Part shown: positions 1-59,970 of the stretch, piece after piece | How positions within the stretch are numbered: the stretch's first letter is position 1 | How the letters are laid out: the number at the start of each line of letters is the position of its first letter | From: Chloroflexota bacterium | Lineage (GTDB): Bacteria; Chloroflexota; Anaerolineae; UBA1429 | DNA: 59,970 nt | Assembly (NCBI GenBank): GCA_012719135.1 | Contig: JAAYAW010000052.1 | Span: 1 to 59,970 of the forward strand | Reading direction: 5' to 3' | The notes under the pieces: generated by a model | What the model was told of the DNA's origin: nothing | What the model saw: the letters and a program-made list of their open reading frames with translations, nothing else | The model's database searches: none | Translations under genes and position numbers: made by a program

Positions 1-698
1 ATGCTCTGCTCAGGAATCTCGATACGGGCGACGGGAAAATGGTCGCGGACGCGCAGTCTGCCCTGTCCCAGGATCCTGTGCAACGCGACCTCGGCTCTCT
101 CGACGCGGGCCAGCCCCTCAGCGGTCAACTCTGTGCCGCTGGGAAAGCGTGTAGCCAGACAGGCCTCTGCAGGCAAATCCGATGTGGGGAGTCCGCGCCG
201 GCGAGATAGCTCCCGTATCTCGGCTTTCGTCAGGCCGGCCTCTGCCAACGGCGCTCGCACGCCCAACTCCGCAGCCGCACGCGATCCCGGTCGATAGTCC
301 AAACTATCGTCGGCATTCTCTCCATGAACGAGCACACGGTCAGGCATGGCACTCTCACGCATCGCCAGGAGCGCGGAAAACCGCATCTGCTTGCAGTAGT
401 AGCATCGATCCGGAGGGTTGGCCCGGATCTCTGGCCTAGCGAGCTCATCCAGAGCCAGTGTCCGGTGCTCCACACCCAGCAGGCTGGCCACCTGCCTAGC
501 CATGGCGAGCTCCACCCTGGGCAGCAACGGCGAATCGGCCGTCAACGCCAGCACGCGATCAGCACCGAGGACGTCGGCGCACACGGCCAGCAGAAGGCTG
601 CTATCCACGCCGCCCGAAAAGGCGACGGCAACGAGCGAGAGATCACCGACGATCTCTTTTAGGAGCCGTTCCTTTTCCGCGAGGCTATCATCGTTCAT
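1..698 (-). CDS. larE: LarE-type ATP-dependent sacrificial sulfur transferase (partial, C-terminus off the window)
   Basis: The gene runs off the left edge, leaving 232 codons from an ATG at 698-696 that follows a good AGGAG ribosome site. Visible motifs are the PP-loop SGGVDSS at residues 28-34, a CYYC pair at 99-102 in the context PPDRCYYCK, and Cys180 in ACLATRF. That last position is where the LarE family carries the cysteine that gives up its sulfur. LarE makes the thio groups of the nickel-pincer nucleotide (NPN) cofactor of lactate racemase and related racemases/epimerases. The larA, larB and larC partners are not in the window. A promoter with consensus -10 lies just upstream. The neighbour is a divergent TauE/SafE permease. 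The family call is firm; which racemase it serves is unknown. Confidence 0.9.
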   Translation of the reverse strand, partial: MNDDSLAEKERLLKEIVGDLSLVAVAFSGGVDSSLLLAVCADVLGADRVLALTADSPLLPRVELAMARQVASLLGVEHRTLALDELARPEIRANPPDRCYYCKQMRFSALLAMRESAMPDRVLVHGENADDSLDYRPGSRAAAELGVRAPLAEAGLTKAEIRELSRRRGLPTSDLPAEACLATRFPSGTELTAEGLARVERAEVALHRILGQGRLRVRDHFPVARIEIPEQS

Positions 699-722
699 TC
701 GCCTACTCCTGTCAGGTTCATC

Positions 723-750
723 ATTATACCGCAGCCACTCGCACCGTCAA
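723..750 (-). promoter_or_regulatory. Sigma-70 promoter for larE
   Basis: On the minus strand, a -35 TTGACG and a perfect -10 TATAAT are separated by 16 bp. The -10 ends 25 bases before the larE ATG, with an AGGAG ribosome site between. Confidence 0.75.
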
Positions 751-780
751 TCGATCGATCCATCGCCGCCGGGCTGACAG

Positions 781-808
781 TTGCCACGCGGCCCCATGGC
801 CCTATACT
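781..808 (+). promoter_or_regulatory. Sigma-70 promoter for the TauE/SafE permease
   Basis: -35 TTGCCA, 16-bp spacer, -10 TATACT. It lies 45 bases before the permease ATG and back-to-back with the larE promoter. Confidence 0.65.
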
Positions 809-853
809 CGAAGCATTGTGACATCGATCCGGCCAACGAGATGAGGAGCATCC

Positions 854-1618
854 ATGCAGATCACCCCGACGCACGTCGCACTGCTCATCGTCGCGGGCTT
901 TTTCTCCGGCATCATCAACACGCTCGCCGGCGGCGGATCCTTTCTCACCCTCGCCGCCTTGAACCTCGTCGGGCTCCCGATCGGTGTGGCCAACGGCAGC
1001 AACCGATTGGGCGTGCTCTTTGGCGCCATCGCTGGGGTTCTCGGTTTTCGGAGCAAGGGGGCCTCTGAGGTGAGCGCGAGCCTGCACTATGCCATACCCG
1101 CGCTGTTTGGCGCGCTCCTGGGCGCCTATCTGGTGATCGACCTCCCGGAAGTGGTGTTCGAGCGGATCCTTGGTGTCTGCATGCTCATCATGCTCGTCAT
1201 CCTGATCGTGAACCCGAAAAAGTGGCTAGAGGGGCGCGAGGTCGTGATGACGCCGCGCCGCCGCGCGGTCAGCTACGTCGTCTTCTTCCTCGTCGGCATC
1301 TACGGAGGCGCCATCCAGGCCGGAGTAGGCTTGATCCTGATCGCATCGCTGGTGCTGACCGCGGGCGTGGACCTGGTGCGGGCCAACATGCACAAGACCT
1401 TCATAACCGCCACGTACACGGTGATCGCGCTGCTGACATTTGCCTTGCGGGGGCAGATCAACTGGGTTTACGGCATGGTCTTGACCATCGGGTACGGCCT
1501 GGGCTCATGGGTGAGCAGTCGTGCCGCGGTTCAGAGGGGCCAGGGCTTTGTACGCCTGATTCTGGCCTTGTCGCTTGTGGTGCTGGCCACCCAATACCTT
1601 GGGCTGTTCACTCTGTAG
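854..1618 (+). CDS. TauE/SafE family sulfite/anion permease
   Basis: A 254-residue, very hydrophobic protein with two repeated halves of membrane helices, as in the TSUP (TauE/SafE) family. It has the family's N-terminal glycine-rich stretch LAGGGSFLTL near residues 24-33 and a second-half GIYGGAIQAGVG motif. Family members move sulfite, sulfonates or other small anions across the inner membrane, and the substrate cannot be read from sequence. A GAGGA ribosome site precedes the ATG and a promoter lies at 781-808. It is transcribed away from larE, a sulfur-transfer gene, so a sulfur-related substrate is an attractive inference. It converges on pyrK 31 bp downstream. Confidence 0.88.
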   Translation: MQITPTHVALLIVAGFFSGIINTLAGGGSFLTLAALNLVGLPIGVANGSNRLGVLFGAIAGVLGFRSKGASEVSASLHYAIPALFGALLGAYLVIDLPEVVFERILGVCMLIMLVILIVNPKKWLEGREVVMTPRRRAVSYVVFFLVGIYGGAIQAGVGLILIASLVLTAGVDLVRANMHKTFITATYTVIALLTFALRGQINWVYGMVLTIGYGLGSWVSSRAAVQRGQGFVRLILALSLVVLATQYLGLFTL

Positions 1619-1648
1619 GCGCGCAGCGCTGCCGCTGGCCAAGATGGG

Positions 1649-2398
1649 TCACTCGGCCAGCGGATCCAGAACCCGCAGCACCTTCTCCCCCTCAAAGACG
1701 GGGCCATCCCGGCATACCAACTGGTCGCCCAGATGGCAGTTGCCGCAGACGCCAAAGCCGCACTTCATCGTGCGCTCGAAGCTCAGGTAGAGCGGTAGAT
1801 CCGTGCCTCTCAAGCGTCTGCCAAGCGCAATCATCATCGGCTCCGGGCCACAGGCATACACCGCGTCCGGCCAACCGGCGCGCAGCAGAGGCTCAATCGC
1901 ATCCACAGTGGTCCCGCGCGCGCCTACGGTGCCGTCGTCGGTCGCGTACAAAACCGGAATGCCCAGCTCATCAAATCGCCAGCCCAGCATCAGCTGGCTG
2001 CTGGTGCGCGCGCCGAGAGCCACGCGGACCTCACGCCCCTCATCGAGGCTCCGGCTGGCCAGGAGCGTCAGAGAGGCAATCCCGCTGCCACCACCCACCA
2101 GGAGCATTCGACGGCTGCGCACGTCGAAGCCGTGCCCATAGGGACCTCGCACCCACACGCGATCGCCTTCCTGGAGCCTGCACATGGCGTGGGTAAAGGG
2201 GCCCACGTCCCGGATTGTCAGGCTCAACGGCCGGTCGTTCATGACCGCCAAAGGCCGCTCCTCGATACCCGGCAACCAGACCATCACGAACTGACCAGGA
2301 TCGGCCCGGAGGCTGCCATCCAGAACAAGGCTGGCGCCACCCTCGCTCTCCTGCCGCCGGCTTACCACCCGATAGACGGTGTACACGTCGCTACACAT
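1649..2398 (-). CDS. pyrK: Dihydroorotate dehydrogenase electron-transfer subunit (PyrK-type FAD/2Fe-2S protein)
   Basis: Ferredoxin-reductase-like protein of about 249 residues, with an FAD-binding RPLSLT motif, a GGGSGIASL nucleotide-binding loop and a C-terminal 2Fe-2S cysteine set (MKCGFGVCGNC, then C in LVCRDGPVF). It would pass electrons from dihydroorotate, via PyrD, to NAD+. The start chosen is the ATG whose first bases overlap the pyrD stop (ATGTGTAG, 8-bp overlap), with GAGG just upstream; an in-frame ATG at 2419 is possible. It is the last gene of the pyr operon. The cysteine region has a His-Leu-Gly-Asp spacer resembling hydrogenase/sulfite-reductase gamma subunits more than classical PyrK, so the role rests partly on operon context. 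Confidence 0.85.
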   Translation of the reverse strand: MCSDVYTVYRVVSRRQESEGGASLVLDGSLRADPGQFVMVWLPGIEERPLAVMNDRPLSLTIRDVGPFTHAMCRLQEGDRVWVRGPYGHGFDVRSRRMLLVGGGSGIASLTLLASRSLDEGREVRVALGARTSSQLMLGWRFDELGIPVLYATDDGTVGARGTTVDAIEPLLRAGWPDAVYACGPEPMMIALGRRLRGTDLPLYLSFERTMKCGFGVCGNCHLGDQLVCRDGPVFEGEKVLRVLDPLAE

Positions 2399-3356
2399 GT
2401 GCACAGCCTCGAATCTCATCCAAGCTCTTGATGCCCAGCTGTCGCATTAGTTGATCCAACTCACGCGTGATGCGACCAAAGACCTCTTCCCCTTCATCCT
2501 CGAGAGCAGATCCGATGCCGACTGCGGTAGCTCCGGCCATGATCATCTCCATCGCATCAGCACCCGTGCGGACGCCGCCGGTGCCAACGATGGGGACATC
2601 CACCGCCGCAGCGACCTCGTACACACAACGCACGGCGATGGGCCGGATCGCCGGCCCCGAAACACCGCCCACGCGGTTCGACAGAACCGGCCGCCGCGCC
2701 TCAAGATCGATGATCATACCCGGCCCGAGGGTATTCCCCACAGTCAAACCGTCAGCCCCCGCCTCAACCACCGACCTGGCCACCTGCGCAATCTCGGGTG
2801 CGTTCGGAGATAGCTTGACGAGCAGCGGCCCGGAATACACGCTCCGAACAGCCTCCGTGACACTCGCCGCCGGCCCGGGATCCAGCGCAAAGGGACGGCC
2901 CAACTCGGCGGCCACGTTGGGGCAGGAGATGTTCACTTCCACGAGGTCCACGCTCGCGGGCAGTAGCGCCAGAACGGCCTGAGCAAAAGCCTCGGGAGTC
3001 TCTCCAAAGACGCTGGCGATGAGCGCGACGCCCGTGCCGCCCAGTTGCTCCTTGGCCGCCTGTAGCTCACGACACTCCTCCTCAGCCCCCGGGTTGGAGA
3101 GGCCCACGGCGTTGATCAGGCCATGGCCCCACTGCAATACAGTGGGGTTAGGATGACCCCGCCGAGGCTCAATGCTGCAGGACTTCGCGGTGACCGCCCC
3201 GGCACCGGCTCGCCCGGCGCGAGCCAGCGTTCCTGCCGCGCTCCCCCAGATGCCAGAGGCCAGAACAAGTGGGTTCTGCAGCCGAACACCGGCCAGATCT
3301 ACCGACAGCTTGGGCCCCTGCCACGCACCTGTGTTCGAGCGATCATCCCTGTCCAT
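2391..3356 (-). CDS. pyrD: Dihydroorotate dehydrogenase, class 1B catalytic subunit
   Basis: FMN TIM-barrel protein of about 321 residues that oxidises dihydroorotate to orotate. Seen: an N-terminal LQNPLVLASGIWG segment, NAVGLSNPG, the EVNISCPN motif with the active-site cysteine of class 1B enzymes, KLSPNAPEI, and the C-terminal FMN-phosphate segment GTGGVRTGADAMEMI. The start is placed at the ATG beginning MDRDDRSN, after an AGGAGAGG ribosome site, rather than the longer reading at 3392. It overlaps the end of pyrFE by 14 bp and the start of pyrK by 8 bp, which suggests translational coupling and a PyrD-PyrK complex that uses NAD+. Confidence 0.93.
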   Translation of the reverse strand: MDRDDRSNTGAWQGPKLSVDLAGVRLQNPLVLASGIWGSAAGTLARAGRAGAGAVTAKSCSIEPRRGHPNPTVLQWGHGLINAVGLSNPGAEEECRELQAAKEQLGGTGVALIASVFGETPEAFAQAVLALLPASVDLVEVNISCPNVAAELGRPFALDPGPAASVTEAVRSVYSGPLLVKLSPNAPEIAQVARSVVEAGADGLTVGNTLGPGMIIDLEARRPVLSNRVGGVSGPAIRPIAVRCVYEVAAAVDVPIVGTGGVRTGADAMEMIMAGATAVGIGSALEDEGEEVFGRITRELDQLMRQLGIKSLDEIRGCAHV

Positions 3357-4764
3357 CGAGATAGCGTTCCACCCTCTCCTGGCCCTGCGCATTCAGCCTG
3401 CCCAGACGAACCAGGGCATGAACGATCTCCCGCAGGGTGAAAGCCGCGTGCAGACGCAGGCCATGTTCTGCCAAATCCTCCCGCCCTCCCTGCTCGCGAT
3501 CGATCAAGACGACCACATCCTCGATCACCAGCCCGGCGGCGAGCAGAGGCGCCGCGGCCTCCAGCTTGCTGGCGCCGGAACTGATCAGATCATCCACCAG
3601 CACCGCGCGCTCGCCGGGCTGAAAGTCACCCTCGATCTGCCGCCGAGTGCCGTACTCCTTCACCTCCCGCCTGGGGTATATCAGCGGGTCCCTCGTGAGC
3701 AGCGCCACCGCCGTTCCGATCGGCAGCCCCGCGTAGGGTATCGCCGCGATGCGATCGTACTCTAGCGGCTGCAGCAGCGCCTGGTACTCTCGCGCCGCGA
3801 GCTCCAGCACGCGGGCGTCGCTCACTAGCCGGCGCAGATCCACATACACCGGCGAATGAGCACCCGAGTGCAGCACAAAGTCGCCGAGTTGCACGCACCC
3901 CGTCTCATGGAGCGCCTCGGCCAACTTGAGCAGGCGCGCCTCCCGCAGGCGCGCAGCCATCGCATCGCTCTGTGCGCCGGCGCGCGCCGCCTGGCGAGCG
4001 CGGTTGATCCCATCCCTCAGATCCAGCGCCGCCTGGCGCGGGCTGTCCGCATACAGGATGCCGCGTGAGGAGTTGACGATGACGCCCTGCCCATCGTCGC
4101 GGAGTCCTGCGGCGAGGGCGGCCTCGAGATCCCCGCCCTGTGCGCCCACTCCCGGGACAAGGAACCAGATGCCTGGGTTGCTCGCCCGAATCTCGGCCAT
4201 AGACTGCGGGTAGGTCGCCCCGATTACCAGCCCAATCTCGCGTCCCTGAGCCCACTCTCCGGCGAGCTCGGCCACGTGATGGTACAGAGGGACCCCGTAC
4301 TGCGCCCAGTCCTGAATCTCGCCCGCTCCCGGATTGGACGTCTTGCACAGCAGAAAGACCCCGCGGTCTTCGTAGGCCATGAACGGCGCCACGCCGTCGA
4401 TTCCCAGATAAGGGTTCACCGTCAGCGCGTCAGCGCCCAACCGGTCGAAGACTCCCTGAGCGTACGCGGTGGCGGTAGACGTGATGTCATTCCGCTTGGC
4501 GTCCAGGAGTACGGGGATATCGTCGGGGATCGACTCGATGATCTCCTGGAGCGTGTCCAGGCCGTCGGGGCCCAGCGCCTCGTAGAAGGCCACATTGGGC
4601 TTGTATATGCAGGCCACGTCAGACGTCTGCTCAATCACATCTCGGATGAACTCAGCCACCGAGCCGTACCGCTCGGGGACCTGACCGGGGTGAGGATCCA
4701 GGCCCACACACAGCAGGCTATTCCGCTTCTCAATGCTCGCGCTCAACTTGGCCCAGAAAGTCAT
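3343..4764 (-). CDS. pyrFE: Bifunctional orotidine-5'-phosphate decarboxylase / orotate phosphoribosyltransferase
   Basis: One 473-residue chain carrying the last two steps of UMP synthesis. Residues 1 to about 265 are a type-2 OMP decarboxylase with catalytic LDAKRNDI (Lys90) and VPGVGAQGG. From about 272 there is an orotate phosphoribosyltransferase with VYVDLRR and the PRPP loop AVLVDDLISSGASK at 387-400. The order, decarboxylase then transferase, is opposite to animal UMP synthase and matches fusions known from cyanobacteria, Chloroflexi and trypanosomatids. A GCAGGAG ribosome site precedes the ATG. It starts 14 bp after pyrB and overlaps pyrD, so it sits mid-operon. Confidence 0.95.
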   Translation of the reverse strand: MTFWAKLSASIEKRNSLLCVGLDPHPGQVPERYGSVAEFIRDVIEQTSDVACIYKPNVAFYEALGPDGLDTLQEIIESIPDDIPVLLDAKRNDITSTATAYAQGVFDRLGADALTVNPYLGIDGVAPFMAYEDRGVFLLCKTSNPGAGEIQDWAQYGVPLYHHVAELAGEWAQGREIGLVIGATYPQSMAEIRASNPGIWFLVPGVGAQGGDLEAALAAGLRDDGQGVIVNSSRGILYADSPRQAALDLRDGINRARQAARAGAQSDAMAARLREARLLKLAEALHETGCVQLGDFVLHSGAHSPVYVDLRRLVSDARVLELAAREYQALLQPLEYDRIAAIPYAGLPIGTAVALLTRDPLIYPRREVKEYGTRRQIEGDFQPGERAVLVDDLISSGASKLEAAAPLLAAGLVIEDVVVLIDREQGGREDLAEHGLRLHAAFTLREIVHALVRLGRLNAQGQERVERYLDGQG

Positions 4765-4778
4765 CGTCTCGCTCCTGC

Positions 4779-5756
4779 CTAGACTTTGCCCAGCACGGCT
4801 GCCAGGAGTGCCATACGTACGTACATCCCGTTCTCCATCTGTCGAAAATAGGCTGCCCGAGGATCATCGTCGACGTCGTAATGGATCTCGCCGACGCGGG
4901 GGAGCGGATGCATCAGCGCCATACGTGGCTTGGCCTGCTCCATGAGCTCGGGCGTGATCTCATAGTAGTCCTTCACAGCCTCGTACAGGCGGAGATCATC
5001 AAAGCGCTCCTTCTGCACGCGGGTGACGTAGATCACATCAGCGTCCGCGATGACATCCTGGAGGCGACCCGTCTCGCGCACCACCCGGCCAGAATCCTCG
5101 AGCTCTGCTTTCAGATCGGCAGGCAGCTGCAGTATGTCGGGCGCCACGAAGGTCATCTTCGTGTCATACAGCCGCAGCAGCCGCGCGAGCGAGTGGACCG
5201 TTCGGCCATTCCTCAGGTCTCCGACCATCGCCACGTGCAGGCCGTCGACAGCGCCCAGCTCGCTGTATATGGTATAGATATCCAACAACCCCTGCGTGGG
5301 GTGCTCGCCGGTGCCATCGCCGGCGCTGATCACGGGCTTGGTGGCATATCGCGCCGCGACGGCTGAAGCGCCGATCTCCGGGTGCCGCAGCACGATCACG
5401 TCTGCGTAGCACTGAAGGGTTCGGATCGTATCTGGAAGCGACTCGCCTTTACTGACCGAGGAGTACTGCACGCCGTGAATCGGTATGACAGACCCCCCCA
5501 GCCGCTCCATCGCCGCAATAAAGGACGATGAGGTCCTCGTGCTGGGCTCGTAGAACAGGTTGCCGAGCACATACCCCTTGAGGAGATCCGTTGCGCCCAC
5601 CCGTTTGACCAGGCTGCGCATCTCATCAGCCACACCAAAGATGTAGGTGAGATCGTCGCGAGAGAACTGCATCACAGAGACAATGTCACGTCCGTAGAAG
5701 CTGGCCAGCCTGTCCGGCGCCAGACCCACCTTCTTCTGGCTCCCATTTGTCGCCAT
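4779..5756 (-). CDS. pyrB: Aspartate carbamoyltransferase catalytic subunit
   Basis: A 325-residue enzyme that joins carbamoyl phosphate and aspartate, the committed pyrimidine step. Seen: the carbamoyl-phosphate loop STRTSSS at 72-78, HPTQGLLD in the middle and HPLPRVGEI near the C-terminus. The start is the ATG of MATNGSQKK, preceded by AAAGGGGAG; the reading frame stays open to 5957 but that extension is low-complexity and overlaps pyrC. No regulatory subunit PyrI is present. It follows pyrC by 62 bp and precedes pyrFE by 14 bp. Confidence 0.95.
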
Positions 5757-5818
5757 GTGCTCCCCTTTCTCCAATAGCCGTGACGAATTCCGCCGCGCCC
5801 GTCGTAAAGCCTGTCGCG

Positions 5819-6886
5819 CTAGCCTGCCCGAGCCAACGGCGCACCACTTCCCGCCTCTGCCCTCACCTGCCCATCCACGAATACGTCGCATTGTCGCAGG
5901 CGAACCCGCGCGATGCGGCCCAGTGCGGCCACGCCCTCGAAAGGCGACCATCCACACCGCGTCCGGTATCCCCCCCGCTCGAGGGTGTACCGTCCCTCAT
6001 CAAGGTCAATGGTGACCTCCGTGTCGTCCGGCGCACGCAACTGGTGGATGCGAAGAGGCCCGTAATATACGAGCTCCATGAGTCGCTCCAGGACAAGCCG
6101 CCCGTCGTCAACGGCCGCCAACAGGAGAGGAAGGGTCGTCTCCAGCCCTGGCACGCCAGGAGGAGGTTTCTTGCCCGCCTTTTCCTCGAGAGTGTGAGGA
6201 GCGTGATCGGTAGCAATGAGGTCCACCAGATCCAGCCTCTCCCAGAACAGCGCCCGTTTGCGCTCTGTCACCAACGGAGGCTTCATCTGTGCGAGAGAAC
6301 CCAGCCGCAGTATGGCCTCATCGGACAACAGCAGATGGTGCGGTGTGACCTCGCAGCTCACGTCCACTCCGCGCTGGCGCGCCGCATCGATGACCAGCAG
6401 GTCATCCGGGTCCGGCACGTGGCACACGTGCAGCCTCTGGCCGTATCGCTCCGCCAAAGAGATCGCCGCACGTATGGAGTCGCTCTCACCGTGAATCGCG
6501 ATGCGGCCGGGCCCCGGCCAGGCCTCAAACAGGGCGGCGAGATGTGCGGGCTCATAGTTCCTGAGGTCGCCAAAGGTCTCGTCCAGATACAGCTTGAGGC
6601 CAACCGCATGCGGAGCCATCGCGATCACATCCTCCAGCGACGTGCCATCCGACCCAGCAAAAAGGCCGTAGTCGGCTACGGCCTTTTCCTCAAAGAGCTT
6701 GCGCTTGGCCGCCAACCGATCCGGCCTGACGATCGGCGGAGTGTTGTTCGGCATATCCAGAACCCCAATCACTCCGCCCGCGAGAGCTGCCACAGTCCCG
6801 CTATAGATATCTTCCTTGTGCGTCGCCCCCGGCTCTCTGAGGTGGACATGCGCGTCCACCATCCCCGGGATTCTCAGTTGGCTCAT
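5819..6886 (-). CDS. pyrC: Dihydroorotase (short, CAD-like)
   Basis: A 355-residue amidohydrolase that closes carbamoyl aspartate to dihydroorotate. Metal-ligand motifs are visible: HVHLRE (His13, His15), a putative carbamylated Lys98 in GLKLYLD, His132, His156 and Asp227 in DHAPHT. It lacks the longer N-terminal beta domain of typical class I enzymes and, at about 355 residues, resembles the dihydroorotase domain of CAD. It is the first gene of the pyr operon. A promoter at 6940-6968 leaves a leader of only about 45 bases, so there is no room for a PyrR attenuator. Confidence 0.92.
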
Positions 6887-6939
6887 CGCATGTCCGTTCC
6901 GCAGATATCTGCATACGGCGTCTCTATGCTATCCGGCCG

Positions 6940-6968
6940 ATTATACCATCGGGCTCTTTGCAGAGCAA
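6940..6968 (-). promoter_or_regulatory. Promoter of the pyr operon
   Basis: -35 TTGCTC, 17-bp spacer, perfect -10 TATAAT on the minus strand. The predicted start site gives a leader of about 45 bases before pyrC. Confidence 0.6.
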
Positions 6969-6996
6969 TCGAGAGCGCGAACGCGAGCTATGCCAC

Positions 6997-7761
6997 TCAC
7001 CAAAGCGTAAAGCCCCCGTCTACCACCAACTCATGTCCTGTCACAAAGTCTGAGGCCGGAGAGGCCAGGTAGATCAGAGCCCCCTGAAGATCCGAGGTCT
7101 CTGCCATGCGCCCCATCGGTGTATCCTCGAGCCAGCCGGGCACCAGATGTGACACCTGATCAACCAGCGAGGTGCGCGTGTAGCCCGGGCTGATGCAGTT
7201 GACGCGCACGCCCCGGTCCGCCCACTCTGTAGCCAGTGAGTGCGTCAGATGTACAACACCCGCCTTGGAGGCATTGTACGATACCTGCTTCTGCGGTCGA
7301 TTCACGATCCGGGCCGACATGGAAGCCGTGTTGATGATCTTGCCGTAGCCTTGGGCGAGCATCACACGACCTTCTGCGCGGCAGCAGTAGAACACGGCAT
7401 CCAGGTTAAGCGACAGAACGTCACGCCACTGCGCATCGGACATCTCCTCGCCGGGAGCCCACAGTCCCATTCCCGCGTTGTTCACGCCGATATCCAGCCT
7501 TCCCCAGGCGGATACCACCGCCTCTACCATCGCACTCGCCTGATCAGAGTCGCGCACATCTATCGTCAGCGCCAGTGACCGTACGCCACGCTCTGCGACC
7601 TCTGCCGCCGCTACGCTGGCCGTTTCTGGATTGATGTCCACGACGGCCACGTCAGCTCCCGCCTCTGCCAGGGCCATGGCGTAAGCATGCCCGATCCCCT
7701 GGCCGGCCCCTGTTACCAGTGATGTGCGTCCAGCCAGCGAAAACCGGTCGAGAATACCCAT
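6997..7761 (-). CDS. Short-chain dehydrogenase/reductase
   Basis: Classical SDR of 254 residues with TGAGQGIG at 17-24, NNAG at 94-97, and catalytic Ser147, Tyr162 and Lys166 (YNASK). Asp42 at the end of beta-2 (AVVDI) favours NAD(H) over NADP(H). The start is the ATG of MGILDRFSL after a GGAGGGAG ribosome site; the upstream in-frame codons are rejected. It is third in a unit with a xylulokinase-like kinase and exonuclease III, so a sugar or polyol substrate is likely but not identifiable. It ends 111 bp before pyrC, which has its own promoter. Confidence 0.88.
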   Translation of the reverse strand: MGILDRFSLAGRTSLVTGAGQGIGHAYAMALAEAGADVAVVDINPETASVAAAEVAERGVRSLALTIDVRDSDQASAMVEAVVSAWGRLDIGVNNAGMGLWAPGEEMSDAQWRDVLSLNLDAVFYCCRAEGRVMLAQGYGKIINTASMSARIVNRPQKQVSYNASKAGVVHLTHSLATEWADRGVRVNCISPGYTRTSLVDQVSHLVPGWLEDTPMGRMAETSDLQGALIYLASPASDFVTGHELVVDGGFTLW

Positions 7762-7805
7762 ATCCGTTCTCCCTCCCCTCGTCTTGCTCCTGTGTCCCCT
7801 GATGT

Positions 7806-8603
7806 TTACAGGTCGAACTCGGCCACCACAAAGGTGTGGTCGGAGGGCCTCTCCGCCCTGCGGGCATCCAGGTCGATCCATGCCCGTGTGGAGCGCGCCG
7901 CCAGCCCCGGGGTGGCGAGCAAGTGGTCGATCCGCCAGCCTACCCCCCGATCCACAGCGTTCCTGACGCGATAGTCGTAATAGCTGTACTGGTCCGGAAC
8001 ATCGGCATGGTGTAGGCGAAACACGTCAACCAAGCCCCAAGCGCACATGTGGGCATAGGCCTCGCGCACGGACGGATGAAAGTCAACATGCTCGGCGTTG
8101 GCCTTCGGATCATGAATGTCAATGGGCTCCGGCGCTACGTTCAGATCACCACACAGGATCAGATCGTCCGCTGTCGTATGGTGCCTCTCTAGGAGCGCTC
8201 GCAGACGGCCGAGCCATGCGAGCTTGTAGGCGAACATCTCATGATCAATCGATCGGCCCTGTGGCACGTAGGCCGATATCACATTGATGCCCTGAATGCG
8301 TGCCCTGAGCAGCCTGGGGCAATCGGGCGGACCGTCATCGTCAAGACCGCACAGGACATCCTCGGGCGGCGTACGGCTGATGATGGCGACCCCGGCGTGT
8401 GACTTTTGGCCGGAAAAGGCGACATGGAGCCCAGCCTCCTGGAAGGCCTCCTGCGGGAAATCCGAATCCTGGACCTTGGTTTCCTGAACGCAGAGGACAT
8501 CCGCCTGTGTTGCCGACATCCAACCCAGAATCTGATCCAGCCGAGTACGGATCGAGTTGGCGTTAAAGGTGGCGATCTGAATCTTGCTAGGGTTCTCTGG
8601 CAT
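7806..8603 (-). CDS. xthA: Exodeoxyribonuclease III (AP endonuclease)
   Basis: A 265-residue EEP-fold nuclease for base-excision repair. Seen: N-terminal IATFNANSIR, the metal-binding glutamate in VQETKVQD, CGDLNVAP, and the C-terminal catalytic SDH in RPSDHTFVV. Its ATG overlaps the stop codon of the upstream sugar-kinase gene in a TAATG junction, so it is translationally coupled to a metabolic gene, an unusual pairing. It is followed 44 bp later by the SDR gene. Confidence 0.93.
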   Translation of the reverse strand: MPENPSKIQIATFNANSIRTRLDQILGWMSATQADVLCVQETKVQDSDFPQEAFQEAGLHVAFSGQKSHAGVAIISRTPPEDVLCGLDDDGPPDCPRLLRARIQGINVISAYVPQGRSIDHEMFAYKLAWLGRLRALLERHHTTADDLILCGDLNVAPEPIDIHDPKANAEHVDFHPSVREAYAHMCAWGLVDVFRLHHADVPDQYSYYDYRVRNAVDRGVGWRIDHLLATPGLAARSTRAWIDLDARRAERPSDHTFVVAEFDL

Positions 8604-10120
8604 TAGTCGCTCCTCATTTGCGTCGCGATCTCATTATATAGCGGGGCGAGGGCCTCGTAGGCCGCACAGAATAGCGGGTAGAGAGCGTCATATCCCTGAA
8701 CGTTATCCGCGCCCGGCGTTTCTGCAGGATCGGCCGGCGCCCACTCGGAAGCCACTGAGTATCCCGGCAGCAGGCCGACGCCGACTCCGGCGGCGATCGC
8801 CGCGCCCAGCGAGGTGGCCTCCACAGCGAGCCCAGGCCGTGCCAGGGGCACGTCCAGCACATCCGCGAGGATCTGCCTCCAGACCGGAGAGCGAGCCCCG
8901 CCGCCAATCACTCGCAGGCTATCGATCCGAGCATCCTGTCGCCGAAAGGCGCCCAGTATGGTTCTGAGATTGTAGGCCACCCCCTCAAGTACGGCGCGCG
9001 CCAACTCACCGCGACCGTGGACCATGGAGAGCCCGATGAAACAGCCTCTCGCGTTTGGGTTCCAGTGCGGACTGCGCTCGCCAATGAGGTAAGGGAGAAA
9101 GAACAACCCCCGTGAGCCGGCTGGAACCTGAGAGGCCAGGTCGTCCAGTTCCGCATGCGCAGCGTCAGTCGCGCTGCCGCGGAATAACTTCTCAAGCCAG
9201 TCATAGGCTCCGCCCGCGCTTTGCATGGTACCCGTGGGGAACAGATAGGACGGATCCAGGTGAGCAAAGGTAAAGGTACGCTGCTCCGGATCATAGAGAG
9301 GCTCGGTCGACACATGGGATATCCACGAGGACGACCCGATGTAGCAGTAGGCATCTTGAGGGCGCACAACGCCCGCTCCCACCGTGGCGCAGGCGCCATC
9401 TCCTCCGCCGATGACCACAGGCGTTCCTGCTGCCAGCCCAGTCTCTTCCGCGGCCTCACGCGTTACGCCCCCAATGACGGTGGCAGAGGGGACCACCTCT
9501 GGCAGCAGACTGGGCTCCAGCTCCAGCCGTGACAGAATCCCCTCAGCCCATTTCCGGGCTCGGAGATCGAATAGGTTCGTGCCTGAGGCATCCGAGTAAT
9601 CGGTGGCCATGGCACCGCAAAGGCGGAAAGCCGTATAGTCCTTGGCCTGCAGAACCCTTGCGGTCGCCGCGTAGAGATCCGGCTGATGACATCGCTGCCA
9701 GAGCAGTTTGGCCGCGGTGTAGCTCGGGCTGACGCGATGGCCGGTGATCCGGTACATCTCATCTACACCGATCCTGTCAGCGACAGCTGACGCCTCTTGC
9801 TGCGCCCGCTGGTCCGCCCAGATGATGGCCCTGGACAGTGGGATTCCGTGACGATCCACCAGGAGACAGCCCATCATCTGGCCGGAAAAGCCGATGGCGG
9901 CCACATCGCTCGCCTCCCGACCGCAGAGGCCGAGTAGCTTGCGGGTGGAAGAGACAACGGCCCGCCACCAATCGAACGGATCCTGTTCGGCCCAGCCAGG
10001 GTGCGGGTACTCAGTGCCATACGGACTGGATGCACTGGCCACCAGCGTGCCGCTCGCGTCGAACATAGAGGCCTTGTTGCCGGTGGTCCCCAAGTCATGT
10101 GCCAGGATCAAGTCCTTCAT
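8603..10120 (-). CDS. xylB: FGGY-family carbohydrate kinase, xylulokinase-like
   Basis: A 505-residue ATP-dependent sugar kinase of the hsp70/actin fold. Seen: N-terminal phosphate-1 motif DLGTTGNK, FSGQMMG, WADQRAQ, the catalytic-aspartate motif GGGDGACATVGAG and the C-terminal adenosine loop RVIGGGARSPVW. Length and motifs fit D-xylulokinase best, though other ketoses or polyols cannot be excluded. The start is the ATG of MKDLILAHD with ACGGAGG upstream, 19 codons inside the longest reading. It leads a unit with xthA and an SDR. Confidence 0.85.
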   Translation of the reverse strand: MKDLILAHDLGTTGNKASMFDASGTLVASASSPYGTEYPHPGWAEQDPFDWWRAVVSSTRKLLGLCGREASDVAAIGFSGQMMGCLLVDRHGIPLSRAIIWADQRAQQEASAVADRIGVDEMYRITGHRVSPSYTAAKLLWQRCHQPDLYAATARVLQAKDYTAFRLCGAMATDYSDASGTNLFDLRARKWAEGILSRLELEPSLLPEVVPSATVIGGVTREAAEETGLAAGTPVVIGGGDGACATVGAGVVRPQDAYCYIGSSSWISHVSTEPLYDPEQRTFTFAHLDPSYLFPTGTMQSAGGAYDWLEKLFRGSATDAAHAELDDLASQVPAGSRGLFFLPYLIGERSPHWNPNARGCFIGLSMVHGRGELARAVLEGVAYNLRTILGAFRRQDARIDSLRVIGGGARSPVWRQILADVLDVPLARPGLAVEATSLGAAIAAGVGVGLLPGYSVASEWAPADPAETPGADNVQGYDALYPLFCAAYEALAPLYNEIATQMRSD

Positions 10121-10753
10121 CCTGCCTCCGTGTACGCCCGGCTGACCATTACGGCTAGCCCGCCCTACCCGGCTCAATGCGCCGCGGGGCGCGCCGCGCG
10201 GATCCGCCTTCCGGAAGACCAGTTCGCCGGAGGAGGGCAGCTTCCGTCCCGACCCCGCAGATGCCTGCCCCCGCGTCCGTCTCGCGCCCGCCTATGGAGG
10301 CCCTGTGCGCAAGACAGCCCAACGGGAAGGCACCTAACCCTCCCTCGGGCACCTATCGGCGCGTTACGGGGCATGCAGCATGGTCCCAGATCACGGGGCG
10401 CGAGCCATACCCTACAGTCTCACCGGTGCCCCGACGGTACCGCGTCTCCCATCGGCTCGACCGGCCGAGCAGCCCAACAGAACGCCGTGGAGAGCATCCT
10501 GATGTCGCACTGGCTGCAGCATCAGGCCGAGTCCCCGAACGCGCTGGCGAGGCTCGTCGCTGCGAAATCGAGAGCCCCGACGCCGGGCCCGACCATCGAG
10601 GTCCCGAGACGAACAGGCGACGATCACGCCGGCTCCACGCGCCCGTACGAATACCGGAATCCCGAGCAGCCGTCAAGCAAATCTCCCCGCCCGTAGCACA
10701 CGGCTCGCGCGCGTGCTATACTCGGGCGCACCAAACCAGAACCGAGGATCTCC
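10121..10753. other. 633-bp divergent intergenic gap, no gene recognised
   Basis: The largest gap in the window, between the kinase gene (minus) and the DUF1461 gene (plus). Open frames here (for example 10177-11001 plus) have no recognisable protein pattern and overlap the real downstream gene, so I do not call them. A -10-like TATACT at 10717-10722 probably serves the DUF1461 gene. A 7-bp inverted repeat (CCTGATG/CATCAGG) with a 15-base loop lies near 10497-10525. I compared the gap by eye with RNase P, tmRNA and SRP RNA and found no convincing core motif. Confidence 0.5.
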
Positions 10754-11437
10754 ATGACACAGACCCTGACACAACGCGTTGCGCCGTTTCTTGTGGCCCT
10801 TTGCGCCGCGATCGTCCTGATCGTCTCGCCCCTGCATGTGCTGTTCCGCCCCAGCTATGCCCGCTACCAGTACGCCCGGGGCGGGTTCCCGGCCTCCAGC
10901 CGGTTCACGCCGGACGAACGGGCCCGGCTCTCAGATACCATTCTGCGCTATATGGAGGGGAGCGCCGCGCTGGAAGAGATGGCCTCCATGGAGACCGATA
11001 ACGGCTCCACCGCGTTGCGGCCATCGGAAGTGGAGCACCTGGTCGACGTGAAGGCGGTTGTGCGGGGGCTTTACGTCACGCAGGCGGTGGCGCTGGCTGT
11101 GGGCGCACTCGCCTTTGGCATACTCCTCCGAGGACATGCCCAGCATCTTGCGACGGGGATCCGGGTCGGCGTGGGTTTGACGGCGGGGCTACTAGTCACC
11201 ATCGGCGCGGCCGCAGCAGTGGATTTCGATCGGTTCTTTACGATCTTCCATGGCGTATTCTTTGAGGCGGGCACCTGGACCTTTTTCTACGAGGACACGC
11301 TGATCCAACTCTACCCCCTGCCCTTCTGGGTGTCCGCCGTCACTCACCTCCTGATCCTGATCGCTGCGCTGGGAGTGCTGCTGCTGGGCCTGGCGGGGAT
11401 CATCGCCTCTCGCTCTCGCCGCGTGGAAGCGACATGA
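10754..11437 (+). CDS. TIGR01906/DUF1461 integral membrane protein
   Basis: A 227-residue protein with a hydrophobic N-terminal helix, an outside loop of about 70 residues, then further helices at roughly 105-130, 140-155 and 200-220. The pattern FHGVFFEAGTW followed by TLIQLYPLPFW is characteristic of the TIGR01906 (DUF1461) family, whose function is unknown. Its stop overlaps the ATG of the HD-domain gene by 4 bp (ATGA), so the two are coupled. Confidence 0.8.
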   Translation: MTQTLTQRVAPFLVALCAAIVLIVSPLHVLFRPSYARYQYARGGFPASSRFTPDERARLSDTILRYMEGSAALEEMASMETDNGSTALRPSEVEHLVDVKAVVRGLYVTQAVALAVGALAFGILLRGHAQHLATGIRVGVGLTAGLLVTIGAAAAVDFDRFFTIFHGVFFEAGTWTFFYEDTLIQLYPLPFWVSAVTHLLILIAALGVLLLGLAGIIASRSRRVEAT

Positions 11438-12072
11438 TCACCCCCGAGCAGGCTCGCGCCTACTATGGTGACAATGACTCTGCTCACGATTTCGACCACG
11501 TGCTGCGCGTAACCCGGATCGCTGAACGGCTAGCATTGGAGGAAGGGGCGGATCTAGAAGTCGTGAGGACCGCCGCGCTGCTCCATGACATCGCCCGCGC
11601 AGAACAGGAACGCACCGGGATCAGTCACGCCGAACTGGGTGCACAGGCTGCGCGTCGCATTCTGTGCGGGTTCCCGGAGGACCGCGTCGAGGCCGTCACC
11701 AGCGCCATCCGCCAACACCGATTTCGCGGAAGTGACCCGCCGACCAGCATAGAAGCCAGAGTGCTCTACGATGCGGACAAACTGGACGCAATCGGCGCCG
11801 TCGGCGTGGCTCGTGCCTACCTCTATGGCGGACAACAGCACCAGAGGCTCTGGGCATCGGTGGAATCCGCCGATGCCGCGCTGGATGTATCGGTGGCAGA
11901 GGCGGGTGTCGCCGCTGGGCAATACACAGCCGTACACGAGTACATGTTCAAGCTGGCCAAGCTCTGTGACGTTATGCTCACCGAGAGCGGCAGGAGAATG
12001 GCCCGTGGGCGCCATCGATTCATGGTGCAATTCTTTGAGCGACTGGAGCGTGAGGTAAGCGGCGAGTTGTAG
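11434..12072 (+). CDS. HD-domain phosphohydrolase
   Basis: A 212-residue soluble protein with HD-superfamily metal ligands in order: H in DSAHDFDHVLRV, the HD pair in ALLHDIARA, H in IRQHRF and the distal D in LYDADKLDAIG. This layout matches YedJ/YfbR-like HD hydrolases acting on nucleotides or phosphomonoesters; the substrate is not identifiable. It is coupled to the upstream membrane gene and ends 5 bp from the convergent Rrf2 regulator gene. Confidence 0.85.
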   Translation: MITPEQARAYYGDNDSAHDFDHVLRVTRIAERLALEEGADLEVVRTAALLHDIARAEQERTGISHAELGAQAARRILCGFPEDRVEAVTSAIRQHRFRGSDPPTSIEARVLYDADKLDAIGAVGVARAYLYGGQQHQRLWASVESADAALDVSVAEAGVAAGQYTAVHEYMFKLAKLCDVMLTESGRRMARGRHRFMVQFFERLEREVSGEL

Positions 12073-12077
12073 GAGAT

Positions 12078-12509
12078 CTAGAGCGCTGCCCGGCGCTCGC
12101 CTTCGCGGGCCACCAGCAGATCTAGCGTGGTGCTCTTTAGGATGTCGTGCGTCGCCGCGGTGACGCGCTCCCAAACCTCCCGCATGGGACAGGTCGCACC
12201 ATAGGGGCAATCGTCTTCGACATCAGCCTGAACGCAGGCAACCGGTGCCAGAGGGCCTTCGAGCGCAATCACGGCCTCGGCCACGCTGATCGCCGAAGGA
12301 GCGCGCGCCAGCATGTGCCCTCCCTGAGGTCCCCTCCGACTGCGGATGATCCCTGCCTTGCGCAGCGTGATCAGGAGTTGATAGAGGTAGTTCTCCGGGA
12401 TTCCCCTCGCCGTGGCGATCTCGGTGCTCTGCACGTATCCTTCGCCATAGCGCCTGCTCAGTTCCAGCAGCGCCCTGATGCCGTATTCGCCTTTGGTAGA
12501 TATCTTCAT
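12078..12509 (-). CDS. Rrf2/IscR-family transcription regulator with probable iron-sulfur site
   Basis: A 143-residue regulator. The winged-helix N-terminus contains KGEYGIRALLEL and the recognition region IPENYLYQLLITLRKAGII, then SRRGPQGGHMLAR. Cys92, Cys101 and Cys107 sit in an IscR-like cluster-ligand region, with spacing C-x8-C-x5-C against C-x5-C-x5-C in E. coli IscR. It therefore probably senses iron-sulfur supply or redox state. It reads from a near-perfect promoter flanked by two similar TCAAG-type elements at 12551-12562 and 12588-12600, suggesting self-regulation and possibly control of the divergent TtcA-like gene. No isc or suf genes are in the window. Confidence 0.88.
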   Translation of the reverse strand: MKISTKGEYGIRALLELSRRYGEGYVQSTEIATARGIPENYLYQLLITLRKAGIIRSRRGPQGGHMLARAPSAISVAEAVIALEGPLAPVACVQADVEDDCPYGATCPMREVWERVTAATHDILKSTTLDLLVAREGERRAAL

Positions 12510-12550
12510 GACCTACATCCGCCGGCCCCAGCCGAATAACAGGTTGTCTA

Positions 12551-12600
12551 TCAAGTTACTGAGATTATACCACTGCGGAGAACGCTGTCAAGCTACTTGA
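12551..12600. repeat. Two similar TCAAG-type elements flanking the Rrf2 core promoter (putative operators)
   Basis: The plus strand has TCAAGTTACTGA at 12551-12562 and TCAAGCTACTTGA at 12588-12600. The second is an inverted repeat (TCAAG-CTA-CTTGA). One overlaps the -35 and the other sits just past the -10 of the Rrf2 promoter, as expected for an autoregulatory repressor. Confidence 0.5.
12564..12591 (-). promoter_or_regulatory. Consensus promoter of the Rrf2-family gene
   Basis: Perfect -35 TTGACA and perfect -10 TATAAT with a 16-bp spacer on the minus strand, the best promoter match in the window. The predicted leader is about 48 bases. Confidence 0.8.
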
Positions 12601-12634
12601 TGATGGACCCTCACGCACCCTGTGTGATCGTCGA

Positions 12635-12663
12635 TTGTCGCCGCCCAGTACCCGTGGTACTAT
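12635..12663 (+). promoter_or_regulatory. Putative promoter giving a leaderless transcript of the TtcA-like gene
   Basis: -35 TTGTCG, 17-bp spacer, -10 TACTAT ending 6 bases before the ATG at 12670. There is no ribosome-binding sequence upstream of the ATG, consistent with a leaderless mRNA. Confidence 0.45.
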
Positions 12664-12669
12664 CCGACC

Positions 12670-13437
12670 ATGAGCCGCGCCGACACTCTTGCGCACTACC
12701 TTCTCAGGTCGCTCAACAAGGCGCAACGTCACTACCGCCTGTTCGAGGATGGTGACCGCGTCCTCGTCGCCGTCTCCGGCGGCAAGGACAGCATGACTCT
12801 GCTCGACCTGCTTCACCGCCGGCAGACAACCGGTCCCGAGCGCCTCGAGTTGCACGCCGGCCACATCGTTGACGACTCGCATTGCGGGCAGGCGGTTCCA
12901 GAGCCCTGGCTTGCTCAGTGGTGCGCTGAACGCGCCATACCGTTGCACTTGGCACCACCCTCGAACACTGAACGCCCCACCCTGTCACCCCGGAATCCAT
13001 GCTTCTGGTGCGCCTGGTCAAGGCGCAAAGCGCTCTTCGAGATGGCCAAGCGCGTCTCCTGCCGAACCCTGGCCTTTGGCCATCACGCCGACGATGTCGC
13101 GGAGACAACGCTGATGAACCTGCTCTACAGCGGACGGGTAGATACCATGCAGGCGCGCTCCGAGTTGTTCGATGGAGACTTGCTGCTGATACGCCCGCTG
13201 GCGTTTGTCGAAGAACGAGATATCCGCGACTATGTCCGGGCAAGCGAATATCCACTCGAGGGTGAGCCCTGTCCCGAAGGGGCCCAATCCCGGCGGGCCT
13301 TTGTGAAACGCGTTCTGAGGGAGGCAGAGACGCAGCATCATGACGTCAAGCGCTCGATGTACAGTGCCCTTCAGCGCGCCGGAAAGCTGGCATGTGCTCA
13401 AAATGAGGTCCGCGCTGGCGGAGACGATCCCCGATGA
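12670..13437 (+). CDS. TtcA/TtuA-family tRNA 2-thiolation-like ATPase
   Basis: A 255-residue PP-loop ATPase with SGGKDS at 36-41, a CFWC pair at 111-114 and a further cysteine in EGEPCPEG. The three cysteines match the 4Fe-4S ligands of TtcA-type tRNA thiolases, which put sulfur on C32 or, in relatives, U54 of tRNA. GHHADDVAETTLMNLLYSG is the typical family segment. It lies divergent from an Rrf2/IscR-like regulator, which fits an iron-sulfur enzyme. It is coupled by a 4-bp ATGA overlap to a pyruvate-kinase-C-like gene. The tRNA position modified is not decidable from sequence. Confidence 0.82.
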   Translation: MSRADTLAHYLLRSLNKAQRHYRLFEDGDRVLVAVSGGKDSMTLLDLLHRRQTTGPERLELHAGHIVDDSHCGQAVPEPWLAQWCAERAIPLHLAPPSNTERPTLSPRNPCFWCAWSRRKALFEMAKRVSCRTLAFGHHADDVAETTLMNLLYSGRVDTMQARSELFDGDLLLIRPLAFVEERDIRDYVRASEYPLEGEPCPEGAQSRRAFVKRVLREAETQHHDVKRSMYSALQRAGKLACAQNEVRAGGDDPR

Positions 13438-14033
13438 AGGAGGACCAGGTGCCAGAACAATGCGTTTCCTGCAGTTACTATGATCAGGCAGGGCCAGAAA
13501 ACACAGAGAGAACGCTCGCGCTGGCGGGCGCCAGGGCGTCCCAGCTGGGTATTGGGTTCATCGTCGTGGCGAGCACGACTGGGGAGACCGGCCTGAAGGC
13601 AGTGAATAGGCTCAGCGCTCCCGGGCGCGAGATCGTCGTCGTGAGCCACTCGACGGGTTTTGCCGCTCCAAACGAGCAGGAGCTCACGAAGGAGAACCGC
13701 GCCGCCATCGAAGCCGCAGGCGGCGTGGTCCTTACAGCCCAGCACGCGCTGGGCGGCCTGAACCGCGCGATCCGTCGCAAGCTCGGCACGTACCAGATCG
13801 ACGAAATCGTCGCCTACGTGTTGCGGAGCTTTGGTCAGGGGATCAAGGTGGCCTGCGAGATCACCGCGATGGCCGCTGATGCCGGACTCGTTCCGGCGGG
13901 CGAAGAGGTCATCGCAATCGGGGGCACAGGGCGAGGCGCCGATACGGCCGCCCTCTTGCTTTCGGCCAACGTGCAGGACTTTTTCGACTTGAGAGTGCTC
14001 GAGGTCCTCTGCAAGCCGCGTGCATGGAACTAG
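13434..14033 (+). CDS. Free-standing pyruvate kinase C-terminal-domain protein
   Basis: A 199-residue protein matching the alpha/beta C-terminal domain of pyruvate kinase (PK_C) without the catalytic barrel. Seen: NTERTLALAGARASQLGI, FIVVASTTGETGLKA, VVVSHSTGF and a late IAIGGTGRGADTAALL. Such domains bind allosteric ligands in pyruvate kinase and occur alone in archaea and some bacteria with unknown function. It is translationally coupled to the TtcA-like gene, so it may help that enzyme, but that is inference. An alternative GTG start lies a few codons in. Confidence 0.78.
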   Translation: MKEDQVPEQCVSCSYYDQAGPENTERTLALAGARASQLGIGFIVVASTTGETGLKAVNRLSAPGREIVVVSHSTGFAAPNEQELTKENRAAIEAAGGVVLTAQHALGGLNRAIRRKLGTYQIDEIVAYVLRSFGQGIKVACEITAMAADAGLVPAGEEVIAIGGTGRGADTAALLLSANVQDFFDLRVLEVLCKPRAWN

Positions 14034-14060
14034 AGTGCAGAAGCGAGAACAGCTGGGGTG

Positions 14061-14423
14061 CTATACGGCTGGATCCCAGGGCGCTGTACCACTGGCGTTG
14101 AGTGCGGCCTCTCCCTTGAGCAACTCCGCCGTTGCCCGCGTGTTCTCCTCGATCGCCAAAGCCAACTGAACGCAATCGGCCACTGCGCTGAGCGCGACGT
14201 ACATCAGTAGCGCCACAGCAGCCAGTGTGAGAGCCATGAGCAACGCCCCGGGCAACCCGGCCAGCGCGGATGCCAGGGCTCCCGCCTGAGGAACGCGGAT
14301 GTTCCCGCCGATGACGGTGACCAGAATGACTCCCAGACTCGCCAGGATCCCTGCGATCAAGGCGACCCACGCAAAGACGCGGTAGAGCGAAGAGATAAAC
14401 CGGAGTGCACCGTATGGCTTCAT
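14061..14423 (-). CDS. Small two-helix membrane protein of unknown function
   Basis: A 120-residue protein with hydrophobic segments at about 16-38 and 57-82 and a soluble C-terminal tail that includes LALAIEENTRATAELLKGE. It has an AAGGAGAG ribosome site. I recognise no family. It converges on the PK_C gene 27 bp away and diverges from the acid-sugar kinase gene. Confidence 0.6.
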   Translation of the reverse strand: MKPYGALRFISSLYRVFAWVALIAGILASLGVILVTVIGGNIRVPQAGALASALAGLPGALLMALTLAAVALLMYVALSAVADCVQLALAIEENTRATAELLKGEAALNASGTAPWDPAV

Positions 14424-14582
14424 GCAGACTCTCCTTCATGCCGACTTGGCAACGAGCGGGCCCTCTGGCGGACGTGCCACATACTAGCCCCGCATACAAG
14501 GGCGGTCAAGCGTTCAGCGGCCTCTGTCAACAGAGCCTTCGAGCCTTCATCTCTGCGCAGGCGTCACGTGGAAGGCGTTGAC

Positions 14583-15857
14583 GTGGCCAAGGGCGCGTCA
14601 CGCGATCTCACGCCTCTTGCCGTACTGGCAGACGACCTGACCGGCGCCATGGACGCCGGCCTCCAGTTCGCACTAAGCGGGCTTGAGACCCTGGTGCAAG
14701 TCGGTGAGGGCCACCGTGATACGCGGGTGCTGGTCATGACCAGTGAGAGCCGCGAGCTCACGCCGAGTGAGGCCGTGGCCCGCGTGCGCCAAGCGCTCCC
14801 TCAACTCGACGGTCGGCGGATCTACAAAAAGATCGATTCGACCCTGCGCGGTCCGGTCGGGTACGAGCTCCGCGCCCTGCTCTACGCCTTGGCATTGCGC
14901 GGCATCGTAGTCTCTCCCGCCTTCCCGGAAGGCGGACGTACCACGCTACACGGTGACATACTGGTACAGGGCCAGCCGCTCGCGCAGAGTGCGATCCGGA
15001 GCGATCCGCGCTGGCCGATGACCGAATCGCACCTGCCGACGCTCCTGATGCAGCAATCCGGGATGGAGGCCGGCCATATACCTCTGGACGCGGTGACGCG
15101 AGGACCCGGCCCGCTGCGCGCGGCGATCACGGCTTGCCGGTCTCGTCTGGTCGTTGTGGACGCCTGCACAGAGGGCGACCTGCGCACCATCGCATTCGTT
15201 GTGCACGGGCTGGGCGCCGGATGGCTTCCCTGCGGATCGGCGGGTCTGGCCAAGGCGTGGGCCTCTCTCTACAGCGCGAAGGAGCCGGGTGGACCGGTGT
15301 GGACGGGCCAAGCCCGCAAACCGCTGCTGCTCATCTCCGGGAGCCGGAACCCGACCTCCATGGTGCAGGTCAGAGAACTGGAGCGGTCCGGGATTCCGGC
15401 CGTACAGCTCAGCAGCCAACGGAGCTACACACCGAGTGAAGAGATCGATCGCCTGGCCCAGGAGGTGACGCTGTTGCTACGGAGCGGCAGTGATGTGATA
15501 CTAGAGTCGTCATCAACGGAGTACTTAGCCGGCGGGGGCCACCGTGTGGCCGCAATCCTGGCAGAGGCGGCATGCCTCGCGATCCAACAGGACCTGGTCG
15601 GTGGACTCTTTATCACCGGCGGCGAGGTAGCGCTGGCCGTCTGCCACGCAGTCGGCGCCGATGCCGTGCGAATCCTGGAAGCCATCGAGCCGGGCGTTCC
15701 CGGCGGCCTGCTCATAGGCGGTCTGGCCGAAGGGTTGCCGGTCGTCACCAAGGCGGGAGGTTTCGGAAGCCCGTCGGTAATGCTGGATGCGCGGCACTGG
15801 CTGCGCCAGGGCGCAAAGCAGCCAAGAGCATTCCTAGCGACAGGAGGGGGCAAATGA
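14583..15857 (+). CDS. Four-carbon acid-sugar kinase (DUF1537, DtnK/OtnK-like)
   Basis: About 424 residues. The DUF1537 N-terminal motif LADDLTGAMDAG and the conserved KKIDSTLRGPVG are clear, with C-terminal nucleotide-binding GGEVALAVC and GGLIIGG-like glycine stretches. The family phosphorylates D-threonate, D-erythronate or 3-oxo-tetronate. The start is taken as a GTG at 14583 with GGAAGG 7 bases upstream; a GTG at 14568 is also possible. The stop overlaps the pdxA-family ATG by 4 bp, matching the known kinase/PdxA2 pairing for four-carbon acid-sugar breakdown to dihydroxyacetone phosphate. Confidence 0.87.
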   Translation: MAKGASRDLTPLAVLADDLTGAMDAGLQFALSGLETLVQVGEGHRDTRVLVMTSESRELTPSEAVARVRQALPQLDGRRIYKKIDSTLRGPVGYELRALLYALALRGIVVSPAFPEGGRTTLHGDILVQGQPLAQSAIRSDPRWPMTESHLPTLLMQQSGMEAGHIPLDAVTRGPGPLRAAITACRSRLVVVDACTEGDLRTIAFVVHGLGAGWLPCGSAGLAKAWASLYSAKEPGGPVWTGQARKPLLLISGSRNPTSMVQVRELERSGIPAVQLSSQRSYTPSEEIDRLAQEVTLLLRSGSDVILESSSTEYLAGGGHRVAAILAEAACLAIQQDLVGGLFITGGEVALAVCHAVGADAVRILEAIEPGVPGGLLIGGLAEGLPVVTKAGGFGSPSVMLDARHWLRQGAKQPRAFLATGGGK

Positions 15858-16870
15858 GCGAAAGACCGCTGCTCGGGGTGACGATGGGCGATCCCAGTGG
15901 AAGCGGATCAGAGATCGTCGTCAAGGCCTGGGCAGATCCGGCGGTGCGGCGCACAGCGCGCCTCGTCGTTCTGGGCGATGCCGGCTGGATGTCCAAAGCG
16001 ATCCGCCTGGTCGGATCGGAGGCAAAGGTCCACGCCATCCACGATGTAGCGCAGGCACGCTTTGCAGAGGACGCCATCGACGTACTGCAGGCCACCAATG
16101 TCGATCTCTCGGATGTCGTCTACGGCCAGGTTCAGGCCAAGGCCGGCCAGGTGGCCTATGACACCGTGATCGCCGCCATAGATCTGGCGATGGCCGGGCA
16201 GATAGATGCGCTCGTCACCTCTGCAATCAACAAAGAGGCGCTCAACCTCGCTGGACACCACTATGACGGCCATACCGGACTCCTCGCATACCGCACGGGA
16301 GCCCGGAGCGTGGCGATGATGCTCGCAGCGGGGACCTTTCGCGTCACCCATGTGAGCACGCACTGCTCCCTCAGACAGGCCATTGACCGCGTCAGGACCC
16401 GACGTGTACTGGAAGTCATCGAATTGACGGAAGTGGCCCTTACAGAGATGGGCATCGCCAAGCCACGGATCGCCGTAGCCGGACTCAACCCCCACTCAGG
16501 AGAGGGAGGGCTGTTCGGAGACGAGGAGACACAGGAGATCATCCCCGCTATCGAGATGGCGCGAGCCAAAGGGCTCGACGTTCACCCCGTCCCGGTGCCG
16601 CCCGATACGGTCTTTTACGCCATGGCCCAGAACAGAACCTACGACGCTGTCGTGGCCATGTACCATGATCAGGGGCACATACCCACCAAGCTCATCGGCT
16701 TTGCTGAGGGCGTGAACATCACGCTGGGGCTACCGATCATCCGGACATCGGTGGACCATGGCACCAACTTTGGCAAGGCGGGCAAGGGGACAGCCTATGC
16801 TACGAGTCTGATCTGCGCCATCAATGCGGCCACCGAGCTTGCTCGCCACAGAGACGCGCCGCGATCCTGA
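15854..16870 (+). CDS. PdxA-family 4-phospho-acid dehydrogenase (PdxA2-like)
   Basis: A 338-residue enzyme with the PdxA motifs GVTMGDPSGSG, HYDGHTGLLA, THCSLRQAID, GLNPHSGEGGLFGDEE and MYHDQGHIPTKL, including the three metal-binding histidines. Classical PdxA makes vitamin B6. Coupling to a DUF1537 kinase points instead to oxidative decarboxylation of 4-phospho-D-threonate or -erythronate. A perfect GGAGGGGG ribosome site lies inside the kinase gene end. It is followed by a strong symmetrical terminator shared with the convergent sigma factor. Confidence 0.9.
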   Translation: MSERPLLGVTMGDPSGSGSEIVVKAWADPAVRRTARLVVLGDAGWMSKAIRLVGSEAKVHAIHDVAQARFAEDAIDVLQATNVDLSDVVYGQVQAKAGQVAYDTVIAAIDLAMAGQIDALVTSAINKEALNLAGHHYDGHTGLLAYRTGARSVAMMLAAGTFRVTHVSTHCSLRQAIDRVRTRRVLEVIELTEVALTEMGIAKPRIAVAGLNPHSGEGGLFGDEETQEIIPAIEMARAKGLDVHPVPVPPDTVFYAMAQNRTYDAVVAMYHDQGHIPTKLIGFAEGVNITLGLPIIRTSVDHGTNFGKAGKGTAYATSLICAINAATELARHRDAPRS

Positions 16871-16885
16871 TCCAGTAGAAAGCAC

Positions 16886-16921
16886 AACAGGCCGCCCGTG
16901 GCGTACCGCGGGCGGCCTGTT
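16886..16921. terminator. Bidirectional terminator hairpin
   Basis: A 36-base near-perfect hairpin: 13-bp perfect outer stem (AACAGGCCGCCCG and its complement), three more pairs including one G-T, and a CGTA tetraloop. It lies between the convergent pdxA-like and sigma-factor genes. T-tracts are weak on both sides. Confidence 0.8.
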
Positions 16922-16933
16922 CATCACAGTGAC

Positions 16934-18034
16934 CTAGCGGAGATAGTCGCGCAACTGCGCACAGCGATACGGATGCCGGAGCCTCGCCAGTGCCTGATGT
17001 TCGATCTGGCGAATACGCTCGCGGGTCAAGCCGAACTTTTCGCCGACTTCCTCCAGGGTGTGCGCCTTGCCATCTCTGAGGCCAAACCGGAGGAGAAGGA
17101 TCCGGGTCTCTCTCGGGCTGAGCGCAGTCATCACCTCCTCCAGGGCTTCGCGAAGCAACTGGCGGTAGGCGACGTCCGTCGGGGAGGGGGCATCCTCATC
17201 CTCGATAAAGTCCCCGAACTCGGTATCGCCGTCGTCTCCCACAGGCCTCTCGAGCGACACTGGATAGCGCGAGATCCGCATCAGCCGCTCGATCTTGGTG
17301 ACGCTGAGCCCCGTCTGATCGGCGATCTCCTCAGGAGTGGCCCGCCTGCCCTCCTCCTGCTCGATCTGCTCGACGATGCGGTAGATGCGACGGATCTGAT
17401 CACCTGCGTGGACCGGCAACCGGATCAGCCGGCTTTGCTGAGCCAAGGCTCGCGTGATGCCCTGGCGGATCCACCAGGTAGCATAGGTGCTGAACTTGTA
17501 CCCGCGGTGATAGTCGAACTTTTCCACCGCCTTCATCAAGCCGATGTTGCCCTCCTGGATCAGATCCAGCATGGGCACGCCCTGCCCCAGGTACTTTTTC
17601 GCAACAGACACAACCAGCCTCGTGTTCGCCTCAACCAGGCGTGTGCGGGCTTGCTCTCCCAGCCGCACAACCTCTTCGAGGTCGTCGCGCTGTGCCTCGC
17701 TCAGCGTGGTGGAACGAAGTCTCTTCGAGGCCGCCACACCAGCCTCGATCCTCTTGGCCAGCATGACTTCTTCCTCAGCGGTGAGGAGCGCAACCTGGCC
17801 CATCTGCTTCAGATACAGGCTGACAGTATCGTCAGCAGCGATCCCCTCCAGATCCGCTCTCGTCCTCTTGCGCAGTAACTGCTCCTCCAGGAGGTCTCGA
17901 GTATCCTCTTTCTCGTCGGCCTCTTCCTCTTCTACCTCTTCCAGTTCCGCCACATCGGCATCGTCATCCTCGGCGATGTCCTCCTCGATCTCCTCTTCGG
18001 TCGCAGTACTGAACTCTTCTTCTCGCAATGCCAC
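16934..18034 (-). CDS. sigA: RNA polymerase sigma-70 factor (RpoD/SigA-type)
   Basis: A 366-residue sigma factor starting at a GTG after GAGGGAG. Residues 1-55 are strikingly acidic (runs of E and D) in place of a full region 1.1. Region 1.2 ([21 protein letters not shown]), region 2 with [12 protein letters not shown]-like and [18 protein letters not shown], the -10 recognition segment [13 protein letters not shown], region 3 and region 4.2 ([19 protein letters not shown]) are all present. It is probably the housekeeping sigma; a group 2 paralogue cannot be excluded. The promoter at 18279-18307 is separated from the gene by a strong terminator, suggesting a regulated leader or a small RNA. 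Confidence 0.93.
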
Positions 18035-18162
18035 TTGGACTCCCTCGTCTAAAAGCTAGGCATACGCTCGAAATCGGCCACGTACGCTACGGCATGCCGT
18101 CACGCCGGATACCTACTGCACCCCCTTTCACCCTCAATACGCATCCCCAGTGCCTCTGCAAC

Positions 18163-18215
18163 AAAAAAACCCGGCTCGTCTAGCCTGCGCGATACCGCAG
18201 GAGGCCGAGGCCGAG
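18163..18215 (-). terminator. Intrinsic terminator inside the sigma-factor leader
   Basis: On the minus strand, a two-part stem (outer CTCGGC-TCG against CGAGCCGGG, inner CCTGCG/CGCAGG with loop GTATCG) is followed at once by seven T residues. It lies 128 bases before the sigma-factor start and downstream of a consensus promoter, so it could be an attenuator, end a small RNA, or close the upstream CoA operon. Confidence 0.75.
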
Positions 18216-18272
18216 TGTGTAATCGTAGGGGTTCTCATGGCGCATCATTCACCATCCGCAAGAGAATCTACA
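18163..18272 (-). ncRNA. Candidate ~110-base leader or small RNA upstream of the sigma factor
   Basis: The segment between a predicted start site (about 18272) and the T-tract at 18163-18169. It can form a 5' stem (GGTT...CTC with GAGAACC) enclosing ATGG/CCAT, then the terminator hairpin. No known family is recognised. It is predicted only from promoter plus terminator. Confidence 0.4.
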
Positions 18273-18278
18273 ACCTCG

Positions 18279-18307
18279 ATTATAACAACAATCGGGCAGG
18301 CGGTCAA
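18279..18307 (-). promoter_or_regulatory. Consensus promoter upstream of the sigma-factor leader
   Basis: -35 TTGACC, 17-bp spacer, perfect -10 TATAAT on the minus strand, between the P1-peptidase stop (18334) and the terminator at 18163-18215. Confidence 0.75.
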
Positions 18308-18333
18308 CTAGCAGAAGCTGCTATCAGCGCAAT

Positions 18334-19293
18334 TCACCTAAATATGGCACATGCACCCGGAATACCCCCTACCGATTGTGCTTCCAGCACGGCGTTTGCG
18401 ATGGCGCGCGCCATCACCACAGCCGCCATCTCCGCCAGGAGCACCGGCTCGCCATCGACCTGATCGGTGGCCAATGCAAAGATCGTGTCCCCATCGTACA
18501 GCGTGTGCGCTGGCCGAACCACCCTCGCCAGCCCATCGTGCCCCGCGTGCGCCATCCGGTTGGCCCCGGAAACATCCAGCCTGGCGTTGGTAGCCAGGGT
18601 GCCAATGACGGTATTCCCCAGCAACGTATCGCTCGTACGGGCAGCCGGATCCAGCACGCTGAGCCATCCGCCGTCCGGCGCGCGCGCTCCGGCCAGAACC
18701 GTCCCCGTCTCGGGGTCCAGGATGTTCCCCAGGGCGTTCACGGCCACGAGCGCCCCCACAACGACATCTCCCCGCCGCAGGCTGGCCATCCCCAGGCCAC
18801 CCTTCATGGCGCAGGACATGCCAGCGAACTTGCCTACGGTAGCACCCATTCCCGCGCCGACGTTCCCCTGTTCAACCGCCCCATCCGTGGCCGACCGGGC
18901 GGCGGCATACCCCATAGCCGCGTCGGGACGGATGACGGCGCTCCCAAAGGAGAGATCGTACAACACCGCCGCCGGCAGAATGGGCACTCGAGCAGACCCG
19001 CTGTCGAAACCGACTCCTTCTTCCTCAAGATGGCGCATCACCCCATCGGCGGCTGCCAGGCCGAAGGCACTTCCTCCCGTCAGCAGGATCCCATGGATAC
19101 GCCCCACGAGCATCCCTGGCTGAAGTAGTGCCGTCTCCCGGGTTCCCGGTGCATAGCCCCGCACAACACCACTCGCGACACACCCCTGCGGCGGGCACAG
19201 GATGACCGTACAGCCGGTGTAGGCTTCACGGTCGGTGGCCTGGCCCACGCGGATCCTCGCGACATCTGTGATGCTGCCGGCGTATCTAGCCAT
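18334..19293 (-). CDS. P1-family (DmpA/BapA-like) aminopeptidase/amidase
   Basis: A 319-residue self-processing N-terminal-nucleophile hydrolase of the DmpA (S58/P1) family. Seen: ILLTGGSAFGLAAADGV, NVGAGMGATVGKF, MKGGLG, and the candidate processing segment GTLATNARLD late in the chain. Family members cleave N-terminal residues or beta-peptides; some act on amide bonds near pantothenate-like compounds. It is the last gene of the ECF/CoA operon and overlaps coaBC by 8 bp, so a role in releasing beta-alanine or pantothenate from peptides is plausible but unproven. Confidence 0.87.
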   Translation of the reverse strand: MARYAGSITDVARIRVGQATDREAYTGCTVILCPPQGCVASGVVRGYAPGTRETALLQPGMLVGRIHGILLTGGSAFGLAAADGVMRHLEEEGVGFDSGSARVPILPAAVLYDLSFGSAVIRPDAAMGYAAARSATDGAVEQGNVGAGMGATVGKFAGMSCAMKGGLGMASLRRGDVVVGALVAVNALGNILDPETGTVLAGARAPDGGWLSVLDPAARTSDTLLGNTVIGTLATNARLDVSGANRMAHAGHDGLARVVRPAHTLYDGDTIFALATDQVDGEPVLLAEMAAVVMARAIANAVLEAQSVGGIPGACAIFR

Positions 19294-20503
19294 AGCGCTC
19301 GCTCCACATGCCGTGCACCCGCTCCCAGATCCGCTCGGCGACCTCGAATTTCGACATCAACGGCAGAGTCACAGGAGCGGCATCGGACGCCAGGAGAACA
19401 ACGCGATTGTCCTCCACCTCAAACCCGGCATCGGTTGCCGACACATCGTTCGCCACCAGCAGATCGAGCCTCTTATGCGAGAGCTTCTGCGAGGCATTAG
19501 CGATCAGATCCTGCGTTTCGGCAGCAAAGCCGACCACGATACGCGGCCATCCATCGGCACGGAGATCGACAACCGAAGCCAGGATGTCGCGGGTTCGCTC
19601 CAACGAAAGAGTCAATCCCGCTTCGCTCTTCTTGATCTTTTCTGGCGCAGCGGACACAGGCCGGTAATCCGCCACAGCCGCTGCCATCACGAGCACATCG
19701 GTGTTCTCTCGTTCCCCGAGGACGGCGACGGCCATCTCCTCCGCGGTCCGCACGGCGACCTGGCGAACGCCATACACCCGGCCCAGTGCCGTCGGTGCAC
19801 TTATGAGGGTGACTGTCGCTCCCAGGTCTCGTGCGGCCTCCGCCAGTGCATATCCCATCCGGCCTGACGAGCGATTGGTGAGGTGCCGAACCGGATCCAG
19901 AGGCTCCTGCGTGCCCCCTGCCGTGATGAGCACCCGCATCCCGGCCAGCGGCCCCCGGCCCCCCAGTGTCTGCCGAATGGCGGCCAGGATCGTCTCCGTG
20001 GCAGGGAGCCTGCCCCGTCCGATTCGCCCGGAGGCCAATCTTCCCTCCTCCGGCGGTATGATCACCGCACCACGCGCCTCCAATGTGCGAACGTTCGCCA
20101 GAGTCGCGGCGTGCGCCCACATGTCCGCGTCCATCGCGGGCGCCAGCACCAGCGGAGCGGTGGTTGCCAGCACGGTGGTGGTCAGGAGGTTATCCGCCAG
20201 GCCTGTGGCCAGCTTGGAGATCGTATTGGCCGTAGCCGGGGCGATTACCACCAGATCCGCTTTCTTGGCCAGCGAGATGTGCGCCATATCGGTGCTATCC
20301 AGCAAACGGAACATATCGGTAGACACGGGTCGCTGGGTGATCGTCTGGAACGGAAGCGGTGTCACAAAGGCGAGCGCCGCCTCCGTCATGATCACGTCCA
20401 CGTGCGCCCCCGCCTGCACAAGCTTGCTGCACAGATCCACGGCTTTGTACGCCGCTATCCCGCCGGTCACGCCCAGCACAATGTTCTTTCCCTGCAGGAT
20501 CAT
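19286..20503 (-). CDS. coaBC: Bifunctional phosphopantothenoylcysteine decarboxylase / phosphopantothenate-cysteine ligase
   Basis: About 405 residues covering two steps of CoA synthesis. The N-terminal flavoprotein half (CoaC) has GVTGGIAAYKAVDL, PATANTISKLATGLADN and PAMDADMW. The C-terminal half (CoaB) begins near ITAGGTQEPLDPVRHLTNRS and has the SSGRMGYALA segment. The start is the ATG of MILQGKNIV, overlapping the coaX stop by 4 bp; the longer reading is rejected because it intrudes on coaX. It lies mid-operon, upstream of the P1 peptidase. Confidence 0.95.
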   Translation of the reverse strand: MILQGKNIVLGVTGGIAAYKAVDLCSKLVQAGAHVDVIMTEAALAFVTPLPFQTITQRPVSTDMFRLLDSTDMAHISLAKKADLVVIAPATANTISKLATGLADNLLTTTVLATTAPLVLAPAMDADMWAHAATLANVRTLEARGAVIIPPEEGRLASGRIGRGRLPATETILAAIRQTLGGRGPLAGMRVLITAGGTQEPLDPVRHLTNRSSGRMGYALAEAARDLGATVTLISAPTALGRVYGVRQVAVRTAEEMAVAVLGERENTDVLVMAAAVADYRPVSAAPEKIKKSEAGLTLSLERTRDILASVVDLRADGWPRIVVGFAAETQDLIANASQKLSHKRLDLLVANDVSATDAGFEVEDNRVVLLASDAAPVTLPLMSKFEVAERIWERVHGMWSERYG

Positions 20504-21273
20504 CTCGCCCCCCGGTTCAGATCGTAGATGATTCGCATGCCCTTCAGGGTAAGCCATGGATCTACGAACTCGATCACCGGCGTCTCTGCCGCGATGATCT
20601 CGGCCAGGCCTCCGGTGGCGATAACGCGCATGTTGGGCCCCAGTTCCGCGCGGAAACGGGCGACCAGGCCTTCAACCAGGCCCACATAGCCAAAGAGGAT
20701 CCCCGAGCGCATGGCATCCACGGTGTTCCCTCCGATCGCGCGGGGCGGACGCTGGAGGTCAACCCGTGGCAGCTTGGCGGTGCGCTGGAACAGCGCCTCC
20801 GCCGCCACCCGGACGCCGGGAGCGATGGCACCACCGAGATACTCACCCTGAGCCGAGAGAGCATCAAAGGTCGTGCCTGTACCAAAGTCCACGATGCAGG
20901 CCGGCCCGCCGTATTGCTGGTATGCCGCCGCCACGTTGATGACGCGATCCGCTCCGACTTCCTGCGGGCGATCGTAGCGAATGGACACCCCCGTGCGGGT
21001 TCCCGTACCCACCACCATCGGCTCGTGACCGAAATAGGCACGAACCATCTCCTGGAAACGGTCCGTGAGAGGTGGCACCACGCTGGCTATGATCACATCC
21101 TCAACCTGCTGAGCATGGTATCCAGCGTGCGCGAAAAGCCCCAGAACCACCATGGCGTACTCATCGGGCATGCGATCATGGTCGGTACTGATGCGCCAGT
21201 GAGTCAGCAGATCGTCACCGCTGTACAGACCCAGCACGATGTTCGTATTGCCCACATCGATGCACAGGAGCAT
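20500..21273 (-). CDS. coaX: Type III pantothenate kinase
   Basis: A 257-residue ASKHA-fold kinase that phosphorylates pantothenate, the first step of CoA synthesis, without feedback inhibition by CoA in studied members. Seen: N-terminal CIDVGNTNIVLGLY, a central VDFGTGTTFDAL with the conserved aspartate, and VIATGGLAEII. A GGGAGGGA ribosome site precedes the ATG. It follows the ECF substrate-binding gene by 21 bp and is coupled to coaBC, which supports pantothenate as the transported vitamin. Confidence 0.94.
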   Translation of the reverse strand: MLLCIDVGNTNIVLGLYSGDDLLTHWRISTDHDRMPDEYAMVVLGLFAHAGYHAQQVEDVIIASVVPPLTDRFQEMVRAYFGHEPMVVGTGTRTGVSIRYDRPQEVGADRVINVAAAYQQYGGPACIVDFGTGTTFDALSAQGEYLGGAIAPGVRVAAEALFQRTAKLPRVDLQRPPRAIGGNTVDAMRSGILFGYVGLVEGLVARFRAELGPNMRVIATGGLAEIIAAETPVIEFVDPWLTLKGMRIIYDLNRGAR

Positions 21274-21294
21274 GTCTATCCCTCCCGCTACAAC

Positions 21295-21996
21295 CTAGAG
21301 CTTGGATCGGTTGCGCCCCACCTGTCGGATCGCGCTGACGACCGCCACCACGATGATTGCAGAGACAACGGCCTCAGGGATCCCCTGCATGAAGCCTATG
21401 CTCAGGGCGACTTCGGGCGTTATCCCCGCCACCTGGCGTACCACCGCCGCGCCCAGAACCAGCACGGTGTTTGCGAGTGAGCCCGTTATTGCGGCAGCGG
21501 CCAGCCCGACTGCTGCCGTATCTCCTCTTCCCAGCCACCAGACTCCGAAACCGGCAGCCGACAACGCCAGAACTGCAATCGCGATACCCAGCCACAACAC
21601 GGACTGACTGACCACATAGGCGGCGGCCAGCACCGCCACCGCCAGCACCAGCAGCACGGCGGTCAATGCGGGCCGGCGCGCGCGCCGAAGGCCGTAGTAG
21701 ACCCACGCAGCCGCGACACCGATTAGCAGCCGCGGCAGTATGATCACGAATGGATCCTTAACGGGAACCAGCGGGCTCAGGAAGCTGGCGAAACCAAATC
21801 CCAGAGAGACGATGAGCCCGACGAGCGGCCCCTCAAGGATCCCGCCGATGATCGCGGGGATGTGGGCAATGGTGGCACTCCCGGCAGGGGTCGGGACCGG
21901 TATAAAGCCCACGGGCGTCAGCGCGAGAAGCAGCGTTACCGCCAGCAGCATGCCGGCTGTAACAATGCGGCGGATGCTTCGTTCCTGTTGTTCCAT
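21295..21996 (-). CDS. ECF transporter substrate-binding (S) component, candidate pantothenate type
   Basis: A 233-residue membrane protein with about six helices. The N-terminal basic stretch leads into ALTPVGFIPVPTPAGSATIAHIPAI and GPLVGLIVSLGFGFASF, typical of S components of energy-coupling-factor transporters. A GGGGGAG ribosome site precedes the ATG. It lies between ecfT (35 bp) and coaX (21 bp), so pantothenate (PanT role) is the best substrate guess from context and general resemblance. The central helices (about 110-150) are unusually Ala/Val-rich and less conserved-looking. Confidence 0.75.
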   Translation of the reverse strand: MEQQERSIRRIVTAGMLLAVTLLLALTPVGFIPVPTPAGSATIAHIPAIIGGILEGPLVGLIVSLGFGFASFLSPLVPVKDPFVIILPRLLIGVAAAWVYYGLRRARRPALTAVLLVLAVAVLAAAYVVSQSVLWLGIAIAVLALSAAGFGVWWLGRGDTAAVGLAAAAITGSLANTVLVLGAAVVRQVAGITPEVALSIGFMQGIPEAVVSAIIVVAVVSAIRQVGRNRSKL

Positions 21997-22031
21997 TTCT
22001 CCCCCAGTCTACAGCGAGTTCGAGCAGCACA

Positions 22032-22868
22032 CTAGAGCACAACCACAATCACCAGAAGGCCCACACTGATCGCCAGTGAGATCAGATCCTTTGCGTTCAG
22101 GCGCAACTCTCTCATGTAGGTGCGCCCGCGTCCGCCCTGGTAGCACCGCGCCAGAAGCGCCGTGCTGATTTCATCGACCCGTTGCAGAGCGTCGGCAAAC
22201 AGAGGCACCACGAGAGCCGCGGTTCTGCGCGCATTGCGCGCCAACTGCCAGGGCCTCTCAGGCCCGCCGGTGATGTCACGAGCCAACTGAGCGCGCTGCA
22301 CCGCCTCCAGTTCTTCGCCCAGGATCGGCAGAAAGCGCAAAGCGATCGCTCCGGTCAACGCAAGTTCGTGCCCCGGCAGGCCGATGCGGTTCAGAGGCAG
22401 CAGAAGCCGCTCCATTCCTGAGGCCAGGGCGCTGGCAGACGTTGTGGCGGTGAGCAGACCAACCAGCATTACCAGGGAGAGTAGCCGGACTATGGCGATC
22501 GCCGCGCCAATGACTCGCCCGAGTGATACGTCAGCCGCACCGACCTCCAACACGCCGATATCCGCTCCAGGCATCGCCGGATCCTGGTATCCAAAGAGCA
22601 ACTGGGAAACCGCCAGCACCGCCAGCACCGGGAGGACGGGGCGCAACACCGCTCCCGCCGCTCCCCTGGGCAGACGGGCGGCTCTGTAGGCGGCCGCAAT
22701 GAGCAGGAACAGCGCAGCCGTCACCCACCAGCGGGAGGCCAGGACGATGGCCACCGTCCAGAGCCCAAGACTACATAGCTTGACCCGCGGATCCAGCGTA
22801 TGAACCACCGAATCACCGGGCCAGAACCGCCCCAGGCTCGCGTTCCTCAGCGATGCAGCACGTGCCAC
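22032..22868 (-). CDS. ecfT: ECF transporter transmembrane component EcfT
   Basis: A 278-residue membrane protein with an N-terminal VHTLDPRVKL segment, several helices, and the coupling region RNARRTAALVVPLFADALQRVDEISTALLARCY, whose short basic Ala-Arg stretches fit the EcfT coupling helices that contact the ATPases. The start is a GTG after AGGAGG, overlapping the end of ecfA2 by 22 bp. It scaffolds the two ATPases and the S component. Confidence 0.9.
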   Translation of the reverse strand: MARAASLRNASLGRFWPGDSVVHTLDPRVKLCSLGLWTVAIVLASRWWVTAALFLLIAAAYRAARLPRGAAGAVLRPVLPVLAVLAVSQLLFGYQDPAMPGADIGVLEVGAADVSLGRVIGAAIAIVRLLSLVMLVGLLTATTSASALASGMERLLLPLNRIGLPGHELALTGAIALRFLPILGEELEAVQRAQLARDITGGPERPWQLARNARRTAALVVPLFADALQRVDEISTALLARCYQGGRGRTYMRELRLNAKDLISLAISVGLLVIVVVL

Positions 22869-23710
22869 AGCGCCTCCTCGACCTCCCCGTCGGAGAGCAG
22901 ACTCTGCCCGATGGGGATCCCATGTTCACGCAGGTCCTGAGCCAGCTCCGTGGCCTCCGGAACGGTGAGCCCGCAGCGCTCCATCAGGCTCGCATCGCCC
23001 AGCACCTCGCGCACAGCGCCACTCGCTACGGTGTGCCCTTTGACCAAGACCGACACAGAGTCTGCCATGTCGACCACTTCATCCATCTCGTTTGTGACCA
23101 GGACGATGGTGAGCCCTTGCTCAGACTGTAGTCGGTGCAACACCTCGTGAACCTGGCTGCGCCCGACCTGATCGAGCCCCGCCGTCGCCTCATCCAGCAC
23201 CAGGATGCGCGGTTGCATGGCCAGCACGCCGGCCAACGCGGCGCGACGCATCTCACCTCCGCTAAGCGCAAACGTGCGCCGGTCAACGAACGTCTCAAAG
23301 TCTAGCCCTACGGCCTCCATTGCCCAGCGCACGCGTCCCCTCAGGGATTCACCGCTCAAGCCCATCTGGCGCGGACCGTAGGCGATGTCATCTCCGACAT
23401 ACCGCTCAAAGAGTTGCTGATGCGGATGTTGCATGACCAGGCCAACCTGGGAGCGCAGTGCGCTCAAGTCGGCAGCCGGGTCGTGAGTGTCCAGGCCCAG
23501 GATGACCGCACGGCCACCCTCCTCCGGACGGAGCAGACCGTTCACGAAGGACACCAGCGTGGATTTGCCGGCACCGCTCGGGCCCACCAGCGCGACGATC
23601 TCTCCCTCGCTCACGGACAGGCTGGCGTCCACCAGCGCCGTCGCGGCCAGTTCTGTACCTGCCAGGTATGTATACGACAGGTGGCTCAGCTGAACGATGG
23701 GAGCGCTCAT
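22847..23710 (-). CDS. ecfA2: ECF transporter ATPase EcfA2
   Basis: ABC ATPase of about 287 residues. Walker A GPSGAGKST, Q-loop MQHPHQQLF, signature LSGGEMRRAALAG and Walker B ILVLDEATAGLD are all present, with a C-terminal extension of about 50 residues common in EcfA proteins. The start is the ATG of MSAPIVQLS, overlapping the ecfA1 stop by 4 bp. It probably pairs with EcfA1 as a heterodimer. Confidence 0.92.
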   Translation of the reverse strand: MSAPIVQLSHLSYTYLAGTELAATALVDASLSVSEGEIVALVGPSGAGKSTLVSFVNGLLRPEEGGRAVILGLDTHDPAADLSALRSQVGLVMQHPHQQLFERYVGDDIAYGPRQMGLSGESLRGRVRWAMEAVGLDFETFVDRRTFALSGGEMRRAALAGVLAMQPRILVLDEATAGLDQVGRSQVHEVLHRLQSEQGLTIVLVTNEMDEVVDMADSVSVLVKGHTVASGAVREVLGDASLMERCGLTVPEATELAQDLREHGIPIGQSLLSDGEVEEALWHVLHR

Positions 23711-24552
23711 CCCTCTCCCTCCCATAGCGCCACCACTCGTCGAACCAGCTCCTCGGCAGTGACGACGTCGCGCCCCAATTCAAGGCCCCGCCGGGCCAGC
23801 CCGCGCTCGACGGCCGCGGCAGGAGGAAGCGCCAACCCGTAGCCTTTGAGCGCATCATCCCGGGCAAAGACCTCTGCGGGGGCGCCCGTAAGCGCGATCT
23901 GGCCGCGTTCCATCACCACCACTCGCTTTGCGCGCGTCACCTCTGTCATATGATGCGTGACTGTGATGATGGTCATCCCGGCGCTGTATAGTTGCGTGAG
24001 CAGAGCCAGCAGACTGCCGCGGGACCTCGGATCCAGCGTCGCTGTAGCCTCATCGAGCACGAGGCACTGCGGCTCCATCGCCAGCATGGCGGCTACTGCG
24101 AGGCGCGCCTTTTCGCCTGAGGAAAGCAGGTGCGGGTCTCGAAGCTCCTGGCCGCACATTCCGACGCGTTCGATGGCGGAAGCAACGCGTCTGCGGATCT
24201 CTGCCGGCGGGACGCCAAGGTTCTCCGGGCCAAAGGCGACTTCGTCCTCCACCGAACTCGTCACGAACTGATTGTCCGGGTTCTGCAACACCATTCCGAC
24301 GGTCGCGCGGATGCCGACGAGGGCTGCCGCATCACGCGTGCTCGCTCCGTTCACACGCACGTCCCCAGAGGAGGGAGACAGCAGTCCGCTGAGGCACTTG
24401 GCCAGAGTCGACTTCCCTGACCCGTTCGGTCCGACGATCGCCAGATACTCGCCGCGCACGATATTGAGGCTCACGCCTCGCAACGCCTCGATGCTTTCTC
24501 CAGCGTTGCCGTATCGATAGTGCAGATCGCGAACGCTGATAAACGCGTCCAT
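23707..24552 (-). CDS. ecfA1: ECF transporter ATPase EcfA1
   Basis: ABC ATPase of 281 residues with Walker A GPNGSGKST, Q-loop LQNPDNQFV, signature LSSGEKARLAVA and Walker B CLVLDEATATLD. The start is the ATG of MDAFISVRD; the in-frame upstream codons pass through a terminator hairpin and are rejected. It is the first gene of the seven-gene ECF/CoA operon. Its leader contains a strong intrinsic terminator whose T-tract ends 12 bases before the ATG, so expression should depend on readthrough. Confidence 0.93.
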   Translation of the reverse strand: MDAFISVRDLHYRYGNAGESIEALRGVSLNIVRGEYLAIVGPNGSGKSTLAKCLSGLLSPSSGDVRVNGASTRDAAALVGIRATVGMVLQNPDNQFVTSSVEDEVAFGPENLGVPPAEIRRRVASAIERVGMCGQELRDPHLLSSGEKARLAVAAMLAMEPQCLVLDEATATLDPRSRGSLLALLTQLYSAGMTIITVTHHMTEVTRAKRVVVMERGQIALTGAPAEVFARDDALKGYGLALPPAAAVERGLARRGLELGRDVVTAEELVRRVVALWEGEG

Positions 24553-24564
24553 ACCGCCCCCACC

Positions 24565-24597
24565 AAAAAAAAGAGCCCCGCGCAGGACGCGCGGGGC
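24565..24597 (-). terminator. Intrinsic terminator (attenuator) in the ecfA1 leader
   Basis: On the minus strand, a perfect 9-bp stem GCCCCGCGC/GCGCGGGGC with loop GTCCT is followed by TC and eight T residues. No minus-strand gene lies upstream, so the only transcript it can stop is the one starting at the promoter at 24712-24739. Confidence 0.85.
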
Positions 24598-24705
24598 ACC
24601 ATCAGGCAAAGAACCAGGCCATTCTCCTGCCGTCTCGGTCGCAGCGCGATCCAAGCGACGTGTTGTCGGAACCCGCAAGGCTGGGCGCCTGTCGGTCGCC
24701 CGCTG
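24565..24705 (-). promoter_or_regulatory. Attenuator leader of the ECF/CoA operon, possible new riboswitch or peptide attenuator
   Basis: About 140 bases of leader. A 5' segment GCGGGCGACC (24703-24694) can pair with GGTGCCCCGC (24600-24591), 8 of 10 positions, which would break the terminator stem and act as antiterminator. Other local stems are GGGCG/CGCCC and GTCGC/GCGAC. A six-codon open frame encoding MAWFFA (24602-24622) ends right before the terminator. No known riboswitch consensus was recognised. Confidence 0.5.
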
Positions 24706-24711
24706 CCATGG

Positions 24712-24739
24712 ATTCTAGCACCGGAGAAGGAGCCGTCAA
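24712..24739 (-). promoter_or_regulatory. Promoter of the ECF/CoA operon
   Basis: -35 TTGACG, 16-bp spacer, -10 TAGAAT on the minus strand. Confidence 0.65.
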
Positions 24740-24775
24740 CTTTGGTACTCCTGCTCCGTCTGGCGATCCGCTGCC

Positions 24776-24805
24776 TTGCCAGCGAGGCCGGCGATCGCCT
24801 ATACT
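24776..24805 (+). promoter_or_regulatory. Putative promoter of the GH4 gene
   Basis: -35 TTGCCA, 18-bp spacer, -10 TATACT, 47 bases before the GH4 ATG. Confidence 0.5.
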
Positions 24806-24852
24806 CGCGTTGGCGTTCGCTAGCGGAAGAATCCAGAGCAGGAGATGCAAAG

Positions 24853-26163
24853 ATGCCGAAAATCACCATCGTCGGTGCGGGAAGCCACGTTTTCGCGCGA
24901 AGGCTCATTGCCGATGCGCTCCAGTGGCCGTCGCTGAGCGACTCTACGATCGCGCTGATGGACATCAACCGCGAAAGCCTCGATACCATGGCCGCCCTCG
25001 CCCGGAAGATGGTCCGGCAGCTGGGCGTCAATGCCCGTGTTGAGGCCACGACTGACCTTGAAGAGGCGCTCGCCGGCGCGGACTATGTCTCCGTGTCCAT
25101 TCGCGTGGGCGACTCTCACAACAATGTCTCGGTTCCGGCCCGCTACGGCATCCGCCATTCCGTCGGAGATACGATGGGCCCCGGCGGAGTCTTTTACTTT
25201 CTTCGAAATGCGCCGGCCGTTATCGAGATCGCACGCACGATGGAGAAGGTTGCCCCCGGCGCGTTGATGCTGAACTACACGAACCCCATGGTCATGATCT
25301 CCTGGGCCATCAAGGAACTGACCGGAATCCGGTACGTGGGGCTCTGCCACTCTGTGCAGGGCACGGCCCAGACCATGGCCGAGTACCTCCAGGAACCCTT
25401 TGAGGATGTCTCTTATTGGGCGGCGGGCATCAACCACATGGCCTGGTTCCTCAAGTACCACGTCAGGGGAGAGGATGCTTATCCCCGCCTGTTCAAGGCC
25501 ATGGAGGACCCCGATATCTACAACCGCGATATCGTCAAGTTTGAGGTCATGAAGTACTTTGGCGCCTTTGTCTCCGAGTCCTCCATCCACATGTCCGAGT
25601 ACGTGCCCTACTTCCGGCGTACGCAGGAACTGATCGACCGGCACACGCATGAAAAGATGTGGGGCGTGGGCCCGATCGCAAGCATGAGCCGTGAGGAGAT
25701 GCTCGCGCTATACGCGAAAAGGCGGGAGCAGGCCGATCGCGAAATGCGCGAGCTGGCCTACAACGATGCCGAGGTGCCCATCGATCTCTCCCATGAGTAC
25801 TTTTCCCGGATACTGAACGCAATCGAGACGAACGTGCCGTATACGTTCAACGGGAATGTGCCCAACAACGGGCTCATCGCGAACCTGCCGGCCCATGCTG
25901 TCGTTGAAGTCCCGATCATGACGGACGCCATGGGTTTGCACCCCTGCCAGGTGGGCGCTCTGCCCCCTGCCCTCGCAGCGCTCAACAGCAGCAATCTGTA
26001 CGTGCAGGAACTCGCTGTCAAGGGCTTGATCGAGCGGAACCGGGAGTACATCTACCAGGCACTCCAGGTGGACCCCCTGACGGCATCGCTGCTTCCGCTG
26101 GACAAGATACGCGAGATGACCGACGAGATGTTCGCCGCTGACGCCGAGTACATGCCCTTCTAG
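24853..26163 (+). CDS. Glycoside hydrolase family 4 (alpha-galactosidase/alpha-glucosidase type)
   Basis: A 436-residue NAD+ and Mn2+ dependent glycosidase. The N-terminal GAGSHVFAR nucleotide-binding loop, NYTNPM, the metal-binding cysteine region GLCHSVQ and GINHMAWF are all GH4 hallmarks. CHS in this position is common in alpha-galactosidases (MelA type). The start is the ATG of MPKITIVG, after AGGAG; the longer frame overlaps the divergent ecfA1 leader. It is followed 18 bp later by galactonate dehydratase, which supports galactoside use. No signal peptide, so cytoplasmic. Confidence 0.9.
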   Translation: MPKITIVGAGSHVFARRLIADALQWPSLSDSTIALMDINRESLDTMAALARKMVRQLGVNARVEATTDLEEALAGADYVSVSIRVGDSHNNVSVPARYGIRHSVGDTMGPGGVFYFLRNAPAVIEIARTMEKVAPGALMLNYTNPMVMISWAIKELTGIRYVGLCHSVQGTAQTMAEYLQEPFEDVSYWAAGINHMAWFLKYHVRGEDAYPRLFKAMEDPDIYNRDIVKFEVMKYFGAFVSESSIHMSEYVPYFRRTQELIDRHTHEKMWGVGPIASMSREEMLALYAKRREQADREMRELAYNDAEVPIDLSHEYFSRILNAIETNVPYTFNGNVPNNGLIANLPAHAVVEVPIMTDAMGLHPCQVGALPPALAALNSSNLYVQELAVKGLIERNREYIYQALQVDPLTASLLPLDKIREMTDEMFAADAEYMPF

Positions 26164-26181
26164 TGCACCGGGAGCGAGCCC

Positions 26182-27303
26182 ATGCGCATCACCAAACTTG
26201 AGACATTCCTGGTCAAGCCCCGCTGGCTCTTTCTCAGAATGCATACGGACGAAGGGCTGGTCGGCCTGGGTGAGCCAATCCTGGAGGGACGTGCCCTCAC
26301 GGTGGCTCAGGCTGTGGCAGAGCTCGAGCCCTATCTGATCGGCAAGGATCCCACTCAGGTCGTCCATCACTGGCAGGCCATGTACAAGCATGCCTTTTAC
26401 CGTGGCGGCCCGATCCTTACGAGTGCGCTCTCGGGGGTTGAACAGGCCATGTGGGATCTTACCGGGAAATCGCTGGGGATCCCCGTGTACAAGCTCATGG
26501 GCGGCCCTCTGCGCAACCGGATCAAGGTATATGGCCGCTGCGAGGGGGATACCCCGGAAGAGGCCGAGCGCAGCGCGCGCGAGCAGGCCGCCAAGGGCTT
26601 TGTTGCGCTCAAGACGGGCATCGGTGGCCCACGCCCGGCCCGCGTGGTGGAGAGCCCGGCCTTTGTGGAAAACGTCGCCGAGCGCTTTGCGGCCATGCGG
26701 GCAGGCGCCGGCAAAGAGGTAGACATCGCGATCGACTTTCACGGTGCGGTAAGCCCCCAGACGTCCGCCCTGCTGATCAAGGCCCTGGAGCCCTTCCAGC
26801 CGCTCTTTATTGAGGAACCTGTGCAATGTCAGAATGTGGACGTACTGGCGGATCTGGCACGCCGGACGCACGTACCCATCGCCACCGGCGAGCGCCTGTA
26901 CACAAAATGGGGATTCAGAGAGGTGCTGGAGAAACGCGCGGCCTCGATCCTGCAACCGGACATCTCACACTGCGGCGGGATCTTTGAGGGCAGGCTCATC
27001 GCCGGTATGGCGGAGACCTACTATGCGGCGATTGCCCCACACTGTCCCCTCGGACCGGTGGCGCTGGCGGCCTGCCTGCAGGTCGATGCTGCGATCCCCA
27101 ACTTTCTGGCGCAGGAACATGTCACTCTTGGAGAGGGGTACTTGAAGGTCCCCTTCCAGCTTGTCGATGGGTACCTGCCCCTTCCGGAGGTACCTGGCCT
27201 CGGCATCGAGCTCGACGATGACGCCCTGGCGGACAAGATCGGGCACGCGTGGCGCAACCCGGAGCGCTACCACCCCGATGATGGCACGGCAGTCGACTGG
27301 TAA
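26182..27303 (+). CDS. dgoD: D-galactonate dehydratase (enolase superfamily)
   Basis: A 373-residue mandelate racemase/muconate lactonizing-type enzyme. Seen: KVYGRCEGDTPEEA, ALKTG, metal ligands in AIDFHG, FIEEP and TGERLYTKW, ILQPDISHCGGI, and the catalytic histidine in IAPHCPLGPVALAAC. The C-terminal WRNPERYHPDDGTAVDW closely resembles E. coli DgoD. It converts D-galactonate to 2-keto-3-deoxygalactonate (DeLey-Doudoroff route). It is probably co-transcribed with the GH4 gene. The kinase and aldolase of the pathway are not in the window. Confidence 0.9.
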   Translation: MRITKLETFLVKPRWLFLRMHTDEGLVGLGEPILEGRALTVAQAVAELEPYLIGKDPTQVVHHWQAMYKHAFYRGGPILTSALSGVEQAMWDLTGKSLGIPVYKLMGGPLRNRIKVYGRCEGDTPEEAERSAREQAAKGFVALKTGIGGPRPARVVESPAFVENVAERFAAMRAGAGKEVDIAIDFHGAVSPQTSALLIKALEPFQPLFIEEPVQCQNVDVLADLARRTHVPIATGERLYTKWGFREVLEKRAASILQPDISHCGGIFEGRLIAGMAETYYAAIAPHCPLGPVALAACLQVDAAIPNFLAQEHVTLGEGYLKVPFQLVDGYLPLPEVPGLGIELDDDALADKIGHAWRNPERYHPDDGTAVDW

Positions 27304-27577
27304 CTGACTCCGGCCGGGATGCGCTGCCCGTGGAGCCCCCGGCCACTCTGCTCTTCGCCTGTACGGTCTTTATAATGAGCATACTCTGTATATCTTCAGC
27401 TTCTCGGGAAACGCCCCCTCCGGGAGCGCCCGTAGCGCATCATGGGGCGGCAGCCTCCGTGTGCCTTGGCGAACGAGGCAGCCGCACTGCCGAATCACCA
27501 GGCGACCTTGCGGCCAGCTTCCAATCCGGCTGTCGGTCGCTCGCCGGCGCGGCCCGCCCGCTAACCTGGGGATCGCC

Positions 27578-28792
27578 ATGAAGAGCCAGGGCTGGTTGCT
27601 GCTGCTGGTCTGTATGTTGCTCGCCACCCTGATCCTTCGCCGCCCCCTGCTTGTCGTGCTGTCCGCCACGTTGGCCATCGCCACAGCAGCCTCGGCACTC
27701 TGGGCCCGCTACTGCCTGGCGGGGCTGCAGTATCGCCGGCGACTGGGCAGCGCCACTCTCGGATATGGCGAGGAAACCACGCTCACGCTCGAGTTCGAGA
27801 ATGCCAAGCCGCTGCCTCTCCCATGGCTGCTCGTCCGAGACACGTTCCCACCTGGGCTGGACCTGCTCACTGATGACCTGCGGGACAATGCCCCGGGAGA
27901 GGGAGCCGCGCTGGTTACGCTGCTCTCGCTCGGCTGGTACCAGCGCGTGAGCCGGGTCCACCGGATTCGGGGCAGCCATCGCGGCCGCTACTCCTTCGGG
28001 CCCGCCGAACTGGCCTCCGGAGACCTCTTTGGTAATCAGCGGCGCGTTGAGCCCTACCCTGTGGCGGATGAACTGCTCGTCTTCCCCAGGAACGTTCCGG
28101 TGACGGCCCTCGGCCTGCCCGCAGCCCGTCCCTGCGGGGAGTGGTTCGCGCAGCAGCCCGTCGTCGTCGATCCCGCGCGTTACGCCAGCGTTCGACCGTA
28201 CGTCCCTGGCGACAATCAGCGCCACGTACACTGGCGGGCCACGGCCAGGACTGGCGAGTTGCAGGTCAAGCAGTTCGATCCGAGTGCCTCGCTCAGCATC
28301 ACAATCGCGGTGGACGTCCAGACGCTGGATCGCACATACGAATACGTCCCGGACACCCTTGAGTTCGTCATCATGGCCGCAGGCTCGATCGCGCTGCGTG
28401 CCCTTGATGAACGCCACATGGTCGGGCTGTGTGCTAACGCGCTCACCAGCCGGGCGGACACCTGGATGCACGTGCGTCCGGGGCGCCACGCGCGCCAGGC
28501 CTCGGAGTTACTGAGCGCACTGGCTGCACTGGAACCATTCCGAGGCATGCCCATGGAGCACATGCTCGCGACCGTGCAGCCTCGGCTTCCCTACGGAGCC
28601 TCTGTCATCGCGGTCACTGGGCTGCTGAGGCCACCGGTCGTCGACGCCCTGGATACGCTCCAGCGGGCCGGCCACCCCGTGCTCCTGCTGACCGCGGGCG
28701 ACGCGATTCCGCAAGTTCCCGATTCCATCGCCCATCATCACATGGACCAACAGGATGTCTGGCAGACAGTTGCGACACTGGACCTGGATTGA
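27578..28792 (+). CDS. DUF58 domain protein
   Basis: About 404 residues: two N-terminal membrane helices (roughly 5-45), a beta-rich region, and the DUF58 motif YVPGDNQRHVHWRATARTGE near the middle, followed by a von Willebrand-like C-terminal part (ITIAVDVQTLD). DUF58 proteins usually travel with a MoxR ATPase and a transglutaminase-like protein. Here only the DUF4129 partner follows, overlapping by 38 bp. The start is the ATG of MKSQGWLLL; the longer frame upstream lacks membrane-protein character. Confidence 0.85.
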   Translation: MKSQGWLLLLVCMLLATLILRRPLLVVLSATLAIATAASALWARYCLAGLQYRRRLGSATLGYGEETTLTLEFENAKPLPLPWLLVRDTFPPGLDLLTDDLRDNAPGEGAALVTLLSLGWYQRVSRVHRIRGSHRGRYSFGPAELASGDLFGNQRRVEPYPVADELLVFPRNVPVTALGLPAARPCGEWFAQQPVVVDPARYASVRPYVPGDNQRHVHWRATARTGELQVKQFDPSASLSITIAVDVQTLDRTYEYVPDTLEFVIMAAGSIALRALDERHMVGLCANALTSRADTWMHVRPGRHARQASELLSALAALEPFRGMPMEHMLATVQPRLPYGASVIAVTGLLRPPVVDALDTLQRAGHPVLLLTAGDAIPQVPDSIAHHHMDQQDVWQTVATLDLD

Positions 28793-30233
28793 GCTGGCCT
28801 TAATTCCTGCGGCAGCCGCCATCATGCGCGTCTCGTGGGCGGCTCCGCTTTTGTTCCTGTCGCTGACCAATCCCTTCACCCACCCCTCCGGACTGTCGGT
28901 CCCGATCTGGTGGCTCCTGATCATCAGTCTCGCTCCCGGGCACCTCGCCCGTGTACTGCGGCGACGTCGATGGAGCCTGGCCCTTATGATCACGCTCGGC
29001 ATCGGAGCCGTCCTGGCGTCATGGGCTCTGGCGGAGCCTTTGCCCGCTGCCGGCCTTCCCGTGTGGATCAGGGCGCAACTTGCGGGGCTGGGAGACTGGT
29101 CCCTGGGCATCCCTGCCCGCCTGACGCTCGCCGCAGCGACCGTTTTGCTGTGGCAGCGAGGTATCGCCAGCCAATCTGTTGGCTACGCGGAGCTTTGGAG
29201 GGGCTTTATGGCAGGATCGATCGTGCTCGCAGTCCTGTTGCTTCTGCCGGCCGACGTGACCTCCCGAGTACCGGGAATGAACCTGCCAGCCGGCATTTCC
29301 GGGTTCATCCTGAGCGGGCTGATCGGATTGGCCCTCGTCTCGCTCACCGGCTCATTGGCGAGCGAGAACCTACGGATCCGGACGCCACTTGTGCTCAGTC
29401 GCCACTGGTTGGCGGTGGTTGCGGCCACCTCATCGGCCGTCCTCCTGCTCGGCTGGGCGGCCGGCCTCGCCCTTGCCCCACACGTCATCGAGGCCATGCT
29501 TCTCTGGCTCAAGCCGCTCTGGAGTCTGTTCTCGTACGTGCTCTTGGGGATGGCGGCTCTGCTAGCCTATGCCCTGCTATGGATCATACAGCCCTTGATG
29601 CAGGCCACTTATGATCGTGTGATGCCACTCTTTCAGGGAGACGATCTGCGAGAGCTTCGGCGGTATCTGTTCGAGACGCTGGATATCGGAGAGAAGGAAC
29701 CCGCGCCGATCGGCGTCGCCTGGAGCGTCGCGTGGCGCCCGCTCCTCGTCCTGGCGCTCATGGGCCTGGGGATCTGGCTCATCGGGCGCGCCTGGCGAGC
29801 GCGCACGCGGAGGCCCTCCGACAGCGTACTGGAGAAGCGAGAGTCGATCCTCACAGCCTCTCTGCTACGAGCACAGATCGCTTCGGTGTTCCGCAGCCCC
29901 CGCGCTCGGGCCGCGTTTCTGGCGGTGGACAGCGCGCGGTCCGGTCGCGACGCGATCCGTGCGCTGTATCAACGTCTCCTGGCTGAGGCAGGGGCGGCCG
30001 GGATGCCCAGGCAAAGGGGAATGACGCCCGGACAGTACGCCACGGAGCTATTACGTCGCTGGCCGCAAGATGCCGAGGGGCTGCTCAGGCTCACGCGCCT
30101 CTACGTGGCAGCGCGGTACGGCCCGCAGGATCCAGACGAGGCGCAGGTCGATCAGGCACATACAGCTTACCAGGCGCTCTCCTGCCTTCAGACAAAGAAA
30201 CCGGCGCGGGACGTATCGCCGCGCCGGTTATGA
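28755..30233 (+). CDS. Multi-pass membrane protein with C-terminal DUF4129
   Basis: A 492-residue protein with about nine hydrophobic segments over residues 10-345 and a soluble C-terminal DUF4129-like domain (DAIRALYQRLLAEAG, then TPGQYATELLRR and LTRLYVAARYG). In related loci the DUF4129 domain is fused to, or beside, a transglutaminase domain; here that domain is absent. It overlaps the DUF58 gene by 38 bp, so the first codons are uncertain. Its last bases form part of the terminator of the convergent ABC transporter gene. Confidence 0.75.
   Translation: MSGRQLRHWTWIELALIPAAAAIMRVSWAAPLLFLSLTNPFTHPSGLSVPIWWLLIISLAPGHLARVLRRRRWSLALMITLGIGAVLASWALAEPLPAAGLPVWIRAQLAGLGDWSLGIPARLTLAAATVLLWQRGIASQSVGYAELWRGFMAGSIVLAVLLLLPADVTSRVPGMNLPAGISGFILSGLIGLALVSLTGSLASENLRIRTPLVLSRHWLAVVAATSSAVLLLGWAAGLALAPHVIEAMLLWLKPLWSLFSYVLLGMAALLAYALLWIIQPLMQATYDRVMPLFQGDDLRELRRYLFETLDIGEKEPAPIGVAWSVAWRPLLVLALMGLGIWLIGRAWRARTRRPSDSVLEKRESILTASLLRAQIASVFRSPRARAAFLAVDSARSGRDAIRALYQRLLAEAGAAGMPRQRGMTPGQYATELLRRWPQDAEGLLRLTRLYVAARYGPQDPDEAQVDQAHTAYQALSCLQTKKPARDVSPRRL
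30191..30229 (-). terminator. Terminator of the ABC transporter gene
   Basis: On the minus strand, a perfect 11-bp stem AACCGGCGCGG/CCGCGCCGGTT with a 9-base loop, followed by TCTTTGTC. It is embedded in the last codons of the convergent DUF4129 gene. Confidence 0.7.
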
Positions 30234-30247
30234 CCATTCGGGCCGAG

Positions 30248-32026
30248 CTATGATGCGGCGGCTCCCGGGATGGCATCCAGGCGCGCCAGATCGCGGCTCT
30301 GGATGCTCCATAGCGACGCATAGAGGCCGCCCCGCTTCAGCAACTCCTCGTGCGTCCCCTGCTCGCATATGCCACTATCTTCCAGGACCACGATGTCATC
30401 TGCCCTCGCCACGGTGGACAGCCGGTGCGCGATGATGATCGTCGTTCGACCCTCCATAAGCCGCTCAAGTGCCTGCTGGATCAACAACTCGGTCTCGGTA
30501 TCAACAGACGACGTCGCCTCGTCCAGGATCAGGATCGGCGCATTCTTCAGCACAGCCCTCGCGATAGAGATCCTCTGTTTCTGCCCGCCAGAGAGCTTGA
30601 CTCCTCGCTCGCCGATAAAGGTATCATAGCCCTCGGATAGCTGCATGATGAACTCGTGGGCGTTCGCCACCCGGGCCGCCTCGATGATCTCGGCCTCTGT
30701 CGCCTCCGGGTTGCCGAAAAGGATGTTCTCCCGCACCGATCCATGAAAGAGAAAGACGTCCTGCAGCACGATGGCGATGTTGGCGCGCAGGCTCAAGGAG
30801 GTCACATCCCTTACGTCATGACCGTCGATGCGCACAGCGCCTGACGTCACGTCGTAAAAGCGAGGGACAAGGCCGGCCAGTGTCGTCTTGCCCACTCCCG
30901 TGGGTCCCACCAGAGCCAATACCGAGTTGGCTGGCACCTGGAGAGAGACGTTCTCGAGCACCAGGGCACCCTGGCCGTAACGGAAGCTGACATCCTCAAA
31001 GGAGACGTCGCCCCGAACTGGCTCCGGCAGGATCGTGGCATCGGGCCGATCCGCCACGTCCGGGTCTTGGTCCAGCAGCTCGGACACCCTCTCGGCGCCA
31101 GCCATCGCCTCCTGAACCTGCTCCCATACCTGCGCCAGGGTCCGAACAGGCTGGTAGAAGATCTCCAGATACAGAAAGAAGGCCACGAGGTCCGCCAAGG
31201 GTAGCACCCTCTGGAACGCCAGCATCCCGCCAAAGTAGATGACGATCACCGTCCCCAGCGAGGAAGCGAACTCGACCGAAGGGCCGAACACGGCGAGGTA
31301 CCGCAGCACCTTGAGCATGGAGTTGCGATAAGAGTCGATCCGCCTGCTGACGCGATGCCACTCGATCTCCTCTCGCGTAAAGGCCTTTATCTCCCGGATA
31401 CCGGAGAGATTATCGTTTACCGTGGCATTCAGCTCGGCGAGTTCCTGTTGCCTCTCACGAAAAGCTGGCCGGACGTAGCCGTTGAACGCCCTCATGGCGA
31501 TCACGATCAGGGGAACCGGCACCAGCGTGAGGAGCATCAGCGTGGCGTTCATCGAAACGAGCACCGCGGACACGCCAATGAGAGTCAGAACACTGACGAG
31601 TGTGTCCGGGATCGCGTGACTGATGAGCCGCTCGAACATCTCAGAGTCGTTGATCATGCGAGACATGAGCTGACCCGTCTGTTGCTCTTCGTAGAACCCC
31701 AGCGACAGCCGCTGGAGATGCTGGTAGATGTCTCGCCGCGCGTCCGCCACAACGCCCCATCCGGCGGCATGCGACATATAGTTGGCCAGAAAGCGAAAGC
31801 CGATACGCGCCACATAGATCGCAAGAAGGAACAGCGAGAGGCGAGTGACCGTCGCGCGCGCTCCCTCATCGGTCCAGTTCAACTCCTGCACGAATCCAAC
31901 AAGTTCGCGCACGATGCCGGGGGCGAGCAACTGAACGCCGACCAGCCCCACCATGGCCGAGACGGCCACTACAAGGTACTTGACGTAGCTGCGCGCATAC
32001 GATGCCACAAAGCGAATCGTCTTCAT
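30248..32026 (-). CDS. ABC transporter, fused membrane and ATPase domains (exporter type)
   Basis: A 592-residue half-transporter. Residues 1 to about 320 form a six-helix type IV exporter domain. The ATPase follows with Walker A GPTGVGKTT, Q-loop LQDVFLF, signature LSGGQKQRISIARA and Walker B ILILDEATSSVD. Substrate unknown (lipid, drug or peptide). It probably works as a homodimer since no partner half is adjacent. It lies 33 bp after an O-methyltransferase gene and may share its promoter. Confidence 0.9.
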   Translation of the reverse strand: MKTIRFVASYARSYVKYLVVAVSAMVGLVGVQLLAPGIVRELVGFVQELNWTDEGARATVTRLSLFLLAIYVARIGFRFLANYMSHAAGWGVVADARRDIYQHLQRLSLGFYEEQQTGQLMSRMINDSEMFERLISHAIPDTLVSVLTLIGVSAVLVSMNATLMLLTLVPVPLIVIAMRAFNGYVRPAFRERQQELAELNATVNDNLSGIREIKAFTREEIEWHRVSRRIDSYRNSMLKVLRYLAVFGPSVEFASSLGTVIVIYFGGMLAFQRVLPLADLVAFFLYLEIFYQPVRTLAQVWEQVQEAMAGAERVSELLDQDPDVADRPDATILPEPVRGDVSFEDVSFRYGQGALVLENVSLQVPANSVLALVGPTGVGKTTLAGLVPRFYDVTSGAVRIDGHDVRDVTSLSLRANIAIVLQDVFLFHGSVRENILFGNPEATEAEIIEAARVANAHEFIMQLSEGYDTFIGERGVKLSGGQKQRISIARAVLKNAPILILDEATSSVDTETELLIQQALERLMEGRTTIIIAHRLSTVARADDIVVLEDSGICEQGTHEELLKRGGLYASLWSIQSRDLARLDAIPGAAAS

Positions 32027-32059
32027 ATCAGCCGAGCTCCACTAGGGCGTATTTGGCGA

Positions 32060-32734
32060 TCACGGCATCCTCACGATGAGCATGCCGTCGAGATTGTCCT
32101 CTTCCTTCTTGTAGAAGGGGATCGTCAACGCGGCGTCACCATACCGGTCAAAGACGTGCCGGTTGAAGGCATCGAGATCTCGCATATAGTCGGACTCTGC
32201 TGCGACGACTCTTCCATTCAGGAATATGTTGTCCACGACGATCAGGCCACCCGAACGTGTGTGCTTCTCTGCGAACTCAAAGTAGGCCCAGTTGTTGGGC
32301 TTGTCCGCGTCGATGAGCACCATGTCCAGGTCGCCATCCAGATCGAGCTCGGCCAGGGTTTCCAGCGCTGGCCCCACGTGCAACTCGACTCTGTCGGCCA
32401 CACCGGCGCGCTCGAACGAGTCCCTCGCCAGTGTGGCATGCCTGGGGTTCATCTCGCAGGTGATCATCCGCCCGCCCTCGGCCAGCGCGCGGGCGAGCCA
32501 TACGCCCGAGTACCCGCTCAACGTGCCGACTTCGAGGATCTTCTGGGCGTTCACCAGGCGCGCCAGCAGGTGCAGGATCCGGCCTTGCTCCGGGGTTACG
32601 TTCATCTCCGGCACGCCCCGCGCCCGTGTCTCTTCCAGAATCCAATCGTAGACCGGATCGACCTCCAGCGTGTCCGCGAGGTAGTTCAACATCCCAATGA
32701 ACGTCGGTTTCATCTGTGTATCGGTGAGGGCCAC
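32060..32734 (-). CDS. Class I SAM-dependent O-methyltransferase (catechol/caffeoyl-CoA type)
   Basis: About 224 residues of the methyltransferase-3 family. Seen: the SAM motif ILEVGTLSGYSGVWLA, acidic motif ITCEMNPRHATLA, metal-ligand region MVLIDADKPNN and GGLIVVDNIFLNG. Such enzymes methylate catechol-like hydroxyls or CoA esters; the substrate is unknown. The start is taken as a GTG at 32734 with AAGGGAG upstream, though an in-frame ATG at 32764 exists. A promoter lies at 32843-32870. The ABC exporter gene follows 33 bp later. Confidence 0.85.
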   Translation of the reverse strand: MALTDTQMKPTFIGMLNYLADTLEVDPVYDWILEETRARGVPEMNVTPEQGRILHLLARLVNAQKILEVGTLSGYSGVWLARALAEGGRMITCEMNPRHATLARDSFERAGVADRVELHVGPALETLAELDLDGDLDMVLIDADKPNNWAYFEFAEKHTRSGGLIVVDNIFLNGRVVAAESDYMRDLDAFNRHVFDRYGDAALTIPFYKKEEDNLDGMLIVRMP

Positions 32735-32842
32735 TCGTTCTTCGCTCCCTTGATGGTGGCGCACAGCATGTGCTCGTGAAACGCCGCTGGCAACAAGGCG
32801 CCCGGCCGGGCGCTCGTCTGCCCGGGCCGGGCCATATTGCGT

Positions 32843-32870
32843 ATTATACCCCTCCCGAGCCTGGGGGCAA
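32843..32870 (-). promoter_or_regulatory. Promoter of the methyltransferase-ABC transporter unit
   Basis: -35 TTGCCC, 16-bp spacer, perfect -10 TATAAT on the minus strand. Confidence 0.65.
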
Positions 32871-32878
32871 GCCGTTGC

Positions 32879-33922
32879 TCAGGGCGCGGAAGCACGCCCT
32901 GCGGGGAGATTGTCGCGCAGAATCCTCAGAGCATTCTCTCCCAGGATACGGCGCAGATCGGTGCCGCTGTAGCCGCGATCCCAGAGCCCCGCCACAAGGT
33001 CCTCCAGCGCGGCCACATCAGGCAGCAGAGTCCCTCCACCGTCAAAATCGCTGCCCAGGCCCACGTGTTCGATGCCGGCCACCTCCACGATGTGATCAAA
33101 GTGCGCCAGCAGCTTTTCAAGATCAGGGGCCTCCGAGTCCACGAAAGCAGGGACAAAGCTGACGCCGATTACACCGCCCTGCTCGGAGAGCGCCCGCAGT
33201 TGGTGATCCGTCAGGTTGCGGGGCGTATCACAAAGAGCTCTGGAGTTGCCATGCGAGAACAGAACCGGCCGTGTGCTGACCTCGAGCGCCCGGTAGAACG
33301 CCCCCGGCGAGGCATGCGCCAGGTCCACCACCATCCCGAGACGGTTCATCTCACGAACCAACCGCTCTCCAAACACCGTGAGTCCCACGCCCTCGCGCGC
33401 ATCCCAGCATCCATCAGCGGCGCAGCTCCCCACGTTGTGAGTAAGCCCTATCGACCGGACCCCCAGGGCAAAGAGCGCGTAGAGCACGTTCAGGCTCTTT
33501 TCGGTGACGTCGGCATGCTCGATATGCAGCACCAGCGCAGGACTGCCGGACGGGCCAATCCGCTCCAGATCTTGCAGCGTACGAACGTGGGTCGCCTCGG
33601 TTGCCGCTTCCTCCATGTCATAGAGCAGATAGCCCAAGCCATCGAGCCCGTATGCCAGATGGCTGTTGTGCGCCAGAGTGACGTCCACCGCGAAGAACCC
33701 GGCATCCAGGCCGGCGGAGCGCATTCCCGCCAGGTCGAGTTGAAGGGCGGCGTCCGGAGGTTGCATGCTGCCGTACGGGCCCGTGACGATACCGTTCCGT
33801 TCCGGCCCGTGGAAAAAGCCCGTCCGAGCGATGCTGGCATTGCGCTGGCGCATGTGCGCCACGATCGTGTCGTTATGTAGATCAATCACCACGGACGCGT
33901 GTAGCATATCCTCTACGTTCAC
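32879..33922 (-). CDS. Membrane-dipeptidase-like (renal dipeptidase, M19) hydrolase
   Basis: A 347-residue amidohydrolase-fold protein starting at a GTG after AGGAGGT. Zinc-ligand motifs: DLHNDTI near the N-terminus, a bridging glutamate in HIEHAD, histidines in VDLAHAS and LFSHGNSR, and GLGSDFDGGG. Members cleave dipeptides, including D-amino-acid ones. No signal peptide is evident. It is divergent from the enolase-superfamily gene at 34067 and may share its regulatory region. Confidence 0.9.
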   Translation of the reverse strand: MNVEDMLHASVVIDLHNDTIVAHMRQRNASIARTGFFHGPERNGIVTGPYGSMQPPDAALQLDLAGMRSAGLDAGFFAVDVTLAHNSHLAYGLDGLGYLLYDMEEAATEATHVRTLQDLERIGPSGSPALVLHIEHADVTEKSLNVLYALFALGVRSIGLTHNVGSCAADGCWDAREGVGLTVFGERLVREMNRLGMVVDLAHASPGAFYRALEVSTRPVLFSHGNSRALCDTPRNLTDHQLRALSEQGGVIGVSFVPAFVDSEAPDLEKLLAHFDHIVEVAGIEHVGLGSDFDGGGTLLPDVAALEDLVAGLWDRGYSGTDLRRILGENALRILRDNLPAGRASAP

Positions 33923-33992
33923 AAGGACCTCCTGGCCGCTGGCCGCTTCTCCCGTCGAGCTACTCTCGGGGCACTGCAGGGCATCTTACCGG

Positions 33993-34021
33993 TTGACACC
34001 CGTTGCCAGCCAGTCTATTCT
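33993..34021 (+). promoter_or_regulatory. Promoter of the dehydratase pair
   Basis: Perfect -35 TTGACA, 17-bp spacer, -10 TATTCT, 45 bases before the ATG at 34067. Confidence 0.65.
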
Positions 34022-34066
34022 CGCGGCTGACAGCATGCGTTGTCAAGCCAAGGAGGGCACTCGTCC

Positions 34067-35437
34067 ATGGCCACCACCATTCAGACCGAACAGCCGCTGG
34101 ACCGCGTTCGCACCTATTCCAAACCCACTGCGCTCCGCATCACCGATATCCGCATGGCCACCATTGTTGGTGCGCCGATGCGCTGCCCTCTCATCAAGGT
34201 TGAGACCAACCAGGGCCTCGTGGGCTACGGCGAGGTGCGCGATGGCGCGAGCAAAACTTACGCCCTCATGCTCAAGAGTCGCATACTGGGAGAGAATCCC
34301 TGCGATGTGGACCGCGTCTTTCGTCGCATTAAGCAGTTTGGCGGTCCCGCCCGGCAAGCCGGTGGCGTGTGCGGCATCGAGCTCGCTCTCTGGGATCTCG
34401 CGGGCAAGGCCTACGGTGTGCCCGTGTACCAGATGCTTGGCGGCAAGTTTCGGGATCGGGTACGCGTGTACTGTGACACGGACGTTCGAGGAAGGCACAC
34501 CGGGACGTCCATGGGCCAGGCCCTGCAGGAGAGGATGGATAAAGGCTTTACCTACCTCAAGATGGACGCTGGCTTGCCGCTGATCCAGGATGCTCCCGGC
34601 GCTCTGACGGCTCCCCTCGGGTATCTCAGCGAGGTTCGCGGAGCCGTGCGCCGGCCCCCGGCCGACCTGCCATCTGAGCAGCAGCAGGACCTCGCACGCG
34701 AGTGGTACCGGATCAACAATACGCCGCATCCTTTCACCGGTATCCGCGTCACTGAACACGGGCTCGACCTACTCGAGCAATACGTGGCCGAGGTTCGCGC
34801 CGTGATCGGGTATGACGTGCCGCTGGCCACGGACCATTTTGGGCACATCGGAATCGAAGACTGCATCAAAATCGCGCGCCGCCTGGACAAGTACAACCTG
34901 GCCTGGTACGAGGACATGCTGCCCTGGCAGCACACGCAGGCCTATGTGCGTCTCGCACAGAGTTGCACCACGCCGATCTGCACTGGAGAGGATATCTACC
35001 TCAAAGAGGGGTTTGTGCCGCTGTTGGAGAGCGGGGGTGTATCCATCATCCATCCCGACATCCTCACGTGTGGCGGCATTCTCGAGCTGAAAAAGATCGG
35101 AGATCTGGCGCAGGAGCACGGCGTTGCCATGGCCGTGCACATGGCCGAATCACCCGTCGCCTGCATGGCCGCCGTCCATGCCGTAGCCGCCACTGAGAAC
35201 TTTGTCGCGCTGGAGAATCACTCTGTGGACATCCCCTGGTGGGACGATCTCGTGGCCGGTCCGGCGAAGCCGATCGTGCATAACGGCTACATCTCCGTGC
35301 CAGAGAGCCCCGGGCTGGGAATCGAGGCCCTCAGCGACGAGGTCATCAGAGAGCACCTGGATCCGGAGGATCCCGGGCTGTGGGAGCCTACAGAGCCATA
35401 CGATCGCCTGGATTCACACGACAGGCTTTGGAGCTAG
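34067..35437 (+). CDS. Mandelate racemase/muconate lactonizing family protein (probable acid-sugar dehydratase)
   Basis: A 456-residue enolase-superfamily enzyme, longer than typical because of an insert around residues 185-235 (PLGYLSEVRGAVRRPPADL). Metal and catalytic positions: YLKMDAG (Lys), ATDHFGH (Asp), WYEDMLPW (Glu), TGEDIYL (Glu) and VHMAESPV (His). The start is the ATG of MATTIQTEQ after AGGAGGG. It is followed 14 bp later by UxuA, so an aldonate or uronate-derived substrate is likely. The exact substrate is unknown. Confidence 0.8.
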   Translation: MATTIQTEQPLDRVRTYSKPTALRITDIRMATIVGAPMRCPLIKVETNQGLVGYGEVRDGASKTYALMLKSRILGENPCDVDRVFRRIKQFGGPARQAGGVCGIELALWDLAGKAYGVPVYQMLGGKFRDRVRVYCDTDVRGRHTGTSMGQALQERMDKGFTYLKMDAGLPLIQDAPGALTAPLGYLSEVRGAVRRPPADLPSEQQQDLAREWYRINNTPHPFTGIRVTEHGLDLLEQYVAEVRAVIGYDVPLATDHFGHIGIEDCIKIARRLDKYNLAWYEDMLPWQHTQAYVRLAQSCTTPICTGEDIYLKEGFVPLLESGGVSIIHPDILTCGGILELKKIGDLAQEHGVAMAVHMAESPVACMAAVHAVAATENFVALENHSVDIPWWDDLVAGPAKPIVHNGYISVPESPGLGIEALSDEVIREHLDPEDPGLWEPTEPYDRLDSHDRLWS

Positions 35438-35451
35438 CTGGAGGGGACACT

Positions 35452-36420
35452 ATGCGCATCGGTGTAGTACTGCCCGAGATCACAGAGAGCTATCTCAAGC
35501 TCGCGCGGCAGATTGGGTGTACGGACATCGTTACGACGCTCAGGGGCCCCGCGGGCGGCGAGCCCGTCTGGGGATTTCGCGATCTCCTGATACAGCGGCA
35601 GCGCATTGAGGAGGCTGGGCTGACGTGGTCCGTGATCGAAAGCCTGCCGATGCCCGATTGCATCAAGCTCGGTCTCGACGGACGTGACGAGGCCATCGAG
35701 CGCTACATCGCTTCGGTGCGCAACATCGGCGCGGCCGGCATCCCGATCATGTGCTACAACTGGATGGCTGTGCTGCCATGGCTGCGCACCTCCTACACAA
35801 CGCGGGTGCGAGGTGATGCGCTGGCCACCAGCTACAAACATGCGCTCATGGAACGGGCCCCCCTCACCTGGGCTGGCCAAGTGCAGGAGGAGCAGCTTTG
35901 GAGCGCTCTCGCCTACTTTCTGCAGGCCGTGGTGCCAGTGGCACAGGAAGCCGGCGTCCGCCTGGCGATCCATCCCGATGACCCTCCTGTATCGCCCATC
36001 GCTGGCATCGGCCGCATCCTAACCCATCCGGATGCTTTCCAGAGGGTCATAGATCTCGTGCCCAGCCCATCCAGTGGAATCACATTCTGCCAGGGGTGTT
36101 TTGCGGAGATGGGCGCCGACATTCCGGCCACCATCGAGCGATTCGGCCGCCAGGACAGGATGTTCTTCGCTCACTTTCGGAACGTTCGTGGAACGGCCCG
36201 CGACTTTTCCGAAGCCTTTCACGACGATGGCGACACGGACATGTTCGCTGCCATGCAGGCATACTACCGGATCGGCTTCCAGGGCCCCATGCGTCCAGAC
36301 CACGTCCCCGCCCTGGAGGGAGAGCCCAACGATCGGCCTGGCTACAGCCTCTGGGGACGCTTCTATGCCATCGGGTATATGCGCGGCCTGATGGAGGCCG
36401 TTGAAAAGACCGGCTACTAG
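35452..36420 (+). CDS. uxuA: Mannonate dehydratase
   Basis: A 322-residue enzyme of the xylose-isomerase-like TIM-barrel fold that converts D-mannonate to 2-keto-3-deoxygluconate in glucuronate breakdown. UxuA hallmarks: MCYNWMAVLPWLRTS, AIHPDDPP with metal ligands, FCQGCFAEMG and FFAHFRNVRG, ending with DHVPALEGE. It is slightly shorter than E. coli UxuA (394). The start is the ATG of MRIGVVLPE after CTGGAGGGG. It is paired with an enolase-type dehydratase of unrelated fold. Confidence 0.92.
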   Translation: MRIGVVLPEITESYLKLARQIGCTDIVTTLRGPAGGEPVWGFRDLLIQRQRIEEAGLTWSVIESLPMPDCIKLGLDGRDEAIERYIASVRNIGAAGIPIMCYNWMAVLPWLRTSYTTRVRGDALATSYKHALMERAPLTWAGQVQEEQLWSALAYFLQAVVPVAQEAGVRLAIHPDDPPVSPIAGIGRILTHPDAFQRVIDLVPSPSSGITFCQGCFAEMGADIPATIERFGRQDRMFFAHFRNVRGTARDFSEAFHDDGDTDMFAAMQAYYRIGFQGPMRPDHVPALEGEPNDRPGYSLWGRFYAIGYMRGLMEAVEKTGY

Positions 36421-36765
36421 CGACGAACGGCAGCCCTGACGGGCATGCTCGTGGCCGAGCGCCATCTCGCTCGCCGGCTGATGATCCGATCGCGCCGACA
36501 CGGATGCATGGCTCGGCATCAACTCCCCGCTGGTTGTCACGGGCGTATCCGCATGACTCCGTATCGTACTGTGCCCGGCCCGCAGATCCCTGCGCCTGAG
36601 GCTGGCACACAATCCGGCGCTCGCGCGCAGGATCTCACGGCCAACCACCCTCCTCTCCCGCGCAGCCGTATGGGCGCTACGCGACCAGCGATGGACGCGT
36701 GCCGCGGGTTGCGTTACGATTGTGAGCATCAAGCTACGCCGTCAACAGCTATCGGGAGGTGCCAC
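36421..36765. other. 345-bp intergenic region
   Basis: No convincing gene; the open frame is a 5' extension of the CoA-transferase frame. A candidate promoter (TGGACG, 17 bp, TACGAT ending near 36720) lies upstream of the CoA transferase, which has a CGGGAGG ribosome site. No terminator hairpin with a T-tract is visible after uxuA. Confidence 0.4.
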
Positions 36766-37956
36766 ATGGCCCTGGCGCTGGAGGGACTTTGCGTACTCGA
36801 TCTCTCACGCGTACTGGCGGGGCCTTATGCGTGCATGGTCCTGGCGGATCTGGGCGCCGACGTGGTCAAAGTCGAGATGCCCGGTAGAGGCGACGATGCT
36901 CGGGCCTACCCTCCATACATCGAGGGGGAGAGTGCCTACTTTATGAGCCTCAACCGCAACAAGCGCAGTGTCACGCTCGACCTCAAGAACCCCGCCGGTC
37001 GCCGATTGCTCACGAACCTGGCGGCGAAAGCGGATGTACTCGTGGAGAACTACCGGCCCGGCGCCATGGCACGGCTGGGCCTGGCCTACGACGACCTGCG
37101 CCAGACCAACCCTCGCCTCATATACGCTGCCATATCGGGATTTGGTCAGACCGGACCGTATGCTCAGCGTCCGGCCTACGATGCCGTCGTTCAGGCGCTT
37201 AGCGGTCTCATGAGCATCACAGGCCCCGAGGGTGGGCCGCCCACTCGCGTGGGCACATCGATTGCGGACGTAACGGCCGGCCTCTTTGCCGTGATCGGCA
37301 TCCTGGCGGCACTCTACCGCCGCCAGGAGACGGGGGTGGGTCAGATGGTGGACGTGGCCATGCTGGATTCGGTGGTCGCGGTACTGGAAAACGCCGTCGC
37401 CCGCTTTGTGGCCACGGGCGAAGTACCGGCCCCACTCGGGAACCGGCATCCGGCCATCTTTCCATTCGAGCCCTTTGACACGGCGGATGGGCAAGTCATG
37501 GTGGCTGCCGGCAACGACGATCTCTGGGGCCGGCTTTGCAGCGCGCTCGCGCTCCCCTCGCTCGCTTCCGATCCTCGCTTCCGCACGAACCCACTCAGGC
37601 ATGACAACTACCGGGCGATGCGCGAAATCCTATCAGAGGCCTTCATCCAGCGAACAACGGAAGAGTGGCGGGCAATTCTGGACGCTGCGGGAGTACCCAA
37701 CGGGGCCATCAACAGCATCGCCGATCTTGTACAGGACCCGCAGATTGCGGCTCGCGAGATGCTCCAGGACGTCGTACACCCTGTGGCTGGCCGCACCATC
37801 ATCCCGGGCATACCCATCAAGCTCAGCCAGACTCCCGGTACCATCCGGCGTCCGGCGCCCCTGCTGGGCGAACAAACAGGGCAAGTACTGATCGAGTGGC
37901 TGGGGCTTTCGGGCGAGGAACTCGCGGGACTGAGGAATTCGGGGGCCATCGGATAG
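36766..37956 (+). CDS. Class III CoA-transferase (CaiB/BaiF family)
   Basis: A 396-residue CoA transferase. Seen: LCVLDLSRVLAGPYACMVLADLGADVVKVE at the N-terminus, the conserved catalytic-aspartate region MVDVAMLDSV, NRHPAIFPFE and a C-terminal RRPAPLLGEQT. It moves CoA between carboxylic acids such as carnitine, bile acids, formyl/oxalate or succinyl/mesaconate pairs; the substrate is unknown. Neighbours give no thiolase or dehydrogenase clue. The start is the ATG of MALALEGL. Confidence 0.9.
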   Translation: MALALEGLCVLDLSRVLAGPYACMVLADLGADVVKVEMPGRGDDARAYPPYIEGESAYFMSLNRNKRSVTLDLKNPAGRRLLTNLAAKADVLVENYRPGAMARLGLAYDDLRQTNPRLIYAAISGFGQTGPYAQRPAYDAVVQALSGLMSITGPEGGPPTRVGTSIADVTAGLFAVIGILAALYRRQETGVGQMVDVAMLDSVVAVLENAVARFVATGEVPAPLGNRHPAIFPFEPFDTADGQVMVAAGNDDLWGRLCSALALPSLASDPRFRTNPLRHDNYRAMREILSEAFIQRTTEEWRAILDAAGVPNGAINSIADLVQDPQIAAREMLQDVVHPVAGRTIIPGIPIKLSQTPGTIRRPAPLLGEQTGQVLIEWLGLSGEELAGLRNSGAIG

Positions 37957-37964
37957 TCCGATCA

Positions 37965-38047
37965 TGGGGCGGGAGGGGATCGAACCCTCACGACCTTGCG
38001 GCCAGCGGATTTTAAGTCCGCAGCGTCTGCCATTCCGCCACCGCCCC
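37965..38047 (-). tRNA. tRNA-Leu (anticodon TAA)
   Basis: An 83-base class II tRNA. Acceptor GGGGCGG/CCGCCCC with discriminator A, D stem GCG/CGC, anticodon stem GCGGA/TCCGC around loop CTTAAAA (anticodon TAA), long variable arm and T arm GAGGG-TTCGATC-CCCTC. The 3' CCA is not encoded. It decodes TTA/TTG, codons expected to be uncommon in this GC-rich DNA. Confidence 0.95.
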
Positions 38048-38056
38048 TGGCTGGAG

Positions 38057-38085
38057 ATCATATGGCGCAAGGCCGTGCCTGTCAA
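38057..38085 (-). promoter_or_regulatory. Promoter of tRNA-Leu
   Basis: Perfect -35 TTGACA, 17-bp spacer, -10 TATGAT on the minus strand, about 10 bases before the mature 5' end. Confidence 0.75.
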
Positions 38086-38099
38086 TGACCGGTGCGGCC

Positions 38100-38127
38100 T
38101 TGCGCCAGGCGCCCTTCGCGCTAGAAT
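38100..38127 (+). promoter_or_regulatory. Promoter of the glycosyltransferase at 38158
   Basis: -35 TTGCGC, 16-bp spacer, -10 TAGAAT. A C6/G6 inverted repeat (38128-38133 and 38145-38150) spans the predicted start site and includes the ribosome-binding G-run. Confidence 0.5.
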
Positions 38128-38157
38128 CCCCCCATAGTGTAACTGGGGGGCACGTGC

Positions 38158-39267
38158 ATGCGTGTGGTTATGATATCCAAAGCGCTCATCGTCAGCACCT
38201 ACCGGCGCAAAGCCGTCGCCATAGCACAGGCTGCCGACATCGAGCTCACCGTAATTGTCCCACCTTATTGGCGTGAGGGGACGAACCGGATCGCGCTGGA
38301 GCCCTCTGAAGCCTCGGGATACCGGTTGCTCCAGACGCCCATGGCGATGAATGGCTCGTACCACACCCACTACTATCCGCGGATGGCCCGAATCCTGGCG
38401 GACATTCGCCCGGATCTCGTGCACATCGACGAGGAGCCCTACAATCTCGCCACCTACCTGGCAATCCGCGCGGCCAGGCACATCGGCGCGAGAACGCTGT
38501 TCTTTACATGGCAGAACCTCAACCGTAGGTATCCACCGCCTTTTTGCTGGCTGGAACGTTATGTTCACCAGCATGCCGATGGAGCGATCGCGGGCAACCA
38601 CGCGGCCCAGTCCGTGCTATCGAGCAAGGGGTACGACGGACCAATCCCCGTGATCCCCCAGTTCGGAGTCGACACCGACGTCTTTCGGCCTTGCCCACGC
38701 CTGACGGATGGTGACCGGCCCTTCACCATTGGCTTTGCCGGACGCCTTGTGGAGGAAAAGGGGCTCTTTGTGCTGTTGGAGGCGCTCCAGGCGCTGGGCG
38801 GCGAATGGCAGATGCGCTTTCTGGGCGATGGGCCCCTGGGCCCGGCGCTCCGTGCACGCGCGGAGGCCCTCGGGCTCGCACGTCACTGTTCCTGGCACAG
38901 CCGCATCCCTTCACAGGAGATGCCCGCCGCGTTAGCCGACTTGGACACAGTCGTTCTTCCCTCGCTCACACGCCACAACTGGATGGAGCAGTTCGGCCGG
39001 GTCTTGATCGAAGCGATGTCCTGTGGCACGCCCGTCGTGGGCTCGGATTCGGGTGAGATCCCGCACGTGATCGACTCCGCCGGCCTGGTGGTGCCCGAAG
39101 GTGATCCCAGCGCCCTGGCTCAGGCGTTGGCGCGCCTCCGTGCCAACCCCGCTCTCCGCGCAGAGCTGGGGCAACTCGGTAGATCCCGCGTTCTCGCACA
39201 GTACACTCAGGAGCGGATAGCGTCGGAGACCGTCGCATTCTACCGGCAGATCGCGACGTCCAGCTGA
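38158..39267 (+). CDS. GT4-family glycosyltransferase
   Basis: A 369-residue GT-B-fold enzyme. The N-terminal acceptor domain has VVMISKALIVSTYRRKA and VHIDEEPYNLATYLA. The C-terminal donor domain has FAGRLVEEKGLFVLLEAL, FLGDGPLGPAL and the EX7E-type region EQFGRVLIEAMSCGTPVVGSDSGEIPHVI. Donor and acceptor are unknown. It has its own promoter, and the next gene, iolD, is a separate unit, so it is an isolated member of the surface-sugar machinery. Confidence 0.87.
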   Translation: MRVVMISKALIVSTYRRKAVAIAQAADIELTVIVPPYWREGTNRIALEPSEASGYRLLQTPMAMNGSYHTHYYPRMARILADIRPDLVHIDEEPYNLATYLAIRAARHIGARTLFFTWQNLNRRYPPPFCWLERYVHQHADGAIAGNHAAQSVLSSKGYDGPIPVIPQFGVDTDVFRPCPRLTDGDRPFTIGFAGRLVEEKGLFVLLEALQALGGEWQMRFLGDGPLGPALRARAEALGLARHCSWHSRIPSQEMPAALADLDTVVLPSLTRHNWMEQFGRVLIEAMSCGTPVVGSDSGEIPHVIDSAGLVVPEGDPSALAQALARLRANPALRAELGQLGRSRVLAQYTQERIASETVAFYRQIATSS

Positions 39268-39286
39268 GCGCCGCCTCGTCAGATCG

Positions 39287-39316
39287 TTGACGGGGCTTGG
39301 TCGCCATGGCTATAAT
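39287..39316 (+). promoter_or_regulatory. Promoter of iolD
   Basis: -35 TTGACG, 18-bp spacer, perfect -10 TATAAT, about 55 bases before the iolD ATG. Confidence 0.6.
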
Positions 39317-39371
39317 GGCAAAGGTGGAACGCACGGCGCGCCTCGCCGGAAAGCAACGGAGGTTGAGCCCC

Positions 39372-41234
39372 ATGGCGACTACCCGCTTGACCATGGCCCA
39401 GGCCGTAATCCGCTTTCTCCAGAACCAGTACGTCGCCCGTGATGGCATCCTTCAGCCCTTCTTTGCGGGATGCTGGGGTATTTTCGGTCACGGAAACGTG
39501 GCGGGCATCGGCCAGGCTCTCGAACAGGATGCGAGCTCCTTCCGCTACTACCAGACACGCAACGAGCAGGCCATGGTCCATACCGCCATCGCCTATGCCA
39601 AGTTCAAGAACCGGCTACAGACCTTTGCCTGCGCCAGCTCGATCGGCCCTGGCGCCACCAACATGATCACCGGAGCGGCCACAGCGACGGTGAATCGCCT
39701 TCCGGTCCTACTCCTACCCGGGGACATCTTTGCGCAACGGTTGCAGGCGCCCGTTTTACAGCAACTGGAGTGGGAACATTCGCAGGACATCGGCGTGAAT
39801 GACTGCTTTCGACCGGTCTCGCGCTACTGGGACAGGATCTACCGGCCGGAGCAACTGATCACCGCCTTGCCCGAGGCGATGCGCGTTCTCACCAGCCCCG
39901 CGGATACCGGGGCGGTTACGCTGGCGCTTCCTCAGGATGTGCAGACCTTTGCCCACGACTATCCCAGCGCGCTCTTCGAGCGCCGTGTCTGGACCGTGCC
40001 AAGGAACCGGCCGGATGCGTCTCTGATGCGGCGAGCGGCCGAGTGGATTCGGAGCGCAGAACGCCCTCTGATCATCGCCGGAGGGGGTGTCCAATATTCG
40101 GATGCGACCGCCGCCCTGCGGTGGTTTGTCGATGCCACGGGGATCCCCGTCGGGGAGACGCAGGCCGGGAAGGGGTGTTTGCCCTATGACCACCCGGCGA
40201 ATCTGGGTGCGATGGGTTCCAGCGGCACGTTGGGCGCCAACCTGATGGCGCGCGAGGCGGATCTGATCCTCGGCGTCGGCACCCGGTACACCGATTTCAC
40301 CACAGCCTCCAAGACGGCCTTCCAGGATCCCGGTGTGCGCTTTGTCAACATCAACGTCGCCGAGTTCGATGCTTACAAACAGGCGGCCATTCCCCTGGTG
40401 GGCGATGCGCGCGTCACGCTGGAGGAGTTGCTGCCGCTCTTGGGCGGATATCATGTGTCATCCTCGTACGCGGAGCGTGCGGCCGCGTTCAACCGAGAGT
40501 GGGACGAAGAGGTCGAGCGCCTATACACCCTCAAGCACGGCATACCAATCAGCCAGGGAGAGGCCATCGGGGTGGTAAACACACTCTCGCGTCCTCAGGA
40601 TGTGGTGCTGTGCGCCGCAGGGAGCTTGCCGGGTGACCTGCACAAGCTCTGGCGTACCCGGGATCCCAAGGGCTATCATCTAGAGTACGGATACTCCTGC
40701 ATGGGCTATGAGATCGCTGGAGGCATGGGCGTTCAATTGGCGGACCCATCGAGGGACGTATATGTCATGGTTGGCGATGGGTCCTACTTGATGATGAACA
40801 GCGAGATCGCGACGATGGTTCAAGAAGGGATCAAGGTCACGATCGTACTGCTGGACAATCACGGTTTTGCCAGCATCGGCAGCCTGTCCGACAGTGTCGG
40901 TAGCGGAGGATTCGGCACCGAGTACCGGTACCGCAAAGCCGGCAGCCTGGGCGGTGACCTGCTCCCCATCGACTATGCGGCCAACGCCGCCAGCCTGGGC
41001 GCCCACGTTGTTCGAGCACACAGCCGGGACGAGTTGGCCGCCGCCATCGAGGAGACCCGGTCCGTGCAGAATCGGCCGGTATGCATCGTCGTGGAGACCG
41101 ATCGCGACCAGCGGGTCGGCACCTACGAGAGTTGGTGGGACGTTCCCGTCGCGGAGGTGTCGACCAGCGAGGAGGTACGTCGCGCCCGAGGCGAGTACGA
41201 ACAGGCACAACGACGTCAGCGATACTACCTGTAG
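39372..41234 (+). CDS. iolD: 3D-trihydroxycyclohexane-1,2-dione hydrolase
   Basis: A 620-residue thiamine-diphosphate enzyme that opens the ring in myo-inositol breakdown. Seen: N-terminal TMAQAVIRFLQNQYV and FGHGNVAGIGQAL, the activating glutamate region RNEQAMVHTA, SIGPGATNMITGAA, and C-terminal ThDP motif GDGSYLMMNSEIATMVQEG...NHGFASIG. The start is the ATG of MATTRLTMA after GGAGGTTGAG; the longer frame overlaps the promoter. It heads an iolD-iolE-iolG unit. Confidence 0.93.
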   Translation: MATTRLTMAQAVIRFLQNQYVARDGILQPFFAGCWGIFGHGNVAGIGQALEQDASSFRYYQTRNEQAMVHTAIAYAKFKNRLQTFACASSIGPGATNMITGAATATVNRLPVLLLPGDIFAQRLQAPVLQQLEWEHSQDIGVNDCFRPVSRYWDRIYRPEQLITALPEAMRVLTSPADTGAVTLALPQDVQTFAHDYPSALFERRVWTVPRNRPDASLMRRAAEWIRSAERPLIIAGGGVQYSDATAALRWFVDATGIPVGETQAGKGCLPYDHPANLGAMGSSGTLGANLMAREADLILGVGTRYTDFTTASKTAFQDPGVRFVNINVAEFDAYKQAAIPLVGDARVTLEELLPLLGGYHVSSSYAERAAAFNREWDEEVERLYTLKHGIPISQGEAIGVVNTLSRPQDVVLCAAGSLPGDLHKLWRTRDPKGYHLEYGYSCMGYEIAGGMGVQLADPSRDVYVMVGDGSYLMMNSEIATMVQEGIKVTIVLLDNHGFASIGSLSDSVGSGGFGTEYRYRKAGSLGGDLLPIDYAANAASLGAHVVRAHSRDELAAAIEETRSVQNRPVCIVVETDRDQRVGTYESWWDVPVAEVSTSEEVRRARGEYEQAQRRQRYYL

Positions 41235-41250
41235 CCAACAGGGGGGATCC

Positions 41251-42162
41251 TTGGGCGGATCATTGCGTGTGGCCAATGCCCCCTGCTCCTGGGGTGTGCT
41301 CGAGTTCGAACTCGAGGGTGAGATAGCGCCATGGCGCCAGGTGCTGGATGAGATGGCTGAAACGGGATACGCTGGCACCGAGCTGGGAGACTGGGGCTAC
41401 CTGCCCACTGAGCCGGACATACTCAGCCGCGAACTGGCCTCACGGGGCCTACGCCTCGTCGCAGGATTCGTCCCCCTGCCGTTGGCGACTCCCCAGGCGC
41501 ATCGCTCAAACCTGGCCCTTGCTTTGCGCACGGCACGCTTGTTGGCTCAAGTCGGAGGTGAGCGGTCCGTCCTGGTGCTGGCGGACGCCAATGGCACGGT
41601 TCGGGAGCGAACCCTGAACGCCGGCCGGATCGTGTCCTCGATGGGCCTCAGCCACGACCAATGGGGCGTGTATGCCCAGGGCGTCGAGGATATCGCAAGG
41701 ATCGTGCTCGATAGCACAGGGCTCCGAACGGCATTCCACCATCACTGTGGGGGCTATGTGGAAACGCCTGCCGAGATCGAGCAACTGATGTCCCGCACCG
41801 ACGCCTCTCTGCTCGGGCTCTGTCTGGATACGGGTCATGCCGCCTACGGTGGAGGGCATCCGCTGGCACTGCTGGAACGGTATGGGCCACGCGTCTGGCA
41901 TGTGCACCTGAAGGACATGTCCGCGGCCGTGGCCTGTTGCGCGAGAGAGCGTGGTTGGGACTATTTCCGTGCAGTCGCTGAGGGGGTGTTTTGCGAGCTG
42001 GGGCAAGGTGCGGTCCCCTTTGGTACGCTCACCCAGAATCTGAGAGCCAATGGCTATGATGGCTGGCTCGTCGTCGAGCAGGACGTCCTCCCCTCCATGG
42101 GATCGCCCGTTGCCAGTGCACGACGCAACCACGCCTATCTCCGTGACACAGGAGTAATATGA
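41251..42162 (+). CDS. iolE: IolE-like inosose dehydratase (sugar isomerase fold)
   Basis: About 303 residues of the xylose-isomerase-like TIM barrel. The N-terminal NAPCSWGVLEFE matches IolE. Metal-ligand regions: TELGDWGYLP, AFHHHCGGYVET, CLDTGHAAYGGG and WHVHLKDM, and a final VVEQD. The start is most likely TTG at 41251 with CAGGGGGG 4-5 bases upstream, since no ATG fits; a GTG at 41269 is an alternative. The stop overlaps iolG by 4 bp. It dehydrates scyllo-inosose in the inositol pathway; IolI isomerase is the alternative reading. Confidence 0.85.
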   Translation: MGGSLRVANAPCSWGVLEFELEGEIAPWRQVLDEMAETGYAGTELGDWGYLPTEPDILSRELASRGLRLVAGFVPLPLATPQAHRSNLALALRTARLLAQVGGERSVLVLADANGTVRERTLNAGRIVSSMGLSHDQWGVYAQGVEDIARIVLDSTGLRTAFHHHCGGYVETPAEIEQLMSRTDASLLGLCLDTGHAAYGGGHPLALLERYGPRVWHVHLKDMSAAVACCARERGWDYFRAVAEGVFCELGQGAVPFGTLTQNLRANGYDGWLVVEQDVLPSMGSPVASARRNHAYLRDTGVI

Positions 42163-43184
42163 CGGTACCCGTAGATAGTCTGCTGAACGTTGGATTGGTG
42201 GGAGCCGGCAGAATCGGATCGCTCAGGGCTGAGGCGCTTGCACATCGTGTGCCGCAGGCGAACGTGGTCGCGATCGCCGATGCGAACCTGGATGCAGCCG
42301 AGAGTCTCGCAAAGAGGTGCGGCGTCCTGCGCACCTATCGAGACTATCAGGAGCTTCTGGACGACCCGGACATAGGCGCCATCTGTGTTAGCACGCCCAC
42401 AAACACGCATGCTGAGATCATGGTGGCGGCTGCAGCCGCAGGCAAACACCTGTTTGTCGAGAAACCGGTGGCGCTCGATCTCGCAGAGGTAGATCGGGCT
42501 CTGGATGCTGTGGACCGAGCGGGCGTTCTGCTCCAGATCGGCCTGAACCGCCGGTTTGACCCCACCTTCAGACGAGTCCGGCAAGCCGTATTGGATGGCA
42601 CCATTGGCGACGTGCACCTGCTACACATCATCAGTCGTGACCCAGCTCCTCCGCCGCTGGCTTACGTCCAGCACTCTGGCGGGCTGTTCGCCGATATGAC
42701 GATCCATGATCTGGACATGGCCCGCTTTCTGGTGGGGAGCGAGGTGACCTCGGTCTATGCGCAAGGCACCGTTCGCATCTCGCCCGAGATTGGCGCCGCA
42801 GGAGACATAGATACGGCCATGTTGCTCCTCGTCTTTCAGTGTGGCGCACTCGCCACCATCGAGAACAGCAGACAGGCGGTATACGGATACGATCAGCGAG
42901 TGGAGCTCCTGGGAAGCCGTGGGGGCATCTCCACCGGTAACATGTTCCCCAACGAGGTCACTATCAGCACGGCTGACGCCGTGCGTCGAGATCTGCCTAT
43001 GTGTTTTTTCCTGGAGCGCTATGCCGAGAGCTATGCTCTCGAAACGCGATCGTTTGTAGAGTCGGTCCTGGCCGGTCGGCCGCCCTCGCCGAGCGGCGTG
43101 GATGGCCGCAAGGCTCTGGAGTTGGCGATCGCCGCGCGAGATTCGCTCGCATCGGGCAAGCCCGTCGCCATTGCAGTGGGCTGA
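42159..43184 (+). CDS. iolG: Inositol 2-dehydrogenase (Gfo/Idh/MocA family)
   Basis: A 341-residue NAD-dependent oxidoreductase. Seen: the Rossmann loop GLVGAGRIGSLRA, the EKPVAL motif with catalytic lysine, GLNRRFDPTF, TIHDLDMARFL and SRQAVYGYDQRVE, the last being very typical of IolG. It oxidises myo-inositol to scyllo-inosose, the substrate of the coupled IolE. iolB, iolC and iolJ are missing from the window. Confidence 0.9.
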   Translation: MTVPVDSLLNVGLVGAGRIGSLRAEALAHRVPQANVVAIADANLDAAESLAKRCGVLRTYRDYQELLDDPDIGAICVSTPTNTHAEIMVAAAAAGKHLFVEKPVALDLAEVDRALDAVDRAGVLLQIGLNRRFDPTFRRVRQAVLDGTIGDVHLLHIISRDPAPPPLAYVQHSGGLFADMTIHDLDMARFLVGSEVTSVYAQGTVRISPEIGAAGDIDTAMLLLVFQCGALATIENSRQAVYGYDQRVELLGSRGGISTGNMFPNEVTISTADAVRRDLPMCFFLERYAESYALETRSFVESVLAGRPPSPSGVDGRKALELAIAARDSLASGKPVAIAVG

Positions 43185-43251
43185 CGTCATGTGCAGCCTC
43201 CGTCGCCGCCGCTACGTCTACGGCCAGCTCGACTCGTCGCCAGTGGCGCAG

Positions 43252-43279
43252 TTGGCGGCAGGCGACGTGGGCCTATAAT
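43252..43279 (+). promoter_or_regulatory. Promoter of the exopolysaccharide unit starting at 43314
   Basis: -35 TTGGCG, 16-bp spacer, perfect -10 TATAAT. The predicted start near 43286 argues for the ATG at 43314 rather than the one at 43290. Confidence 0.6.
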
Positions 43280-43313
43280 CGCAATCGCAATGCACATACA
43301 TGCACAGGACCCA

Positions 43314-44469
43314 ATGCAGGAGGCCCACACAGTCCTGGCTGGCCAGCCCACCCTCGGGCTCAATGCCCTCCTGTTATCGCTGGACGCTAGCTACCGGAAC
43401 GCCGGGCTCTCTCGCTACATCTCGAATCTGATGGCACATTTGCCCGCCGCCCTGCCAGACTGGAACTGCCTTGCATATGTGAGTCGGCCGGGCATAGACA
43501 TACCGGGTTGGCACGTCAGACAGGCGTCCTGGAACACCGCAAAGCCGATGCGCCGCATTCTGTGGGAGCAGCTTGCCCTGCCCCTGGCAGAACGGCGCGA
43601 TCGAATCGATCTGTTGCATGCAGCGGTCAATGTCGGGCCGATCGCCGGGCGTTGCCCGATCGTTGTGACGATCCATGATCTCGCCTTTGTCCGGTTTCCG
43701 GAGTTGTTCCCCCGGGCGAATCGAGCTTATCTGCAATACATGGCGAGCCGAACCGCCAGGCGCTCGGCTGCCGTGATTGTGGATTCGGCCAGCACCGGAC
43801 GAGATGTCGTGGAGTTGTTGGGCGTTCCAGAGAGCCGCGTGCACGTGATCTACCCGGGTTTGAACGCCGGATTGTGCCCGGCGCCATCCGAGGAACGGTT
43901 GAGCGCCTTCCGGCGCCGGCAACACCTGCCTGATGAATACGTGCTGTTCGTGGGGACGCTCGAGCCCCGTAAGAACATCGCGACGCTGCTGGAGGCATGG
44001 TCGATCCTCGTTCGACGAGATCCCGAGTGTCCGCCTCTGGTAATCGCTGGCGGAAAAGGCTGGTTCTATGAGGAACTGGAAGACCGTGCGCGCGCGCTTG
44101 GGCTCGAGGATTCGGTTCGATTCGCCGGGTTCATCCCTGACGACGATCTCGCTGGCTGGTATGCGGCTGCAACGCTCTTTGTGTTTCCGTCCCTTTATGA
44201 AGGCTTTGGTTTTCCCCCGCTGGAGGCCATGTCTCAGGGAGTTCCCGTGATCGTATCGGACCGGTCATCACTGCCTGAAGTCGTCGGAGATGCCGGTCTG
44301 CACCTCCCCCCGGAGGAGCCCGCCTTGTGGGCGGAGAGCATCGCCGGGCTCCTGGCTTCGCCGGAGCGACGGCGCAGTATGCGGGCCGCGGGGCTCGCCC
44401 AGGCCGCGCGATTTACCTGGGAGGAGACGGCCCGCCGGACAGCGGAGGTCTACAGACAGGTATTGTCGC

Positions 44470-44477
<8 letters not shown>
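43314..44477 (+). CDS. GT4-family glycosyltransferase (mannosyltransferase-like)
   Basis: About 387 residues. Seen: N-terminal GLSRYISNL, LLHAAVNVGPI, VVTIHDLAFVRFPELFP, then the donor domain with VLFVGTLEPRKNIATLLEAW, RFAGFIPDDDLAGWYAAATLFVFPSLYEGFGFPPLEAM and PVIVSDRSSLPEVVGDAGL. This is the common GDP-mannose-type GT4 layout; the donor is not proven. The ATG at 43314 has AGGA upstream. Its stop overlaps the priming transferase start by 8 bp. Confidence 0.88.
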
Positions 44478-45912
<1,435 letters not shown>

Positions 45913-45959
45913 CACCGGCCGCTCCCCGATGCGAACAGCCAGATACCGAGGTGTAGCGT

Positions 45960-47141
45960 ATGCCATCATACAACCCACAGCCCGACAGACAGGAGCTGGA
46001 CGATTTTTGCCGTGAACTGGTGCAGATCCCGAGCGTCTCTGGATCGGAGCGCGACATCGCTCGGCGTATCCTGACCGAGATGCAGCGCCTCGGCTATGAC
46101 GAGGCCCGCATGGACGGCATGGGCAACGTAATCGGGCGCGTGGGCCCGGCGTCGACGCCAACCGTCCTCTTTAACGGGCATATGGATACCGTGGGCATAG
46201 GCGATGTCGACCTGTGGCCTCACCCTCCTTATGCCGGCGTGGTCGAGTCCGGAATCCTCTTTGGTCGGGGCGCGTCTGACATGAAGGGCGGCCTGGCTGC
46301 CATGATCCATGGCATAGGATCCCTTGTGCCGAACAAGGACAGCCTGACGAGCGGCGTCTACGTTGTAGCCGTCGTACAGGAGGAGCCCTGTGAGGGGCTG
46401 GCCATGCGGCACCTGGTAGAAGTCGAAGGCCTGCGCCCGCGGGCGGTCGTATTGGGGGAAGCCACGAATCTGCACCTCGCGCGGGGGCAGCGGGGAAGAA
46501 TGGAGATCGAGGTCGCGATCCAGGGAAAGAGCTGCCACGCCTCGTCTCCGCAACGGGGTGTCAACGCGATCTATGAGGCGGCGCGCTTTGTGTTTGGCCT
46601 ACAACTCTTGGCTCCACAACTGGCCTCCGATGCCTTCCTCGGGCAGGCAACCATTGCCGTCACCGAGATCGAGAGTCGCGCCGGCAGCAGCAATGTCGTG
46701 CCAGACTATTGCCGTGTGCACATCGACCGTCGCCTCACGGCCGGTGACACGGAGACCCGGGCACTCACCGAGGTACGACGCATTCTGTCTCGCGAAAGCA
46801 TCCAGGCCAACGTCGAGGTGCCCACCTATCATGGCACCAGTTACACGGGCCTGGCGGTCGAAGCGCCGGAGAGCTATCCGTCGTGGAGCACGCCTGAGGA
46901 TCACCTGCTCGTGCGAAAAGCCGCCGGAGCCGTGGAGTCCGTGCTCGGCTATGTGCCGCGCATTGGGCGTTGGGAGTTCTCCACTGATGGCGTCTACACC
47001 ATGGGGGTTGGCGGAATACCCACCATCGGCTTCGGCCCTGGCGAAGAGAAACACGCCCATAGCGTAGATGATCAGGTGCGCCTGGAGGACGTATTCGCGG
47101 CTGCCCGCGTCTATGCCCGCCTGGCGCTCGATCTGTGTTAA
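45960..47141 (+). CDS. M20-family metallohydrolase (YgeY/ArgE/DapE-like)
   Basis: A 393-residue di-zinc hydrolase. Metal ligands and motifs: FNGHMDTVG, GRGASDMKGGLAAM, the catalytic glutamate in QEEPCEG, GEATNLHLARGQRG, and the late GFGPGEEKHAHSVDD. This pattern resembles YgeY-type hydrolases linked to purine or carbamoyl catabolism in some bacteria, as well as ArgE/DapE. No selenium genes are nearby, so the substrate is open. GAGGTG serves as ribosome site. Confidence 0.85.
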   Translation: MPSYNPQPDRQELDDFCRELVQIPSVSGSERDIARRILTEMQRLGYDEARMDGMGNVIGRVGPASTPTVLFNGHMDTVGIGDVDLWPHPPYAGVVESGILFGRGASDMKGGLAAMIHGIGSLVPNKDSLTSGVYVVAVVQEEPCEGLAMRHLVEVEGLRPRAVVLGEATNLHLARGQRGRMEIEVAIQGKSCHASSPQRGVNAIYEAARFVFGLQLLAPQLASDAFLGQATIAVTEIESRAGSSNVVPDYCRVHIDRRLTAGDTETRALTEVRRILSRESIQANVEVPTYHGTSYTGLAVEAPESYPSWSTPEDHLLVRKAAGAVESVLGYVPRIGRWEFSTDGVYTMGVGGIPTIGFGPGEEKHAHSVDDQVRLEDVFAAARVYARLALDLC

Positions 47142-47187
47142 GCTGGGCCACGGCTGGGGCTAGCGCCAGCTAGTTGAAAGGAGCGCC

Positions 47188-48651
47188 ATGCTTTCGGAGG
47201 AACTGGTCTACAGGTATGACCGGTACGAGCTCACGTTGGCGGGACCTCGAGAGGGTAACCCCTACCAGGACGTCTCCCTTCGGGCAAGGTGCACCCTGGG
47301 CTCACGAACCGTACAGATGGACGGCTTCTACGATGGAGGGGGCAGCTATCGGGTAAGGTTCATGCCCGATTCTGAGGGCACCTGGGAGTTGGTGACCGAG
47401 AGCAATGCCACCGAACTCGATGGCATCCGTCGCCACATCACCTGTATCTCTGCCCGCGAGGGAGTGCACGGTCCCGTGCGAGTGCGGGACACCTACCACT
47501 TTGCTTACGATGACGGCACGCCTTACTATCCCTTTGGCACGACATGCTACGCCTGGATTCATCAGACGCGCGATCTTCAGGAGCGCACTCTTCGCACACT
47601 TGCGCGGGCGCCCTTCAACAAGCTGCGGATGACGGTGTTTCCCAAGCACTATATCTACAACAGCAACGAGCCCGAGCTATACCCCTTTGAGCGATCCGAA
47701 TCAGGCTCAAACGACTACTGGAAGCCCAACCCCGGCTTTTTCCGCCTTCTGGAGCAACGTATAGACCAACTCTCGCGTCTGGGCATCGAAGCAGACGTGA
47801 TCCTGTTCCACCCTTACGACCGCTGGGGCTATGCACGCATGAGCCATGAACAGGACCTGGCCTATCTGCGCTATGCCATCGCGCGACTTTCTTCCAGCCG
47901 CAACGTCTGGTGGTCGCTTGCCAACGAGTACGACTTTATGCTTGAGTGGAAGACCATGCCTCACTGGGATGCCCTCTTCCAGACGATCGAACGCCATGAT
48001 CCGTACAGCCACCTGCGCTCGATCCACAACGGCGACCTGGGCTCCAACTACGATCACACCAAGCCGTGGGTGACCCATGCGTGCATTCAGAACCCCTCTG
48101 TCGAGCAGGCGCCACGCTGGCGTAGGGCTTATGGAAAGCCCATCTTGGATGACGAGTGCGAATATGAGGGTAACGTTCCCATGCCCTGGGGTAACATCAC
48201 AGGCCGTGAGCTCGTTCACCGCTTCTGGGTGATGGCCGCAAACGGCGCCTATGCTGGTCACGGGGAAACCTATGCGGACGCAAAGGAAGAGCTCTGGTGG
48301 TCAAAGGGTGGCGAGCTCAAAGGGGATAGCTGGCGGCGCATCGGCTTTCTGCGAGAGATCATGGAGCAGGGCCCGGGGCCACTGACCCCGCTGGAGCGCG
48401 AGTGGGTCTGGACGCGAGTGGCAGGAGGTGCCTGCGGCGACTATCGATTGCTTTACTTTGGCCCACACCAGCCGGTCGCCTGGGGCTTTGGCCTTCCATC
48501 GGGCGTTCCCTTTGAGCTGGACTGGATCGACACCTGGGCCATGACGATCACCCCGGTTGCAGGTGCCTTCTGCGACGTGCGGGAGATCCCGATGCCCGGC
48601 CGTGCGTACATGGCCGCGCGCATCCGGCCGTTGTCCACAAAGCCGGACTAG
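47188..48651 (+). CDS. DUF5060/DUF4038-type putative glycoside hydrolase
   Basis: A 487-residue protein. The N-terminal beta-sandwich (1 to about 80) resembles DUF5060 (TVQMDGFYDGGGSYRVRFMP). A TIM barrel follows (PYYPFGTTCYAWIHQ, FNKLRMTVFPKH, LGIEADVILFHPYDRWGY) with likely acid/base in SLANEYDF and nucleophile in LDDECEYEG; then a small C-terminal beta domain. No signal peptide, so probably intracellular action on imported oligosaccharides. An AAAGGAG site precedes the ATG. Its stop codon overlaps the convergent glycyl-radical gene's stop (CTAG). Confidence 0.82.
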   Translation: MLSEELVYRYDRYELTLAGPREGNPYQDVSLRARCTLGSRTVQMDGFYDGGGSYRVRFMPDSEGTWELVTESNATELDGIRRHITCISAREGVHGPVRVRDTYHFAYDDGTPYYPFGTTCYAWIHQTRDLQERTLRTLARAPFNKLRMTVFPKHYIYNSNEPELYPFERSESGSNDYWKPNPGFFRLLEQRIDQLSRLGIEADVILFHPYDRWGYARMSHEQDLAYLRYAIARLSSSRNVWWSLANEYDFMLEWKTMPHWDALFQTIERHDPYSHLRSIHNGDLGSNYDHTKPWVTHACIQNPSVEQAPRWRRAYGKPILDDECEYEGNVPMPWGNITGRELVHRFWVMAANGAYAGHGETYADAKEELWWSKGGELKGDSWRRIGFLREIMEQGPGPLTPLEREWVWTRVAGGACGDYRLLYFGPHQPVAWGFGLPSGVPFELDWIDTWAMTITPVAGAFCDVREIPMPGRAYMAARIRPLSTKPD

Positions 48652-51020
48652 GTCGACCCGAGACGGTGCTCCGTCCGCGTGATGATCTCCTCCTGCAGAG
48701 CTCGACCCAGGTCACAAAAGTAGTCGCTGTATCCCGCCACCCGAACGATGAGGCTGCGATACTCCTCAGGATTCGCCTGGGCCGCCCGCAGCGTTTCAGC
48801 GTCCACCACATTGAACTGGATATGGTGCCCATCGAGCGCAAAATACGTCCTCACCAGATGCACCAGGTTGTCGAGGCCCTCGTCCGTGCGCAGGAGCTCA
48901 GGAGCGAGTTTCTGATTGAGGAGCGTACCCCCGGTGCGCACATGGTCCATCTTGGCTGCCGAACGTATTACTGCGGTGGGCCCCCGACGATCGACCCCCT
49001 GCACCGGTGAGATGCCCTCCGAAAGCGGAGCTCCGGCCCTGCGCCCGTCGGGAGACGCTCCCGTTACCGAGCCAAAGTACACGTGCACTGTCGTGGGCAG
49101 CAGGTTGATGCGGTAGGTGCCTCCTCGCGTGTTGGGGCGCCCGTCCACAGCGGCATAGTAGGCCTCGAATACATCCTGCATGACGTCATCGGCATAGTCA
49201 TCATCGTTGCCATACTTCGGGGCCCGGTTCAGGAGCCGTTGACGGAGTCTCTCCTGTCCGGCGAAATCCACATCTAGCGCGTCCGTTAGCTCTTGCAGCG
49301 AGAGAGCCCCTTCGTCGTAGACCAGCGAGCGGATGGCCGCCAGTGAGTCCGTGATGGTCCCCAGCCCCACTCCCTGAATATACGTGGTATTGTAGCGTGC
49401 ACCACCGGCGTGATAGTCCTGTCCCCGGCTGATGCAGTCATCGATCAGGAGCGACAGGAACGGAGCGGGCATATGCAGGGCGAACAGGCGCTCGATCACC
49501 TGGTTGCCACGCACCTTGACGTCCACCCAGTAGCCCAGTTGCCTGACGAATGCCGCCCAGAGCTCGGCGTAGGTCGTTATCTCGTCGGCCCGCCCCGTAT
49601 GCGGGCCCAATTGCCTGCACGTCCTGGTGTCCCAGCCGTCATGGAGTGCCAGCTCCAGTATCTTTGGCAGATTCAGGTAGCCCGTCAGGCAGTAGTTCTC
49701 CTTGCCAAAGGCGCCAGTCTCCACGCAGCCGCTCGTCCCGCCCTGGCGCGCATCCGCCAGCGACTTGCCCTGGCGTAGCAACTCCTGCACAACCAGATCG
49801 TTGTTGAACATCGATGGCTGGCCAAACCCCGTCCGCACGATGCGGCCGGCTCGACGGATGAACGCGTCCGGGTTGCGCTTGCTCACATGGATCGATGCGC
49901 TCGGCTGGATCAGTCGCATCTCCTCGACGACGTCCAACAACAGATAGGTGACTTCGCTGACCCCGTCGGATCCGTCCAGCCGCACGCCCCCCAGGTTGAT
50001 CTGGGCAAAATCCGTATAGGTACCGCTCTCCTCGGCAGTCACGCCGACCTTTGGCGGGGCGGGCTGGTTGTTGAACTTGATCCAAAAACACTGGAGCAGT
50101 TCTTCCGCGCGCTCTCGGGTGAGCGAGCCATCGACGATGCCGGCCTTATAGAACGGGCAAAGATGCGAGTCCAGCTTGCCAGGGCTGAAGGAGTCCCAAG
50201 GGTTCATCTCCAGCGTGACGCCGAGATGCACAAACCAGTAGGCCTGGAGCGCCTCATGCAGGTTCCGCGGGGGGTGAGCCGGAACGTGCTCGCAGACCTC
50301 GGCGATATCCAGCAGCTCACGCCTGCGCTCCGGATCCGTCTCATCAGCGGCCTGCACCCGCGCTTGCTCCGCATAGCGCTCGGCAAGACCGATGACGGCC
50401 TGGGCGCAGATGGCCATGGCCTTGAGCTCCTCGGCACGATCCAGTGCCAGAGGATCTCGCCCATAGTCCAGGGCCTCCAGGGCTGCATGAACATCGGCAA
50501 CAAGCCCGGCCAATCCTCTCCGATACAACTTGTCGTCCAACACCGTATGTCCGGGCGAGCGCTGCTCCATGAATTCCGTGAACAACCCCGCCTCATAGCC
50601 TGCACGCCACTCTTCCGTCATTTCGTGGAAGATCCGTTCGCGCATCGTCTTGCCGCGCCAGAACGGTATCACGCTCTCTGCGTAGGCTTGCCGGTCCTCT
50701 GCGGACACGCGGTACGCCGTCTTTTCCCGTGCATCCAGGATGTCGAGATCGGCAAGCGAATGACAGCACAGCTCCGGATAGGTAGGCGCCGCCTTCGGGC
50801 GAGGTCCCTTCTCTCCGACAATCAATTCGCCTGGCCGGATTCTGACCGTGATGTGTTCCATCAGGTAGCGAAAGACCTCTGCCCGGCGCATTGGCTCGGA
50901 CTTTAGCCCGTCATGCTCCCGGTACCAGCGAGTAACCAGCTGAGCGCGCTCAGTGGAAATGCAAGGGACGGCGTCCAGGCTCTCCTGGCGCAGGCTCTGA
51001 ACACGGGCGCTGACAGTCAT
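48648..51020 (-). CDS. Glycyl-radical enzyme (eliminase/dehydratase class)
   Basis: A 790-residue anaerobic radical enzyme of the pyruvate formate-lyase superfamily. The active-site loop SGCVETG puts Cys432 two residues before Glu434, the CxE arrangement of diol, hydroxyproline and isethionate eliminases. The glycyl-radical motif RVAGYSDYF has Gly763. An N-terminal PGELIVGEKG and ARYNTTYIQGVG segment fit the family. It needs a radical-SAM activating enzyme, and none lies on either side. A candidate promoter lies at 51072-51099. Substrate not assignable. It sits inside the polysaccharide region on the opposite strand. Confidence 0.9.
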   Translation of the reverse strand: MTVSARVQSLRQESLDAVPCISTERAQLVTRWYREHDGLKSEPMRRAEVFRYLMEHITVRIRPGELIVGEKGPRPKAAPTYPELCCHSLADLDILDAREKTAYRVSAEDRQAYAESVIPFWRGKTMRERIFHEMTEEWRAGYEAGLFTEFMEQRSPGHTVLDDKLYRRGLAGLVADVHAALEALDYGRDPLALDRAEELKAMAICAQAVIGLAERYAEQARVQAADETDPERRRELLDIAEVCEHVPAHPPRNLHEALQAYWFVHLGVTLEMNPWDSFSPGKLDSHLCPFYKAGIVDGSLTRERAEELLQCFWIKFNNQPAPPKVGVTAEESGTYTDFAQINLGGVRLDGSDGVSEVTYLLLDVVEEMRLIQPSASIHVSKRNPDAFIRRAGRIVRTGFGQPSMFNNDLVVQELLRQGKSLADARQGGTSGCVETGAFGKENYCLTGYLNLPKILELALHDGWDTRTCRQLGPHTGRADEITTYAELWAAFVRQLGYWVDVKVRGNQVIERLFALHMPAPFLSLLIDDCISRGQDYHAGGARYNTTYIQGVGLGTITDSLAAIRSLVYDEGALSLQELTDALDVDFAGQERLRQRLLNRAPKYGNDDDYADDVMQDVFEAYYAAVDGRPNTRGGTYRINLLPTTVHVYFGSVTGASPDGRRAGAPLSEGISPVQGVDRRGPTAVIRSAAKMDHVRTGGTLLNQKLAPELLRTDEGLDNLVHLVRTYFALDGHHIQFNVVDAETLRAAQANPEEYRSLIVRVAGYSDYFCDLGRALQEEIITRTEHRLGST

Positions 51021-51071
51021 TCACCCTCCTCCCTGGCACGCAAGCACGAGTCCATTCCGTGTGGCGCTTGT

Positions 51072-51099
51072 ATGATAGCACGCCTAGCGGCGTGGGCAA
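51072..51099 (-). promoter_or_regulatory. Promoter of the glycyl-radical enzyme gene
   Basis: -35 TTGCCC, 16-bp spacer, -10 TATCAT on the minus strand, about 45 bases before the start. Confidence 0.55.
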
Positions 51100-51160
51100 C
51101 CGCTTGTGTGTTGTGCGTCACGCTCCTGCTCGGCACAAGGAGCATGACACGGCAGCCTTC

Positions 51161-51189
51161 TGGACACACGCCGGAAATGGGCGTATAAC
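51161..51189 (+). promoter_or_regulatory. Promoter of the UDP-sugar/glycosyltransferase unit
   Basis: -35 TGGACA, 17-bp spacer, -10 TATAAC, 55 bases before the GTG at 51244. Confidence 0.5.
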
Positions 51190-51243
51190 CGCAGACACAA
51201 CGCGCGGCTGCGGACCGCCTCGCAGCAGAGGAATTGGCTACAG

Positions 51244-51867
51244 GTGATCGAGGTACACTCATCAGCCGATGTCTCACCAGATGCAACAGTCGGCGAAGGC
51301 ACTCGCATCTGGCACCAGGCTCAGGTCTGCTCAGGTGCACGTGTAGGCCCGGGTTGCACACTGGGCAAGGGCGTCTATATAGACTCCAATGTCTCGATCG
51401 GCGCGCACGTCAAGCTCCAGAATGGGGTTAGCGTGTACCATGGCGTCACTCTGGAGGACGGGGTCTTTTGCGGGCCGAACGCCGTGTTCACCAACGACCG
51501 CCTTCCCCGCGCCATCAACCCCGACGGCTCCAGTCGTGCGGCTGAGGACTGGGAACTCACACCGACCCTGGTTCAGAGAGGAGCGAGCATCGGCGCCAAT
51601 GCCACCATCGTATGCGGGGTGACGATCGGACGCTGGGCGATGATCGGCGCCGGGTCGGTGGTGATCCACGATGTCCCAGAATACGGGCTCGTCGTGGGGA
51701 ATCCGGCTCGACTCATTGGCTTTGTGTGCGCCTGTGGAGGCCGGCTGGAAGGGCCACCGCTTCTCTCAGATCCGGTGGTGGCCCTGTGCCCCGGCTGTTC
51801 TTCGGCCGTAGAGATCCCGCTGCAAATCTGGAGCCAGGCCCAGCGAAGGGAGCCTGTGGATGGCTGA
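51244..51867 (+). CDS. WbpD/WlbB-like sugar N-acetyltransferase (left-handed beta helix)
   Basis: A 207-residue hexapeptide-repeat acetyltransferase. Repeats run from about residue 8 to 150, with FCGPNAVFTNDRLPRA and VQRGASIGANATIVCG as in UDP-2-acetamido-3-amino-2,3-dideoxyglucuronate N-acetyltransferases. A C-terminal CACGG...CPGC pair resembles a small zinc ribbon. It starts at a GTG. It overlaps the next gene by 8 bp and fits the last step of a UDP-diacetamido-uronate pathway. Confidence 0.88.
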   Translation: MIEVHSSADVSPDATVGEGTRIWHQAQVCSGARVGPGCTLGKGVYIDSNVSIGAHVKLQNGVSVYHGVTLEDGVFCGPNAVFTNDRLPRAINPDGSSRAAEDWELTPTLVQRGASIGANATIVCGVTIGRWAMIGAGSVVIHDVPEYGLVVGNPARLIGFVCACGGRLEGPPLLSDPVVALCPGCSSAVEIPLQIWSQAQRREPVDG

Positions 51868-52891
51868 TCTCAAGGCGGCCGTGATCGGCGTAGGATCGAT
51901 GGGCAGGAACCATGCGCGCGTCTATCGCGAGCTTCCTGAGACGCACCTCGTCGCCGTAGCTGACGAATCCGCCGCCCAAGCCGAGTCATTAGGCGAGCTT
52001 CACGGATGCCACGCCTATACTGACATATCGGCGATGCTCGCAACCGAAAAGCCTGATATCGTCTCGGTCGTCGTGCCGACCACCGCGCACTTGTCGGTAG
52101 GGACTCTGGCACTGGAGGCGGGCTGCCATGTGATCGTGGAGAAGCCCATCGCTGCAACCGAGGCCGAGGCCATGTCTCTGATCGAGACGGCCCGCAGAGT
52201 GGGACGGCAACTGATGGTCGGGCACATCGTCCGCTTTGACCCCGCCATCCAGACTCTCACCGGCCATCTGCAGGATGGTGAGATGGGTCGAATCTATCAG
52301 GTCAAGAGCCGTCGCCTGGGGCCCTTTCCCAACCGCATACGCGACGTAGGGGTCATCGTGGACCTGGCTACCCATGATCTGGACATCGCTCGCCATCTGA
52401 CCGGCCAACCGATCACGCGCGTCTACTGCGAGATCGCCAGAAGACTGCATGCCGGCCACGAGGATATGGTCGTTGGCACCCTCCGGCATGCAGATGGCAC
52501 GGTCGGGCTGATCGATATCAACTGGCTGACGCCCAGCAAGGTGCGCGAACTGACGGTGACGGGTGAGGGCGGCATGTTCCTCGTCGACTACCTGACGCAG
52601 GATCTCTACTTTTTCGAAAACAGCGACGCCGAAGCGGTCGAGTGGGACCGGATGGCCCTGATCAAAGGCGTCAGCGAGGGCAAGATGATCCGGTATCCCC
52701 TGCGCAGAGCGGAACCCCTCAAGCTTGAGCTTGAGGCCTTTGCGCGTTCGCTGCTGGATGGCACACCGGTCCCGGTTAGCGGCCAGGATGGACTCGATGC
52801 CCTGACAGTGGCCATGGCGCTCTTGCGCTCCGGTGAGACTCACGAGCCCGTCTCGGTACGCTACTGCACGGTGGGGGAGAGATGCAACTAG
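51860..52891 (+). CDS. Gfo/Idh/MocA oxidoreductase (WbpB/WlbA-like)
   Basis: A 343-residue NAD-dependent enzyme: GVGSMGRNHARVYREL, VEKPIAAT with catalytic lysine, VGHIVRFDPAIQ and DLATHDLDIARHL. By position it should oxidise C3 of UDP-N-acetylglucosaminuronate. It overlaps both neighbours (8 and 10 bp). The aminotransferase expected next in the pathway (WbpE) is absent here. A scyllo-inositol or other sugar dehydrogenase is the alternative. Confidence 0.85.
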   Translation: MADLKAAVIGVGSMGRNHARVYRELPETHLVAVADESAAQAESLGELHGCHAYTDISAMLATEKPDIVSVVVPTTAHLSVGTLALEAGCHVIVEKPIAATEAEAMSLIETARRVGRQLMVGHIVRFDPAIQTLTGHLQDGEMGRIYQVKSRRLGPFPNRIRDVGVIVDLATHDLDIARHLTGQPITRVYCEIARRLHAGHEDMVVGTLRHADGTVGLIDINWLTPSKVRELTVTGEGGMFLVDYLTQDLYFFENSDAEAVEWDRMALIKGVSEGKMIRYPLRRAEPLKLELEAFARSLLDGTPVPVSGQDGLDALTVAMALLRSGETHEPVSVRYCTVGERCN

Positions 52892-54225
52892 ACCTCTCTG
52901 AACGAATCAGCAAGCGAACAGCACGCGTTGTGGTGATCGGGCTCGGCTACGTGGGCCTGCCCGTGGCCACGCTCGTCGCCGAGGCCGGGTACATGGTCAC
53001 CGGTTTGGACGTCAGGGCCGATCGAGTCCGATCGATCTCCGCGGGCCTCAACCCAATCGGAGGTGCGGAGCCGGGGCTATCCGAGCTTTTGACACAGATG
53101 GTGACTGCGGGAAGGCTGAAGGCAAGCACGGACTATGCCGAGTGTCGTGAGGCCGACATCGTCTTGATCGCCGTCGAGACACCCGTGGACCCGATCTCGA
53201 ACCGGCCGAGCTATGACGCGCTGCGTGCGGTGCTGCATGGCCTCGCGGCGCACTGCCCGGCACACGCCCTGGTCATCGTGGAATCCACCATTGCGCCCGG
53301 CACAATGGAGCGCGTGGTGGAACCCGCCCTGCGCGCGGCTGGCGCAGAGCTGCACCTGGTCCACTGCCCGGAGCGCCTCACTCCAGGCCGCCTGTTGCGC
53401 AACATCCGGGAGATGCCCAGAGTGGTCGGCGGCATGACTGCCAACGCCAGAGACCTGGCGGTGGCCTTTTACGAGCACTTTGTGCACGCGCCTTTGGAGG
53501 GAGTGGACGCCCTCACAGCGGAGACGGTCAAGACGGCCGAGAATGCCTATCGAGATGTACAGATCGCATTCGCCAATGAGTTGGCGCTCATCTGTGAGGA
53601 CCTGGGTACCGATGTCTGGCAAGTGCGCGAGCTCATCAACAAGGTGCCTGGGCGGCAGGTTCACATGCCGGGGCCCGGCGTGGGCGGGCACTGCATCCCC
53701 AAAGATCCGTGGCTTCTTCTTACTCACGTTAGCGAGGGCACGAGGGCGCGGCTGCTCCCCACCGCTCGCGCCGTCAATGATGGAATGCCACACCACGTGG
53801 CTGCGCTGATCACGCGCACGCTGGCAGAGTCCGATCGCGATATCGTCGGCGCGGAGATAGCCATCCTCGGGTACGCCTACAAGGAGGACTCGGATGATAC
53901 GAGGAACACTCCCTCGGCGGCCCTGGTTCAGCGGCTGGAAGAGCTCGGCGCGCACGTCCGCGTTCAGGATCCCTGTGTCCCGCACCTCGACCTTCCTCTG
54001 GCCACAGCCCTGAAGGGAGCCGACTGTGCGGTGCTCATGGTTGCGCATGAAGCATACCGGCTTGCGCCGTGGTCAGAGCTCGTCCGGGCTCTTCGGATCC
54101 CGATCCTGGTCGACTGTCGCAACATCCTGCCTAATGCTCTAGAAGGGGTTCGCTACGTTCGCCTGGGCGACGGGCAGACGGCCCGGCGGAACGGGCCTCC
54201 GGCCGATCTGAGGCTCGATGGCTAG
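52882..54225 (+). CDS. UDP-N-acetylhexosamine 6-dehydrogenase (WbpA/WecC family)
   Basis: A 447-residue NAD-dependent four-electron dehydrogenase. Rossmann loop GLGYVGLPVATLVAEAG, VETPVDPISNRPSYDAL, VESTIAPGTME, the catalytic-cysteine motif GGHCIPKDPWLL and a C-terminal GYAYKEDSDDTRNTP. It makes the UDP-N-acetyl uronic acid used by the two upstream genes. Whether the substrate is UDP-GlcNAc or UDP-ManNAc cannot be fixed by eye; the context favours UDP-GlcNAc. Confidence 0.9.
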   Translation: MQLDLSERISKRTARVVVIGLGYVGLPVATLVAEAGYMVTGLDVRADRVRSISAGLNPIGGAEPGLSELLTQMVTAGRLKASTDYAECREADIVLIAVETPVDPISNRPSYDALRAVLHGLAAHCPAHALVIVESTIAPGTMERVVEPALRAAGAELHLVHCPERLTPGRLLRNIREMPRVVGGMTANARDLAVAFYEHFVHAPLEGVDALTAETVKTAENAYRDVQIAFANELALICEDLGTDVWQVRELINKVPGRQVHMPGPGVGGHCIPKDPWLLLTHVSEGTRARLLPTARAVNDGMPHHVAALITRTLAESDRDIVGAEIAILGYAYKEDSDDTRNTPSAALVQRLEELGAHVRVQDPCVPHLDLPLATALKGADCAVLMVAHEAYRLAPWSELVRALRIPILVDCRNILPNALEGVRYVRLGDGQTARRNGPPADLRLDG

Positions 54226-55489
54226 GCTGCTCCTGCTAACCCACAGATACCCGTATCCCCCCGGGGAGGAGTTTCTCGAAGCAGAGCTACCCTATCTGGC
54301 CAGGGCGTTCGACCATGTGGACGTTGTCCCAACCGGTCTCGACCCGGCGAACGCCCGTCCAGCGCCCATCCTTCCGCCGGGCTGCTCACTGCGCACAGAT
54401 ATCGCCCTCGCGATCAGTGCAGCCGACGCGGATCTCACCGTGTCCTCGCGGATGGGGAGACTACTAAACGCACAAGCCTTTCGGCTGTTTGCCGCCGATC
54501 TGCCGCGGGCCCTCACAGCAGGGGCCGATTCCGCACGAAAGCTCACGAGGTACGTTGCCCGCGCCATCCTGATCGGTCGCGTGTTGCGGGGCGCCTATCC
54601 GCTCCCACTGTCCGAGGACTGCCTGGTGTACAGCTACTGGTTGGGCGCAGAGGCTCTGGCGGCTGCCCTGGCTCTTCCAAGTGCTACCCTCGTTGCCAGG
54701 GCCCATGGAGGCGATCTGTACGAGGATCGTCGCAACCCACCCTATCTCCCGCTGCAACACGAGACGATCACGAGGCTCGACCGGCTGTATGCGATATCGA
54801 ACCACGGTCGTCTCCACCTTCACAGGCGTTACCCTGATCTCGCTCACAAGGTTCACTTATCTCGTCTGGGAGTCCCGTCGCCGGCAGGGCGTGCGGTCCA
54901 ATCCACTGACGGCGTAGGCCGAATCCTCTCCTGCGCCTATGTGCGTTCGGAAAAGCGCCTGGATCTCCTGATAGAGGCCCTCCGCCTGTGCCAGGACCCC
55001 ATCGAGTGGACGCACATCGGTTCCGGCCCCGATCTTGACCGTATCCAGCAGCTGGCTTTGCAGCTGCCGTCGCACGTCCGGGCATGCTTCACCGGCCAAC
55101 TCTGTCATTCGCAGGTTATCGACTACTATGGAGGGCATGCGGTCGATCTTTTTGTATCATGCAGTATCGCGGAAGGGCTCCCAGTGACGATCATGGAGGC
55201 CATGAGCTTTGGGGTGCCGATTCTGGCAACGGGGGTCGGCGGGGTCCCCGAACTGGTGGATGACACCAATGGGTGCCTGCTCGATCCGGCAGCTTCCCCT
55301 GACACAATCGCAGCCGCGCTGACAAGGTTGCTCCGGCAGGGGCCGGAGACTCGTGGGATGCTGTCGGATGCCAGCGTTGCCCGCTGGCGCGACCTGGTGG
55401 ATGCAAACACCCAGTTCCCGCTGTTTGCCGCGGATCTCATCGCGTTGCTGAGGGAGAGCACCGAGAAACGCCGCCTGGAGGTGGCATGA
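54218..55489 (+). CDS. GT4-family glycosyltransferase
   Basis: A 423-residue GT-B enzyme: N-terminal LLLTHRYPYPPGEEFLEAEL, VYSYWLGAEALAAAL, ARAHGGDLYE; donor domain ILSCAYVRSEKRLDLLIEAL, HIGSGPDLDRIQ, CSIAEGLPVTIMEAMSFGVPILATGVGGVPEL. It overlaps the dehydrogenase gene by 8 bp. Its stop is 187 bp before the flippase start used here. Confidence 0.87.
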   Translation: MARLLLLTHRYPYPPGEEFLEAELPYLARAFDHVDVVPTGLDPANARPAPILPPGCSLRTDIALAISAADADLTVSSRMGRLLNAQAFRLFAADLPRALTAGADSARKLTRYVARAILIGRVLRGAYPLPLSEDCLVYSYWLGAEALAAALALPSATLVARAHGGDLYEDRRNPPYLPLQHETITRLDRLYAISNHGRLHLHRRYPDLAHKVHLSRLGVPSPAGRAVQSTDGVGRILSCAYVRSEKRLDLLIEALRLCQDPIEWTHIGSGPDLDRIQQLALQLPSHVRACFTGQLCHSQVIDYYGGHAVDLFVSCSIAEGLPVTIMEAMSFGVPILATGVGGVPELVDDTNGCLLDPAASPDTIAAALTRLLRQGPETRGMLSDASVARWRDLVDANTQFPLFAADLIALLRESTEKRRLEVA

Positions 55490-55675
55490 GGAGTCGAACC
55501 GACCTCGGGCCCGGGATACGGACCAGGATCGGTTGCACACCTCGCGGGCGCCTGGCCACTGCTCAGCAGCATGCACCGCGCTGCGCGCCCCGCCGTCAGC
55601 ATCCCCATGCAGAACTGGGGCTTTGGTGCCGGCGCGATGGCTGGCCGATTCGCACACGCACGCAAGGGCGGCGGC

Positions 55676-57061
55676 ATGTCCACTAGGCCTAGCGCGGCGC
55701 TGAACCTCAGACAGGTCGGTACGGCCAGCGGGATCACCATGCTGCGCCAGGCGGTAGCTATGGGCATCGCCTTTGTCAGCTCGGTGTTGCTCGCCCGCGT
55801 TCTCGGGCCCGAAGGCAAGGGGATATACGGTGTCGCCCTGCTCCTGCCGAGCACAGCCACCACGCTGGTGAACCTCGGCATCGCCCCGGCGACGGTCTAC
55901 TATGTGGCACGGGGCGACTTTAGCCCACGGCAGGTTGCCGGCAACGCCATCCGCATGAGCATCATGCTCAGCGCCCTGGCCATAGCGCTGTCCTTGGCCG
56001 TCACCGCCTTCGCATCGGATACGCTCTTCCCCGCAGTGCCCGTCCATCTGCTCCGCATAAGCCTTCTCTACATCCCTTTCGCGCTCGGAAACCTGTATCT
56101 GCTTTCGATCATCCAGGGACTACAGGACTTTGGTACGTACAACCTGATTGCGGTAACCTCTCAGGCATGCACGCTGGCCATCACGATTCTGCTGGTGTGC
56201 GTCCTGAACCTGGGCGTGGCCGGCGCCCTGGTGGGCTTTTCCACAGGCCACCTGGCGGGCATATTGGCCACCATCTACACGCTCAAGCTGCGGCCACGCC
56301 TCACGGGTCGCCTGCGCATCTGGGTGGGTGGAGACTATGTGCGCAAGGTGCTGTCGTACGGTTTGCGAGCGCACCTCTCCAATGTGATCACCTTCCTCAC
56401 CAACCATGCCGACCTGTTTCTGGTGAACCTGTACCGGAATCCGGCGGAAGCTGGCATCTATACCCTGGCCGTGGGGCTCGCAGAGAGGCTCTCGATCGTG
56501 TCCTCCTCGGCCAGCACCGTGATGCTTCCACGGATTTCGGAACTGGAGGGCTCCGAGCATCTGCGTCAGGAGCTAACGCCCATCGTCGCCAGGCACGTAT
56601 TCCTCGTAACGCTCGTTCTCTCTCTCCTGGCGGCATTGGGCGCTCGCCTCTTTGTTCGATTGATATACGGCGAGGCCTTTGAGAGTGCGGCGCTCGTCTT
56701 TGCCGCTCTGGTGCCCAGCACTGTGTTCCACAGCCTTTCCAGGGTACTCAGCAGCGACATCGCCGGAAGGGGCCGCCCCCAGATCAACGCACGCATCGCC
56801 GCGGTGCAGATGGCTGTGACGATCGCCCTGGATTTTGTGTTGATCCCCGCCTTCGGGATACTGGGCGCAGCCATGGCCTCATCCATCGCCACGACCGTGA
56901 GCACCCTGATCAAGACCATCTACTACACAACGTCGTTCGGAATCACGTGGAGAGCGCTATTCGTATTCACAAAGGATGACGTCGAGCGCTTGGGCCGCAT
57001 CGCAAGGGTCCAGGGAGCGGCGCTGATCGATAGAGTGCGTCGCGTGCTCGGTCGTCGTTGA
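55676..57061 (+). CDS. Oligosaccharide flippase (Wzx/MATE-like)
   Basis: A membrane protein of about 461 residues with about 12-14 helices. The opening FVSSVLLARVLGPEGKGIYGVALL is typical of polysaccharide flippases. It moves the undecaprenyl-linked repeat across the inner membrane. The start is taken as the ATG of MSTRPSAAL with GGGCGGCGG upstream; ATGs at 55571 and 55607 are possible but give an odd hydrophilic extension. It is followed by a glycosyltransferase starting 66 bp later. Confidence 0.88.
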   Translation: MSTRPSAALNLRQVGTASGITMLRQAVAMGIAFVSSVLLARVLGPEGKGIYGVALLLPSTATTLVNLGIAPATVYYVARGDFSPRQVAGNAIRMSIMLSALAIALSLAVTAFASDTLFPAVPVHLLRISLLYIPFALGNLYLLSIIQGLQDFGTYNLIAVTSQACTLAITILLVCVLNLGVAGALVGFSTGHLAGILATIYTLKLRPRLTGRLRIWVGGDYVRKVLSYGLRAHLSNVITFLTNHADLFLVNLYRNPAEAGIYTLAVGLAERLSIVSSSASTVMLPRISELEGSEHLRQELTPIVARHVFLVTLVLSLLAALGARLFVRLIYGEAFESAALVFAALVPSTVFHSLSRVLSSDIAGRGRPQINARIAAVQMAVTIALDFVLIPAFGILGAAMASSIATTVSTLIKTIYYTTSFGITWRALFVFTKDDVERLGRIARVQGAALIDRVRRVLGRR

Positions 57062-57126
57062 CGGGCACGGCGCCAGAGCGCCGCTACCCACCTCCGCATG
57101 ATGATTGCCGAGCCAAGGAGGCGGAG

Positions 57127-58269
57127 TTGCATATCGCTATCCTGTCTTTCACGGATCTTGCCAGGGACCAACGGGTGAACCGGCAGATACGCTTCCTCGC
57201 GGAGCGGCACCGGGTGACGGCCATTGGTGGCGCATCGCCCAACGTGCCCGGTGTCGATTTCGTGCCCGCCTCAATTCTGCCCAGATCCGTCGTGGGCCGG
57301 GCCGTAACGGTGGCACAGATGCTCCTCAAACTGGAAGATAGTCGCCCGATGGTCGATCGCTTTGGCAGAGAGGTCCTGGCGAGGCTCGAGGCGCTGGACG
57401 CGGACCTGTTCGTCGCCAACGACCTTGAACCGCTTCCGCTGGCTCTGTCGGTCGCCAAGGGACGCCCCGTTGTCCTGGACGCTCACGAATACTACCCGCG
57501 ACGGTATGAAGATCGCCTGAGTTGGCGCTACCTGAGGAACCCGTACAACGCGTGGCTATGCCAGAGGCTCTTTCCCCGGACGGACGCCGTGATGACTGTG
57601 TGCCAGGGACTCGCCGAGCAATACGATTGCGATACCGGCATTCGTCCCCTCGTTATCACCAACGCACCGGAGCATGCGGACCTCTGCCCCGTCTACCGCA
57701 AGAACGGCGAGCCAATTCGGATGGTGTACCATGGGCTCGCCAGTACGTCGCGGCGGATTGAGGAAACCATGGCGCTCATGGCCTACCTGGACGGGAGATT
57801 CTCTCTCGACATGTACCTCGTTCCCGGGGACGAGGCATACATTTCCCGTTTACGTCGGCTGGCCGAGAAGGATACGCGGATCACGGTCTGCGAGCCCATG
57901 CCGGCGGATGAGATCATTTCGCGGACGCACGGGTACGACATTGGCGTCTTTTTGCTTCCGCCGACGAGTTTCTCCTACCTTCACGCCCTGCCGAACAAGT
58001 TCTTTGAGTTTGTCCAGGCGCGTCTGGCCGTAGCGGTCGGCCCTTCGCCCGAGATGGCCTCGCTCGTGCATCAGTTCGACCTGGGAGTCGTGGCCTCGGA
58101 TTACAGCGCGCAACGCCTGGCATCCGCACTCGTGCGCCTGGACCACGATGCAATCAACGCCTACAAAGCGCATGCCGACGCAGCGGCACGCACGCTATCC
58201 GCTGAAGCCAACAAGACCGCGCTGCTTGAACTCGTCGAGCAGGTGTTCCAGCAGGAGCGGCAGCCGTGA
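57127..58269 (+). CDS. GT4-like glycosyltransferase
   Basis: About 380 residues. Seen: AILSFTDLARDQRVNRQI at the N-terminus, FVANDLEPLPLAL, VLDAHEYYPRRYEDRLSWRY, RTDAVMTVCQGLAEQY, MVYHGLASTSRRIEETM and PNKFFEFVQARLAVAVGP. The start is judged a TTG at 57127 because AAGGAGG lies 5 bases upstream; the frame also opens at a TTG at 57058 overlapping the flippase. It has a 4-bp GTGA overlap with the next gene. Confidence 0.82.
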   Translation: MHIAILSFTDLARDQRVNRQIRFLAERHRVTAIGGASPNVPGVDFVPASILPRSVVGRAVTVAQMLLKLEDSRPMVDRFGREVLARLEALDADLFVANDLEPLPLALSVAKGRPVVLDAHEYYPRRYEDRLSWRYLRNPYNAWLCQRLFPRTDAVMTVCQGLAEQYDCDTGIRPLVITNAPEHADLCPVYRKNGEPIRMVYHGLASTSRRIEETMALMAYLDGRFSLDMYLVPGDEAYISRLRRLAEKDTRITVCEPMPADEIISRTHGYDIGVFLLPPTSFSYLHALPNKFFEFVQARLAVAVGPSPEMASLVHQFDLGVVASDYSAQRLASALVRLDHDAINAYKAHADAAARTLSAEANKTALLELVEQVFQQERQP

Positions 58270-59411
58270 AGGTGCTTTTCGCCGAGTATCTGACGTGGCA
58301 CACACCGAATAGGGTTGGCAGCCACTACTATGCCCGGCACTTTCTGCAGCTAGGGTGGGAGGTTGGCTGGCTCGGGGGTGAGTTTCACGTTTGGAACCTG
58401 GTGGGTAACCGGCCCGAGTTGCGCCGCAAGTACCCGATATGGCGGGCGGGTGGAATTCGGCATGACGATGGTGTCTGGGAGTACACCCCGTTCAAGCTGC
58501 TCCCCTTCCGCGACCTCGGTCCGTTGGGCGCGGCGGAACTGGCGTGGAAAGGCTCCCGTCTGTGTATGCCGCCTATCCGTTCCGTGCTGGCGCGCAGCGG
58601 CTTTCTACAGGCCGACCTGCTCTGGATCAGCAATCCTCAAGCCTATCCCTGGCTCGCTCGCGAGCCGGGCTATGATCGGTTCGTCTACCGTGCTGCCGAC
58701 AACCACGCCGTGCGCGAAGGCATCCCCGCATTGGTCGCTGGCATTGAGAACGAGATCGCGAAGCGCGCCGACGCGGTGTTGGTTGTCCCACCTGATTCTC
58801 TCGATCGGCTCTCGCAAGCTGCCCCCGGCCGCACGCACTATATGCCTAACGGCGTGGACCTGGCGCGTTTCGCCGGCGAGCATCCAAAGCCGCCAGAGTA
58901 CGAGGATCTGCAAGGTCCCATTGCCGTATACGTCGGCAGCATCAACTACTGGTTCGACGTCGTCCTGCTGAGTGCGGTGGCAGCAGCAAGGCCCGATATT
59001 GCCTTTGTGCTCATTGGAGAGCCGCTGATCGAAATCGGCCCTCTGCGCGAACTGGGCAACGTGCGGATCCTGGGCGCCCGCCTCCCCGAGGAGATCCCTG
59101 GCTACCTCAAACACGCGGACGTCGGGCTCTTGCCCTTTAGAGATACGCCGTCAACGCACAACATCCGCTCGCTCAAGCTGTACGAGTACGCGGCGTGCGG
59201 GCTTCCATCCATCCACTCCAGCGTTACCGCCGAGTACGCCCGGTCGCTGCCGGTACTCAGAGCCACGGACTCGGCATCGTTCAGCCAAGCCCTCGATCGC
59301 GCCCTGGAGTGGGGGCCAAGCGAACGTGAGTCCGCCCTGAGGTTTGCCGCTGCCAACAGCTGGGAAGAACGCTTCACCCGAGTGGATGCTCTCATGGAGG
59401 GCTGGTGGTAG
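58266..59411 (+). CDS. Glycosyltransferase, GT-B fold
   Basis: A 381-residue enzyme starting at a GTG that overlaps the previous stop. Seen: VGSHYYARHFLQLGWEVGWLGGE, LLWISNPQAYPWLA, VVPPDSLDRL, YMPNGVDLARF, VYVGSINYWFDVVLL, LKHADVGLLPFRDTPSTHNIRSLKLYEYAACGLP. It resembles the GT4-like family with a YVGSINYWFD loop found beside exopolysaccharide genes. Donor unknown. Confidence 0.82.
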   Translation: MKVLFAEYLTWHTPNRVGSHYYARHFLQLGWEVGWLGGEFHVWNLVGNRPELRRKYPIWRAGGIRHDDGVWEYTPFKLLPFRDLGPLGAAELAWKGSRLCMPPIRSVLARSGFLQADLLWISNPQAYPWLAREPGYDRFVYRAADNHAVREGIPALVAGIENEIAKRADAVLVVPPDSLDRLSQAAPGRTHYMPNGVDLARFAGEHPKPPEYEDLQGPIAVYVGSINYWFDVVLLSAVAAARPDIAFVLIGEPLIEIGPLRELGNVRILGARLPEEIPGYLKHADVGLLPFRDTPSTHNIRSLKLYEYAACGLPSIHSSVTAEYARSLPVLRATDSASFSQALDRALEWGPSERESALRFAAANSWEERFTRVDALMEGWW

Positions 59412-59970
59412 TGCCCTCGATCCTGTTTCTGGAGGTCCTGACGGAGATAAAGGGCGGCCAGCGGATGCTCCTGGATCTGATGCCCGCCTTCTCGGGCTGG
59501 GAGCGGCATGTCGTCGTGCCGGGGCTAGGGCCTCTTTCAGATGAGGTCGAGCGCGCGGGCGGCCTGGTTCATGTGATGCCTATGGCGCAGTACGGCCTCC
59601 TGACCAAAGGCGCGCTCGACGTGCTGGCCTTTGCGCGCGAGCTTGGCTCTCTATCGCGTCGCGTGGCCAAGCTCTCTCGGCAGCTGGGCGCGGACGTGCT
59701 GTTTGCGAACAGCTCGCGTGCCTTTGCCTGGGGAACCCTCGCCGCACAACAGGCCCGCCTGCCCATGATCTGGCAGGCACATAATCTCCTCGTCGACGCC
59801 AAGACCTTGCACCTCACCCGAACACTGGCGCGACTGCCTGCCGTTCAAAGGATCATCGGATACTCGCCAAGTGCGACGCGTCAGTTCCACACGGGCAAAG
59901 GCGCAACCGTTCCCCTCGCCGTGGATCTCACGACATACCGTCCCTCGGAGACGAACCGCTCACAGCTGCG
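59411..59970 (+). CDS. GT4-like glycosyltransferase, N-terminal part (runs off the window)
   Basis: The open frame starts at a GTG sharing a base with the previous stop (TAGTG), with GGAGGG 8 bases upstream, and continues to the window end (186 codons). Seen: SILFLEVLTEIKGGQRMLLDL, HVVVPGLGPLSDEVERAGG, VLFANSSRAFAWGTLAA and IWQAHNLLVD. These match the acceptor-side half of a GT4 glycosyltransferase. The donor domain is outside the window. Confidence 0.8.
   Translation, partial: MPSILFLEVLTEIKGGQRMLLDLMPAFSGWERHVVVPGLGPLSDEVERAGGLVHVMPMAQYGLLTKGALDVLAFARELGSLSRRVAKLSRQLGADVLFANSSRAFAWGTLAAQQARLPMIWQAHNLLVDAKTLHLTRTLARLPAVQRIIGYSPSATRQFHTGKGATVPLAVDLTTYRPSETNRSQL

Follow-up and report, generated by a model that had tools for sequence, protein, structure and literature searches.

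An operon for pantothenate uptake and CoA synthesis (EcfA1A2T-PanT-CoaX-CoaBC-S58), found in an apparent pantothenate auxotroph, is probably controlled by a transcription attenuator in which the pan motif acts as the sensor. The leader of this operon belongs to an RNA class already published as a candidate, here with a new kind of target. It lies in a window (the whole stretch of DNA that was analysed) of 59,970 nt from a Chloroflexota bacterium (Anaerolineae; UBA1429; GCA_012719135.1, contig JAAYAW010000052.1, positions 1 to 59,970). The identity of the leader, its covariation, the placement of promoter and terminator, the homology to PanT and the absence of panB and panC were computed. The features are given in Table 1. 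In all counts, the class is the class of the window's own genome; loci are labelled L### and genomes G###.

Table 1. Positions in the window of the leader elements and of the genes that follow them.
Feature	Position	Strand	Details
Promoter TTGACG-16-TAGAAT	24712..24739	-	-35 TTGACG 24739-24734; 16-nt spacer; TG-extended -10 TAGAAT 24717-24712; predicted start about 24706
pan motif (RF01749)	24626..24704	-	tandem bulged-A hairpins; predicted mRNA 5' end; 32.7 bits, E 0.0004
pan hairpin 1	24680..24703	-	bulged A 24696 and 24682; GACA loop
pan hairpin 2	24629..24659	-	bulged A 24650 and 24633; core GCUUGGAUC..GACCGAGAC nearly invariant
Possible antiterminator	24591..24703	-	predicted fold; would open pan hairpin 1 and block the terminator arm; pairs 24703-24699 with 24595-24591, 24696-24693 with 24601-24598, 24691-24687 with 24607-24603
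Intrinsic terminator	24565..24597	-	stem 24597-24575 (9-10 bp, 9 G-C); T8 24572-24565; -22.6 kcal/mol
ecfA1, ECF ATPase	23707..24552	-	TIGR04520 3e-94; PF00005; ATG at 24552, 12 bases 3' of the T tract
ecfA2, ECF ATPase	22847..23725	-	ORF list; homology
ecfT	22032..22868	-	PF02361
PanT-like S component (pantothenate)	21295..21996	-	PF12822; profile matches to PanT structures
coaX, type III pantothenate kinase	20500..21273	-	PF03309 1.7e-77
coaBC	19286..20557	-	PF04127 and PF02441; start probably inside this ORF
S58 (DmpA/P1 type) peptidase	18334..19293	-	PF03576 1e-41

Identity and conservation of the leader

Judged by its sequence and predicted structure, the leader is the known but unexplained pan motif and not a new RNA family. 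The earlier note had recognised no known riboswitch consensus and had suggested a new vitamin- or CoA-sensing RNA; it had not considered pan. When Rfam was scanned by E-value, RF01749 matched the leader over its full length (79 nt) with a score 3.5 bits under the gathering cut-off of the family (32.7 vs 36.2). At the gathering threshold, Rfam retrieved only a tRNA in the window and missed the pan leader. Four sister loci in the ECF context lie above the cut-off (L003 with 38.7, L026 with 39.3, L028 with 36.7 and L044 with 36.3 bits). The class model R1, run on the window's own genome, gave the leader 66.6 bits (E 4e-11) as its sole match, the next best standing at 0.48. Other weak Rfam matches on the leader, including suhB, ClpQY and Leu_leader, were rejected as terminator look-alikes that rest on the GC hairpin and the T tract.

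In its first description (Weinberg et al. 2010, PMC2864571), the pan motif, defined by two hairpins with bulged A's, precedes operons for panB, panC or aspartate decarboxylase. It has also been located ahead of panB-panC in Paenibacillus (PMC5670726). The window leader shares with the published motif the tandem hairpins (here set 20 nt apart), the two bulged A's in each, the core sequence, the position in the 5' UTR and the pathway. It differs in scoring under the cut-off and in preceding uptake and CoA genes, with ecfA1 first, instead of a synthesis operon starting with panB, panC or aspartate decarboxylase, in a genome lacking panB and panC. This is a difference of context, not of RNA.

Both hairpins, bulged A's included, form the window leader's own minimum-energy fold. 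The folding energy of this single leader does not differ significantly from that of shuffles (z = -1.0). The evidence for structure is comparative. In a 23-member alignment from the class, 96% of the cells are paired and 11 of the 22 pairs show compensatory change, a result that none of 500 shuffles equalled; sliding the partner by one column lowers pairing to about 30%. The conserved structure that the earlier note had proposed to look for with a covariance model is thus present in related leaders. Covariation is equally seen in the 33 ECF-type leaders taken by themselves, with compensatory change in seven of the 10 pairs of helix 1, in an alignment that was fitted to the model and so leans towards it. 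Each of the four bulged A's is kept in at least 32 of these 33 leaders, and the terminal loops are unconserved.

The class-built model found pan in 106 of 396 genomes, with one copy in the window's genome. Three genomes that seemed to contradict the link between pan and ECF operons were each explained on inspection. The contig of G001, from the same genus, starts inside pan hairpin 2, just 5' of ecfA1 and with paired changes, and the apparent absence of pan is a contig end cutting through it. In G006, a diverged leader resembling pan (17 bits) and a terminator precede ecfA1, while the best ECF locus of G011 is another, non-PanT one.

Genes downstream of pan and probable pantothenate auxotrophy

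We classified the genes downstream of the 81 pan matches of the class. ECF operons, spanning 14 families, account for 33 of them, and panB/panC operons (panB-panE-panC-panD, often ending in coaX) for another 33. The rest are six Opp/Dpp-type ABC transporters, four coaX genes alone, two PhnD-like loci and three matches with too little DNA. Where there is enough DNA, coaX is in the operon at 21 of 27 ECF loci and 15 of 22 synthesis loci; some pan operons lack it. In another collection, made up of named genomes, an exact search for the core of hairpin 2 retrieved 119 loci, nearly all before pantothenate/CoA genes, in Chloroflexota, Clostridia, Desulfosporosinus, deltaproteobacteria, Nitrospinia and others. 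Ten of these precede ECF operons, and two are the loci in MAGs labelled Clostridia that are described below.

The window's genome is 99% complete, and neither panB nor panC was found in it. More generally, panC is found in none of the 41 genomes with an ECF, Opp/Dpp-type or PhnD-like locus downstream of pan, against a base rate of 109 in 298 class genomes. The presence of panC alongside synthesis-type loci is partly a matter of definition and was left out as evidence. Genomes with a PanT-like S component encode panC in 3 cases out of 105 (102 lack it), those without in 106 out of 193. A detectable pan lies upstream in only 43 of 133 PanT-positive genomes. We had also considered panB as a marker of auxotrophy and dropped it, since many panC-less genomes (G002, G003, G007-G010, G012, G016, G042, G043 and others) carry a second PanB-like gene, with a lower score (PF02548, about 335-357 bits) and not next to pan. 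Hence, panC was taken as the marker.

The order ecfA1-ecfA2-ecfT-S-coaX-coaBC-S58 peptidase, already proposed in the earlier note with a P1 peptidase as its last gene, was confirmed by Pfam and NCBIfam. When searched as a profile, the pan-linked S components match PanT of Lactobacillus brevis (4RFS, 1.8e-20) and of L. delbrueckii (6ZG3, 1e-11), and more weakly the riboflavin component RibU (8e-4). The equivalents of L. brevis PanT R95 and N131 are invariant among them; mutational work quoted in PMC7755397 found both residues important for pantothenate binding. Because of the profile match and the invariant R and N, the S component of the window is very probably PanT. Compared with the L. brevis and L. 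delbrueckii systems, it has F in place of W64, a further pantothenate-binding residue, as do the other pan-linked S components, and its operon carries its own EcfA1A2T together with coaX and coaBC.

Some pan loci have other neighbours. In six loci (L078, L088, L100, L119, L120 and L132) pan precedes Opp/Dpp-type ABC transporters, and panC was not found in those genomes. The loci that we checked encode a binding protein and two permeases, several also coaX, and they may be importers, so far unrecognised, of pantothenate or of some CoA precursor. At L104 and L113, in two genomes with no panC found, the gene after pan encodes a PhnD-like binding protein, and those that follow are not obviously parts of a transporter. 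Two genomes have two pan motifs. In G036 these lie before the ECF operon and before coaX-coaBC-S58 (L082 and L083), and in G038 both are on the same contig before an Opp/Dpp-type transporter operon (L120). Two MAGs labelled Clostridia carry pan in front of birA, a gene for a PanT-like S component and coaX, either directly (L216) or with one further gene in between (L225), and a terminator-like hairpin and T run come after pan. The S58 peptidase recurs in pan operons. It follows coaBC in the window and opens S58-DUF2520-panD-panB-panC operons in Dehalococcoidia (recurrence at L198, L204, L206, L218, L220, L222, L230, L254, L258, L266, L281, L290 and L287). We regard it as a candidate for a new enzyme in the salvage of pantothenate or CoA.

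A possible attenuator

The promoter of the window leader is a good one of the sigma-70 type. A -10 hexamer lies 3-10 nt (mostly 5-6 nt) 5' of pan in 63 of 80 related loci, against 2% in the background. Pan is thus predicted to begin at the transcription start and to form the 5' end of the mRNA. The nearest gene upstream of the leader is divergent (plus strand, start near 24850), and no minus-strand transcription reads in from upstream. By eye, this divergent gene (24850-26163) resembles a family 4 glycosidase, and a gene with a similar start occupies the same place in G006. An intrinsic terminator stands between pan and the start codon in 53 of 78 loci, when about 8 are expected in shuffles, and at the same place in 24 of the 33 ECF-type loci; about 30% of pan loci have none. 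The excess holds in both gene contexts.

In its sequence features, this conserved succession of promoter, leader and terminator before the first gene is the layout typical of a transcription attenuator. The earlier note had placed the same promoter, terminator hairpin and T8 tract 12 bases before ecfA1, with no minus-strand gene upstream. These coordinates were right and the layout recurs in relatives. Its proposal of an attenuator before a pantothenate/CoA ECF operon is supported by the conservation of terminator and promoter and by the PanT homology. TPP riboswitches of the same class likewise place a sensor and then an intrinsic terminator before vitamin genes (terminators in 23 of the 30 loci of our control set). 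They are an unrelated RNA with a known ligand, whereas none is established for pan.

We infer that the leader switches, in which direction and on which signal, as follows. The tandem hairpin pair of pan would act as sensor, with the terminator 12 nt 5' of ecfA1 as output, most likely under feedback control by pantothenate or a downstream product (CoA, phosphopantetheine). When the product is plentiful, the folded pair would be held by a protein or a metabolite, hairpin 1 would stay closed, the terminator would form and the operon would be off. Under shortage, the terminator's 5' arm would be taken up by the first strand of hairpin 1, resulting in read-through. In this scheme, a folded pan would mean off, as feedback control requires.

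Predicted folds of the window leader are consistent with this scheme. Once complete, the leader forms both pan hairpins and the terminator; in a transcript that ends in the terminator loop, 24703-24687 pairs with 24607-24591. Before the 3' arm of the terminator is made, its 5' arm pairs with the hairpin 1 strand with a probability of 0.81. The earlier note had proposed an antiterminator between 24703-24694 and 24600-24591. Its 5' arm corresponds to the first strand of pan hairpin 1. This pairing appears in the predicted fold of the unfinished transcript of the window, but relatives do not keep it at the same position. An own-versus-cross duplex test for antiterminators gave no signal, nor did its partition-function version. 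The test also fails on the TPP riboswitches used as control and is without power; hence, we discarded it as evidence for or against. Across loci, terminator arms are complementary to the 3' strand of hairpin 2 above chance (mean z -0.74, p 2.5e-5), a comparison that was chosen post hoc, is phylogenetically dependent, is absent in the window and serves as a lead only.

What may read pan and what it controls

In our judgement, the chances are evenly balanced that a regulatory protein reads pan, either through a direct effect on the terminator or by holding the hairpins or opening them, with no small molecule contacting the RNA. The two hairpins share their geometry, each strand carrying a bulged A, their terminal loops are unconserved, and a dimeric protein site was suggested for pan when it was described (Weinberg et al. 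2010, PMC2864571). The frequency of coaX in pan operons makes a regulator encoded within the operon conceivable. However, coaX is missing from some of them and no candidate protein has been identified.

Pan may instead be a riboswitch that binds pantothenate, phosphopantothenate, a pantetheine or CoA, an option to which we give rather less credence. Its targets are all related to pantothenate or CoA, in several phyla, and it combines conserved unpaired A's with a terminator-type expression platform. Yet, it is very small, with neither a junction nor a pseudoknot in sight, and the literature that we searched reports neither a ligand nor a reader for this motif described in 2010. We know of no riboswitch for the pantothenate/phosphopantetheine/CoA ligand class. 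It is doubtful that pan directly binds pantothenate, phosphopantetheine or CoA and that its presence on ECF-PanT and Opp/Dpp-type transporters in non-makers marks unrecognised importers of vitamin B5 (pantothenate) or CoA precursors.

It is improbable that the terminator is constitutive or merely sets the expression level, with pan acting elsewhere, e.g. on mRNA stability. In its favour, no conserved alternative pairing could be shown; against it, both gene contexts have a large excess over chance of terminators between pan and the start codon. That the leader is a new RNA class unrelated to pan, as its score under the Rfam cut-off might suggest, is hardly credible, because the alignment reveals a continuous family with above-cut-off members in the same ECF context.

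We retain a pan-controlled attenuator as the probable arrangement. The RNA class itself is published; what is new here is pan on uptake operons in genomes without synthesis genes, which we did not find in the literature searched. The signal of pan has been an open question since 2010 and is now narrowed. Because pan occurs on uptake operons in genomes without panB and panC, the signal would be pantothenate or something downstream such as CoA. Ketopantoate, pantoate and beta-alanine are removed as general signals, and those that are left are directly testable. These results extend the pan regulon from synthesis to transport and assign the role of PanT to a group of Chloroflexota ECF S components. 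They further suggest that pantothenate/CoA salvage is likely to have the Opp/Dpp-type transporter and the S58 peptidase as new components.
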